The translations under genes were made by a program, and so were the position numbers. The notes under the pieces were generated by a model that saw nothing but the letters and a program-made list of their open reading frames with translations, had not been told where the DNA came from and made no database searches. Shown piece by piece: positions 1-42,646 of a DNA stretch of 42,646 nt; the stretch's first letter is position 1, and every line of letters begins with the position of its first letter. This DNA comes from an uncultured Bacteroidales bacterium (lineage in GTDB: Bacteria > Bacteroidota > Bacteroidia > Bacteroidales > F082), in the NCBI GenBank assembly GCA_946407975.1, contig CAMJQC010000021.1, positions 1-42,646 of the forward strand. Direction: 5' to 3'.

Positions 1-127
1 TCGGCTGAAGAAAGCCTTCCTTGTCCTCCACCATCTTAATGCAATCTTGAGAACACACTGATGCACACGCACTGCAACCAGTACAAAATGCCTTAGGAGC
101 TAATTCTATTTTTTCTTTATTATCCAT
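1..127 (-). CDS. 4Fe-4S ferredoxin-like protein, N-terminus only
   Basis: An ATG at 127 opens a frame that runs off the window edge after 42 codons, preceded by AAAAGGAG, a good ribosome binding site. The visible part reads MDNKEKIELA and then a cluster-binding run with cysteines spaced CxxCxxCxxxC (CTGCSACASVC), followed by another Cys six residues later, as in a bacterial [4Fe-4S] ferredoxin fold. In Bacteroidota polysaccharide loci, proteins starting this way are often coenzyme F420 hydrogenase/dehydrogenase beta-subunit-like proteins found beside polysaccharide pyruvyl transferases. That assignment is inference from context, because the rest of the protein lies outside the window. The gene lies downstream of the ABC permease on the same strand, 113 bases away. 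Confidence 0.6.
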   Translation of the reverse strand, partial: MDNKEKIELAPKAFCTGCSACASVCSQDCIKMVEDKEGFLQP

Positions 128-240
128 CTCCTTTTCTTTTGAGAGATCGTGTCATTATACTGTCCACCCGCCAATCAAATCTCCACTTCTTACCTCGTAA
201 TTTATAACAGCAATATCTCTTTTACTGACAACTAACCGCA

Positions 241-1122
241 TCACACCGTATCCATAAAGCTCTTCTGAACTTTGTTGAAGATCAAGATACCAAAGCCAAG
301 CATCGCAAGCATAAAAACAAAACTATAAGCCAGCCAACCCCAGCCGATGAACTCGCCTGCACTCAATGCACCGTACTTGAAGGCCTCGATAACAGGAGTC
401 ACCGGATTCAGGCACATGACTTTATACACATCGATGCCAAACTTCACCTTTCCAGCAACCTGGCTCAAAGGATAAACTATAGGCGTGGCATACATCCATA
501 GTTGTACCACAAAAGAGAACAGCACCTGCAAGTCACGGTACTTCGTCGTCATCGAAGAGACGATTATACCAAAGCCCAAGGCCAAGCCAGCCATCATCAA
601 CACTAAAACAGGTGCCAACAACAAATACCAGTTCGGGGTTGGAGCCTTGCCTAAGATAGCGTAATAAACATACACGATAACAAACAAGCCCAATTGTATT
701 CCAAACCGCACCAAGTTACTGATTACCGTCGAAAGAGGCATAATCAGCCTTGGAAAATAAACTTTTCCAAAAATGCTAGCATTTGTTCTAAATGTATTGG
801 AGGTCCCAGTGAGACATGATGAAAAGTACTGCCACATACAAATGCCGCCTAAATAGAACAATGGCTGTGGTACACCATCCGTTGGGATACCCGCGATGCC
901 GCCAAACACCACCATATACATGATGACCGTCAAAGCGGGTTGAATAAGCCACCACAAGGGGCCCAAGATGGTCTGCTTGTATTGCACCGTGATGGTACGT
1001 TTCACAAACAAGGTCAATAAATCCCTATAATCCCAAATCTCCTTCAAGTTCACCTCGAAAAGTTTGTTCCGCGGCTTGATGATGGTAGTCCAATTTTCTT
1101 CTGAAACAGTAGAATTTGCCAT
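241..1122 (-). CDS. ABC-2 type polysaccharide export permease (Wzm/TagG-like)
   Basis: This 293-residue inner-membrane protein has about six hydrophobic segments and the ABC-2 permease signature near the N-terminus (FVKRTITVQYKQTILGPLWW, about residues 40-59), typical of Wzm/KpsM/TagG permeases. These proteins pair with an ATPase (Wzt) to move undecaprenyl-linked O-antigen or capsule chains across the inner membrane. The ATPase is not in the window and may lie beyond the left end. The gene lies at the downstream end of a polysaccharide block on the minus strand. Its nearest promoter candidate is at 1325-1332, which would leave an unusually long leader. The family is secure; the exported polymer is unknown. 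Confidence 0.85.
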   Translation of the reverse strand: MANSTVSEENWTTIIKPRNKLFEVNLKEIWDYRDLLTLFVKRTITVQYKQTILGPLWWLIQPALTVIMYMVVFGGIAGIPTDGVPQPLFYLGGICMWQYFSSCLTGTSNTFRTNASIFGKVYFPRLIMPLSTVISNLVRFGIQLGLFVIVYVYYAILGKAPTPNWYLLLAPVLVLMMAGLALGFGIIVSSMTTKYRDLQVLFSFVVQLWMYATPIVYPLSQVAGKVKFGIDVYKVMCLNPVTPVIEAFKYGALSAGEFIGWGWLAYSFVFMLAMLGFGILIFNKVQKSFMDTV

Positions 1123-1384
1123 TATTTCAATGTTATGTCAATAAAATCTTTGTCATTACAATTAGGGATAGCTGATCGGATATGCTTGCCTTAAGGACAT
1201 AGCTCCGCCATGTGAGTCACAATTAAAATTGTTAATTTTCACATTAACAACACATTACCAAAACTCACCAACCTAATGAAACTGAATCCGTCATGCAATA
1301 TGTAGGCCCAATTTCAATTATCGGCAAATATAAGGTTTTTTATTACATAAAAAAATTAAAAAAATAGAAAAATGTCAACCCGTT
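1123..1384. other. 262-bp intergenic region holding a possible long structured leader
   Basis: No gene is visible between the sugar transferase stop and the permease start. A minus-strand -7 box lies at 1325-1332, so the permease transcript could carry about 195 bases of 5' leader. Within it, an AT-rich nested stem is possible: ATGTG at 1210-1214 against CACAT at 1240-1244, enclosing AAAATT/AATTTT at 1225-1230 and 1234-1239. The function is unknown; Bacteroides capsule operons use leader sequences for UpxY-type antitermination, but no such factor is visible here. Confidence 0.4.
1325..1332 (-). promoter_or_regulatory. Bacteroidota -7 box TATATTTG upstream of the permease
   Basis: On the minus strand this reads TATATTTG, an exact match to TAnnTTTG. 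It lies about 200 bases before the permease start and downstream of the sugar transferase stop. No clear -33 element was found, so this is a candidate only. Confidence 0.4.
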
Positions 1385-2506
1385 TTATTTGGAACGTTTT
1401 CCCTTGAAAACAATGTTACCTATGATCTTCCAGAAATACTTCCAGTCGGTGCGGAAAGGATGCTCAAAATAGGCATCCAGGTATTTCTTTTCACTGGCCT
1501 GAATCTCTTCCAGCGTCTCGGGCATATCGACATAAAAAGGCGGCAAGAGGCCCGGCTTGGTCTTGATACGCAAGGCTTGCATCTCTGGGGTATACAAACC
1601 GAAGTACTGCCTACTTAAAGGCCTGACACCCACGAGTTTCATCTGCCCTTTAAGGATGTTTACAATCATAGGCCATTCATCAATCCACAGCTTGCGCATG
1701 ACCTTTCCCCACTCGGTCACACGGTAGTCATCCTTGAACTTTCCACCATTGCCGAGATTGTTGTTGTTGTAGATATAGGTCTGCAAAAATTCCGAATAGG
1801 CGTACATGGTGCGGAACTTATAGACCGTAAAGAGTTTCCCATCTTTCCCTACACGGTTCAGTCGCACCAGCGGACCATAAGAATGCGGGTCCCTGCATGG
1901 CGGACGTTTTTTCTGCGAAATGACGACGTAACGGTCATGGATATATTGCTCGCAGACCACATCAAAACCGCAATAGTAGAGTCGACCGAGGACCTCTGGC
2001 CGAGGAAACACCTTTCTCACTTTCCGGTTGAAGAAATAATAAATACGCCGGGTCAAAGCCATCTTCGGACACACCCTATGCCAAAAGAAATCAAAGGCAT
2101 AGACGATCCTGGCGATGAAACGCGGGTATTTGCTAAAGATCTGTGCCCTATGTTTTTGAGAGGTGTCAAAACCACAGACGAAATAGCCGTCATCCACCAG
2201 TTTCGCATTCGCTCTACGCAGATATCTGTTGACATAACGGATGGCATTGAGGTGATCCTCCGCAAAGAGCACCTTGGCCTCTCCATCGGGGATAGACCAA
2301 GTCTGTGCCGCGTAGTCGTTGAGCCACTTGGAGCGTTCCTCGCCTCGCGGCTCCAAACAATGCGCAATCAAGTCGACCAGCTCATCAGGAGCATGCTCAA
2401 AATCGAAGACAGGAGCGTGCTTGGGCTCGTCCAACGAGAGGTATTCCATCACCTCCTCGTAGTTGTCACGACTCATCCATTTCCTGATGCGCGAGTTACG
2501 ACTCAT
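1385..2506 (-). CDS. Polyprenyl-phosphate sugar transferase (bacterial sugar transferase family)
   Basis: The C-terminal half of this 373-residue protein is a bacterial sugar-transferase (WcaJ/PglC type) domain. It has a conserved KFRTM, then LWIDEWPMIVNILKGQMKLV and GVRPLSRQY, the usual catalytic core that moves a sugar phosphate onto undecaprenyl phosphate to start a glycan. Unlike WcaJ, the N-terminal ~200 residues lack the set of transmembrane helices. They include the stretch EVLGRLYYCGFDVV, which resembles the end of a methyltransferase-like or sensory domain seen in some Bacteroidota sugar transferases; that resemblance is from memory. The gene follows the aminotransferase with a 30-base gap, so co-transcription is likely. 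It probably loads the first sugar of a polymer exported by the neighbouring permease. Confidence 0.85.
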   Translation of the reverse strand: MSRNSRIRKWMSRDNYEEVMEYLSLDEPKHAPVFDFEHAPDELVDLIAHCLEPRGEERSKWLNDYAAQTWSIPDGEAKVLFAEDHLNAIRYVNRYLRRANAKLVDDGYFVCGFDTSQKHRAQIFSKYPRFIARIVYAFDFFWHRVCPKMALTRRIYYFFNRKVRKVFPRPEVLGRLYYCGFDVVCEQYIHDRYVVISQKKRPPCRDPHSYGPLVRLNRVGKDGKLFTVYKFRTMYAYSEFLQTYIYNNNNLGNGGKFKDDYRVTEWGKVMRKLWIDEWPMIVNILKGQMKLVGVRPLSRQYFGLYTPEMQALRIKTKPGLLPPFYVDMPETLEEIQASEKKYLDAYFEHPFRTDWKYFWKIIGNIVFKGKRSK

Positions 2507-2536
2507 TGGACTTGGTTTGGATTCAACTTCAGTGTT

Positions 2537-3670
2537 TTAATGTCCTTTCAATTCTTTACGAACAGCAGCACAAATCACATCCTGGTCTTCCTTGGAGAGA
2601 TAAGGATGGATAGGCAGCGAGATGACGGTCTTGGCCAAACGGTCGGAGACGGGACAATGGTTCTCTTCAGGGTTCAAATAACGGAAAGCCGTCTGCCGAT
2701 GCATCGGAATGGGATAATAGATAGCCGTAGGAATATCGAGGACTTTCAGCGCCGTCTGTAGTTCCGCCCGTTGCTGCTCATCCCTCACCTGAATGGTATA
2801 TTGCGCCCAGCTGGAGAAATAACCCTCAGGAACGACAGGCGTCTTCACCACATCGTGCAACAGTTCCGTATAGCGCTCTGCCACTTTGTTGACATCGACG
2901 AGCTCATAGTCCTTGAAGGCCTTCAGCTTGACAAGCAACACCGCCGCCTGGATGCTGTCCATACGGGAATTCATGCCGATGCGGACGTTGTCGTAGCGGT
3001 CGCTGCCCTTGCCATGGATATGATACGACTCCATGAGAGCCGCCCATTCGTCGTTGTTGGTGAAGATGGCACCACCATCGCCATAACAGCCGACAGGTTT
3101 TGCCGGGAAGAACGAAGTCGTGGCGATGTCACCAAAGGTGCAGGCCTTCTGCCCTTCCAGCATGCCACCGAAACCTTGTGCCCCGTCTTCAAGCAGATAG
3201 AGGCCATAATGGTCGGCCACGGCACGAATGGCCTTGAAATCAGCGGGCAAGCCAAAGAGGTCGACTGCAATGACAGCTTTGGGGACCCACTTGCCATTTT
3301 TAATGGTCTGCTCTATCTTGCGTTGCAAGTCGGCAGGATCCATATTGTAGGTATTCTCGTCCACATCGACGAAGACCGGGGTAGCGCCTTGCATGGCGAT
3401 GACCTCGGCAGAGGCAAAGAAAGTAAAGCTCGGGACAAAGACGGCATCGCCTTCGTGGATATCCCAAGCCTTGAGAGCCAACAGCAAAGCATCGGTGCCG
3501 CTGTTGCAGGCGATGCAATGCTTCATGCCGGTGTACTCGGCAAAGGCCGTTTCCATCTCCTTAACCTTCGGTCCCATGACGTAGGCCGACGATGCGACCA
3601 CGTCGAGGATGGCTTTGTCCATCTCGTCTTTTAGGACAGTATATTGGGTTTTTAGATCTCTGAATTGCAT
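2537..3670 (-). CDS. wbpE: DegT/DnrJ/EryC1 aminotransferase, WbpE/PorR-like
   Basis: This is a PLP-dependent sugar aminotransferase of 377 residues. The Schiff-base lysine is K191 in SFFPAKPVGCYGDGGAIFTN, and the acidic residue contacting the PLP nitrogen is D162 in EDGAQ. The segment around K191, the late YPIP motif and LPIHPYL all match WbpE, which makes UDP-2-acetamido-3-amino-2,3-dideoxy-glucuronate from the 3-keto sugar. The next upstream gene encodes the WbpD-type acetyltransferase acting on this product, which supports the substrate. In Porphyromonas gingivalis the related PorR is required for anionic LPS and surface retention of T9SS cargo. The start region is unusual: a four-unit heptad repeat occupies the bases immediately upstream of the ATG. 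The exact substrate remains inference. Confidence 0.8.
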   Translation of the reverse strand: MQFRDLKTQYTVLKDEMDKAILDVVASSAYVMGPKVKEMETAFAEYTGMKHCIACNSGTDALLLALKAWDIHEGDAVFVPSFTFFASAEVIAMQGATPVFVDVDENTYNMDPADLQRKIEQTIKNGKWVPKAVIAVDLFGLPADFKAIRAVADHYGLYLLEDGAQGFGGMLEGQKACTFGDIATTSFFPAKPVGCYGDGGAIFTNNDEWAALMESYHIHGKGSDRYDNVRIGMNSRMDSIQAAVLLVKLKAFKDYELVDVNKVAERYTELLHDVVKTPVVPEGYFSSWAQYTIQVRDEQQRAELQTALKVLDIPTAIYYPIPMHRQTAFRYLNPEENHCPVSDRLAKTVISLPIHPYLSKEDQDVICAAVRKELKGH

Positions 3671-3677
3671 GTTTTGA

Positions 3678-3705
3678 GCGGTTAGCGGTTAAAGGTTAGT
3701 GGTTA
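3678..3705. repeat. Four-unit 7-bp tandem repeat before the aminotransferase start
   Basis: The plus strand reads GCGGTTA, GCGGTTA, AAGGTTA, GTGGTTA: four head-to-tail heptads ending 8 bases from the aminotransferase ATG, where a ribosome binding region would be. Similar heptads occur at 9882-9895, 27732-27744 and 28172-28185. Confidence 0.8.
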
Positions 3706-3724
3706 GCGTTTATCAGTTTTATTT

Positions 3725-3779
3725 CGTGTTGTTCGTCCCACTTTTAAGGGGGTGCCCGAAGGGCGGGGGATTCAACACG
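3725..3779. repeat. REP-like imperfect palindrome
   Basis: The ends CGTGTTG (3725-3731) and CAACACG (3773-3779) are inverted repeats. Inside are GTCCC against GGGGGA, and a tight GCCC-GAA-GGGC hairpin. From memory, similar CCCCC...CTTCGG...CCCCCTTAA palindromes are dispersed in Bacteroidota genomes and resemble REP elements mobilised by RAYT (TnpA_REP) proteins. It lies between the acetyltransferase stop and the aminotransferase start, so it would form an RNA hairpin in the shared transcript. Confidence 0.65.
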
Positions 3780-3787
3780 GAACCATT

Positions 3788-4348
3788 TTATTCATTTTTA
3801 TGCAGTTGTCCATTCTTTTCTTCGTAGAAGCGGCCGCAGTCACAGTGCAGCGAGGCATCAAGGCGCTTTCCGCACTCACACACCCAGCCAATCTGTCGGG
3901 CGGGCACACCGGCCATCAGCGCATAGGGCTTTACGTCCTTGGTCACCACGGCACCTGCCGCGATAAGGGCGCTCTTACCCACCGTATGGCCGCAGACCAC
4001 CGTGCAGTTGGCTCCTAAAGAAGCGCCTTCACAGATTCGCGTCTTGGCATATACGCCATGAACGGGGAAATGGGCACGTGGCGTCGTCACGTTGGTGAAC
4101 ACGCAGCTCGGACCACAAAAGACGTTGTCCTCAATCTCAACGCCCTCGTAGATGGAGACGTTGTTTTGGACGCGCACGCCATTGCCGATCTTCACGTTGT
4201 TGCCCACGTTGACATTCTGGCCCAGAGAGCAGCGTTCGCCGATGACGGCGCCGGACTGCACATGGCAAAAATGCCATATCTTGGTGCCTTTCCCAATGCG
4301 CACATTGTCGTCGACATAACTGCTTTCGTGTACAAAGAAATCCGACAT
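3788..4348 (-). CDS. wbpD: WbpD-like UDP-sugar 3-N-acetyltransferase (left-handed beta-helix)
   Basis: The 186-residue protein is built of hexapeptide repeats (for example [24 protein letters not shown]) typical of a left-handed beta-helix acetyltransferase. The N-terminus [20 protein letters not shown], the KIWHFCHV segment and the end [19 protein letters not shown] match WbpD/WlbB, which acetylates the 3-amino group of the UDP-2-acetamido-3-amino-glucuronate made by WbpE. The C-terminus carries two CxC pairs (CEC, CDC), as in related WbpD-like proteins. It precedes the WbpE-like gene in the same orientation, separated by the palindrome and heptad repeats. WbpA/WbpB/WbpI partners are not in the window. 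Confidence 0.82.
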
Positions 4349-4382
4349 CTTTTTTGTTTTTTCTATTTAACAAATCAAAAAA

Positions 4383-5105
4383 TCACTCCCATCCCGAAGC
4401 GAGGACCTCGGCGATGTGAATGGTACGAATCGGCATCCCCTGCTTGTCGATATACGACTTTTGGTGCGACAGGCACGACATGTCAGAGGAGACGATATAT
4501 TCCGCTCCCGTATTCATGGCGTTCTTCACCTTATGATGAGCCATGCCGACGGAGATCGGCTCATGGTTCACCGTAAAGGCCAGGTCGCTGCCACAACAGA
4601 GGTCGGTCTGCTTCATCTCGATGAGTTCCAACCCCTTCACCTTGCTCAGCAGCTGTCGCGCTTCCTTGCCAAGACCCATGCCACGCAAGGCACTGCAGCT
4701 GTCATGATACGTCACCTTGTGTGGAAACTCGGCACCAAAATCATCGAAATGAATCTTATTTACCAAGAAATCGGTCAGTTCATAGATATTTGGGACCAGT
4801 CTCTTAAAGTTCAAGTGGTTGGCAGTGTTAAAGAAAAGCTGAGGATAACGCTTCTTGATGAAGTTGACGCACGAAGCCGTAGGTGCCACGACCGGACGGT
4901 TGTTCGGGAAATCTGACAGGAACTTGTCGCCCAACTGTTTGGCTTCTTCGATAAGGCCAGCGTTGTAAGCGAAACTGCCGCAGCAGGTCTGTTCGGGATT
5001 ATACTCCACCTCGACCCCCGCTTTGCGCAGCACTTTGACAGTGGCCTCGGCCACCTCAGGACAGAACTGATCGATAAAGCAGGGTATAAAAAGGTCGACA
5101 GTCAT
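4383..5105 (-). CDS. LutA/YkgE-type (Fe-S)-binding CCG-domain protein
   Basis: This 240-residue protein has the two cysteine-rich CCG domains of LutA/YkgE and of the heterodisulfide reductase B subunit: TCCGSFAYN with C41-C42 and LCCGSDLAF with C170-C171, each with further upstream cysteines (C15; C79 and C137). In Bacillus, LutA works with LutB and LutC in oxidation of L-lactate to pyruvate. Neither LutB nor LutC is present here, and the second CCG lacks the usual following FGG. The gene sits between aromatic amino acid genes and envelope sugar genes. It has its own exact minus-strand -7 box at 5129-5136, with a 12-bp perfect palindrome between box and start. The substrate is not knowable from this window. 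Confidence 0.8.
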   Translation of the reverse strand: MTVDLFIPCFIDQFCPEVAEATVKVLRKAGVEVEYNPEQTCCGSFAYNAGLIEEAKQLGDKFLSDFPNNRPVVAPTASCVNFIKKRYPQLFFNTANHLNFKRLVPNIYELTDFLVNKIHFDDFGAEFPHKVTYHDSCSALRGMGLGKEARQLLSKVKGLELIEMKQTDLCCGSDLAFTVNHEPISVGMAHHKVKNAMNTGAEYIVSSDMSCLSHQKSYIDKQGMPIRTIHIAEVLASGWE

Positions 5106-5115
5106 CGGTTTTTAA

Positions 5116-5127
5116 GCAAATATTTGC
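5116..5127. promoter_or_regulatory. 12-bp perfect palindrome GCAAATATTTGC, operator candidate
   Basis: The palindrome lies directly downstream of the -7 box at 5129-5136 and 10 bases before the LutA-like ATG, so it covers the expected transcription start. A repressor bound there would block initiation. No regulator gene is nearby, and AT-rich palindromes this short can occur by chance. Confidence 0.35.
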
Positions 5128-5128
5128 G

Positions 5129-5136
5129 CAAAGATA
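5129..5136 (-). promoter_or_regulatory. -7 box TATCTTTG for the LutA-like gene
   Basis: Exact match to TAnnTTTG on the minus strand, ending 23 bases before the ATG at 5105, which gives a leader of about 20 bases. No convincing -33 element was found. Confidence 0.6.
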
Positions 5137-5233
5137 GGGTTTTTCTATATAATAGATGTGTTTTGAAGAAAAAAATGCTTTCAGCGATCGTCAATAAGCC
5201 AGATTGGGTGGAGATACGTGTGATACGTGGATA

Positions 5234-6460
5234 CTATAACACTTTTCTAAAATCTTCCCAAAAACCAGGATAAGATTTGGCCACCACCTCGGGGTGATCC
5301 ATGCGAATCGCTCCCACCAAAAGGGAGAAAGGCGTCATGGCCATGGCGACACGATGATCGTTGTAAGTATCTATCAACAAAGGATTTGAATCTTCAAAAC
5401 GAGGTAAATCCGAAGGTGGCACAAGCCGACATTCATCATCGGAAACAGATTCCAAAACCGCACCCATCTTCTGCAATTCGTTGGCCATCGCCACCACCCT
5501 ATCCGACTCTTTCAGATGCAAGGTGGCGAGGCCTGTGAAACGGGCCTCACGACACAATCCGGCACAAGTGGCGGCAACTGCAGGAAACAGGTCGGGCGTA
5601 GACGAAAAATCGAAGCGTGGAGGCTGGTTTTTACATTGTGTTTTTTTCAACCTCACGCCTTCAGGTTCTATGATGGTCTCCACGCCCAAATCCCGCATCA
5701 TTCCGACGATAGCGGCATCGCCTTGCCGGGAAGGCAAATGCAGGTCTTTCAGCAACAGGTCGCACGACGTACTCAAGGCTGCCATCTCATACCAATAAGA
5801 GGCGGCGCTCCAGTCGGGAGCAATGGTGAGGGGTCGGTTTTCATAGGGTTTGGACGCCACCCTAATGTTGTTTCCATCCCGAACCGCAACGGCTCCGAAC
5901 CAGCGCATCAGCGACAGCGTCATGTCGACATAAGGCAAAGAACGTAATGAACCTGTCAATTCCAATTCCAAGCCGTTCAACCACATAGGAGCGGCCATCA
6001 GCAAGGACGAGGCAAACTGGCTGCTACGGTCCAGACTGACGGGAACGGAACCTCCTGACACTTTAGCTCCTTTTATCTTCAACGGCAAACAACCGTCTTT
6101 TTCAAAGTATTGAATATCGGCGCCTAACCGTTTCAATGCATCCACCAAGTCGGCAATAGGTCTTTGACGCAGACGTTCCGATCCCGTCAGCACCCAATCT
6201 CCTTCATGGGAGCAAAGGTAGGTCAGCAAAAAACGACAAACAGATCCGGCATCTTCACAGTCGACGATATTGCTTTTTCCTGTCCGTATTTGACATAGCA
6301 GTTTTTGCAACAATACCGTGTCATGTGCCGCAGACATGTTTTTAAAACCTGCATCAAAACCGCCATAGCCAGCAATCATCAAGGCACGATTGCTCTCGCT
6401 TTTGCTGCCTGGAAGGAGCAATGTGCCTTTCAAATCGGTATGGTGCGGATGGAAGATCAT
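5234..6460 (-). CDS. aroA: 3-phosphoshikimate 1-carboxyvinyltransferase (EPSP synthase)
   Basis: This 408-residue protein transfers enolpyruvate from PEP to shikimate 3-phosphate in the sixth step of the shikimate pathway. The N-terminus has the substrate-binding LLPGSKSESNRAL (about residues 15-27). Further on are DRSSQFASSLLMAAP and LKESDRVVAMANEL, the latter a hallmark of the family's C-terminal domain, then DTYNDHRVAMA, containing the catalytic DHR. Length is close to the usual ~430 residues. The gene follows aroB with a 14-base gap, so aroB-aroA are one transcriptional unit. A short 9-bp direct repeat (GATACGTGT/GATACGTGG, 5213-5230) lies just past the stop. Confidence 0.95.
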   Translation of the reverse strand: MIFHPHHTDLKGTLLLPGSKSESNRALMIAGYGGFDAGFKNMSAAHDTVLLQKLLCQIRTGKSNIVDCEDAGSVCRFLLTYLCSHEGDWVLTGSERLRQRPIADLVDALKRLGADIQYFEKDGCLPLKIKGAKVSGGSVPVSLDRSSQFASSLLMAAPMWLNGLELELTGSLRSLPYVDMTLSLMRWFGAVAVRDGNNIRVASKPYENRPLTIAPDWSAASYWYEMAALSTSCDLLLKDLHLPSRQGDAAIVGMMRDLGVETIIEPEGVRLKKTQCKNQPPRFDFSSTPDLFPAVAATCAGLCREARFTGLATLHLKESDRVVAMANELQKMGAVLESVSDDECRLVPPSDLPRFEDSNPLLIDTYNDHRVAMAMTPFSLLVGAIRMDHPEVVAKSYPGFWEDFRKVL

Positions 6461-6474
6461 GACGTAAGGAGCGT

Positions 6475-7518
6475 TTATTGTTGGTCTCTGAGCGTGGCCA
6501 ACCGAGCAGATCGCAGAGCAAGCTCCCGTACCGCCTCTTTCAACAATGACATGGGAACGGCCTGTCCTATGATCGGTTTGCCTACTTCTTCCAGCAGTAC
6601 AAAGCGCGGTTCACCGCTTTCGTTTTTCTTATCCTGACTCAAGTAATGAATGATGGCATCTGCATCAGCTTCTTCAATGAGAGAAGATGACTTGGAAAGC
6701 AGCCACTCCATCTTTGGCTCATAGTCAGCCAGCACCTCCTCAGAAAGACCACACTGGCGGCACGACAGCCACAACGCCGCCCACATGCCGTAGGCAACAG
6801 CTTCGCCATGGGTCAACGGGACGTTGCTGTCAGCAAAATGAGCTTCCAAGGCATGGCCTAGCGTATGACCGAAGTTCAAGACCTTTCTTGGACCTTTTTC
6901 ATAGGGGTCTTCAGCGACGATATCTGACTTTATCTCAGCACATTGTTGTATATAATGGGTATAATTATCATTGTTAGTATTCAACAATTCTTCATCTTTA
7001 ATAAACCCATATTTCATCATCTCAGCCCATCCTGAATGCACTTCCCGAAGCGGCAAGGTCTTAAGAAAAGTCGGACATATCCAAACGCCCAAAGGCATGG
7101 CAAAAGTGCCAATCTGATTCTTATAACCCTGAAAATCGACGCCGTTCTTCCCGCCTATGGCCGCATCGACCATTGCCAGCAAGGTAGTCGGCACATTGAC
7201 GAAATCGACGCCCCGCTTGTAGCAAGAAGCCACAAAACCGCCCAAGTCGCTGATGACGCCGCCGCCCAAGTTGACGAGCAGTGCATGACGGTCGGCCTGA
7301 TATTTCAGCAGTTTTTCCCAAATCATTTGGGCCGTCTTTAGAGTCTTCATCTCCTCGCCGGAACGGAGCACGATTTCCTGGGTGCCGTTGCAGTCCATCC
7401 AATGACAGAACTCCGGCAGCCAAAACCTCGCCACCTCCTCATCCGTGAGGATGAAGACCTGGGAATAACGGGCTATCAAATCCCTTAATTCACTGCTGGA
7501 AAAGAAAGTCGTTTTCAT
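6475..7518 (-). CDS. aroB: 3-dehydroquinate synthase
   Basis: The enzyme converts DAHP to 3-dehydroquinate, the second shikimate step, using NAD and a divalent metal. Visible signatures are LVNLGGGVISDLGGFVAS (NAD-binding glycine loop), RGVDFVNVPTTLLAMVDAAI with GGKNGVDF after it, and the metal-ligand region VLNFGHTLGHALE followed by LTHGEAVAYGM. I place the start at the ATG at 7518 (MKTTFFSSSE, 347 residues); a longer frame from a TTG at 7551 would overlap tsaE and adds no conserved sequence. The ATG at 7521 is an equal alternative. The gene begins 7 bases after the tsaE stop and continues into aroA, so these three genes probably share a transcript. Confidence 0.95.
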   Translation of the reverse strand: MKTTFFSSSELRDLIARYSQVFILTDEEVARFWLPEFCHWMDCNGTQEIVLRSGEEMKTLKTAQMIWEKLLKYQADRHALLVNLGGGVISDLGGFVASCYKRGVDFVNVPTTLLAMVDAAIGGKNGVDFQGYKNQIGTFAMPLGVWICPTFLKTLPLREVHSGWAEMMKYGFIKDEELLNTNNDNYTHYIQQCAEIKSDIVAEDPYEKGPRKVLNFGHTLGHALEAHFADSNVPLTHGEAVAYGMWAALWLSCRQCGLSEEVLADYEPKMEWLLSKSSSLIEEADADAIIHYLSQDKKNESGEPRFVLLEEVGKPIIGQAVPMSLLKEAVRELALRSARLATLRDQQ

Positions 7519-7525
7519 CATAGGC

Positions 7526-7963
7526 TTAGTCTTCAATGAGCGTGCACACAATCATTCGGCTCGTATCGCTATCACCTTGAGAGATGTCCACACGGACATA
7601 ACGTTCCGGCATCAACGGCTCAATCATCTCAGGCCACTCCAAAAGACAAAGGTTGCCGCTATAGAAATAATTGTCGTAGCCAATATCGTATACTTCTTCC
7701 AGTTTCTTAATGCGGTAGAAATCAAAATGATAGACAGACTCGCCTTCCTCGGTCACATATTCGTTCACGATGGCAAAAGTGGGGCTGTTCACCTCGTCGG
7801 TGACCCCCATCTTATGACACAGGTTTTTGATCAAGGTTGTCTTCCCCGCTCCCATAGGTCCGTAAAAGGCGATGATGTCGGCCTCATCGCGCAACGACAT
7901 CAGGTAATCCGAAACCTCCGACAATTGGCCAACGCCGTTTATACTGAATTCCTTTCTGGTCAT
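7526..7963 (-). CDS. tsaE: tRNA threonylcarbamoyladenosine biosynthesis ATPase TsaE
   Basis: This 145-residue P-loop protein has the Walker A motif GPMGAGKTTLIK (K41) and the family motif SPTFAIVNEY. It also has the DFYRIKKLEEVYDIGYDNYF stretch and LLEWPEMI, all typical of TsaE (YjeE). TsaE binds TsaB/TsaD and drives turnover of the complex that installs t6A37 on ANN-decoding tRNAs. Adjacency of tsaE and porX recurs in Bacteroidota. Here porX ends in a terminator at 8062-8094 and tsaE has its own -7 box at 7984-7991. Confidence 0.95.
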   Translation of the reverse strand: MTRKEFSINGVGQLSEVSDYLMSLRDEADIIAFYGPMGAGKTTLIKNLCHKMGVTDEVNSPTFAIVNEYVTEEGESVYHFDFYRIKKLEEVYDIGYDNYFYSGNLCLLEWPEMIEPLMPERYVRVDISQGDSDTSRMIVCTLIED

Positions 7964-7983
7964 GTCTCATGTAAATTAATATG

Positions 7984-7991
7984 CAAAAATA
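7984..7991 (-). promoter_or_regulatory. -7 box TATTTTTG for tsaE-aroB-aroA
   Basis: Exact TAnnTTTG match on the minus strand, ending 20 bases before the tsaE ATG. It lies downstream of the porX terminator, consistent with a new transcription unit. Confidence 0.65.
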
Positions 7992-8061
7992 GGAAATGTT
8001 TGATTGTTGACTCCCTGATTTAATGATTTGTTATATGCTTCTACTGTGACACTAAAAAAAT

Positions 8062-8094
8062 ACGATGACTGCTGATTACCTCAACAGTCATCGT
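8062..8094 (-). terminator. Intrinsic terminator after porX
   Basis: A 10-bp stem (ACGATGACTG at 8062-8071 with CAGTCATCGT at 8085-8094) is followed on the minus strand by TATTTTTTTAG. It lies 20 bases past the porX stop. Confidence 0.8.
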
Positions 8095-8114
8095 CATAGT
8101 CACTGGTGATAGTC

Positions 8115-9668
8115 CTATTTCGCCCTTAGGTATATGGCCGGGATGAGCATTTCACTCATCGAGATGCCGCCATGCTGGAAGGTGTTCCGATAGTAGTTGA
8201 CGTAATAGTTGTAGTTGTTCGGATAAGCGAAGAAGTCACCTGCCTTGGCAAAGACGTACGATGTCGTCAGGTTGACGCGAGGCAGAAAGATCTTCTCTGG
8301 ATCTTTTACTTCGAACATCTCTTTCGGATTGAATTTCAAGTTTTTACCATATTTATAACGCAGGTTGGTGTTGACCTCGCGGTCGCCCAAAATACGCACT
8401 GGGTGCTGCACATAGTTGGAGCCATGGTCGGTGGTGATAATCATGTCGCAGCCTTTCTCACCGATGAAACGCATCATGTCGAAAAGACTGGAGTGTTCAA
8501 ACCATGAGAGCATCAGCGAGCGATAGGCTTCCTCGTCCTCTGCGAGTTCACGGATGATTTCCATCTCCGTACGGGCATGGGAAAGCATATCGACAAAATT
8601 ATACACGATGACATTCAGCTTGTTGTTCATCAGATTCGACATCTGCTCATAGAGCTTCTTGCCTGCCTGCAGATTCAGCACCTTGTTATAGGAATACTTG
8701 ATGTTCTTGCCATGACGTTTCAGCTGTTCGCCAAGCAACTCGCCTTCAAACTGATTCTTAGTGCCTTCTTCCTCTTCATCCACCCACCATTTGGGATAAC
8801 GTCGGCGGATTTCAAGCGGCATCAAGCCGGCAAACAAAGCGTTACGGGCATATTGCGTCGTAGTAGGCAGAATGCTGTAATACAGATCGTCAGCAACCAC
8901 TCGGAACGACGCCTCGACTAACGGCTGGATGGCCTTCCACTGGTCATAACGCAGATTGTCAATTACGATAAGGAATAGCGGTTTGTCGTCGTCAGAGAGT
9001 CGAGGCAGCACCTTATCGCGGACTAGGGTATGCGACATGACAGGTTTCTCGGATTTACCCTGGATCCAATTGACATAATTATTCTGGATGAATCGAGTAA
9101 AAATGGAATCGGCCTCCTGCTTTTGGTCGGCCAGAATGCTTTTGATGCCTTGGTCGGTGGAGTCCTCCAACTCGAGTTCCCAACGGACCAGGTTTTTATA
9201 CACCGTCATCCATTCGTTGAAGTCGAGATTGTTGTTCAGGTCCATGCTGATCTTACGGAACTCCTGCTGATAGCTCATCGATGATTTCTCGTCACGCAGT
9301 TTCTTGTTTTCCAGGTTGCGTTTCAGCGACAGCAATATCTGATTCGGATTCACCGGCTTGATCAAGTAATCGGCGATATTGGAGCCGATGGCGTCTTCCA
9401 TAATGCGTTCTTCCTCGCTCTTCGTGATCATCACCACGGGGAGGTTGGGGTATTCGCGCTTGATGGATTCAAGGGCCTCGATGCCGGATACGCCTGGCAT
9501 CTGCTCATCCAAAAAGACAATATCGAAATGTCTTTGTTTCACTAAATCGACGGCGTCCGACCCGTTGTTGGCCGTTACCACCTCGTATCCTTTTTGCTCT
9601 AAAAAAATAATGTGGGGCTTCAACAGTTCTATCTCATCGTCAGCCCATAGTATCGTTGTTTTATCCAT
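8115..9668 (-). CDS. porX: T9SS regulator PorX (response regulator receiver + PglZ phosphatase domain)
   Basis: The protein of 517 residues has an N-terminal CheY-like receiver (residues 1-120) with phospho-acceptor D54 in VFLDEQMPG, acidic pocket DD at 10-11, and K104. A linker follows, then an alkaline-phosphatase-like PglZ domain (about 200-510) with VIDNLRYDQW, the candidate nucleophilic threonine in ILPTTTQYARNALFAG (T271) and the metal site TTDHGSNYVQHP. This two-domain form is PorX, which in Porphyromonas and Flavobacterium links the PorY kinase to expression and assembly of the type IX secretion system and whose PglZ domain acts on oligonucleotides. PorY is not in the window. The unit is monocistronic: a -7 box at 9695-9702 and a terminator at 8062-8094. 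Two cargo proteases and porD lie within 15 kb. Confidence 0.95.
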   Translation of the reverse strand: MDKTTILWADDEIELLKPHIIFLEQKGYEVVTANNGSDAVDLVKQRHFDIVFLDEQMPGVSGIEALESIKREYPNLPVVMITKSEEERIMEDAIGSNIADYLIKPVNPNQILLSLKRNLENKKLRDEKSSMSYQQEFRKISMDLNNNLDFNEWMTVYKNLVRWELELEDSTDQGIKSILADQKQEADSIFTRFIQNNYVNWIQGKSEKPVMSHTLVRDKVLPRLSDDDKPLFLIVIDNLRYDQWKAIQPLVEASFRVVADDLYYSILPTTTQYARNALFAGLMPLEIRRRYPKWWVDEEEEGTKNQFEGELLGEQLKRHGKNIKYSYNKVLNLQAGKKLYEQMSNLMNNKLNVIVYNFVDMLSHARTEMEIIRELAEDEEAYRSLMLSWFEHSSLFDMMRFIGEKGCDMIITTDHGSNYVQHPVRILGDREVNTNLRYKYGKNLKFNPKEMFEVKDPEKIFLPRVNLTTSYVFAKAGDFFAYPNNYNYYVNYYRNTFQHGGISMSEMLIPAIYLRAK

Positions 9669-9694
9669 ATTTTATTCTTTGTTTTTTTATAACG

Positions 9695-9702
9695 CAAAGG
9701 TA
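9695..9702 (-). promoter_or_regulatory. -7 box TACCTTTG for porX
   Basis: Exact TAnnTTTG match on the minus strand, 26 bases before the porX ATG, giving a leader of about 23 bases. Confidence 0.65.
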
Positions 9703-9774
9703 CATCAAATGTTTTGCAATGGGTTAAAAAAATCACATCGAATGGGGTTTATTGGAGACAGGAGGATTGAATCG

Positions 9775-9895
9775 CCTTGATAAAAGATCAAGGTGTATAC
9801 ATTGAGATCGCAGGTCTTCGCCCGCAATGGCGAATTGCACAATGTCGGCCCTTCGACAGGCTCAGGGACCTAAACTATAAAACTCCTAACTCCTA
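9775..9895. repeat. Cluster of hairpins, a REP-like palindrome and a heptad repeat
   Basis: The porX-HD gene intergenic region holds no gene but is dense in structure. There is a CCTTGAT/ATCAAGG stem (9775-9793), a TTCGCC/GGCGAA stem (9817-9834) and the palindromic-end sequence CCCTTCGACAGGCTCAGGG (9849-9867). Two heptads, ACTCCTA ACTCCTA, follow at 9882-9895. The CCCT-TCGACAGGCTC-AGGG sequence is one I recognise as a widely dispersed bacterial intergenic repeat. The cluster ends 14 bases before the -7 box of the HD gene. Confidence 0.6.
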
Positions 9896-9908
9896 CTAAA
9901 AAAATCCG

Positions 9909-9916
9909 TACTTTTG
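9909..9916 (+). promoter_or_regulatory. -7 box TACTTTTG for the HD-domain gene
   Basis: Exact TAnnTTTG match 22 bases before the ATG at 9938. It also shows that an in-frame upstream start at 9914 cannot be used, since that lies inside the promoter. Confidence 0.7.
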
Positions 9917-9937
9917 CCGCAAATACCTATTAGAGAC

Positions 9938-11179
9938 ATGTCGAAAGCCAACAATAAGAAGAAAATCTTCAACGACCCCATCTATGGTTTCGTCAGCATC
10001 CCCGACGATTTGCATTTTGACATCATAGAACACCCTTATTTCCAGAGGCTTAGAAGAATCAAGCAGGTCAGCATGACCAACATGGTCTATCCAAGCGCCA
10101 ACCATACGCGTTTTGCCCATAGTCTAGGGGCCATGCACTTGATGCGCCGTGCTGTCCACCTGCTGAATGGCAAAGGCTACGATATCAGCGATGCAGAACT
10201 GGAAGGGGCTTCGCTGGCCATCCTGCTACACGACAGCGGCCATGGCCCTTTCTCCCACACGTTGGAGCACCGCATCCTGCAAGGCATCACCCATGAAGAG
10301 CTGTCACTCGAAATCATGAAGAAATTCAACGAGATCCATAACGGCAGGCTTCAATTGGCTATCGACATCTTCACCGACAAATACGAGAAGCATTTCCTGA
10401 ACAAGCTTATATCCAGTCAGCTGGACGTTGACCGCATCGACTACCTGAAGCGCGACAGTTTCTTTACAGGCGTAGCGGAAGGCAACATCAACGCAGAACG
10501 CTTGCTCGAGATGATGGAGATCGTCGGCAACGACTTGGTCATCGAGTCGAAAGGCATCTACTCCGTGGAGAACTTCATCGTCTCGCGCCGCATCATGTAC
10601 TGGCAGGTTTACATGCACAAGACCGTACTCAGCGCCGAATACACTTTGATGAACATCTTGAAACGTGCCCGTCTGCTCAGCCAGAAACGCGACTTGCCCT
10701 GCACCCCTGCCCTGTCGTTTTTCCTTAAGAGCCAATGCGACTTCTACGATTATCCCGACAAAGACTTCATCCTCGACCAGTTCTGCCAACTCGACGATTA
10801 CGACGTGATGACTGCCGTCAAAATGTGGCGTAATGATAAAGACAAAGTCTTATCAGAACTCTGCAATAGATTGATTGACAGAAGGCTGTTTAAAATAGAA
10901 ATGCAAGAAGGCGCTTTCGACCCTGGCTATATCGACAGCATCAGAAAGCAGATCGTCAAGCAATACGGGCTTTCTTTAGATGAGGCGGATTACATGATGC
11001 CGCAAGGGGTCTCCACCAATCACGCCTACCATCCCAAGAAGCCCGCCATCAATATTCTTTACAAGGACGGCACTTTGAAAGACATCAACGAGGCCTCCGA
11101 CCAGCTCAACATCATGGTGTTGTCGAAACCCGTCGTGAAGCATTTCATCTGCTACCCGAAAGAGATAAGTCTGAAATAA
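9938..11179 (+). CDS. HD-superfamily phosphohydrolase (COG1078, dGTPase-like)
   Basis: The protein of 413 residues has the metal-binding HD signature: H61 in HTRFAHSLGAMHLM, H98-D99 in ILLHDSGHGPFSHTLEH, and the late aspartates D163/D165 in QLDVDRIDYLKRD. These, with FNDPIYGFVSIPDD at the start, match COG1078, HD proteins related to dGTP triphosphohydrolases. The natural substrate of this subgroup is generally uncertain, so I assign no nucleotide. The start is set by the promoter at 9909-9916. Upstream lies a repeat cluster; downstream, a stem serving mainly the convergent thioesterase gene. The gene is alone in its unit. Confidence 0.88.
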   Translation: MSKANNKKKIFNDPIYGFVSIPDDLHFDIIEHPYFQRLRRIKQVSMTNMVYPSANHTRFAHSLGAMHLMRRAVHLLNGKGYDISDAELEGASLAILLHDSGHGPFSHTLEHRILQGITHEELSLEIMKKFNEIHNGRLQLAIDIFTDKYEKHFLNKLISSQLDVDRIDYLKRDSFFTGVAEGNINAERLLEMMEIVGNDLVIESKGIYSVENFIVSRRIMYWQVYMHKTVLSAEYTLMNILKRARLLSQKRDLPCTPALSFFLKSQCDFYDYPDKDFILDQFCQLDDYDVMTAVKMWRNDKDKVLSELCNRLIDRRLFKIEMQEGAFDPGYIDSIRKQIVKQYGLSLDEADYMMPQGVSTNHAYHPKKPAINILYKDGTLKDINEASDQLNIMVLSKPVVKHFICYPKEISLK

Positions 11180-11189
11180 AACAAAAAAA

Positions 11190-11211
11190 GACGAGGCCTG
11201 TCGACCTCGTC
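11190..11211 (-). terminator. Terminator between HD and thioesterase genes
   Basis: Stem GACGAGG (11190-11196) with CCTCGTC (11205-11211); on the minus strand it is followed by seven T residues, so it ends the thioesterase transcript. On the plus strand the following sequence is only loosely T-rich. The minus-strand sequence begins AGAGACGA, as does the terminator at 20695-20718. Confidence 0.75.
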
Positions 11212-11239
11212 TCTATGGTTGGTTTTTGTCTTTTTCGCA

Positions 11240-11695
11240 TTAATACATGCGGCTGCGGCTGGCATGCTTCAGCGATTCCGTCATCAGCTCGTTGGCTTCC
11301 TGTTGAAGAAGACGTTCCTCCTCCGTCTCCGGATTGATGACGATGCCGTGGGTACGCGAACGATGGTTGGCATCGAGATAAGAGAAGGTTGCATAGCCAT
11401 AAGCATCGATGATATCCGGGTCGTTGCTCTTATACACCTTGGTATAGACGGTCATCGTGCTACGTCCTGCAGCGACCACCTTGCTTTCGAAGGTGACGAT
11501 GTCGCCTGAATAAAGCGGGAAACGGAAATCGATGCCGTGAAGCACCAGAAGAACCACATCTTTGGTGTCAAGATACTGGGCGATAGCAAAATATGAGGAT
11601 TCTATCAGCCATTCGGCGCAACGGCCGGCAAAAAAGGTTTCATGATGATTCAAGTCTGCATTCTTGATCAGATGCTGTGCGTATGTTGATTTCAT
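11240..11695 (-). CDS. Acyl-CoA thioesterase, hotdog fold
   Basis: This 151-residue protein matches the single-hotdog acyl-CoA hydrolases (YciA/BACH-like). The N-terminal LNHHETFFAGRCAEWLIESS corresponds to the family's NHxGTLFGG-type loop and following helix. It is followed by VLHGIDFRFPLYSGDIVTFE and VVAAGRSTMTVYTKVY, the core strands. Such enzymes hydrolyse acyl-CoA thioesters to free acid and CoA in the cytoplasm. The catalytic acidic position near the start of the central helix appears as E28 (AEWLIES), by analogy only. Substrate chain length cannot be read. It is divergent in use from the metallo-hydrolase upstream on the same strand, separated by 48 bases, and ends at the terminator at 11190-11211. 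Confidence 0.8.
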   Translation of the reverse strand: MKSTYAQHLIKNADLNHHETFFAGRCAEWLIESSYFAIAQYLDTKDVVLLVLHGIDFRFPLYSGDIVTFESKVVAAGRSTMTVYTKVYKSNDPDIIDAYGYATFSYLDANHRSRTHGIVINPETEEERLLQQEANELMTESLKHASRSRMY

Positions 11696-11743
11696 AGTCG
11701 TAAAATTTATGCAAAGTAAAGTGTTTTCTTTGATAAAAACAAA

Positions 11744-12505
11744 TTATACCTCAAATTTCAACCCGTCGTAAGCAAGATTCATGCCTTCTGGCAACTCGCG
11801 GTCCACGTCAGCCACCTTGCCCATGCTGTGACTGCAATGCGTAAACCAAGTCCGCTTCGGGTGCAGCCTTTGAGCTATAGCGATGGCCTCATCCAAAGTC
11901 AGATGGGAATAATGCTTCTTCCGCTGAAGTGCCTCGATAATCAGATATTCAACGCCTTGCAGTTTTTCCATCGCCTCTTCGGAAATCTCACTGAGGTCGG
12001 TTACATAAGCGAACTTCCCGATACGGAAAGCATAGCTCGTCAAGGTATAGTGTTTGAGCCGTATGGGAATGACATGGAGGTCGCCGATATCAAAAGGCGT
12101 CTCATCCAGACGACGGATTTCATAGGTCGGCGCACCAGGATAAGGATTCTCGTCGAAGGCATAGGAATACTCCCTTTTGATCTCGGGCAGGGCCGTATCC
12201 GCCACATACAAGGGCATCGGTTTCTTCTGGCGGAAGATATAAGGACGCAAGTCGTCCATGCCGCCGATATGGTCCTTATGCTCATGGGTGATCAGCACGG
12301 CATCCAGATGGGTGATGCCTTCCCGCAGCATCTGTTGCCGAAAGTCAGGGCCTGTATCGACCACCACGGTGACATGATCCGTCTCAATCAAGATAGAAGT
12401 GCGTAACCTATGGTCGCGCGGATCCTTGGAACGACAGACCGGGCAATCACAGCCTATGACTGGGACCCCTTGTGATGTGCCGCTACCTAAAACAGTAATA
12501 CGCAT
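11744..12505 (-). CDS. PhnP-like metallo-beta-lactamase-fold hydrolase
   Basis: The protein of 253 residues starts MRITVLGSGTSQGVPVIGCD with a CDCPVC zinc-binding segment (C19, C21, C24) and has the MBL signature THEHKDHIGGMDDLR (H74, H76, D78, H79). These features place it with PhnP and related cyclic phosphodiesterases. PhnP hydrolyses cyclic ribose phosphates in phosphonate catabolism. No phn genes are nearby, so a general phosphodiesterase role is more likely here. Later metal ligands probably include the aspartate in YVTDLSEIS and the histidine in WFTHCSHSMG. The gene lies opposite the DUF6913-dapA operon, sharing a 123-base divergent region. Confidence 0.82.
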   Translation of the reverse strand: MRITVLGSGTSQGVPVIGCDCPVCRSKDPRDHRLRTSILIETDHVTVVVDTGPDFRQQMLREGITHLDAVLITHEHKDHIGGMDDLRPYIFRQKKPMPLYVADTALPEIKREYSYAFDENPYPGAPTYEIRRLDETPFDIGDLHVIPIRLKHYTLTSYAFRIGKFAYVTDLSEISEEAMEKLQGVEYLIIEALQRKKHYSHLTLDEAIAIAQRLHPKRTWFTHCSHSMGKVADVDRELPEGMNLAYDGLKFEV

Positions 12506-12616
12506 TCTCTTTCAAAATAATATCGCTCCCGAAAACTCCAAAACGAGCTGAAATAATTTTTCAGCAAAAATAACGTTTTTTTACCCGACTATTGCGACCA
12601 ATTCAACATAAAAAAG

Positions 12617-12624
12617 TAATTTTG
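12617..12624 (+). promoter_or_regulatory. -7 box TAATTTTG for DUF6913-dapA, nearly leaderless
   Basis: Exact TAnnTTTG match ending only 4 bases before the ATG at 12629. TTG at 12592-12594 is a possible -33 element, 22 bases upstream. The start of transcription would fall at or next to the start codon. Confidence 0.7.
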
Positions 12625-12628
12625 CGGC

Positions 12629-13189
12629 ATGGAGTTATTCAACAAAATCAGAAACAGGGCTTTGAACCGTGCCCTTGAGCAGTTTATCGCTGACAAACCA
12701 CCGATCAAGCTGCCCAATTTGCAGCGCATCAACTCTATCCTGATCATCCTCGAAGACAACGAAAAGGGCATGATTAGGGGCATTGAGAGCAGCGTGAAAT
12801 CGTTGTTCGGGACAAGCCGTTGTGGTTTTGTAATCCTCAGCAGCGAGATGTCGGAAAACATGCTCCAAAGTGACCTTTATAATGAAATCACCCCAAAGGA
12901 TTTCGGTTTCATGAGCGTGTTGAAGCCCGAGCGACACGAGTACGTACGCAAACTGCCGACCACCAACATGATCATCAACATGGCCAGACGCAACAGTGAG
13001 GTCAGCGACTACATATGCACCTTACCGAGGACTGATTTCAGGATCAGTTTCCACAAAAGCGAACATATTGCCATCTATGACCTTGTCATCGAGACCCCTG
13101 CTGAAAATGCCGATCCCGTGTATAACATCCACGTCCTTCACGATTATCTTGTGGCGTTGATCGGCAAACCAGAAAACAAACCTTACTAA
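12629..13189 (+). CDS. DUF6913 family protein of unknown function
   Basis: This 186-residue soluble protein has no signal peptide, membrane segment or recognisable catalytic motif. It reads as alternating strands and helices (INSILIILEDNEKG near residue 35; VILSSEMSEN; TNMIINMARRNSEVSDYICT near 120). I recognise it from its place directly before dapA in Bacteroidota, where it is called DUF6913; that assignment is from memory. The stop lies 3 bases before the dapA ATG, so the two are co-transcribed and probably translationally linked. A role related to lysine or peptidoglycan precursor supply is possible but unsupported. Confidence 0.65.
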   Translation: MELFNKIRNRALNRALEQFIADKPPIKLPNLQRINSILIILEDNEKGMIRGIESSVKSLFGTSRCGFVILSSEMSENMLQSDLYNEITPKDFGFMSVLKPERHEYVRKLPTTNMIINMARRNSEVSDYICTLPRTDFRISFHKSEHIAIYDLVIETPAENADPVYNIHVLHDYLVALIGKPENKPY

Positions 13190-13192
13190 AAA

Positions 13193-14080
13193 ATGAAAAA
13201 CAATCCTTTCACAGGCACGGGCATTGCCCTTATAACGCCTTTTAAAACCGATTTTTCCGTTGACGTTGACGCCTTAAGAGGCATCGTCAATTTTGTCATC
13301 GACAACGGCGCAGATTTTCTGGTCGCCCTCGGCACCACTTCCGAAGCACCCACCTTGACCCAATCTGAAAAGCAATTGGTCGTCAAAACCATATTAGATG
13401 CCAACGCCCATCGTCTGCCTGTTTTGCTCGGCATGGGCGGAAACAACACGCAAAACGTCATCGAAAACATCAAGTCACAGGACTTCACGGGCATTGAAGG
13501 CATTTTGAGCGTCGTACCTTTTTATAATAAGCCCAACCAACGTGGCATGAGAGCCCATTTTGAGGCCATCGCGGATGCCAGTCCGGTACCCGTTATCGTA
13601 TACAACGTGCCTGGTCGCGTGGGCGTCAACCTGCAAGCCGCCACCTGTGTGGAGCTGGCCAAGCACCCCAACATCGTCGCCGTAAAGGAAGCCTCAGGCA
13701 ACCTGCAGCAAATCATGGAGATACTGCGCGACAAACCAGCCGACTTCGATGTACTTTCAGGCGACGACGGCATCACCCAGCCTTTGATGGCCCTTGGTGC
13801 AAAAGGCGTCATCTCCGTAGCCGCCAACGCATACACGAAGCCTTTCTCAAAGATGATGCAAGCCCAAAAAGAAGGTCGCGTCGAAGAGGCTTTACGTTTG
13901 CATTTTGCCATGATGCGGATGAACCAGCTCATCTTCGCTGACGGCAACCCTGCCGGCATCAAATGTCTGATGCATCACATGGGTTTGTGCGAAAACGTCT
14001 TGCGTCTGCCACTGGTCAGCGCCAATGAGAAAGTGGAAGCCGATATCAAGGTCGAATGGGAAAAACTGAAATCATTTTAA
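13193..14080 (+). CDS. dapA: 4-hydroxy-tetrahydrodipicolinate synthase
   Basis: The enzyme condenses pyruvate with aspartate semialdehyde, the first committed step towards diaminopimelate and lysine. The 295-residue TIM-barrel protein shows TGIALITPF, the threonine pair T48-T49 in LGTTSEAPTL, Y137 and R142 in VIVYNVPGRVGVN, and the Schiff-base lysine K165 in IVAVKEASGN. Late in the barrel is LSGDDGITQPLMALGAKG with the following VISVAAN. Length and motifs are standard. It sits 3 bases after the DUF6913 gene and 43 bases before the M14 peptidase gene; no terminator is visible between dapA and that gene. Confidence 0.96.
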   Translation: MKNNPFTGTGIALITPFKTDFSVDVDALRGIVNFVIDNGADFLVALGTTSEAPTLTQSEKQLVVKTILDANAHRLPVLLGMGGNNTQNVIENIKSQDFTGIEGILSVVPFYNKPNQRGMRAHFEAIADASPVPVIVYNVPGRVGVNLQAATCVELAKHPNIVAVKEASGNLQQIMEILRDKPADFDVLSGDDGITQPLMALGAKGVISVAANAYTKPFSKMMQAQKEGRVEEALRLHFAMMRMNQLIFADGNPAGIKCLMHHMGLCENVLRLPLVSANEKVEADIKVEWEKLKSF

Positions 14081-14123
14081 TTTTTATCTAAATAATTTAA
14101 AAGCAAACATTCACTCATAACAA

Positions 14124-16640
14124 ATGAAGTCTTTACGCTATTTCTTTTTGTTTCTTGCCATCACCCTTTTTGGTGGTAGCATTTATGCCCAAAAGGACAT
14201 GGAGAAGATAATGCGCGAGCGTGGCGAATACTATTTCAGTCTCGACGTGCAGCAACCCAACCAGATTCAAGTCATCAACGGACTTTGTTCCGTTGACGCA
14301 ACCAACGGAGAGACCGTCGTCTGCTACGCAAACCAAAAGCAGTTTGACGCGCTCCTCAAGCAAGGCTACAAGCCCCAGCTGATGACTCCGCCTTCCATGA
14401 AGAACGAAATCAAGATGTGGGATGGAAAGGGCTCCTATGATTGGGACACCTACCCCACTTATGATCAATATGAAGCGATGATGCAACAGTTTGCCGAAGA
14501 CCACCCTGACCGTTGCACTTACATCGAACTCGGCACTTTGGCCAGCGGTCGAAAGCTTATGGTCTGCCGTCTCAACAACGGCGAGACCGAAGGCAAGCCC
14601 CACTTCCTCTACACCTCCACCATGCACGGCGACGAAGTGACCGGCATGATGCTGATGCTCCGTCTCATCGACTACCTGCTGACCTCTGACGATCCACAAG
14701 TGCAACTCGTGATGGAGAACCTCGACATTTTCATCTGTCCCAACACCAACCCCGACGGCACCTACCATGGCGGCAACGGAAACGTCTATGGCGCTACACG
14801 TTACAACGGCAATGGCATCGACCTGAACCGCCATTATCCTGACTTCGACAAAGGTCCTCACCCTGACGGCGAAAACCACTACCAGAACGAAACCGCATGG
14901 CTGATGCAACTTGCAGAGGACTATCGTTTCACGATGAGTGCCAACTACCACGGCGGTGCCGAAGTGATGAATTATCCTTGGGACACCTACCAGCCGCTTC
15001 ATCCCGACGATGCGTGGTGGCAACTGGTATGTCATGAATACGCCAATCTCACGCACCAACAGAGCTCGAGCTACATGACCGACTACAACAACGGCATCAC
15101 CAACGGCTATGCCTGGTACACCATCTCGGGCAGCCGTCAGGACTGGATGAACTACTACGCCGAATGCCGCGAAGTCACCATCGAATGCTCCAACAGCAAG
15201 ACCCCTAATGCCAACCAGATGCCCTCTTTCTGGAACTATAACCGCGCTTCCATGCTCACCTACATGGAGGAAGCCCTTTATGGCATCCACGGCACCGTCA
15301 CCGACAGCATCACTGGAGAACCGCTCACCGGCGTCACCGTCACCATCGAAGGTCACGACCATCATGGCTCATCCGTCACCACGCACGAAGTCGGCGACTA
15401 TCACCGTCCCATCAAGGCCGGCACCTACACCGTCACATACACCCTAAGCGGGTATTATCCGAAATCCTATACGCTTACTGTCGCCGATGGCGAAACGCTT
15501 GTGCAAGACGTCCAACTGCGCGCAGGCGAGGGCATCATCCCCGACTTCACCGCCTCAACGACACAGGTCGCCCTAGGCGGCAGCGTCAACTTCACAGATC
15601 AGACCTGGGGTGCCCATCTCGCTTCTTGGGAATGGCAGTTCGAAGGCGGCTCCCCTTCCACCTCTACGGCACAAAATCCGACTGTAACCTATAACGGAAC
15701 CGGAACGTTCGATGTCACCCTGACCGTCACCAACGAAGAGGGACAAAGCGAGACGATCACGAAACACAATTACATCACGGTAGCCGAATCCTACAACATG
15801 CAGAACGGGACCATCACCACCTGCAACGCCTTGTTTTATGATGACGGCGGACAAAACAGCAACTACGGTGACCGAAAAGACTACACCCTGACTTTCATGC
15901 CATCTGGCGAAGGCCGAAAAATCAGCGTCAACTTCTTGGAATTCAATACTGAGAACAGCTACGATTACCTTTATATCTACGACGGCACGTCCACCAGCGC
16001 GACACAAATCGGCATTTACGACGGCAACGACAACCCTGGTGAAGTGACCGCCACCAACGCTGAAGGAGCGCTCACCTTCCGCTTCACTTCCGACATGAGC
16101 GTTAACGCTACAGGCTGGGTCGCCACCGTACATTGCATCTACGACGCCCCGCTTATCATCAGCGTAAATGCCGACCCAGAAGTGGTGAACGAGGGCGAGA
16201 CCTCTCAACTCACCGCCACTTGCATGGGTGGAGCTGGAGGATACACCTACTCATGGGAACCTGCCGAGACGTTAGATGACGCCACAAGCTGCTGTCCCAT
16301 CGCCACGCCTGTTGACACCGAAACCACATATAAGGTCGTCGTCACCGACGCCGACGGCAACACAGCTGAAGGCCAAGTGACAGTCAGCATCAGAGATTGG
16401 GCGGTCGATGAAAACAGCATTGAAGCAAGAGTCTATCCGAATCCTGCTTCCAACATTCTCATCATCGAAAGCCATGACAAGATGGATTACGTCCTATTCA
16501 ACAGCCTAGGTCAGGAAATGCTGAAAGGCAGCTTCGAAAAAACGACTCAAATCGGCCTCAGCGATCTCAGCAAAGGCATGTACTTCCTACGTCTTTCCAA
16601 CGGTACAGCCAGCAAGGTGCAAAAGGTCTTCGTCAAATAA
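14124..16640 (+). CDS. Secreted M14 zinc carboxypeptidase with PKD, CUB and T9SS sorting domains
   Basis: This 838-residue exported protein starts with a signal peptide (about 1-22, ending IYAQ). The M14 carboxypeptidase domain spans about 105-385: zinc ligands H168 and E171 in MHGDEVTG, N235-R236 in DLNRHYPDF, H276 in NYHGGAE, and catalytic E354 in REVTIEC. Next come a carboxypeptidase regulatory-like beta domain (386-468), a PKD domain (473-553, SWEWQFEGG), a CUB-like domain (557-672, YDYLYIYDG), an Ig-like segment (678-757) and a T9SS type A C-terminal domain (769-838: VYPNPASN, then LFNSLGQEM and KGMYFLRL). The active-site set resembles CPD/CPN-type carboxypeptidases. It is likely cell-surface-anchored or released after T9SS passage. 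It ends at a strong terminator at 16661-16700. Confidence 0.92.
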   Translation: MKSLRYFFLFLAITLFGGSIYAQKDMEKIMRERGEYYFSLDVQQPNQIQVINGLCSVDATNGETVVCYANQKQFDALLKQGYKPQLMTPPSMKNEIKMWDGKGSYDWDTYPTYDQYEAMMQQFAEDHPDRCTYIELGTLASGRKLMVCRLNNGETEGKPHFLYTSTMHGDEVTGMMLMLRLIDYLLTSDDPQVQLVMENLDIFICPNTNPDGTYHGGNGNVYGATRYNGNGIDLNRHYPDFDKGPHPDGENHYQNETAWLMQLAEDYRFTMSANYHGGAEVMNYPWDTYQPLHPDDAWWQLVCHEYANLTHQQSSSYMTDYNNGITNGYAWYTISGSRQDWMNYYAECREVTIECSNSKTPNANQMPSFWNYNRASMLTYMEEALYGIHGTVTDSITGEPLTGVTVTIEGHDHHGSSVTTHEVGDYHRPIKAGTYTVTYTLSGYYPKSYTLTVADGETLVQDVQLRAGEGIIPDFTASTTQVALGGSVNFTDQTWGAHLASWEWQFEGGSPSTSTAQNPTVTYNGTGTFDVTLTVTNEEGQSETITKHNYITVAESYNMQNGTITTCNALFYDDGGQNSNYGDRKDYTLTFMPSGEGRKISVNFLEFNTENSYDYLYIYDGTSTSATQIGIYDGNDNPGEVTATNAEGALTFRFTSDMSVNATGWVATVHCIYDAPLIISVNADPEVVNEGETSQLTATCMGGAGGYTYSWEPAETLDDATSCCPIATPVDTETTYKVVVTDADGNTAEGQVTVSIRDWAVDENSIEARVYPNPASNILIIESHDKMDYVLFNSLGQEMLKGSFEKTTQIGLSDLSKGMYFLRLSNGTASKVQKVFVK

Positions 16641-16660
16641 AAGCTATAATCGAAAACAAC

Positions 16661-16700
16661 AAGGTGCGGAATGATGCGAAAGCGTTGTTCCGCGCTTTTT
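16661..16700 (+). terminator. Intrinsic terminator after the M14 gene
   Basis: An 11-bp outer stem (16661-16671 with 16688-16698, some G-T pairs) continues into an inner stem closed by a GAAA tetraloop at 16678-16681, then a T run. Confidence 0.75.
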
Positions 16701-16810
16701 CGTACCCCTGAAAACATCCAGTAAAAGCACAATAGAGTCAAAGATTTTTCGTTTAATCGTCATTAGAGAAAATATTGGCACAATCCAACCTTATATAAAG
16801 CAAAAAAGTG

Positions 16811-16818
16811 TAATTTTG
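16811..16818 (+). promoter_or_regulatory. -7 box TAATTTTG for bamD-rpoZ
   Basis: Exact TAnnTTTG match ending 8 bases before the bamD ATG, giving a leader of only about 5 bases. Confidence 0.7.
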
Positions 16819-16826
16819 CAGCCATA

Positions 16827-17624
16827 ATGAGAAATAGACTTTTGACATTTGCCCTCCTTATTCTCGTTGGCTTCACCTCATGCAACGAATTCAACCGCAT
16901 GGTGAAAAGCACGGACAATGAGATGAAATATGAGGTGGCCATGGACTACTACGACCGTCAAGACTACAGCAAGGCGTTGCAGCTCTTCGACTTGTTGCAG
17001 GCTACGTTTCGCAATACGCCGAAAGGTGAGGACATCACCTACTATACCGCTCAGTGCTATTATCTGCAGCAAGACTATGGCGTAGCAGCCTATTACTTCA
17101 ACCGTTTCACACAAGTCTATCCCTTCTCCCCCGATGCTGAAAAAGCAGCCTTTATGAATGCTTATTGCAGTTATCTGCTCTCGCCCAACTACAGTCTCGA
17201 CCAAACGAGCACCTATGCCGCCATTAAGCAGCTGAAGGCCTTCACAGAGAACTATCCGAAAAGCGACAGTTTGCAACGTGCCAACGAATTACTGAACAAC
17301 CTCAACGCCAAACTGGAACAAAAAGACTATAACATCTGTCAGCTGTACTACAAAATGGGCAACTATAATGCTGCCATCGCCTCCTTTGAGAATCTGCTGA
17401 AAAAATATCCAAACACGGAGCATCGTGAAGAGATTCTGTTCGACATGGCGAAAACCTATTTTGACTATGCTGAAAACAGCGTTCCAGAGAAGCAACGCGA
17501 ACGTTATGAGGCTTGCATCGAACGCTACAACACGCTTTCGTATCTTTACCCGGAAAGCAAGCATTTAAAGGATTTGGAAAGCATTTCCATCAAAGCCAGA
17601 AAGAAATTAGAAAACATACAATAA
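16827..17624 (+). CDS. bamD: Outer membrane assembly lipoprotein BamD
   Basis: The 265-residue protein starts with a lipoprotein signal; the lipobox VGFTSC puts the acylated cysteine at C19. The body is TPR-like helical repeats, for example MDYYDRQDYSKALQLFDLLQ, AYYFNRFTQVYPFSPDAEKA and NYNAAIASFENLLKKYPNTE. This matches BamD (YfiO), the periplasm-facing lipoprotein that works with BamA to insert beta-barrels into the outer membrane. Barrels such as the T9SS translocon and SusC-like proteins depend on this machine. It leads an operon with rpoZ, which starts 8 bases later. Confidence 0.92.
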   Translation: MRNRLLTFALLILVGFTSCNEFNRMVKSTDNEMKYEVAMDYYDRQDYSKALQLFDLLQATFRNTPKGEDITYYTAQCYYLQQDYGVAAYYFNRFTQVYPFSPDAEKAAFMNAYCSYLLSPNYSLDQTSTYAAIKQLKAFTENYPKSDSLQRANELLNNLNAKLEQKDYNICQLYYKMGNYNAAIASFENLLKKYPNTEHREEILFDMAKTYFDYAENSVPEKQRERYEACIERYNTLSYLYPESKHLKDLESISIKARKKLENIQ

Positions 17625-17632
17625 ATCATACA

Positions 17633-17971
17633 ATGGATTTCAAGAAAATAAAAACTGAAACGACGGTCGTCACCCGCCAAAAAGACCAGTTCTACCGTGG
17701 CACAGGCAACATCTACGAAACCGTTGCCATTCTGTCGAAAAGAGCAAATCAGATTGCTGCCGAGATGAAAGAAGAACTCAACAAAAAAATTGAAGAGTTC
17801 GCCGTCAATGCCAACGACAGCCTGGAAGAAGTGTTTGAAAACAGAGAACAGATTGAGATCGCCAAGTTCTACGAGCGTCTGCCCAAACCCACTTTGATCG
17901 CTATTCACGAGTTTCTGCACGACGAGATCTACTATCGCAATCCCAATAAAGACACGCAGGACGCCTTTTAA
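17633..17971 (+). CDS. rpoZ: RNA polymerase omega subunit (RpoZ/Rpb6-like, Bacteroidota form)
   Basis: The start is the ATG at 17633 (MDFKKIKTET), 8 bases after the bamD stop; a longer frame from 17513 would overlap bamD. The 112-residue protein has the omega-type segment GNIYETVAILSKRANQIAAE (residues 25-44), equivalent to the conserved RPY..V.A.ARRARQL helix. An acidic helix follows (KKIEEFAVNANDSLEEVFEN). Omega helps assemble beta-prime into RNA polymerase. The divergent Bacteroidota version is commonly found between bamD and porD, as here. It ends at the terminator at 17993-18024. Confidence 0.82.
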   Translation: MDFKKIKTETTVVTRQKDQFYRGTGNIYETVAILSKRANQIAAEMKEELNKKIEEFAVNANDSLEEVFENREQIEIAKFYERLPKPTLIAIHEFLHDEIYYRNPNKDTQDAF

Positions 17972-17992
17972 GGCATGGACAAGACTATAAGG

Positions 17993-18024
17993 CACCGCCT
18001 CCATGTTGGTCGCGGTGTTTTTTT
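17993..18024 (+). terminator. Intrinsic terminator after rpoZ
   Basis: Stem CACCGC (17993-17998) with GCGGTG (18012-18017), then seven T residues. It separates bamD-rpoZ from porD. Confidence 0.8.
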
Positions 18025-18070
18025 ATGCTATTATCCTGTCAAAAAAACACATTTGCACAAGAAAAATAAC

Positions 18071-18078
18071 GATATTTG
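18071..18078 (+). promoter_or_regulatory. Near-consensus -7 box GATATTTG for porD-recN
   Basis: One mismatch to TAnnTTTG, 27 bases before the ATG at 18106, downstream of the rpoZ terminator. Its position makes it the best promoter candidate for porD. Confidence 0.45.
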
Positions 18079-18105
18079 CGTTTTGATTCAAATCATCATT
18101 CCACA

Positions 18106-19020
18106 ATGAAAGCGAAAATCACCTTAATCGCCATACTGTTGTTCGGCCTCCTTACGGTTCACGTTGCCCATGCCCAAGAGATCAATTGTAGTGTGAGGAT
18201 CAATTCCAGTCAGATTTCCGGTACCGACAGATCGGTTTTCGAGAGCCTTCGGTCCGCTTTATACGAGTTCATCAACAACACGAAGTGGACCAACATCAAC
18301 TTTAAGAACAACGAGAAAATCGAATGCAGCATGGTCATCAACCTCAGGGAAAGAGTTGACAACGACGCCTTCTCTGGAAGCATAGACCTAGTGGTGCAAC
18401 GGCCTGCTTACAAGGCGTCCTACACGACTCCTATCTTCAACTATATAGATTCTCGGTTCATGTTCAACTACATGGACGGGCAGACGCTTGACTTTAACCC
18501 GAACACATTCACATCCTCCCTCACTTCCACTATCGCCTTCTATGTCTATATGTTCTTAGGCTATGAATTCGACACCTTCTCCCTTAATGGAGGAGAGACC
18601 TTTTACAAAATCGCCGAAAACATTGTCAACGCAGCACAAAGCTCCAATGAAGTGGGCTGGATGTCGAGCACCCGCAACAACCGCTACTGGCTTTGCGAGA
18701 ACATGAACAACGCCAGGTATCAACCGCTACATATCTTCCTTTACGAATACCATCGCCTCGGCCTTGACGTCATGGCAGAGAAGCCCGATGAAGGGCGTGC
18801 CGCCATCACAAAAGCGCTCAATTACCTTCAAGAAATGCATGCGAAAGATCCTACCTGTTATTTTCTGCAGGTCCTCCTCGACACCAAACGCGACGAGATC
18901 ATAAACATCTATTCGCAAGCGACACAACAAGAAAAGACGAAAGTCGTTGGAATAATGAAAGCCATCGACCCGTCACAGGCCACCGCTTACGACGCCATCC
19001 TGCAAAACCCGGGCAACTAA
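18106..19020 (+). CDS. porD: Type IX secretion protein PorD (DUF4835)
   Basis: I choose the ATG at 18106, which starts a clear signal peptide (MKAKITLIAILLFGLL, ending HVAHAQ near residue 24); an upstream frame from 18076 lacks sense. The mature protein (304 residues in total) begins EINCSVRINSSQISGTDRSV, which with YMFLGYEFDTFSLNGGETFY, WMSSTRNNRYWLCENMNN and the following helical end is typical of DUF4835. This family is annotated as PorD, a periplasmic component needed for type IX secretion in Porphyromonas; its mechanism is not well defined. The order bamD-rpoZ-porD-recN is conserved in Bacteroidota. recN begins 15 bases after the stop. Confidence 0.88.
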   Translation: MKAKITLIAILLFGLLTVHVAHAQEINCSVRINSSQISGTDRSVFESLRSALYEFINNTKWTNINFKNNEKIECSMVINLRERVDNDAFSGSIDLVVQRPAYKASYTTPIFNYIDSRFMFNYMDGQTLDFNPNTFTSSLTSTIAFYVYMFLGYEFDTFSLNGGETFYKIAENIVNAAQSSNEVGWMSSTRNNRYWLCENMNNARYQPLHIFLYEYHRLGLDVMAEKPDEGRAAITKALNYLQEMHAKDPTCYFLQVLLDTKRDEIINIYSQATQQEKTKVVGIMKAIDPSQATAYDAILQNPGN

Positions 19021-19035
19021 GTCCTTTTATTTGCC

Positions 19036-20688
19036 ATGCTCCAGCAGCTTCATATCACTAACTTTGCATTGATAGAAGACATCAGCGCAACATTCGATGA
19101 TGGCTTTAGCGTCATCACAGGCGAGACTGGAGCGGGAAAATCCATTTTACTTGACGCCCTAGGATTTGCCCTTGGCGACCGCGCCGATACCAATGTCCTT
19201 TACGATAAAGACAAAAAATGCACGGTAGAAGCCGTTTTTCAGCTGAAAGACAAATCGCTTCAGCCTTTATTCGAAGAAAACGAACTCGACTTCGATACCG
19301 AATGCATCTTCCGAAGGGAACTCAACCCGCAGAAAAAATCGCGTGCCTTCATCAACGACACGCCTGTCTCTTTGCAGGTAATGAAAGAGATTGGCAGTCA
19401 GCTTGTGGACATCCACTCTCAACACGACTCCCTCTTGCTCACCGATGCCGGATTCCAGATGCGTCTCGTCGATGAGATTGCTCAGAACGAAGGGTCCCTC
19501 TCAACGTATCGGACAGAATACGTTCATTATAACGACCTCAAGCACCGCCTTGCTGAACTCAATGACATCGCCAGCAAAAACGCATCCGAAAACGACTATC
19601 TGAAGTTCCAGCTCGAGGAGCTCGAAAAAGCCAATTTGCAAGCAGGTGAATACGCCGAGATCGAGCAGACCCTGCACGTGATGGAGAATTCAGAAGAAAT
19701 CAAGACGCTGTTGGTCAATGCCAACGGGCTGATGGAAGATTCGGAGGCTTCCATTTTGAGACAGATCAACGATCTGGCTTCTGCCCTATCCCGCCTGAAA
19801 CGGCTTCTCCCCGACACGGAATCCGCCGAGACGCGCATCGAGGCCGTGAAAGTAGAGTTGAAAGATATCGCTTACGACCTACGCCGTCTGGAAGAAGAGA
19901 CCCATTTCGACGAAGGCCAGCTACAGGCCTTGCAGGAGCGTTATGACCTGCTCAACCGGCTGATGATGAAACATCATGTCGCCGATTTCGATGCGCTCCT
20001 CCAACTCCGCAACGAGTTAAAAGCCAAAGTCAACGCTTTCGAAAACATAGACGATGAAATCGTCAAGACTCAAAATCAGCTGAACGATAGCGAGAAACGG
20101 CTCTCCGGCCATGCCAAGGTCCTGCACGACCGAAGGGACAGCGCATCCAAAACCTTTTGCAGCAAGGTGACGGAACTTGTACAACAGCTGGCTATGCCTT
20201 ATGCCGTTTTCAGAGTGGACATCGAACATCAAAACGGATTCACTCCCAACGGCAACGATGACGTCCATTTTTGCTTCTCCGCTAACAAAGGCATTGACGT
20301 CGCAGAACTCGACAGGGTGGCATCAGGTGGGGAGCTGTCGCGCCTCATGCTTGCCATCAAGAGTGCCGTCTCGCAATACAACTACATCCCCACCCTCATT
20401 TTTGACGAAATCGATGCGGGCGTCTCGGGCGAAGTAGCTGCCAAGATCGGCAACATCATTCGACAGATGGGACAATCGTTACAACTCATCGCCATCACGC
20501 ACCTGCCTCAGGTGGCCAGCAAAGCACAGCATCATTTCTTTATCTACAAAGACAACGAAGGGGCGCGTTCACAGTCCCACATCAGGCAGCTGAGCCCAGA
20601 AGAACGCATCGTTGAAATCGCAAAGATGCTCAGCAACGACAAGGTTACGCCAGAAGCCTTGAAGGCGGCCGAGGTGCTGATGAAATAA
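19036..20688 (+). CDS. recN: DNA repair ATPase RecN
   Basis: This 550-residue SMC-like protein starts MLQQLHITNFALIEDISATF. It has Walker A GETGAGKSILLDALGFALGD (K35), a central coiled-coil region (about 160-370), the ABC signature VASGGELSRLMLAIKSA, Walker B TLIFDEIDAGVSGEVA, and ITHLPQVASKA as the His switch. RecN acts early in double-strand break repair, holding broken DNA together before RecA-dependent exchange. Length is standard. It follows porD by 15 bases and ends facing the convergent C10 protease gene. Confidence 0.96.
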   Translation: MLQQLHITNFALIEDISATFDDGFSVITGETGAGKSILLDALGFALGDRADTNVLYDKDKKCTVEAVFQLKDKSLQPLFEENELDFDTECIFRRELNPQKKSRAFINDTPVSLQVMKEIGSQLVDIHSQHDSLLLTDAGFQMRLVDEIAQNEGSLSTYRTEYVHYNDLKHRLAELNDIASKNASENDYLKFQLEELEKANLQAGEYAEIEQTLHVMENSEEIKTLLVNANGLMEDSEASILRQINDLASALSRLKRLLPDTESAETRIEAVKVELKDIAYDLRRLEEETHFDEGQLQALQERYDLLNRLMMKHHVADFDALLQLRNELKAKVNAFENIDDEIVKTQNQLNDSEKRLSGHAKVLHDRRDSASKTFCSKVTELVQQLAMPYAVFRVDIEHQNGFTPNGNDDVHFCFSANKGIDVAELDRVASGGELSRLMLAIKSAVSQYNYIPTLIFDEIDAGVSGEVAAKIGNIIRQMGQSLQLIAITHLPQVASKAQHHFFIYKDNEGARSQSHIRQLSPEERIVEIAKMLSNDKVTPEALKAAEVLMK

Positions 20689-20694
20689 AAAAAT

Positions 20695-20718
20695 AGAGAC
20701 GATGCACGCATCGTCTCT
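20695..20718 (-). terminator. Palindromic terminator between recN and the C10 protease
   Basis: A 10-bp perfect stem (AGAGACGATG with CATCGTCTCT, 4-base loop) is followed on the minus strand by ATTTTTTTATTT, so it ends the protease transcript. The plus side has no T run. With its flanks (TAGAGACG...CGTCTCTAC) it resembles a dispersed GTAGAGAC...GTCTCTAC palindrome I recall from Bacteroidota and cyanobacteria. Confidence 0.75.
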
Positions 20719-20741
20719 ACAATTATTCCAAATCAACAGGA

Positions 20742-23012
20742 TCATTTCTTTTTTATCAGTTTTGCAACCGAAACCTGACCGTTTTCATCGGTCACACTGA
20801 CGAAATAGACACCCTCGTTCCAGTCACGCACGTCAACAGTATTGGAATCGCCTTCGTGCATCAGTTGGCCAACGGCATTGAACACCTTCACCGAGGCGAC
20901 ACTGCCATTAATATAGAATTGCGTAGATGCAGGGTTAGGATACATTCCAACTGATGCAGCATTTTCCGTTACCGAAGTCACCACAACACTCACCTGCGCC
21001 GCAGGTGACTCTACGGTCTCGCCATCTCTCTCGCATGTGACAGTGACTGTATAGTTCAGCGTTTCTTTTTCGTTAATAACATCATAATAATTCGTCACAT
21101 TAACGTCCTCTATCGTTGCAATAAGGGTTCCATCACGATAGATATTATAACTCTTGAAATCAGACGAATTGCCATTCCAATCCCAAGTCAGCAAAACCTC
21201 GTATTCACCATCTTCATTCCATTGGCAGACGCCTTCCAGATTTGTTACCGGGACGGGAATCAAGCTACAATCTATCATGTAATCGATAATGTCACCCACA
21301 TCAGGATAACCAATGGAGGCATAAATCATGTTGTCATCCCAATCATAGATTTCGTATGAAACCTCTTCGAGACTGCCATGAGAATAGCATGTGTTGTCGT
21401 ATGTCCAGAAGAAAGTGGCCATCTGTCCGCTTGGTGCAGGCGCTATGATAGTGGCTTCGCCACCTTCCCAAAGCCCTACACGCTGTTGCAGTTTGCCGTC
21501 TTCATCGAGGATGGCGATAAACGACATGTCCCAGCCATTGTTTCCCGTATCATGCAATTCGAAGCGGACATCACAGGTTGCTCCCACCATGACGGTGTCA
21601 CGGGCCACCTTACTCATACCCGCCTCGTTGACGGCATAAACCGTATAGTAATAGGTGCCTTTCTTGTCCACCTGATCCTCAAAGGTCACCTCAGCATCAG
21701 AAACCTGCGGTAATTCGGCAACGATATCGCCGTCACGCATGATGACGATATTGTCAATCACGCTCATGGCCTCTTCGTTACGGGTCATATAAACCGGATT
21801 GAAATGCACCGAAACCATATTGCTTCCCGTTGCAGTGGCTTCGAGATGATCAACGGCCATAGGGGCATCATAATACTCCGCAACCGGATGCATGTTGAAA
21901 ATAGCGGCATGCATCCAAGGGAAGGAATAGAAAGTCAGATAGAATCCGTCGATGGCATAATAGCCATTGTCGAAACCAGCCCATCCCCAGTTGAGGTGGA
22001 ACATGTTGTTGTCATCATATCCATCTAAGACATAGGCATGACCGCCATCTGGTCCCTGTGAGGAATAATAGAAAGGCATGCCCTGGTCAAGGTTGTCACG
22101 GAGATCGTTTTCCCAGACCGTCTGGTCTCCCAGTTCACGCAATTGCATAGTGGGATCATAACGGAAATAAGATTCCATCGCTGGAGGAACATCACCAGAA
22201 TAGGCGCCACTGGCACTAGGGCCATAACCCATTTCAACGCTTACGCCAGCATGATATTCAAGCAAAGCCGTGGCATCCACCTCATATTGCGGACTGGCAT
22301 AATCGAGGAAGTCAGGCATCAGTTCGAAGCGATAGGTAGCATTGCCGAAGTTGGCTTCCTGCATACCGTAATTGCCATAATAGCTGTAGGCATAATAACT
22401 ATGGGAACCGACTCCTGTTCGGGGCCATTCCCAATAACGCATCAGCTGACTCATCGTGTTGGCCACACAGCCTGACTTGCAGTGGCCGTTGTAAAGACTA
22501 TTCGGATCTGCAGGCGCCTGATCGTTGTACAAGTCCGTCTGATTCCATATGGAAGCCAACAGAGGCTCCACACTACGGTTGATTTTCTTGTCGCTGAGAC
22601 GGCCTGTCGCAGCCAAGGAATTCCAATCAGCAACAGCTTCAGCCGTCCTTTCGTCGTTATTGGCATACATCTGACTGAAGCCCGCCTTATAGTTGTCGAA
22701 GAAAGTCATCAGGCCGTCAGGAAGATTCGGAGTAAAGTTACTCTCGGTGGAATAACCCAAGATAGGTTTGGCGCGGTCATCAGCAGAGACGATGACAAAA
22801 CCCTTGGGATACACAGAAAAGACATAGAAACAAGTTTCGCCTTGTTCCGTCGACGCCACATAGCACAGGTCCGCTTGTGACGACTTGACAGAAGTATTGG
22901 CATTCATAAACTTGACGCCTAGTGCCTTGGCCGTATTCACGTCAACAGGTTTAGCCTGCATGATTGTCAAGCAGCATGCAGTAAGCAAAAGAGTAAAAAC
23001 AGTTTTTTTCAT
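20742..23012 (-). CDS. Secreted C10 (streptopain/SpeB-like) cysteine protease with T9SS sorting domain
   Basis: The 756-residue protein has a signal peptide (about 1-20), a Spi-type inhibitory propeptide region (about 21-145; YVFSVYPKGFVIVSADDRA), and a C10 protease domain (about 147-376). The nucleophile is C182 in GHCKSGCVANTMSQLMRYW and the catalytic histidine H325 in GPDGGHAYVLDGYD; NWGWAG (341-346) is the usual tryptophan loop. Fibronectin-like and other beta domains follow. The tail (690-756: MYPNPASTQF, VFNAVGQLMHEG, NEGVYFVSV) is a T9SS type A sorting domain. The family includes SpeB, prtT and interpain. Likely role: extracellular protein degradation for a proteolytic lifestyle. The zinc-ribbon gene ends 18 bases upstream, so read-through from that operon is possible. 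Confidence 0.93.
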   Translation of the reverse strand: MKKTVFTLLLTACCLTIMQAKPVDVNTAKALGVKFMNANTSVKSSQADLCYVASTEQGETCFYVFSVYPKGFVIVSADDRAKPILGYSTESNFTPNLPDGLMTFFDNYKAGFSQMYANNDERTAEAVADWNSLAATGRLSDKKINRSVEPLLASIWNQTDLYNDQAPADPNSLYNGHCKSGCVANTMSQLMRYWEWPRTGVGSHSYYAYSYYGNYGMQEANFGNATYRFELMPDFLDYASPQYEVDATALLEYHAGVSVEMGYGPSASGAYSGDVPPAMESYFRYDPTMQLRELGDQTVWENDLRDNLDQGMPFYYSSQGPDGGHAYVLDGYDDNNMFHLNWGWAGFDNGYYAIDGFYLTFYSFPWMHAAIFNMHPVAEYYDAPMAVDHLEATATGSNMVSVHFNPVYMTRNEEAMSVIDNIVIMRDGDIVAELPQVSDAEVTFEDQVDKKGTYYYTVYAVNEAGMSKVARDTVMVGATCDVRFELHDTGNNGWDMSFIAILDEDGKLQQRVGLWEGGEATIIAPAPSGQMATFFWTYDNTCYSHGSLEEVSYEIYDWDDNMIYASIGYPDVGDIIDYMIDCSLIPVPVTNLEGVCQWNEDGEYEVLLTWDWNGNSSDFKSYNIYRDGTLIATIEDVNVTNYYDVINEKETLNYTVTVTCERDGETVESPAAQVSVVVTSVTENAASVGMYPNPASTQFYINGSVASVKVFNAVGQLMHEGDSNTVDVRDWNEGVYFVSVTDENGQVSVAKLIKKK

Positions 23013-23030
23013 AATATATGGAACAATTAA

Positions 23031-23396
23031 TTATAATTCAGCGTTTTTTACCAGCACAAACCCGTCTCGATCCTTTTCCTTTTGTACGTACGCCTGATCA
23101 TAGACAAAATGATAAACCGAGCCGTTTTTGGTCGTATATAGATGGGTGAAATACTTGAAATTAAATCCCTTTTCGTTCATTTGCTTTCGTGTGACGAAGG
23201 TCTTTCCATTCGCATTCAACTCGCATAAGATGTTGTAATTGCGTGACAGCACAGCATTGATATTGCGAACTATATTGATCACCTTATGGTTTTTCTCATA
23301 GTTGTAACTGCTACGGCACGAGTCGCAGCAGAATTTCTTATCGATGCGTCCCAGCAAGGGCTCGCCGCAATAGAGGCATCTCCTTTGTTCTTCCAT
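23031..23396 (-). CDS. Small zinc-ribbon protein of unknown function
   Basis: The 121-residue protein begins with a zinc ribbon: CLYCGEPLLGRIDKKFCCDSC gives two CxxC pairs (C8/C11 and C24/C27, plus an extra C23). Such N-terminal ribbons occur in many small cytoplasmic Bacteroidota proteins. The rest is a helix (VINIVRNINAVLSRNYNILC) and a small alpha/beta region ending HFVYDQAYVQKE. There is no signal peptide. A DNA- or RNA-binding role would fit, but nothing shows it directly. It sits between the DUF4159 gene (31 bases upstream) and the C10 protease (18 bases downstream) on the same strand. Confidence 0.7.
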   Translation of the reverse strand: MEEQRRCLYCGEPLLGRIDKKFCCDSCRSSYNYEKNHKVINIVRNINAVLSRNYNILCELNANGKTFVTRKQMNEKGFNFKYFTHLYTTKNGSVYHFVYDQAYVQKEKDRDGFVLVKNAEL

Positions 23397-23427
23397 AATG
23401 ATATGTGTTTTTAGTTTCTATTCTGTT

Positions 23428-24075
23428 TCATTGCGTAAAGACGTAACGTAATATGTTAGCGCCCATCTTCAGGGCTTTCTCTCTGGTCTCTTGAGAGTCG
23501 TGATGCACGCGCTGATCTTCCCAGCCATCGCCGAGGTCGCATTCGTAAGAGAAGATACACACCAGTCTGCCCTCGTATATCAGACCGAAGAGCTGAGGCG
23601 GCTTGTTGTCGTGTTCGTGAATCTTGGGCAACCCGTTCGGAAAGCTATAAGGCGCTTTGAAAATCGGATGAGAATAAGGCAGTTCCACGAAGTCGAGTTC
23701 AGGAAAGACCTTCTTCATCTGAGGCTCGATATATTTTCGAATGCCATAGTTGTCGTCGATATGCAGAAAGCCACCGCCAATCATATAGTTGCGAAGGTTC
23801 TGGGCTTCAGCGGCATCAAAAACCACATTGCCATGACCTGTCATATAGACGTATGGATAATTGAATATATCGGGACTTGCGGGATCAACGGCAGGCACCT
23901 CAGGGTTGATGTCGGTGCCGATCTCCTGGTTGCAGAAACGCACAAGATTAGGCAATGACGTCGGATTGCCATACCAGTCGCCGCCACCGCGATATTTCAG
24001 CAAGGCGATATTCAACTGCTGGGCCGAAGCCGCAAAACTGACCAACATCAATATGACTATCAACAGTTTCTTCAT
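23428..24075 (-). CDS. DUF4159 exported protein
   Basis: The start at 24075 gives a clear signal peptide (MKKLLIVILMLVSFAASAQ) and a 215-residue protein; its ATG overlaps the rsmE stop (ATGA). The mature part begins LNIALLKYRGGGDWYGNPTS. Later segments are YPYVYMTGHGNVVFD, NYMIGGGFLHIDDNYGI and FPELDFVELPYSHPIF. This is the DUF4159 fold, a glutamine-amidotransferase-like Rossmann domain usually lacking a catalytic cysteine. DUF4159 proteins are found near MoxR/VWA-type gene sets; none is here. Function unknown, probably periplasmic. Confidence 0.8.
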   Translation of the reverse strand: MKKLLIVILMLVSFAASAQQLNIALLKYRGGGDWYGNPTSLPNLVRFCNQEIGTDINPEVPAVDPASPDIFNYPYVYMTGHGNVVFDAAEAQNLRNYMIGGGFLHIDDNYGIRKYIEPQMKKVFPELDFVELPYSHPIFKAPYSFPNGLPKIHEHDNKPPQLFGLIYEGRLVCIFSYECDLGDGWEDQRVHHDSQETREKALKMGANILRYVFTQ

Positions 24076-24779
24076 TTCATCTGATTGATTAACTGAACCG
24101 TGTGACATGCTACGACAGCTGCCGTCTCGGTCCGCAGACGGGCATCACCTAAACTGCACGGAACAAAGCCATGTTCCTTGGCCAGTTCCACCTCTTCAAG
24201 GCTGAAATCGCCTTCAGGTCCGATAAGGACCAGCACATTCTCACCCTTATGGTACAGATCACAAAGCTGTTCTTTGACGTTATCGTCAATCCAGGCAATG
24301 AACTTCTGTCCATCGAAGGGAAGCTTTACCAGTTTATCAAACGGCATCAGGTCAACGATTTCAGGCAACCGCGATTTGATGCTCTGTTTCATGGCCGACG
24401 CCATCACCTTCTCAAAGCGTTCCACGTTAGCAGCGCGACGCTCCGAATGATAGGAAGTGAACAGACGCACACGGTCTATGCCTATCTCAGTCGCTTTCTC
24501 TAAAAACCACTCGGTGCGTTCGTTGAGTTTGGTCGGCGCAATGGCAATTTCCAGATTGAACCCCCAATGGTCGTAGCCTTTGCGCTTGTTCGTCAGGTTG
24601 ACGGTAGCTCTTTTCGGCAGTGCCTCTACCATCTCGCCATCATAGAGATATCCCTTGCCATCGGTGACGCAGAAACGGTCGCCTTCCGACATGCGCAGGA
24701 CCTTCACACAATGCTTGGACTCTTCCTCCGGCATCGTGACCAGTCCCAAATCCGCATCAGGCAAGTAGAATACGTTCAT
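24072..24779 (-). CDS. rsmE: 16S rRNA (uracil1498-N3)-methyltransferase
   Basis: RsmE methylates U1498 of 16S rRNA using SAM. The protein (235 residues from the ATG at 24779; a GTG one codon earlier is possible) has an N-terminal PUA-like RNA-binding part (MNVFYLPDADLG; HCVKVLRMSEGDRFCVTDGK). Its C-terminal SPOUT domain has the deep-knot sequence LVLIGPEGDFSLEEVELAKE then LGDARLRTETAAVVA. The start codon overlaps the argS stop by one base (TGATG), and its own stop overlaps the DUF4159 start, so translation of the three is coupled. Confidence 0.93.
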   Translation of the reverse strand: MNVFYLPDADLGLVTMPEEESKHCVKVLRMSEGDRFCVTDGKGYLYDGEMVEALPKRATVNLTNKRKGYDHWGFNLEIAIAPTKLNERTEWFLEKATEIGIDRVRLFTSYHSERRAANVERFEKVMASAMKQSIKSRLPEIVDLMPFDKLVKLPFDGQKFIAWIDDNVKEQLCDLYHKGENVLVLIGPEGDFSLEEVELAKEHGFVPCSLGDARLRTETAAVVACHTVQLINQMK

Positions 24780-26590
24780 CACATTCTCTCTGGCATTCCT
24801 ATACCTAACAGTTCGGAAGCGTTCCTCAACAAAGCAGACACCATGTCGCAGATCTGCAGCCGGAACATGCGGCGGTCAGCGTCCTCCTCTTTAAGGATAC
24901 TGCATTCCTGATAGAATTGATTGAATTCCTTCGCCAAGTCGAAGATGAAATTGGCGATCATGGCAGGGCTACGGTTCTCACCGGCTTGGGCAAGCACCAT
25001 AGGCCAACCGTACATCATCACGATGATTTCCTTTTCCTTAGGCTGGAGGTCGTTGACCTTCACTTCGGGGACAAGGGTGATGCCTTGTTCAGCGGCTTTT
25101 CGGAGCACCGAGCAGATACGGGCGTGCGTGTATTGCACAAACGGACCTGTATTGCCGTTGAAATCAATGGATTCGGAAGGATTGAACAGCATCGTCTTCT
25201 TAGGATCCACCTTGAGGATGAAATACTTCAAGGCGCCCAAACCGATGGTGTGATAGAGTTTGTCGGCATCTTCCGGGGAGAGGTCTTTGGCTTTGCCGAG
25301 CTCGTCGGACACTGCTTTGGCTGTCGCAACCATCTCGTCCATGAGGTCGTCGGCATCGACCACGGTACCCTCACGTGATTTCATCTTGCCGTTGGGCAGC
25401 TCCACCATGCCATAGGAAAGGTGTTCGATACTGTTGCCCCACTCGCGGCCGAGACGCACCAATACGCGCTTCAGCACGTCGAAGTGATAAATCTGTTCGT
25501 TGCCCACGACATAGATCAGTTTCTCGGGGTCGTATTCCTTGACACGCAACTGAGCCGTACCTAAGTCCTGCGTCATATAGACCGAAGTGCCATCGCGTCG
25601 GAGCAGCAGCTTCTCGTCCAGGCCTTCGTCACGGAGGTCGCACCACACCGAGTTGTCGTCACGGCGATAGAAAACACCTTTTTCAAGGCCCTCCTGTACC
25701 AACGCCTTACCGAGCAAGTAAGTCTGCGATTCGTAGTATATCTTTTCAAAAGCGACGCCCATGCGTTTATAGGTCACGTCGAAGCCATCGTAGACCCATT
25801 GGTTCATCGTAGACCAAAGCTGTCGTATCTCAGGGTCATTGGCTTCCCATTTCACCAGCATCTCCCTGGCTTCCTGCATCAGTTTCGATTCGCTTTCCGC
25901 CTTGGCTTTAGCTGCTTCCTGGGCTTTCTCATCAAGCTGGTCGTAATCTGCCGGCAACAGCGTCTTCAGCTCTTCCTTATACTTCTTATCGAAAAGGACA
26001 TAGAAATCGCCAATGAGATGGTCGCCTTTCTTCCCTGTCGACTCAGGCGTGCAGCCGTCGCCCCACTTTTTCCAAGCCAGCATGCTCTTGCAGATATGGA
26101 TGCCTCTATCGTTCACCAAATTGACGCGCACCACGTTCTTACCGTTGGCTTTCAGAATCTCCGAGACGCTCCAACCGAGAAGGTTGTTACGGATATGGCC
26201 CAAATGCAACGGTTTGTTAGTATTCGGAGAGGAATACTCAACAACCACTGATTTGCCTGAAACAGGCTTCCTTCCAAAGCCACGATTCCCGTGGTTTTCC
26301 TTGAAGAAAGACATCCAAAAATGATCTGAAATAAGGATATTAAGGAAACCTTTAACCACGTTGAACTTGGCGATCATATCCGATTCCTTAAGCATCTCCT
26401 CGCCCATCTCCTGCGCCAATTGCTGGGGATTGCGCCCAGCCAACTTCACAAAAGGAAAGACCACAACGGTCATATCGCCTTCAAATTCAGGACGGGTTTT
26501 CTGAAAACTTACTTGTTGTTCGGGAGCCTCCTGTCCATACAAGTTCTTGAACGAATTCAGAAACAGCTGCTTCAATATTTCTTCTAACAT
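24779..26590 (-). CDS. argS: Arginyl-tRNA synthetase
   Basis: This class I synthetase charges tRNA-Arg. The start is the ATG at 26590 (MLEEILKQLF, 603 residues); a longer frame to 26686 would cross the promoter. HIGH motif: SSPNTNKPLHLGHIRNNLLG (HLGH). The region equal to KMSKS is GKMKSREGTVV, as is usual in Bacteroidota ArgRS. The C-terminal DALR-type anticodon domain contains THARICSVLRKA and ends at GIGMPERM. The gene is transcribed away from pyrB and leads an operon with rsmE and DUF4159. Confidence 0.96.
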   Translation of the reverse strand: MLEEILKQLFLNSFKNLYGQEAPEQQVSFQKTRPEFEGDMTVVVFPFVKLAGRNPQQLAQEMGEEMLKESDMIAKFNVVKGFLNILISDHFWMSFFKENHGNRGFGRKPVSGKSVVVEYSSPNTNKPLHLGHIRNNLLGWSVSEILKANGKNVVRVNLVNDRGIHICKSMLAWKKWGDGCTPESTGKKGDHLIGDFYVLFDKKYKEELKTLLPADYDQLDEKAQEAAKAKAESESKLMQEAREMLVKWEANDPEIRQLWSTMNQWVYDGFDVTYKRMGVAFEKIYYESQTYLLGKALVQEGLEKGVFYRRDDNSVWCDLRDEGLDEKLLLRRDGTSVYMTQDLGTAQLRVKEYDPEKLIYVVGNEQIYHFDVLKRVLVRLGREWGNSIEHLSYGMVELPNGKMKSREGTVVDADDLMDEMVATAKAVSDELGKAKDLSPEDADKLYHTIGLGALKYFILKVDPKKTMLFNPSESIDFNGNTGPFVQYTHARICSVLRKAAEQGITLVPEVKVNDLQPKEKEIIVMMYGWPMVLAQAGENRSPAMIANFIFDLAKEFNQFYQECSILKEEDADRRMFRLQICDMVSALLRNASELLGIGMPERM

Positions 26591-26609
26591 AGCTAAACTT
26601 TTAATTGCA

Positions 26610-26617
26610 CAAAAATA
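26610..26617 (-). promoter_or_regulatory. -7 box TATTTTTG for argS
   Basis: Exact TAnnTTTG match on the minus strand, 19 bases before the argS ATG. It supports the start at 26590. Confidence 0.65.
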
Positions 26618-26649
26618 GTAAAAAAAGACCTTTTTTATTGAAAAAGATG

Positions 26650-26657
26650 TATTTTTG
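26650..26657 (+). promoter_or_regulatory. -7 box TATTTTTG for the pyrB leader
   Basis: Exact TAnnTTTG match on the plus strand in the argS-pyrB divergent region. Transcription would start near 26661, about 150 bases before pyrB and 4 bases before the leader ORF. No clear -33 element is visible at the right distance. Confidence 0.65.
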
Positions 26658-26664
26658 CATTCCG

Positions 26665-26769
26665 ATGATTCGTTTAAAAAAGTCACCGGATAGTCTTATT
26701 AAAAAGGAATCTTCTGATTCCTTAACATTGAATTTCAAATTTTTACATACCGACGGTCAAAATTGTTGA
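26665..26769 (+). CDS. Putative pyrB leader peptide (34 residues)
   Basis: The frame opens with ATG at 26665, just after the expected transcription start, begins MIRLKKSPDSL and stops with TGA at 26767-26769. The stop lies in the 3' arm of the terminator stem (26766-26774), so a ribosome reaching it would prevent the stem from forming. The peptide has no recognisable domain; the value is in its position. This layout parallels the pyrL leader of Escherichia coli pyrBI (44 codons, end overlapping the attenuator). There is no ribosome binding site, but bamD and the DUF6913 gene here also start within a few bases of their -7 boxes. The frame could still be chance: it is short. Confidence 0.5.
   Translation: MIRLKKSPDSLIKKESSDSLTLNFKFLHTDGQNC
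26704..26723 (+). other. Pause-hairpin candidate in the pyrB leader
   Basis: An 8-bp stem AAGGAATC with GATTCCTT and loop TTCT, about 45 bases after the start of transcription. The next 28 bases are U-rich (including TTTTT at 26740-26744 region), a sequence where polymerase could pause at low UTP, as proposed for E. coli pyrBI. Confidence 0.55.
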
Positions 26770-26782
26770 CCGTCTTTTTTTT
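26752..26782 (+). terminator. Intrinsic terminator (attenuator) before pyrB
   Basis: A perfect 9-bp stem (GACGGTCAA 26752-26760, TTGACCGTC 26766-26774) with a 5-base loop is followed by eight T residues (26775-26782), 29 bases before the pyrB ATG. No gene upstream on the plus strand needs terminating, because argS is divergent, so it acts on the pyrB leader or on a small RNA. Confidence 0.85.
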
Positions 26783-26811
26783 ATTCGCAACAACATTAAA
26801 AACATATCTTT

Positions 26812-27732
26812 ATGCCAATCTCTCTTAAAAACCGCAGTCTGATTTCCATCAGCGATTACACGCCTGAAGAAATCTGTCATGTCCTGGACATCGCAGAGGA
26901 TTTCGAGAAAAACCCGCATCAGAATCTACTGAACGGGCGCATCATCGCCTCGTTGTTTTTCGAGCCTTCGACCCGAACCCGTTTGAGCTTCGAGACCGCC
27001 ATCCAACTGCTTGGCGGCAATGTCATCGGCTTCAGCAGCACGGCAGGCACAAGCATTCAAAAAGGCGAATCGCTTGCCGACACCATCACCATGGTGGCCA
27101 GCTATGCCGACCTGATCGTCATGCGCAACCCCATCGAGGGTTCTGCCAGATTTGCTTCGGAAGTCTCAAAAGTGCCAGTCATCAACGCTGGCGACGGTGC
27201 CAACCAGCACCCCACTCAGTGTCTGCTCGACCTTTACAGCATCCGCAAGACGCAAGGCACCCTCGACAACCTCACCATCACTTTGGTAGGCGACCTGAAA
27301 TACGGCCGCACGGTCCACAGTCTGGTGGAAGCCATGAGCCATTACAACACCAAGTTCAACCTTGTTTCACCTGTAGAGCTAAAACTGCCAAGCGTGGTAA
27401 AGCAGCACATCAAGGATGCGCATTTGGAATACAACCAATACACCGAACTCGAAGACGGCATCCCGAGTGCCGACATCATCTACATGACCCGCATCCAGCG
27501 TGAACGTTTCCCCGATCCTGAAGAATACGAGAAAGTGAAGGACTCCTATGTGCTTCGCAACTACATGCTTGACAATTCAAAACCCAATTGCCGTGTTTTG
27601 CACCCATTGCCACGTGTCAACGAAATCCACGTCGATGTCGATGCCAACCCGAAGGCATATTATTTCCAACAGGCCCAGAACGGCGTCTATGCCCGTCAGG
27701 CACTTATCGCATCAATACTTGGGTTAAAATAA
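26812..27732 (+). CDS. pyrB: Aspartate carbamoyltransferase catalytic subunit
   Basis: The enzyme makes carbamoyl aspartate, the first committed pyrimidine step. The 306-residue protein has the carbamoyl-phosphate site [15 protein letters not shown] (S53-T54-R55-T56-R57), K84 in [10 protein letters not shown], the [16 protein letters not shown] motif, and the aspartate-side HPLPRVNEI. The pyrI gene 483 bases downstream encodes the regulatory chain, so the product is expected to be an allosteric ATCase of the E. coli type. Expression is probably controlled through the upstream attenuator; no clear second promoter lies between terminator and ATG. The pyrB stop coincides with the first base of a heptad repeat. 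Confidence 0.97.
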
Positions 27733-27744
27733 TTCAAAATTCAA
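27732..27744 (+). repeat. Left heptad repeat flanking the four-helix-bundle gene
   Basis: ATTCAAA ATTCAA: two 7-bp units beginning on the last base of the pyrB stop codon. It is inverted relative to the repeat at 28172-28185. Confidence 0.6.
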
Positions 27745-27763
27745 TATTTTAGAATTAAAAATT

Positions 27764-28171
27764 ATGGCAAGTTACAAAAGGTTTGAAGATTTACCAATTT
27801 GGCAGGAAGCTCGTGATTTCTCCAAAAAGGTGTTTTGGGCTTCCAAAGAAGGTGAGTTTTCAAAAGAGTTTCGGCTGTGTTCACAAATCCGAGCATCATC
27901 AGGTTCGATTATGGACAACATAGCTGAAGGCTTTGAGAGAAATGGCAATGGAGAGTTCAAGCAGTTCCTATATTATGCAAAAGGATCCTGCGGAGAATCT
28001 AGAAGCCAACTCTACCGTGCGTTTGACTACGGGTTCTTGCCAGAAGAACAATTTGAAGCATTAAAAACTCAGTCAGAAGAAATTTCTAAATCAATTTGCA
28101 GTTTCATCGATTATTTGCAAAGCTCAGAAATGAAAGGAACTAAATACAAGTCTCCAGATGAATCTAAATAG
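27764..28171 (+). CDS. Four-helix-bundle (S23/23S IVS-type) protein
   Basis: The 135-residue all-helical protein has the family's hallmarks. Near the start is YKRFEDLPIWQEARDFSKKV (the usual F..L..W..A..L...VY pattern), then the conserved SQIRASSGSIMDNIAEGFER and FLYYAKGSCGESRSQL, and a final helix. Such proteins were first seen in 23S rRNA intervening sequences of Leptospira and Coxiella and are common as free genes in Bacteroidota; their role is unknown. Here it sits between pyrB and pyrI, which are otherwise adjacent partners. Inverted 7-bp repeats hug the gene on both sides. The surrounding spacers are very AT-rich, unlike pyrB and pyrI. It looks like an inserted cassette that kept the operon reading through. 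Confidence 0.9.
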   Translation: MASYKRFEDLPIWQEARDFSKKVFWASKEGEFSKEFRLCSQIRASSGSIMDNIAEGFERNGNGEFKQFLYYAKGSCGESRSQLYRAFDYGFLPEEQFEALKTQSEEISKSICSFIDYLQSSEMKGTKYKSPDESK

Positions 28172-28185
28172 TTGAATCTTGAATC
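28172..28185 (-). repeat. Right heptad repeat flanking the four-helix-bundle gene
   Basis: TTGAATC TTGAATC on the plus strand, directly after the stop codon. Its reverse complement, GATTCAA GATTCAA, mirrors the left repeat (ATTCAAAATTCAA). Confidence 0.6.
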
Positions 28186-28215
28186 TTAAAATTTTAAATC
28201 TTTAAATTCACAATT

Positions 28216-28683
28216 ATGGAAAAAAGAAAAGAACTCATCGTTTCCGCTATTGAAAACGGAACCGTCATTGATCATATCCCTGCCGACAGAGTGTTTCAAG
28301 TCGTCAAAATCCTGGGACTGGAAAAAGTCAACAACCCGATGTATTTCGGCACCAATGTAGAAAGTAAGAAGTACGGCACAAAAGGATTCATCAAAGTGTC
28401 CGACAAATACTTTGCCCCCGAAGAAGTGAACAAAATCGCCCTTGTGGCTCCCACCGCCTCCATCATCGAGATCAAGGATTACGAAGTCATCAAGAAACAG
28501 ACTGCAAGCATCCCGGAAAGCATCGAGCACATTGTAAAATGCTTTAACCCGAACTGCATCACCAATAAAGAACATGATGTGCCCACCAAATTCCGTGTCA
28601 TCAAAGATGCCGAAGGACATATCAAACTGCACTGTCACTATTGCGAGAAGAACACTACCGAAGACAAGATAGAATTCCTATAA
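28216..28683 (+). CDS. pyrI: Aspartate carbamoyltransferase regulatory subunit
   Basis: The 155-residue chain has the allosteric nucleotide-binding domain (1-100; GTVIDHIPADRVFQVVKILG) and the zinc domain with C109, C114, C140 and C143 (KCFNPNCITN; LHCHYCEKN), which contacts the catalytic chain. It confers feedback control by CTP/UTP and activation by ATP in the E. coli enzyme. The start at 28216 follows an AT-rich spacer left by the four-helix-bundle cassette. No promoter box is visible in front of it, so it probably relies on read-through from pyrB. lemA begins 3 bases after the stop. Confidence 0.96.
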   Translation: MEKRKELIVSAIENGTVIDHIPADRVFQVVKILGLEKVNNPMYFGTNVESKKYGTKGFIKVSDKYFAPEEVNKIALVAPTASIIEIKDYEVIKKQTASIPESIEHIVKCFNPNCITNKEHDVPTKFRVIKDAEGHIKLHCHYCEKNTTEDKIEFL

Positions 28684-28686
28684 GCC

Positions 28687-29262
28687 ATGAAAAAGACCTG
28701 GACCATCATCGTTATCATTCTGGCCGTTCTTATCGGCTGGGGCGCCGTTACCTACAACCGTCTTGTCAAAGCGCAAGAAGCCATGACCACTTCATGGGGA
28801 CAGGTAGAAAACGTATATCAACGCCGTGCCGACCTGATACCCAACCTCGTCGCCGTCGTAAAGAGCTATGCCGATTACGAAGGAGCCACAGTCGTCGCTG
28901 TCACTGAAGCGCGTGCCAAAGCAGCTTCGACTGTCGTCGAAGAAGGCAACGAGGCACAGTTTCAAGAATTCGAAACGGCTCAAAACGACCTCACCAACTC
29001 ATTGAACCGCCTCATCATCACAGCTGAAAACTACCCTGACCTGAAAGCCAATCAGGAATACCTTGACCTGCAGGCGCAACTCGCCGGTTGCGAGGACCGC
29101 ATCCAAACGGAACGCAAGCGTTTCAACGAACAGGCTATGACTTACAACCAAAACATACGCAGATTCCCTGCCAATATCATTGCCAAGATCTTCGGCTTTG
29201 AAAAAAAGCCTTATTTCGAGGCTGTGACCGATAACGCGGAGCACGCTCCAAAAATAGGATGA
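28687..29262 (+). CDS. lemA: LemA family membrane-anchored protein
   Basis: The protein of 191 residues has an N-terminal membrane helix (TWTIIVIILAVLIGWGAVTY) followed by a helical cytosolic or periplasmic domain with the LemA signatures YNRLVKAQEAMTTSWGQVEN, VYQRRADLIPNLVAVVKSYA, RLIITAENYPDLKAN and MTYNQNIRRFPANIIA. LemA function is unknown; genes often occur with TPM-domain (YgcG) proteins, which are absent here. The ATG is 3 bases after the pyrI stop, so it is the last gene of the pyr operon, ending at the 29283-29309 hairpin. Confidence 0.92.
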   Translation: MKKTWTIIVIILAVLIGWGAVTYNRLVKAQEAMTTSWGQVENVYQRRADLIPNLVAVVKSYADYEGATVVAVTEARAKAASTVVEEGNEAQFQEFETAQNDLTNSLNRLIITAENYPDLKANQEYLDLQAQLAGCEDRIQTERKRFNEQAMTYNQNIRRFPANIIAKIFGFEKKPYFEAVTDNAEHAPKIG

Positions 29263-29282
29263 TCTCCGTTCAATATAACGAT

Positions 29283-29309
29283 AAAGGCGGGCTCAAAGAG
29301 TCCGCCTTT
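29283..29309. terminator. Bidirectional terminator hairpin between lemA and DUF3467
   Basis: A 12-bp stem (AAAGGCGGGCTC with GAGTCCGCCTTT, one G-T pair) and a 3-base loop between convergent genes. T runs on both sides are short (TTTATT), but the stem is strong. Confidence 0.75.
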
Positions 29310-29330
29310 ATTCTTGTCAAAGGATACGAA

Positions 29331-29636
29331 TTAAGCCTGTGCAGTAGGTCCTCCCATCGTGAACGGAGGCATTTTATCGCCTGAGTCCTTGATGTTGCCA
29401 TATTGCGTTTCGTATCGGTTGATGTTTTCAGCCAAAGCCTTGAAAAGACGCTTTGCATTCTGAGGTGTCATGACGATGCGCGATCTAACCTTGGCTTTAG
29501 GAGCACCTGGCATAATCTGTGCAAAGTCAACGACAAATTCATTTGGCGTATGAGAGATGATGGCGAGATTTGAATAAACGCCGCCAGAGATTTCATCCGT
29601 CAACTCAATATTCAATTGTTTCTTGTTGTCTTCCAT
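29331..29636 (-). CDS. DUF3467 protein downstream of rpoC
   Basis: This 101-residue cytoplasmic protein begins with an acidic stretch (MEDNKKQLNIELTDEISGG). Conserved segments are VYSNLAIISHTPNEFVVDFA and RIVMTPQNAKRLFKALAENI, typical of DUF3467, and the end is Pro/Gly-rich. The function of the family is unknown. In Bacteroidota it commonly follows rpoC, here 19 bases after the rpoC stop, so it is the last gene of the rpoBC operon. A link with transcription or ribosomes is plausible only by position. Confidence 0.88.
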   Translation of the reverse strand: MEDNKKQLNIELTDEISGGVYSNLAIISHTPNEFVVDFAQIMPGAPKAKVRSRIVMTPQNAKRLFKALAENINRYETQYGNIKDSGDKMPPFTMGGPTAQA

Positions 29637-29655
29637 AAGTCAAATCAATATTGGT

Positions 29656-32600
29656 TTATTTGTCCTCAAATAGCTCTTTTTCTTCTACCTTTTCAAGGAT
29701 GGCTTCATACTCTTCACGAGAACCGACGATAAGGTCATCGTATTCACGCAAGCCGGTACCGGCAGGGATCTTGTGACCAACGATGACATTCTCTTTCATG
29801 CCAAGCAGATAGTCTGTCTTGCCAGAGATAGCAGCGTTAGTGAGCACTTTCGTCGTCTCCTGGAATGAGGCTGCCGAAATGAAACTATCGGTAGCCAAGG
29901 CAGCGCGGGTGATACCTTGCAGCACTTGGGTAGCCGTAGCCGGCTGAGCTGGACGCGTTACAGGCAGCGCCAAATCCTTACGTTTCAGGGCTGACGTCTC
30001 TTCACGAAGTTTCATGGCAGAAACGATCTGACCTGCTTGCAAAGTCTCGGAAGCGCCTGGATCCAAAACGAAGAACTTACCATAGATTTCATCGTTCTCT
30101 TCCTGGAAGGTCAACTTGTTAACCAATTCGCCTTGCAGGAAACGCGTATCACCAGGTTCGATGATCTCAACCTTACGCATCATCTGACGGACAATGACCT
30201 CAAAGTGTTTGTCGTTGATGACCACACCTTGTGAACGATACACGCTCTGCACTTCGTTGACGATGTATTCCTGAACCTTCATGGGACCCATGATAGCCAG
30301 AATACTGGCAGGAGTGATGATACCATCAGACAGAGGCTGTCCAGCTTTGACGAAGTCGTTCTCCTGAGCCAGAATTTGCTTGGAGGTAGGAATGAGATAA
30401 CGGCGTTCTTCGCCTGTCTTGGCGACAACGACCACCTCACGGTTGCCACGTTTCAACTTTTTCTCCAAATGGACGATACCGTCGATTTCAGAAACAATAG
30501 CCGGGTCGATAGGATTACGGGCTTCGAACAGTTCCTGGACACGTGGCAGACCACCGGTGATATCACCGCCACCCGACACGTTACGAGGAATACGGACCAG
30601 CTGATGTCCAGCTTCGATCTTATCGCCTTCTTCAACGACGACGTGTGCATCGACAGGAAGGTCATAGGAAACGAGCACCTCTCCCTTCTTGTCAACAATC
30701 TCGACAAGAGGATTCTTGGCGCCACGGCGGCCTTCGATGATTACACGTTCATTAAATCCGGTCTCTGCAACCGTCTCCGTACGATAGGTAACGCCTTCGA
30801 TGACGTTTTGGAAACGAACCTCACCAGCGTATTCAGAGATGATTGAAGCGTTGTAGGGGTCCCATTCATACAGCAAATCTCCCTTCTTCACGGTATCGCC
30901 GTTGCCGAAATACAACTTGGCTGCATATGGGATATTGGTAGTCATCAGGACCACATCGGTATGGCTGTCATGCAACTTCAGTTCAGCCGAACGGCCGATG
31001 ACGACCTGATATTTACGTCCATCCTTCTCAACGTTGACAGAACGGAGTTCTTCAATCTCTAGATAACCATCGTACTTGGCTTCTGCGCTTGAAACAACCA
31101 ATCCCTTCGATGCCTTACCACCTTGGTGGAAGGTACGCAGTGTCAGCTGGGTACCAGGCTCACCGATGGACTGTGCAGCGATAACGCCCACGGCCTCACC
31201 TTTCTGTACCAGTTTGCTGGACGACAGGTTACGGCCATAGCAGTTAGCACATACGCCGCGTTTTGACTCACAGGTCAAGACGGAACGGATTTCCACATTA
31301 TCCAGAGGTGATTCATCGATAGCCTCGGCACGTTCTTCGTTGATTTCATCACCACCTGCGACGATCAGTTCGCCAGTCTGAGGATGGAACACATCATGCA
31401 AAGCAACACGGCCAAGGATACGGTCATAGAGCAAGGAGTGCTTTCCAGGCTCCTTCTTCTCTTCGCCACGGGAGATCGTCAAACCACGGAGTGTACCGCA
31501 GTCTTTCTCGGTGATGATGACATCGTGCGCCACGTCAACCAGACGACGGGTCAGATAACCAGCGTCAGCGGTCTTCAGAGCGGTATCAGCCAAACCCTTA
31601 CGGGCACCGTGGGTGGAGATGAAGTATTCCAAAACCGAAAGGCCTTCTTGGAAGTTGGACAGAATCGGGTTCTCAATGATTTCCGAACCACCTGAACCAG
31701 CTTTCATAGGCTTGGCCATCAGACCTCTCATACCGCAAAGCTGTGAAACCTGAGCCTCACTACCACGAGCGCCAGAGTGCAACATCATATAGACAGGGTT
31801 AAATCCCTGATCGTCAGACGAAAGCACATCCATTACCTCGCGAGTCAGCTTGGCGTTGACATCGGTCCAAAGGTCGACAATCTGGTTATAACGTTCGTTA
31901 GGACCCATAAAGCCCATCTTCTCATATTCGCGGATTTCAGCTGCCTTGCCATTGGCCTCTTCGATAAGTTGACCCTTCACGGCTGGCACAAGCACATTGC
32001 CCAGGTTGAACGAAAGTCCGCCTTTATAAGCCATGTAATAACCCATGTTCTTGATATCGTCAAGGAACTTGGTCGTGATGGCAGTACCTTGCAGACGAAC
32101 CATCTCGCCCACGATAGTACGCAAAGACTTCTTCGTCAACAACTGGTTGATGTAGCCAAAACCTTCAGGGACGACCTGGTTGAAGACCACACGGCCCACG
32201 GTCGTTTCAATCTTCTTGGTTACAATCTGATCGTTTTCACGCACTTTAACCTTCACATTGATGACAGCGTGCATATCGGCACGTCCTTCATTGTGAGCGA
32301 TGATAACCTCTTCTGGTGAATAGAACGACATGCCTTCGCCCTTCACGGGATGATCGGGCGTACTCTTACGGGGCTTGGTGATGTAATACAAACCAAGAAC
32401 CATATCTTGTGAAGGCAGCGTGATAGGCGCACCATTGGAAGGATTCAAGATGTTATGCGAGGCAAGCATCAGAATCTGAGCTTCGAGCACGGCAGCGTTA
32501 CCAAGCGGTACATGAACAGCCATCTGGTCACCATCGAAGTCAGCGTTGAAAGCCGTACAGACCAACGGATGCAAGCGGATAGCCTTACCTTCGATCAGCT

Positions 32601-33978
32601 TTGGCTGGAAGGCCTGGATACCCAGACGGTGCAAGGTAGGAGCACGGTTCAGCAAAATCGGGTGACCTTTCAGGATATTCTCGAGGATGTCCCAAACGAC
32701 CGGGTCTTTTCTATCCACAATCTTCTTGGCGGATTTCACCGTTTTAACGATACCGCGTTCAATCAACTTGCGGATAATGAACGGCTTGAACAGCTCCGAA
32801 GCCATATCCTTAGGCAGACCACATTCGTTCATGTGAAGGTCGGGACCCACAACGATAACGGAACGACCAGAGTAGTCGACACGTTTACCGAGCAAGTTCT
32901 GACGGAAACGGCCTTGCTTACCTTTCAGACTGTCGCTCAAAGATTTCAGCGGACGGTTAGAGTCGCTCTTCACCGCGCTTGACTTTCTTGAGTTATCAAA
33001 CAAGGAGTCGACAGCTTCCTGCAGCATACGCTTCTCGTTACGTAAAATCACCTCAGGTGCGTTGATTTCCTTCAATCTCTTCAGACGGTTATTACGGATA
33101 ATCACACGGCGATAGAGGTCATTCAGGTCGGAAGTGGCAAAACGGCCACCATCCAACGGAACAAGCGGACGCAACTCAGGTGGAATGACGGGGACAACTT
33201 CGACAATCATCCATTCTGGACGATTCTCAATATGCTTATTGGCCTCACGGAAAGCCTCAAACACCTGCAAACGCTTCAGCAGATCCTGCTTGCGCTGTTG
33301 GGCTTTGGCTTCGTTGGCTTCAGCACGGAGCCTGTTGGCTTCGGCTTCCAGATCCAGCTTCGACAGCAGGTCCTGTATGGCTTCAGCACCCATCTTAGCA
33401 ATGAACTTGTTCGGGTCATCATCCTTCAAGTATTGGTTATCTGCCGGAAGTTGCTCAAGCAAATCAAGATACTGGTCTTCGGTAAGGAATTCCAACTTTC
33501 CGACCTTACGGTTTTCAGGATCGTTAGGAATTTCTTTTCCTTCCAAAGCACCGCCTTGAATGACGACATAACGTTCATAGTAGATGATCAGATCCAGTTT
33601 CTTCGTGGGGATTCCGAGCAAAGCACCGATCTTGTTCGGCAGAGAACGGAAGTACCAGATATGCGCTACTGGAACCACCAGCTTGATGTGTCCCATGCGT
33701 TCACGTCTGACCTTCTTCTCCGTCACCTCAACACCGCAATGGTCGCAGATGATGTTCTTATATCTGATGCGTTTGTACTTACCGCAATGGCATTCCCAAT
33801 CCTTTACAGGACCGAAAATCCTTTCGCAGAACAATCCGTCACGTTCGGGTTTATAGGTACGGTAGTTGATGGTCTCCGGTTTCAACACCTCGCCATGTGA
33901 ACGAGCAAGAATCGATTCGGGAGACGCCAGACTAATCGTAATACTGGCAAAATTGCTGTTAATTGGGTTGTTGACCAT
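29656..33978 (-). CDS. rpoC: RNA polymerase beta-prime subunit
   Basis: The catalytic subunit of 1440 residues has an N-terminal zinc site in [10 protein letters not shown] and ICDHCGVEV (about 60-85). The Mg2+-binding active-site loop is [16 protein letters not shown] (about residue 480). The bridge/trigger region includes [16 protein letters not shown] then [20 protein letters not shown] and [13 protein letters not shown], and the second zinc site is [14 protein letters not shown]. The length is normal for Bacteroidota. It starts 33 bases after rpoB and ends 19 bases before DUF3467. Nothing is truncated. Confidence 0.98.
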
Positions 33979-34011
33979 ATTTTACCTATAATTTTTTCTA
34001 CTTTAAAAACA

Positions 34012-37000
34012 TCATTTCAAGACGTTGCCGTCTGCATCCTTAAACGTAATCTCGAGGCCTAAGCCGCGGAGTTCGTGGACAAGCACATTGAACGATTCTG
34101 GCGTTCCTGGAACAGGCATGTTGTCGCCCTTCACGATAGCCTCATAGGCTTTGGCTCTACCATTGACATCGTCCGACTTGACGGTAAGGATCTCCTGAAG
34201 CACGTTGCTAGCGCCGAATGCTTCGAGAGCCCAAACCTCCATTTCACCGAAACGCTGACCACCAAACTGGGCTTTACCACCCAGAGGCTGTTGTGTAATC
34301 AACGAATATGGGCCTATGGAACGGGCATGCATCTTGTCATCGACCATATGATGCAACTTCAGCATATAGATATAACCGACTGTAGCAGGTTGATCGAAGG
34401 GTTCTCCCGTCTCGCCGTCATAAAGCTGAATTCTGCCATTTTCAGGAAGGCCAGCCTTACGCATGTAAGCGTTAATCTCGTCGAGTGTCGCACCGTCAAA
34501 GATAGGCGTAGCGAACTTCAGACCCAATTCATGGCCAGCCCATCCGAGGACTGTCTCATAAATCTGACCTAAATTCATACGCGAAGGCACACCCAGAGGA
34601 TTCAAAACGATATCAACAGGAGTACCATCTGCCAAGAACGGCATGTCCTCGGCACGGACTATCTTCGAAACAATACCCTTGTTACCGTGACGGCCGGCCA
34701 TCTTATCACCAATCATCAGCTTACGCTTCTTGGCCACATAGACCTTAGCCATCTGGATGATGCCATTCGGGAGTTCATCACCAACGCTGGCAACATACTT
34801 TTCACGGTTATACTTACCTTCAATCTCCTTATATTTCACCATATAGTTGTCTATCATGGCCGCTACAAGACGATTGATTTTTTCACTAGAGGTCCACTTG
34901 TTGTGGTTGATACTCGTGAAATCGATTTCCTGCAAAACCTTGGCAGAGAATTTCGTCTTCTTGGAAATCTTCACCTCCTTAAAGTTATTGCTCACGCCAG
35001 CTGACACATGGCCAGAAAGGACAGACATCAGTTTCTCGATGAGTACGTTCTTCAACTCGCCAAGTTCCTTCGTGGCGGCGGCATCGATCTTTGCTATGTC
35101 TTCCTTGTCCTTAGCCCTTGCCTTACGGTCTTTTTGCAGGCGTGAGAAGAGGCGTTTCCCGATGACGACGCCCTTCATCGAAGGACCTGCCTTCAGAGAG
35201 GCATTCTTAACATCGCCAGCCTTATCGCCAAAGATGGCGCGCAAGAGTTTCTCTTCAGGAGTAGGATCGGTTTCACCCTTAGGCGTGATTTTACCAATCA
35301 GAATATCACCTTCCTTGACTTCAGCGCCCACACGGATCAAGCCATTGCTGTCCAAATCCTTGGTAGCATCGGCACTTACGTTAGGAATATCATTGGTGAG
35401 CTCTTCCATACCGCGTTTTGTATCGCGGACTTCGAGTGAGAATTCTTCGATATGGATAGATGTGAACAAATCTTCCTTGACGATGCGTTCGGAAATCACG
35501 ATGGCATCCTCGTAGTTGTAACCCTTCCATGGCATAAAGGCCACTTTCAGGTTACGACCCAAGGCGAGGTCGCCGTTTTGAGTGCCATAGCCTTCCGTCA
35601 AGATCTGACCCTTTGTGACATGCTGACCTTTGCGAACAATTGGCTTAATATTGATGCTCGTACTTTGGTTTGTACGCACATACTTTGTCAGCTCGTAAGT
35701 CTTGGAGTCTTCATCGAAGCTAACCAAGCGTTCTTCATCGGTACGGTCATATCTAATTGTGATCTTCGTTGAATCGACGAACGTCACCTCACCATCACCT
35801 TCAGCGACAATCAGGACGCGGGAGTCACGGGCCACATAAGGCTCGATACCTGTTCCCACGATAGGACTTTCAGGATTCATCAAAGGCACAGCCTGACGCA
35901 TCATGTTCGATCCCATCAAAGCACGGTTAGCATCGTCGTGTTCCAAGAAAGGAATCAAAGAAGCGGCGATAGAAGCAATTTGGTTAGGACCTACGTCGAT
36001 CAGTTCGATCTCTTGAGGTGTGACGATAGGATAATCTGCGATCTGACGGGCTTTGATGTGGCTTTCTGTGAACCTGCCTTCGTCATCCATCGGAGTGGTG
36101 GCCTGAGCAATAACCTTGTTCTCTTCCAACTCTGCTGTCAGATACACTGGTTGGTTATCGAAATCGACTTTACCGTCTTTCACCTCGCGGTAAGGTGTCT
36201 CAATAAAGCCCAGATCATTGATCTTAGCGAACACGCAGAGTGATGAAATCAGACCGATGTTAGGACCTTCAGGTGTCTCAATGGTACAAAGACGGCCATA
36301 GTGCGTATAGTGAACGTCACGCACCTCAAATCCAGCACGGTCACGTGACAGACCGCCAGGACCCAAGGCGGAGATTCTGCGTTTATGCGTCACCTCAGAC
36401 AGCGGATTGGTCTGGTCCATGAACTGCGACAACTGGTTGGTGCCAAAGAAAGAGTTGATCACCGAAGACAACGACTTGGCGTTAATCAGGTCGGTTGGGG
36501 TAAACACTTCGTTATCACGAACGTTCATTCTCTCTCTAATGGTACGGGCCATACGGGCGAGGCCGACGCCAAACTGGGCATAAAGCTGTTCGCCCACAGT
36601 ACGGATACGACGGTTGCTCAGGTGATCGATATCATCCACTTCGGCCTTGCTGCTAATCAGATCAACCAAATATCTGATAATGGCGGTGATGTCCTTATCG
36701 GTAAGCACGGTGACATCTTCAGGGATGTCAAGATTCAACTTACGGTTGATACGGTAACGACCGACCAATCCCAGGTCATATCTCTTATTGGAGAAGAACA
36801 AACCTGAGATGATAGTACGGGCGGTTTCCTCATCGGGCGGTTCAGCATTACGAAGTTGACGATAGATATACTCAACAGCTTCCTTTTGAGAGTTGCATAT
36901 ATCCTTCTGCAAGGTGTTGAATATCACAGAGTAGTCTGACGCCTTCTCCTTATCTTCAGCGGTAAGTTCGCTGTGAAGCAGGATGGTTTTCACTCCTGAA

Positions 37001-37857
37001 TCTATGATTTTTGCAATGTGCTCTTCCTCAAGCACAGTGTCACGCTCAATAATAACCTCATTACGTTCGACGGTCACAACCTCACCGGTATCTTCATTCA
37101 CGAAGTCCTCCACATGGGTCTTAAGGACTCTGGCGGCGAGACGGCGTCCTAATGAACGTTTCAAAGCGGCTTTATTCACCTTCAGTTCTTCAGCCAGTCC
37201 AAACAGGTCGAGAATCGCTTTGTCCGATTCATAACCGATTGCACGCAGAAGGGTGGTGATGGGCAATTTCTTCTTACGGTCGATGTATGCATACATCACA
37301 TTGTTGATGTCCGTAGAGAATTCCATCCATGAGCCTTTGAATGGGATGATTCTGGCGGAGTACAGCATAGCGCCGTTGGCGTGTTGGCTTTGGCCAAAGA
37401 AAACGCCAGGAGAACGGTGCAGCTGGGAGACCACGACGCGTTCGGCACCATTGATCACGAAGGTGCCACGAGGCGTCATATAAGGAATCATGCCCAGGTA
37501 AACATCCTGCACGACAGTCTCGAAGTCCTCATGTTCCTCATCGGTGCACGACAGTCTCAGCTTGGCCTTTAAAGGCACGCTGTAGGTCAGGCCGCGTTCG
37601 ATGCATTCCGAGATGCTGTAGCGCGGAGCGTCGATGAAATAATCGAGAAACTCGAGCAGGAAGTTATTTCTTGCGTCAGTAATTGGAAAGTTCTCGGCAA
37701 ACACCTGATATAAGCCTTCATGCTTACGGTTGTCGGGGTTGGTTTCCAGTTGGAAGAAGTCTTTGAATGACTGCAATTGAATATCCAGAAAATCAGGATA
37801 TTCGAAGGGCTTCTTAATAGACGCGAAGCTAATTCTTTCAGATTTGTTTGTAGTCAA
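34012..37857 (-). CDS. rpoB: RNA polymerase beta subunit
   Basis: This 1281-residue subunit has the rifampicin-pocket segment (about residues 475-525) as [19 protein letters not shown], then [20 protein letters not shown]. The residues equal to E. coli Q513, D516, H526 and S531 are the sensitive type. The C-terminal part has [15 protein letters not shown] and the [20 protein letters not shown] clamp segment. It follows rplL after a 150-base spacer holding a 15-bp hairpin and precedes rpoC by 33 bases. The operon order rplKAJL-rpoBC is the classic one. Confidence 0.98.
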
Positions 37858-37941
37858 TGTATGTAATTTTTAGGGGTAAAAAAACGAGGAAGACGATAGG
37901 AAAACCCAAGGAGTAGTCCGTTAAACGGATAAATAGGCACA

Positions 37942-37977
37942 AACCTCAGTCCCAAAATTGCCTTTGGAACTGAGGTT
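37942..37977 (-). other. Long hairpin in the rplL-rpoB spacer (attenuator or RNase III site)
   Basis: AACCTCAGT (37942-37950) plus CCAAA (37952-37956) pair with TTTGG (37963-37967) plus ACTGAGGTT (37969-37977): 14 pairs, one mismatch, 6-base loop. It begins 30 bases after the rplL stop. On the minus strand it is followed by TGTGCC, not a T run, so full termination is unlikely. E. coli has a partial attenuator and an RNase III site in this same spacer. Confidence 0.6.
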
Positions 37978-38007
37978 GAATGCCACTAATGTGGATATGA
38001 ATCCTTC

Positions 38008-38388
38008 TTATTTAACTTCAACTTCTGCACCAGCTTCTTCGAGTTGAGCCTTGAGTGCATTAGCTTCGTCTTTGCTCACGCCTTCCTTGATAGCCTTAGG
38101 AGCTGCGTCAACGAGTTCCTTAGCTTCCTTCAGACCGAGGCTTGTGAGTTCTTTCACCAACTTGACGACAGCCAGTTTCTGAGCACCGGCGGACTTCAGG
38201 ATGACGTCGAAAGAAGTCTTTTCTTCAGCAGCAGCGGCGGCTTCACCACCAGCGCCAGGAGCAGCAACAGCAACAGCGGCGGCTGCAGGTTCGATACCAT
38301 ATTCTTCTTTCAAAATGGTAGCGAGTTCGTTAACTTCTTTAACGGTAAGATTCACTAATTGTTCAGCAAAAGCTTTAAGATCTGCCAT
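38008..38388 (-). CDS. rplL: 50S ribosomal protein L7/L12
   Basis: The 126-residue stalk protein has an N-terminal dimerisation helix region ([20 protein letters not shown]), an Ala/Gly-rich hinge (about 36-55), and the C-terminal factor-binding domain ([20 protein letters not shown] and the following [20 protein letters not shown]). It forms dimers bound to L10 and recruits EF-Tu and EF-G. It follows rplJ by 73 bases. Confidence 0.97.
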
Positions 38389-38461
38389 TTTAATTTATTT
38401 TTTAATTGTTAATTGATTTACTTTTCTTTTCTATTCGTACTAATTGTACACTCCTATATTC

Positions 38462-38983
38462 TTATTCAGCTTTTTCAGAGAGTGTTTCGAGTATGCCGGA
38501 GAGCTTGTGACCACCAGACTGCAGAGCGCCAAGGACGTTCTTCATCGGTGACTGCAACAGGGCGATGACATCGGCGATGAGGTCATTCTTCGACTTGATG
38601 TTGCACAGGGCGTCGATCATATTGTCGCCAATGTAGCAGCACTCTTCGATGAAAGCACCTTTCAGGATGGGCTTATCGCTGGTCTTACGGCAATTCTTTA
38701 TCAGTTTGGCGGGAGCGTTACCGGTCTCGCAAAACATGACAGCAGTAGATCCCTTCAGAACGTCATAAAGACCTTCATAGTCCTTACCGGTCTTTTCCAT
38801 TGCTTTGTGCAACAGAGCGTTCTTAACGACGATCATCTTAATACCACTATTGAAGCATTGTCTTCTAAGCTGGCTGGTCTTTTCAGCGTTGAGGTCTGAA
38901 ATGTCGGTCAGATAGAAATTAGGACAAGCTTGCAATTCGTTCAGCAAGGAGTCGATAAGGGTTTGTTTATCTTCTTTTCTCAT
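38462..38983 (-). CDS. rplJ: 50S ribosomal protein L10
   Basis: This 173-residue protein binds 23S rRNA with its N-terminal domain (MRKEDKQTLIDSLLNEL; YLTDISDLNAEKTSQLRRQC; IKMIVVKNALLHKAME) and carries L7/L12 dimers on its C-terminal helix (IADVIALLQSPMKNVLGALQ). Only 21 bases separate it from rplA, so the leader structure through which L10 controls its own translation in E. coli has no room here. Confidence 0.95.
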   Translation of the reverse strand: MRKEDKQTLIDSLLNELQACPNFYLTDISDLNAEKTSQLRRQCFNSGIKMIVVKNALLHKAMEKTGKDYEGLYDVLKGSTAVMFCETGNAPAKLIKNCRKTSDKPILKGAFIEECCYIGDNMIDALCNIKSKNDLIADVIALLQSPMKNVLGALQSGGHKLSGILETLSEKAE

Positions 38984-39004
38984 TACAATAACTTCCTTTC
39001 AAAA

Positions 39005-39700
39005 TTAGTTTGCTACTGATTTCAAATCGATTTGCACACCCGGACTCATTGTGCTAGAGACATATATGCTTTTCACATACGTACCTTTAGCAGCAGCTGG
39101 TTTCAACTTGATAACAGCCTGGATAAGCTCTTTGGCGTTATCAACAATCTTTTCTGGAGAGAAACTCATCTTAGCGACAGCGGCGTTGATGATACCGTAT
39201 TTGTCGACTTTAAAGTCGATTTTACCGGCTTTAACCTCTTGAACGGCTTTACCCACTTCCATCGTAACCGTGCCAGTCTTCGGGTTCGGCATCAATCCAC
39301 GGGGACCGAGGATACGGCCGAGGGCACCGACCTTAGGCATGATGTTAGGAGTAGTGATCACAACGTCGATATCAGTCCAACCTTCCTTAATCTTCTGAAT
39401 GTAGTCATCCAGGCCGACATAATCGGCACCAGCGTCCAATGCCTCTTGCTGCTTGTCAGGGTTGCAGAGAACCAAAACGCGCACGACCTTACCGGTGCCG
39501 TGAGGCAATGTGACTGAACCGCGGACCATTTGATTGGCCTTACGGGGGTCAACGCCTAAACGGATGTTCAGGTCAACTGAAGCATCAAATTTGGTGTAAG
39601 TGATTTGTTTTACGATATCAACCGCTTCGCTTAAGGAGTAACTCTTGCTTTTGTCGAACTTAGCCAAAGCTTCTTTCCTCTGTTTGGATACTTTTGACAT
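39005..39700 (-). CDS. rplA: 50S ribosomal protein L1
   Basis: This 231-residue protein of the ribosomal L1 stalk has [36 protein letters not shown], the conserved [19 protein letters not shown], and [21 protein letters not shown]1 also represses its own operon in many bacteria. It follows rplK by 41 bases. Confidence 0.97.
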
Positions 39701-39741
39701 TTAACTAACTTTTTGTTTGTTCTACAAATGCATTGAAGACA

Positions 39742-40188
39742 TTAGTCTTTCTTTAAAGGTGATTCGCCTGTAATCTTCACTCCCATGCTACGGGCTGTAC
39801 CAGCAACCATAGACATGGCGGACTCGATGGTGAAGCAATTCATGTCCTTCATCTTATTGGCAGCGATGTCTCTCACTTGGTCCCAAGTCAGCGAACCGAC
39901 TTTCGTACGGTTGGGTTCCTTGGATCCGCCTTTGATCTTCGCAGCCTCGATGATGGAAACCGCCACGGGCGAAGCCTTCACGATGAAATCGAAAGACTTG
40001 TCCTTATACACAGTGATGATGACGGGCAAAACCTTGCCAGCCTGATCCTGTGTACGGGCGTTGAACTGCTTGCAGAATTCCATGATGTTCACACCCTTCG
40101 AACCCAGAGCGGGACCGACGGGCGGGGCGGGATTCGCAGCTCCTCCTTTGATTTGCAATTTAATTAATCCGCTTACTTCTTTTGCCAT
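39742..40188 (-). CDS. rplK: 50S ribosomal protein L11
   Basis: This 148-residue protein has [20 protein letters not shown] then [18 protein letters not shown], containing the thiostrepton-region prolines, and a C-terminal rRNA-binding domain ending [14 protein letters not shown]11 forms the GTPase-associated centre with 23S rRNA and is needed for RelA-type sensing of stalled ribosomes. It follows nusG by 56 bases. Confidence 0.97.
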
Positions 40189-40244
40189 TTCTTTAATCCT
40201 TAATTAAGTGTAATAAGGCAACAATTTTAACTCACAACTATTGT

Positions 40245-40793
40245 TTAGCTCTCCAACTTCACCTGGAAGAAACTCAGTTCCAACGGGGTCTTGCGACCGA
40301 ATATCTTCACCGCCACCTTCAGCTTCTTCTTCTCTTCGTTCACCTCTTCGATGATACCTTGGAAGGTGCTGAAAGGACCGTCGTTGACAATGACCGACTG
40401 CCCCACCATGAACATGACATCGCTGCCAGCGCCCATGCTTTGGAGCTCGTCCATCTTGCCAAGGATACGCTTCACTTCAATGGGACGAAGCGGGTCGGGT
40501 TCACCATTCGTACCCAAGAAGCCAAGCACGTTTGGAACGTCCTTGATGACATGAACTACCTCGCCCACCAGAACAGCTTCCACAAGCACATAGCCCGGCA
40601 GGTAGTTACGCTCTTTGCATACCTTCTTGCCGTTCTTGACTTCGAAATACTTCTCTGTCGGGATCAAAACCGTAGGGATGAGGTCCTGCAGGTTGAGTCT
40701 CTTGATTTCGGATTCAAGGTATTCTTTAACCTTCTTTTCCTTACCAGAGATGGCCCTGACCACATACCATTTCAGTTCGTTCGTGTCGCTCAT
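40245..40793 (-). CDS. nusG: Transcription elongation/termination factor NusG
   Basis: The protein has 182 residues: an NGN domain ([20 protein letters not shown]; the LPGYVLVEA signature; VPNVLGFLG) and a C-terminal KOW domain ([20 protein letters not shown], then [19 protein letters not shown]). NusG binds RNA polymerase, affects pausing and links it to ribosomal S10 or Rho. It lies between secE and rplK as in most bacteria. Confidence 0.97.
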
Positions 40794-40854
40794 CTTCCTG
40801 ACAAAATTAATAAGTTAGCCAATAATTGCTCATCAAGATTCAACGTACAATCTA

Positions 40855-41043
40855 TCAGAACAGTCCGTAAAACGCTTCTAACAGATTTTTGAAGGAAATG
40901 TCCATCAGAAAAACCACCAAGGCGATTATTAGGGAAGCAATGGACACAACAATCACGCTACTTCTCAATTCGGGCCAAGTAGGCCAAGTGACCTTCTCCT
41001 TGAGCTCCGTGTAGCACTCTTTAATGTAGTTTATAAATCTCAT
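40855..41043 (-). CDS. secE: Preprotein translocase subunit SecE
   Basis: The 62-residue short form of SecE has an amphipathic helix with the conserved ELKEKVTWPTWPELRSS and a single membrane helix (VIVVSIASLIIALVVFLMDI). SecE clamps SecY in the inner-membrane Sec channel. It lies 24 bases after tRNA-Trp and 61 bases before nusG. Confidence 0.95.
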   Translation of the reverse strand: MRFINYIKECYTELKEKVTWPTWPELRSSVIVVSIASLIIALVVFLMDISFKNLLEAFYGLF

Positions 41044-41067
41044 CTTCTATTGAACCTTAATAAAAAG

Positions 41068-41140
41068 CACGGGCGGAAAGGCTCGAACTCTCGACACTCG
41101 GTTTTGGAGACCGATGCTCTACCAACTGAGCTACGCCCGT
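41068..41140 (-). tRNA. trnW: tRNA-Trp (CCA)
   Basis: The minus strand folds to a cloverleaf: acceptor ACGGGCG/CGCCCGT, anticodon loop CTCCAAA with anticodon CCA, T-loop TTCGAGC. The 3' CCA is not encoded. It lies between tuf and secE. Confidence 0.97.
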
Positions 41141-41145
41141 AAATC

Positions 41146-41172
41146 AAGGGAGGCAGTTATCCCACCTCCCTT
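41146..41172 (-). other. Hairpin between tuf and tRNA-Trp
   Basis: AAGGGAGG (41146-41153) pairs with CCTCCCTT (41165-41172) around an 11-base loop, 5 bases before the tRNA. With no T run it is more likely a processing or partial-termination structure than a full terminator. Confidence 0.45.
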
Positions 41173-41188
41173 AATACTGTTTGACTCA

Positions 41189-42379
41189 TTAATCGTCGAT
41201 GATCTCGATGACTTGGCCTGAGCCGACGGTACGACCGCCTTCACGGATAGCGAAACGCAGACCTTTGTCCATAGCGATCTCAGCGATCAACTTAACGTCG
41301 ATGGTGACGTGGTCACCAGGCATAACCATTTCCATTCCATCAGGAAGGGTGATTTCACCGGTAACGTCAGTGGTTCTGAAGTAGAACTGAGGACGATACT
41401 TGTTTCTGAATGGAGTGTGACGGCCGCCTTCTTCCTTTGACAGAACGTAGACCTGACCCTTGAAATGCTTGTAAGGCTTCACCGAACCTGGCTTGGCAAT
41501 AACCATACCACGACGGATCTCATCCTTATCGATACCACGGAGCAGCAGACCAGCGTTATCGCCAGCTTCACCTTCTTCGAGGATCTTACGGAACATTTCA
41601 ACACCAGTAACGGTTGACTTCAGCTTTTCAGCACCCATACCGAGGATATCGACAGGATCACCAACTTTGATGACGCCGGTTTCGATACGACCGGTAGCAA
41701 CGGTACCACGGCCAGTGATGGAGAACACGTCCTCGATAGGCATCAGGAACGGTTTATCAACGGCACGCTGAGGTTCAGGAATCCAAGTGTCGCAAGCTTC
41801 CATGAGCTCGTCGATGCAAGGAGTCCATTTCGGGTCGTCGTTCAGAGCGCCCAGAGCGGAACCACGGATGATAGGCGTGTTTTCGCCATCGAATTCGTAC
41901 TTGCTGAGGAGGTCGCGGACTTCCATTTCAACGAGTTCGAGCAGCTCTTCGTCGTCGACAAGGTCGCACTTGTTCAAGAAGACAACCAGGCGAGGCACAC
42001 CGACCTGACGGGCGAGCAGGATGTGCTCACGGGTCTGCGGCATAGGACCATCGGTAGCAGCCACAACGATGATAGCGCCGTCCATCTGGGCAGCACCAGT
42101 AACCATGTTCTTCACATAGTCAGCGTGGCCAGGGCAGTCAACGTGAGCATAGTGACGTTTTTCAGTCTGATACTCAACGTGAGCAGTATTGATGGTAATA
42201 CCTCTTTCCTTTTCTTCAGGAGCAGAGTCGATGGAGTCAAAGGATTTAATCTCTGACAGACCTTTTTTGGCCAGGTGCAAGGTAATAGCAGCGGTCAAAG
42301 TGGTCTTGCCGTGGTCAACGTGGCCGATAGTACCAATGTTGACGTGCGGTTTAGTTCTTTCGAATTTTTCTTTTGCCAT
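41189..42379 (-). CDS. tuf: Elongation factor Tu
   Basis: The 396-residue GTPase delivers aminoacyl-tRNA to the ribosome. G1 is [10 protein letters not shown] (18-27 region), the switch I end is [10 protein letters not shown]3 is [12 protein letters not shown] and G4 is NKCD. Domains 2 and 3 include [20 protein letters not shown] and the kirromycin-region [16 protein letters not shown] with the sensitive alanine. It lies downstream of tRNA-Thr and upstream of tRNA-Trp, the usual Bacteroidota arrangement. Confidence 0.98.
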
Positions 42380-42425
42380 TTTACTTTTCTATTTAAGGTT
42401 ATGAACTCTTATCCATAAAAAATCG

Positions 42426-42497
42426 AGCCGATGGGGAGAATTGAACTCCCGACCCCTTCCTTACCAAGGAAGTGCTCTACCGCTGAGCTACATCGGC
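42426..42497 (-). tRNA. trnT: tRNA-Thr (GGT)
   Basis: Acceptor GCCGATG/CATCGGC, anticodon stem CTTCC/GGAAG with loop TTGGTAA (anticodon GGT), T-loop TTCAATT. 72 bases, CCA not encoded, 46 bases before tuf. Confidence 0.97.
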
Positions 42498-42512
42498 TTG
42501 TTTGTTCATCTG

Positions 42513-42585
42513 AGCGGAAGACGGGGCTCGAACCCGCCACCTAAAGCTTGGAAGGCTTTCGCTCTGCCAAATGAGCTACTTCCGC
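42513..42585 (-). tRNA. trnG: tRNA-Gly (TCC)
   Basis: Acceptor GCGGAAG/CTTCCGC, anticodon loop CTTCCAA (anticodon TCC), T-loop TTCGAGC. 73 bases, CCA not encoded, 15 bases before tRNA-Thr. Confidence 0.97.
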
Positions 42586-42592
42586 TTGACCG

Positions 42593-42646
42593 TGGGGGAA
42601 GGTGGACTCGAACCACCGAACGGATACCCGGACAGATTTACAGTCT
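42593..42646 (-). tRNA. trnY: tRNA-Tyr (GTA), 5' part beyond the window
   Basis: The visible 3' part has anticodon loop CTGTAAA with anticodon GTA, a long variable arm as expected for tRNA-Tyr, T-stem GGTGG/CCACC and 3' acceptor strand TTCCCCC. The 5' half is cut by the right end. Confidence 0.9.

Follow-up and report, generated by a model that had tools for sequence, protein, structure and literature searches.

In the pyrBI operon of E. coli the terminator sits within the leader gene, whereas amino-acid attenuators keep more than 20 bp between leader gene and terminator, and a ribosome halted a few bases ahead of the terminator suppresses termination (PMC4824070, from the part of the text available). 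According to the accessible portion of PMC5021804, the leader gene pyrL needs tight coupling. In strain MG1655, pyrL is 135 bp in length, holds a terminator with eight T residues and ends 3 nucleotides before pyrB. E. coli keeps UTP attenuation (pyrBI) apart from start switching, which is used by pyrC and pyrD. For Bacteroidota, we found no paper on a pyrB or carA leader in the open PMC library, outside which most subscription papers lie. Small-ORF-bearing 5' UTRs reminiscent of attenuation have been described in Bacteroides thetaiotaomicron, with pyrB absent from the main text in the portion accessible (PMC7366714), clues to leader-peptide attenuation before amino-acid operons appear in the available part of a Flavobacterium psychrophilum study (PMC9723704), and pyrB goes unmentioned in the accessible sections of PMC2965389 and PMC3766115. 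Here we describe a leader upstream of pyrB in a family of Bacteroidales that is probably a translation-coupled attenuator of the pyrBI type.

Leader elements between argS and pyrB

The window (the whole stretch of DNA analysed, 42,646 nucleotides in length, from an uncultured Bacteroidales bacterium) carries the leader elements listed in Table 1. The -7 box, 34-codon ORF, 8-bp hairpin, U-rich stretch and 9-bp terminator with eight T residues of the initial annotation were all recovered in place, as was the ORF stop within the 3' arm of the terminator, and both Pfam and NCBIfam confirmed that pyrB has a pyrI partner. The divergently transcribed argS is preceded on the opposite strand by a separate -7-like box, indicating that the terminator is not that of the upstream gene, in agreement with the annotated lack of any other client. 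The 5' hairpin (P1), the fixed pyrimidine-pyrimidine-G (YYG) start sequence and the carA copies were absent from that annotation and were found here.

Table 1. Features of the pyrB leader and neighbouring genes in the window
Feature	Position	Strand	Basis or remark
-7 promoter box TATTTTTG (TAnnTTTG)	26650..26657	+	Relatives share the box and its spacing to the 5' hairpin
Predicted start region CCG (pyrimidine-pyrimidine-G), predicted +1 at 26662	26662..26664	+	Box placement -12 to -5 in the available part of PMC9723704; YYG in relatives
5'-terminal hairpin P1, leader ATG within 5' strand, one mismatch	26661..26690	+	
Leader ORF, 34 codons from ATG, TGA 26767-26769 within terminator 3' arm	26665..26769	+	
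P2, 8-bp hairpin, candidate pause hairpin	26704..26723	+	By reading also in genus relatives
U-rich tract ahead of terminator	26732..26751	+	Sequence; T fraction across 78 leaders
Intrinsic terminator: stem 26752-26774 (9 pairs, loop 5), T8 26775-26782	26752..26782	+	
-7-like box of divergent argS	26610..26617	-	argS domains confirmed
pyrB, aspartate carbamoyltransferase catalytic chain	26812..27732	+	Pfam PF02729/PF00185; NCBIfam TIGR00670 364.9 bits, cut-off 236.95
pyrI, regulatory chain	28216..28683	+	Pfam PF01948/PF02748; TIGR00240 153.1 bits, cut-off 148.55

The frame of the leader ORF is also listed from a TTG upstream of the ATG in the ORF list of the window. In near relatives of the window's type the ORF is longer, with 47 codons in many, and runs through the terminator; the terminator loop in the window is one base longer than theirs and the stop codon falls within the stem. 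P2 was not aligned by MAFFT across the genus, and its pairing was therefore left uncounted. The fold of the window leader is more stable than that of shuffled sequences (z -3.09), with 1 of 200 shuffles being as good. The TAnnTTTG motif occurs 21 times in the window against 22.45 expected, so the box alone is not beyond chance, and terminator-like sites number 17 in 18 kb against 16.7 expected, with the pyrB leader terminator ranking second among them. Single elements in the window are thus at about chance level, while conservation raises the leader far above it.

A gene for a 23S rRNA intervening-sequence protein (PF05635) lies between pyrB and pyrI at 27764-28171. It looks like an insertion, since a crude motif scan of 45 genus loci located it there in 6 (L002, L003, L005, L006, L011 and L292).

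Occurrence of the leader in Bacteroidales

Of 198 Bacteroidales genomes, 183 have a pyrB of the window's kind (E <= 1e-40); the corresponding counts are 35 of 149 for genomes sampled from the class and, at E <= 1e-60, 112 of 119 for the window's family, whose members are Bacteroidota of guts and sediments. Among the named relatives are Candidatus Limimorpha equi, Candidatus Limimorpha caballi and bacterium F082, with Candidatus Limimorpha being listed as Bacteroidales incertae sedis in the NCBI taxonomy; of the 198 loci assigned to the family, the named ones were placed by similarity and not by taxonomy. Subtracting 66 duplicates, 5 loci without a start found and 3 cut short left 124 unique readable pyrB upstream regions, 112 of which carry promoter and terminator by rule. 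Four more leaders were recognised by eye (L049, L121, L340 and L351), and the remaining regions lack all or part of the unit; pyrB is without a leader in L024, L026, L029, L063 and L296, and partly without it in L031 and L040.

At least one pyrB leader is present in each of the 16 genera, in 15 of them by rule or within the 108-leader set described below and in g261 by eye and by covariance model. This model, built from 32 genus leaders and with weak matches that include chance ones, hit 68 of 80 family genomes (E <= 1), covering 16 of 16 genera. Of 20 regions taken from its further matches, 19 were read and yielded one real leader (L451, at carA); the other 18 proved on reading to be neither carA nor pyrB leaders and were rejected, and L458, at a contig end, falls outside the 19.

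Outside the family, a promoter-terminator unit was found in 8 of 113 pyrB upstream regions of other Bacteroidales, and the first ATG frame extends to within 2 nucleotides of the terminator 5' arm or beyond in 8/8, a count made without control. In outside-family leaders L267, L250, L157, L158, L197, L237, L256 and L259, the ORF reaches the terminator and, by reading, the 5' hairpin motif is missing. The frame end overlaps the pyrB start in L267, and the frame ends directly before pyrB in L250. A simpler arrangement without the 5' hairpin so recurs outside the family, by descent or convergence. Units in only 8 of the 113 regions fall short of demonstrating conservation reaching back to E. coli, whose pyrL was compared by anatomy only.

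Open frame, U-rich tract and terminator

For the reading-frame analysis, promoter and terminator were the sole criteria by which 108 leaders were selected out of 126 unique upstream regions; the frame was ignored, and reduction by 8-mer overlap left 78 non-redundant leaders. The 18 omitted regions, some of them left out only because no start or terminator was picked up by the finder, were redone in the 124-region count given above. The two other frames, which have the same ancestry and the same composition, served as a control. Stop codons in the first-ATG frame amount to 14 in 2464 codons, compared with 163 in 2430 and 154 in 2407 in the other frames. This frame is open to the terminator 5' arm in 74 of the 78 leaders (13 and 25 for the other frames; mean of 20.2, sd 3.5 and maximum of 31 over 300 rounds of dinucleotide shuffling) and through the terminator stem in 67 (8 and 12 for the other frames). 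Of the 78 stops, 32 fall between terminator and pyrB, 11 overlap the pyrB start, 24 are within pyrB, 6 in the stem and 5 ahead of it. Frames stopping early include a shortened genus subclade with 12-20 codons (L034, L036, L043, L044 and L082).

By contrast with this openness, which is kept, the putative peptide is hardly conserved and the substitution pattern is not clearly coding. The pN/pS in the ATG frame is 0.58 versus 0.78 and 0.68 in the other frames for 23 independent pairs, and 0.58 versus 0.91 and 0.55 over all 173 pairs, while leader length differences are not multiples of three (14/77). The check for codon-like substitutions that was proposed with the initial annotation was therefore not borne out; the promoter, the terminator and the open frame are kept in the relatives. 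Because the substitutions are not coding-like, we dropped a function of the peptide as well as amino-acid attenuation, and keeping a readable frame rather than a peptide is what would be expected if the moving ribosome is the effector.

An attenuator of the his/trp kind, sensing arginine or aspartate for example, would likewise place a leader ORF ahead of a terminator, and carA, where copies of the leader occur, also serves arginine synthesis. It is hardly credible here, as no residue in the 78 leaders exceeds 1.3-fold of its shuffled expectation (0.66 for arginine and 1.27 for aspartate), and alternative pairing of the terminator by an antiterminator is at or below chance, with 1 of 78 leaders below 0.05 and a mean percentile of 0.61. 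Moreover, the terminator is inside the frame or at its end and not more than 20 bp beyond, the distance given for such attenuators in the available part of PMC4824070.

The fraction of T in the last two 10-nucleotide bins before the stem is 0.454 and 0.479, compared with 0.246-0.299 further up (78 leaders), and the distance from predicted start to terminator has a median of 90 nucleotides with quartiles of 86 and 92. Comparison between leaders shows the promoter, hairpin, open frame, U-rich tract and terminator, and shows their order. A reading as a pyrBI-type attenuator is supported by the conserved promoter, ORF and terminator, the openness of the frame, the position of the terminator within it and the U-rich tract, together with the lack of antiterminator and of codon excess. 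A comparable leader at carA, which likewise acts early in pyrimidine synthesis, and the lack of any PyrR over cut-off in 60 family genomes also speak for it. From these elements we infer the start site, pausing, coupling and the signal (pausing on UTP and start choice on CTP); of the pyrBI-type attenuator first annotated, the conserved elements, the open frame and the U-rich tract hold, with the sensing of UTP being putative.

In the proposed mechanism, transcription would begin a few bases past the -7 box and a 5' hairpin containing the leader start codon would form, after which polymerase would pass through the U-rich tract before reaching the terminator. When pyrimidine nucleotides are plentiful, polymerase would outpace the ribosome, and the terminator would fold and end transcription. 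At low UTP, polymerase would be slowed in the U-rich tract, allowing the ribosome translating the leader to catch up and cover the terminator 5' arm, and transcription would proceed into pyrB and, in other genera, also into carA. The frame would then have to remain open to or through the terminator, with the peptide itself hardly mattering. If true, pyrBI-type control operates in a phylum far from enterobacteria and requires ribosomes close behind polymerase there, and a conserved, otherwise meaningless open frame through the terminator would provide an evolutionary argument for transcription-translation coupling in Bacteroidota.

The 5' hairpin, the start sequence and proposed pyrimidine sensing

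P1 was called in 63 of the 78 leaders and uncalled in 15, and in 47 of the 77 leaders with any called stem the stem starts 4 or 5 nucleotides after the -7 box. A P1 score level passed by 8.7% of shuffles is reached by 43 of 78 leaders, and swapping 3' sides between leaders with different 5' strands left 24.8% reaching a score of 12, compared with 54 of 78 true pairs. The ATG is associated with P1 in 58 of 63 cases (5' strand in 39, 3' strand in 11 and loop in 8); its place within P1 varies between clades while the association persists. A pair count in the 32 genus leaders showed that pairing (91.1% versus 89.6%) and covariation score (0.228 versus 0.187) both beat 500 of 500 shuffles, with no excess of pair types (13 versus 13.8 in shuffles) and no clear excess of pairs changed on both sides (4 versus 2.9).

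Such conserved pairing with changed sequence could be read as a binding site for a trans-acting protein that decides termination, like PyrR in Firmicutes. We regard this as very unlikely, given that none of 60 family genomes has a PyrR match over cut-off (weak matches in 47, the best at 34.4 bits against a cut-off of 138), that the Rfam PyrR site scores 15.5 bits on the other strand of the leader against a gathering score of 54, that alternative terminator pairing is not above chance, and that an open frame would be needless. At gathering level Rfam matched three tRNAs only in the window, and under a lax threshold none of 15 matches on the leader reached its own gathering score.

In 76 of the 78 pyrB leaders, for which promoters were chosen without YYG preference, YYG occupies nucleotides 5-7 after the box. 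Among 219 other ORFs that have a box at 25-75 nucleotides, 12 show the same motif, and it follows 165 of 993 boxes in all loci, leaders included; outside the family it occurs at 9 of 55 pyrB promoters (Fisher p 0.011 versus the 219), the nine including three hand-added Bacteroidaceae loci. A search with the start-sequence pattern matched in 51 of 60 genomes, and among 30 loci read, hairpin plus terminator was present only in L383 and L397, both pyrB. Given that the -7 box occupies -12 to -5 in the accessible part of PMC9723704, the first Y (nucleotide 5 after TTTG) is the predicted +1. Start nucleotides in B. thetaiotaomicron are 45% A and 41% G in the available part of PMC7366714, and with 86% purine a pyrimidine start would be unusual. 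Moving the start from nucleotide 5 to nucleotide 7 would weaken the predicted hairpin from a mean of -5.7 to -2.6 kcal/mol, with a median predicted stability loss of 3.6 kcal/mol against 0 in the control, and an energy change at -2 or below is predicted for 69% of leaders versus 5.8% of the control. We infer a possible pyrC-like start switch at the predicted start.

In the pyrB upstream region of L031 the attenuator is gone and the 5' hairpin remains, now immediately before the pyrB start, which would correspond to a simple arrangement of the pyrC kind.

The start switch could also do all of the sensing, with pausing in the U-rich tract playing no part. Ample CTP would then favour a start at the first pyrimidine, so that the full hairpin hides the ATG and the terminator acts, while at low CTP a start at the G two bases on would open the hairpin and let the leader be translated. 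The near-invariant YYG, its retention in 6 of 6 family pyrB lacking the attenuator or its terminator, the predicted loss of hairpin energy and the unusual pyrimidine start speak for this alternative; however, start sites are only predicted from sequence, P1 is uncalled in 15 leaders and the U-rich tract is left unexplained, and we consider it unlikely as the sole sensor.

Second covariance-model matches in the genomes led to carA. CarA is present in 49 of 70 family genomes and 14 of 16 genera, and in g250, g252 and g254 model matches lie, by position, directly upstream of CarA matches. Of 30 carA loci, 29 were readable; the leader is present by rule in 22 of these (L421 being doubtful) and by eye in L442 and L444, and is missing in 5, 4 of them from genus g249. 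The leader frame at carA has 19 stops in 603 codons compared with 30 in 591 and 33 in 586 in the other frames, and is open to the 5' arm in 14 of 22 leaders versus 7 and 10, a weaker effect than at pyrB. YYG is found in 15 of the 22, a count biased since the promoter was chosen with YYG preference, and shifting the start from nucleotide 5 to 7 is predicted to cost 2.8 kcal/mol. No such leader was found at pyrE in 20 loci read, of 30 over-cut-off matches.

In the family's pyrE upstream regions (L468-L487), the ATG lies 3-6 nucleotides after TTTG in 13 of 20, as if the mRNA were leaderless. In the window's genus (G000-G019), the carbamoyl phosphate synthase small subunit is below the NCBIfam cut-off in 20 of 20 genomes while pyrB is kept, in a check that was positive in 14 of 14 control genomes and in which only 5 of the 20 genus genomes are at least 90% complete.

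We tentatively propose, as a possibility short of an even chance, that one leader contains two pyrimidine sensors in series, with CTP being sensed via the start and the hairpin over the ATG and UTP via the wait in the U-rich tract. Both would feed one terminator, and copies of the leader would govern carA and pyrB together. If the pyrBI-type attenuator works as proposed, carA and pyrB would form a pyrimidine regulon for which no dedicated regulatory protein was found, and the 5' hairpin at a pyrimidine start makes a second, separable prediction.

Control of pyr genes through termination, as proposed here, is shared with the PyrR attenuators of Firmicutes, which differ from the leaders of the window's family by the latter having an open leader frame and neither PyrR over cut-off nor a PyrR site over gathering score. 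As in E. coli pyrBI/pyrL, the promoter is followed by a leader ORF, a U-rich tract, a terminator with eight T residues inside the frame, pyrB and pyrI, and the leader frame ends at or near the pyrB start. The family's leaders differ from E. coli pyrBI in their promoter (TAnnTTTG), in the fixed YYG start and in the 5'-terminal hairpin that contains the leader ATG; their start codon lies 4 to about 25 nucleotides from the predicted transcript end, and carA is preceded by another copy of the leader. A predicted pyrimidine start followed by G, and a 5' hairpin dependent on the first bases, are features resembling start-site selection at pyrC and pyrD of E. coli and Salmonella. There, the hairpin acts on the translation of pyrC or pyrD itself, whereas in the family's leaders it would act on a leader ORF that precedes a terminator.
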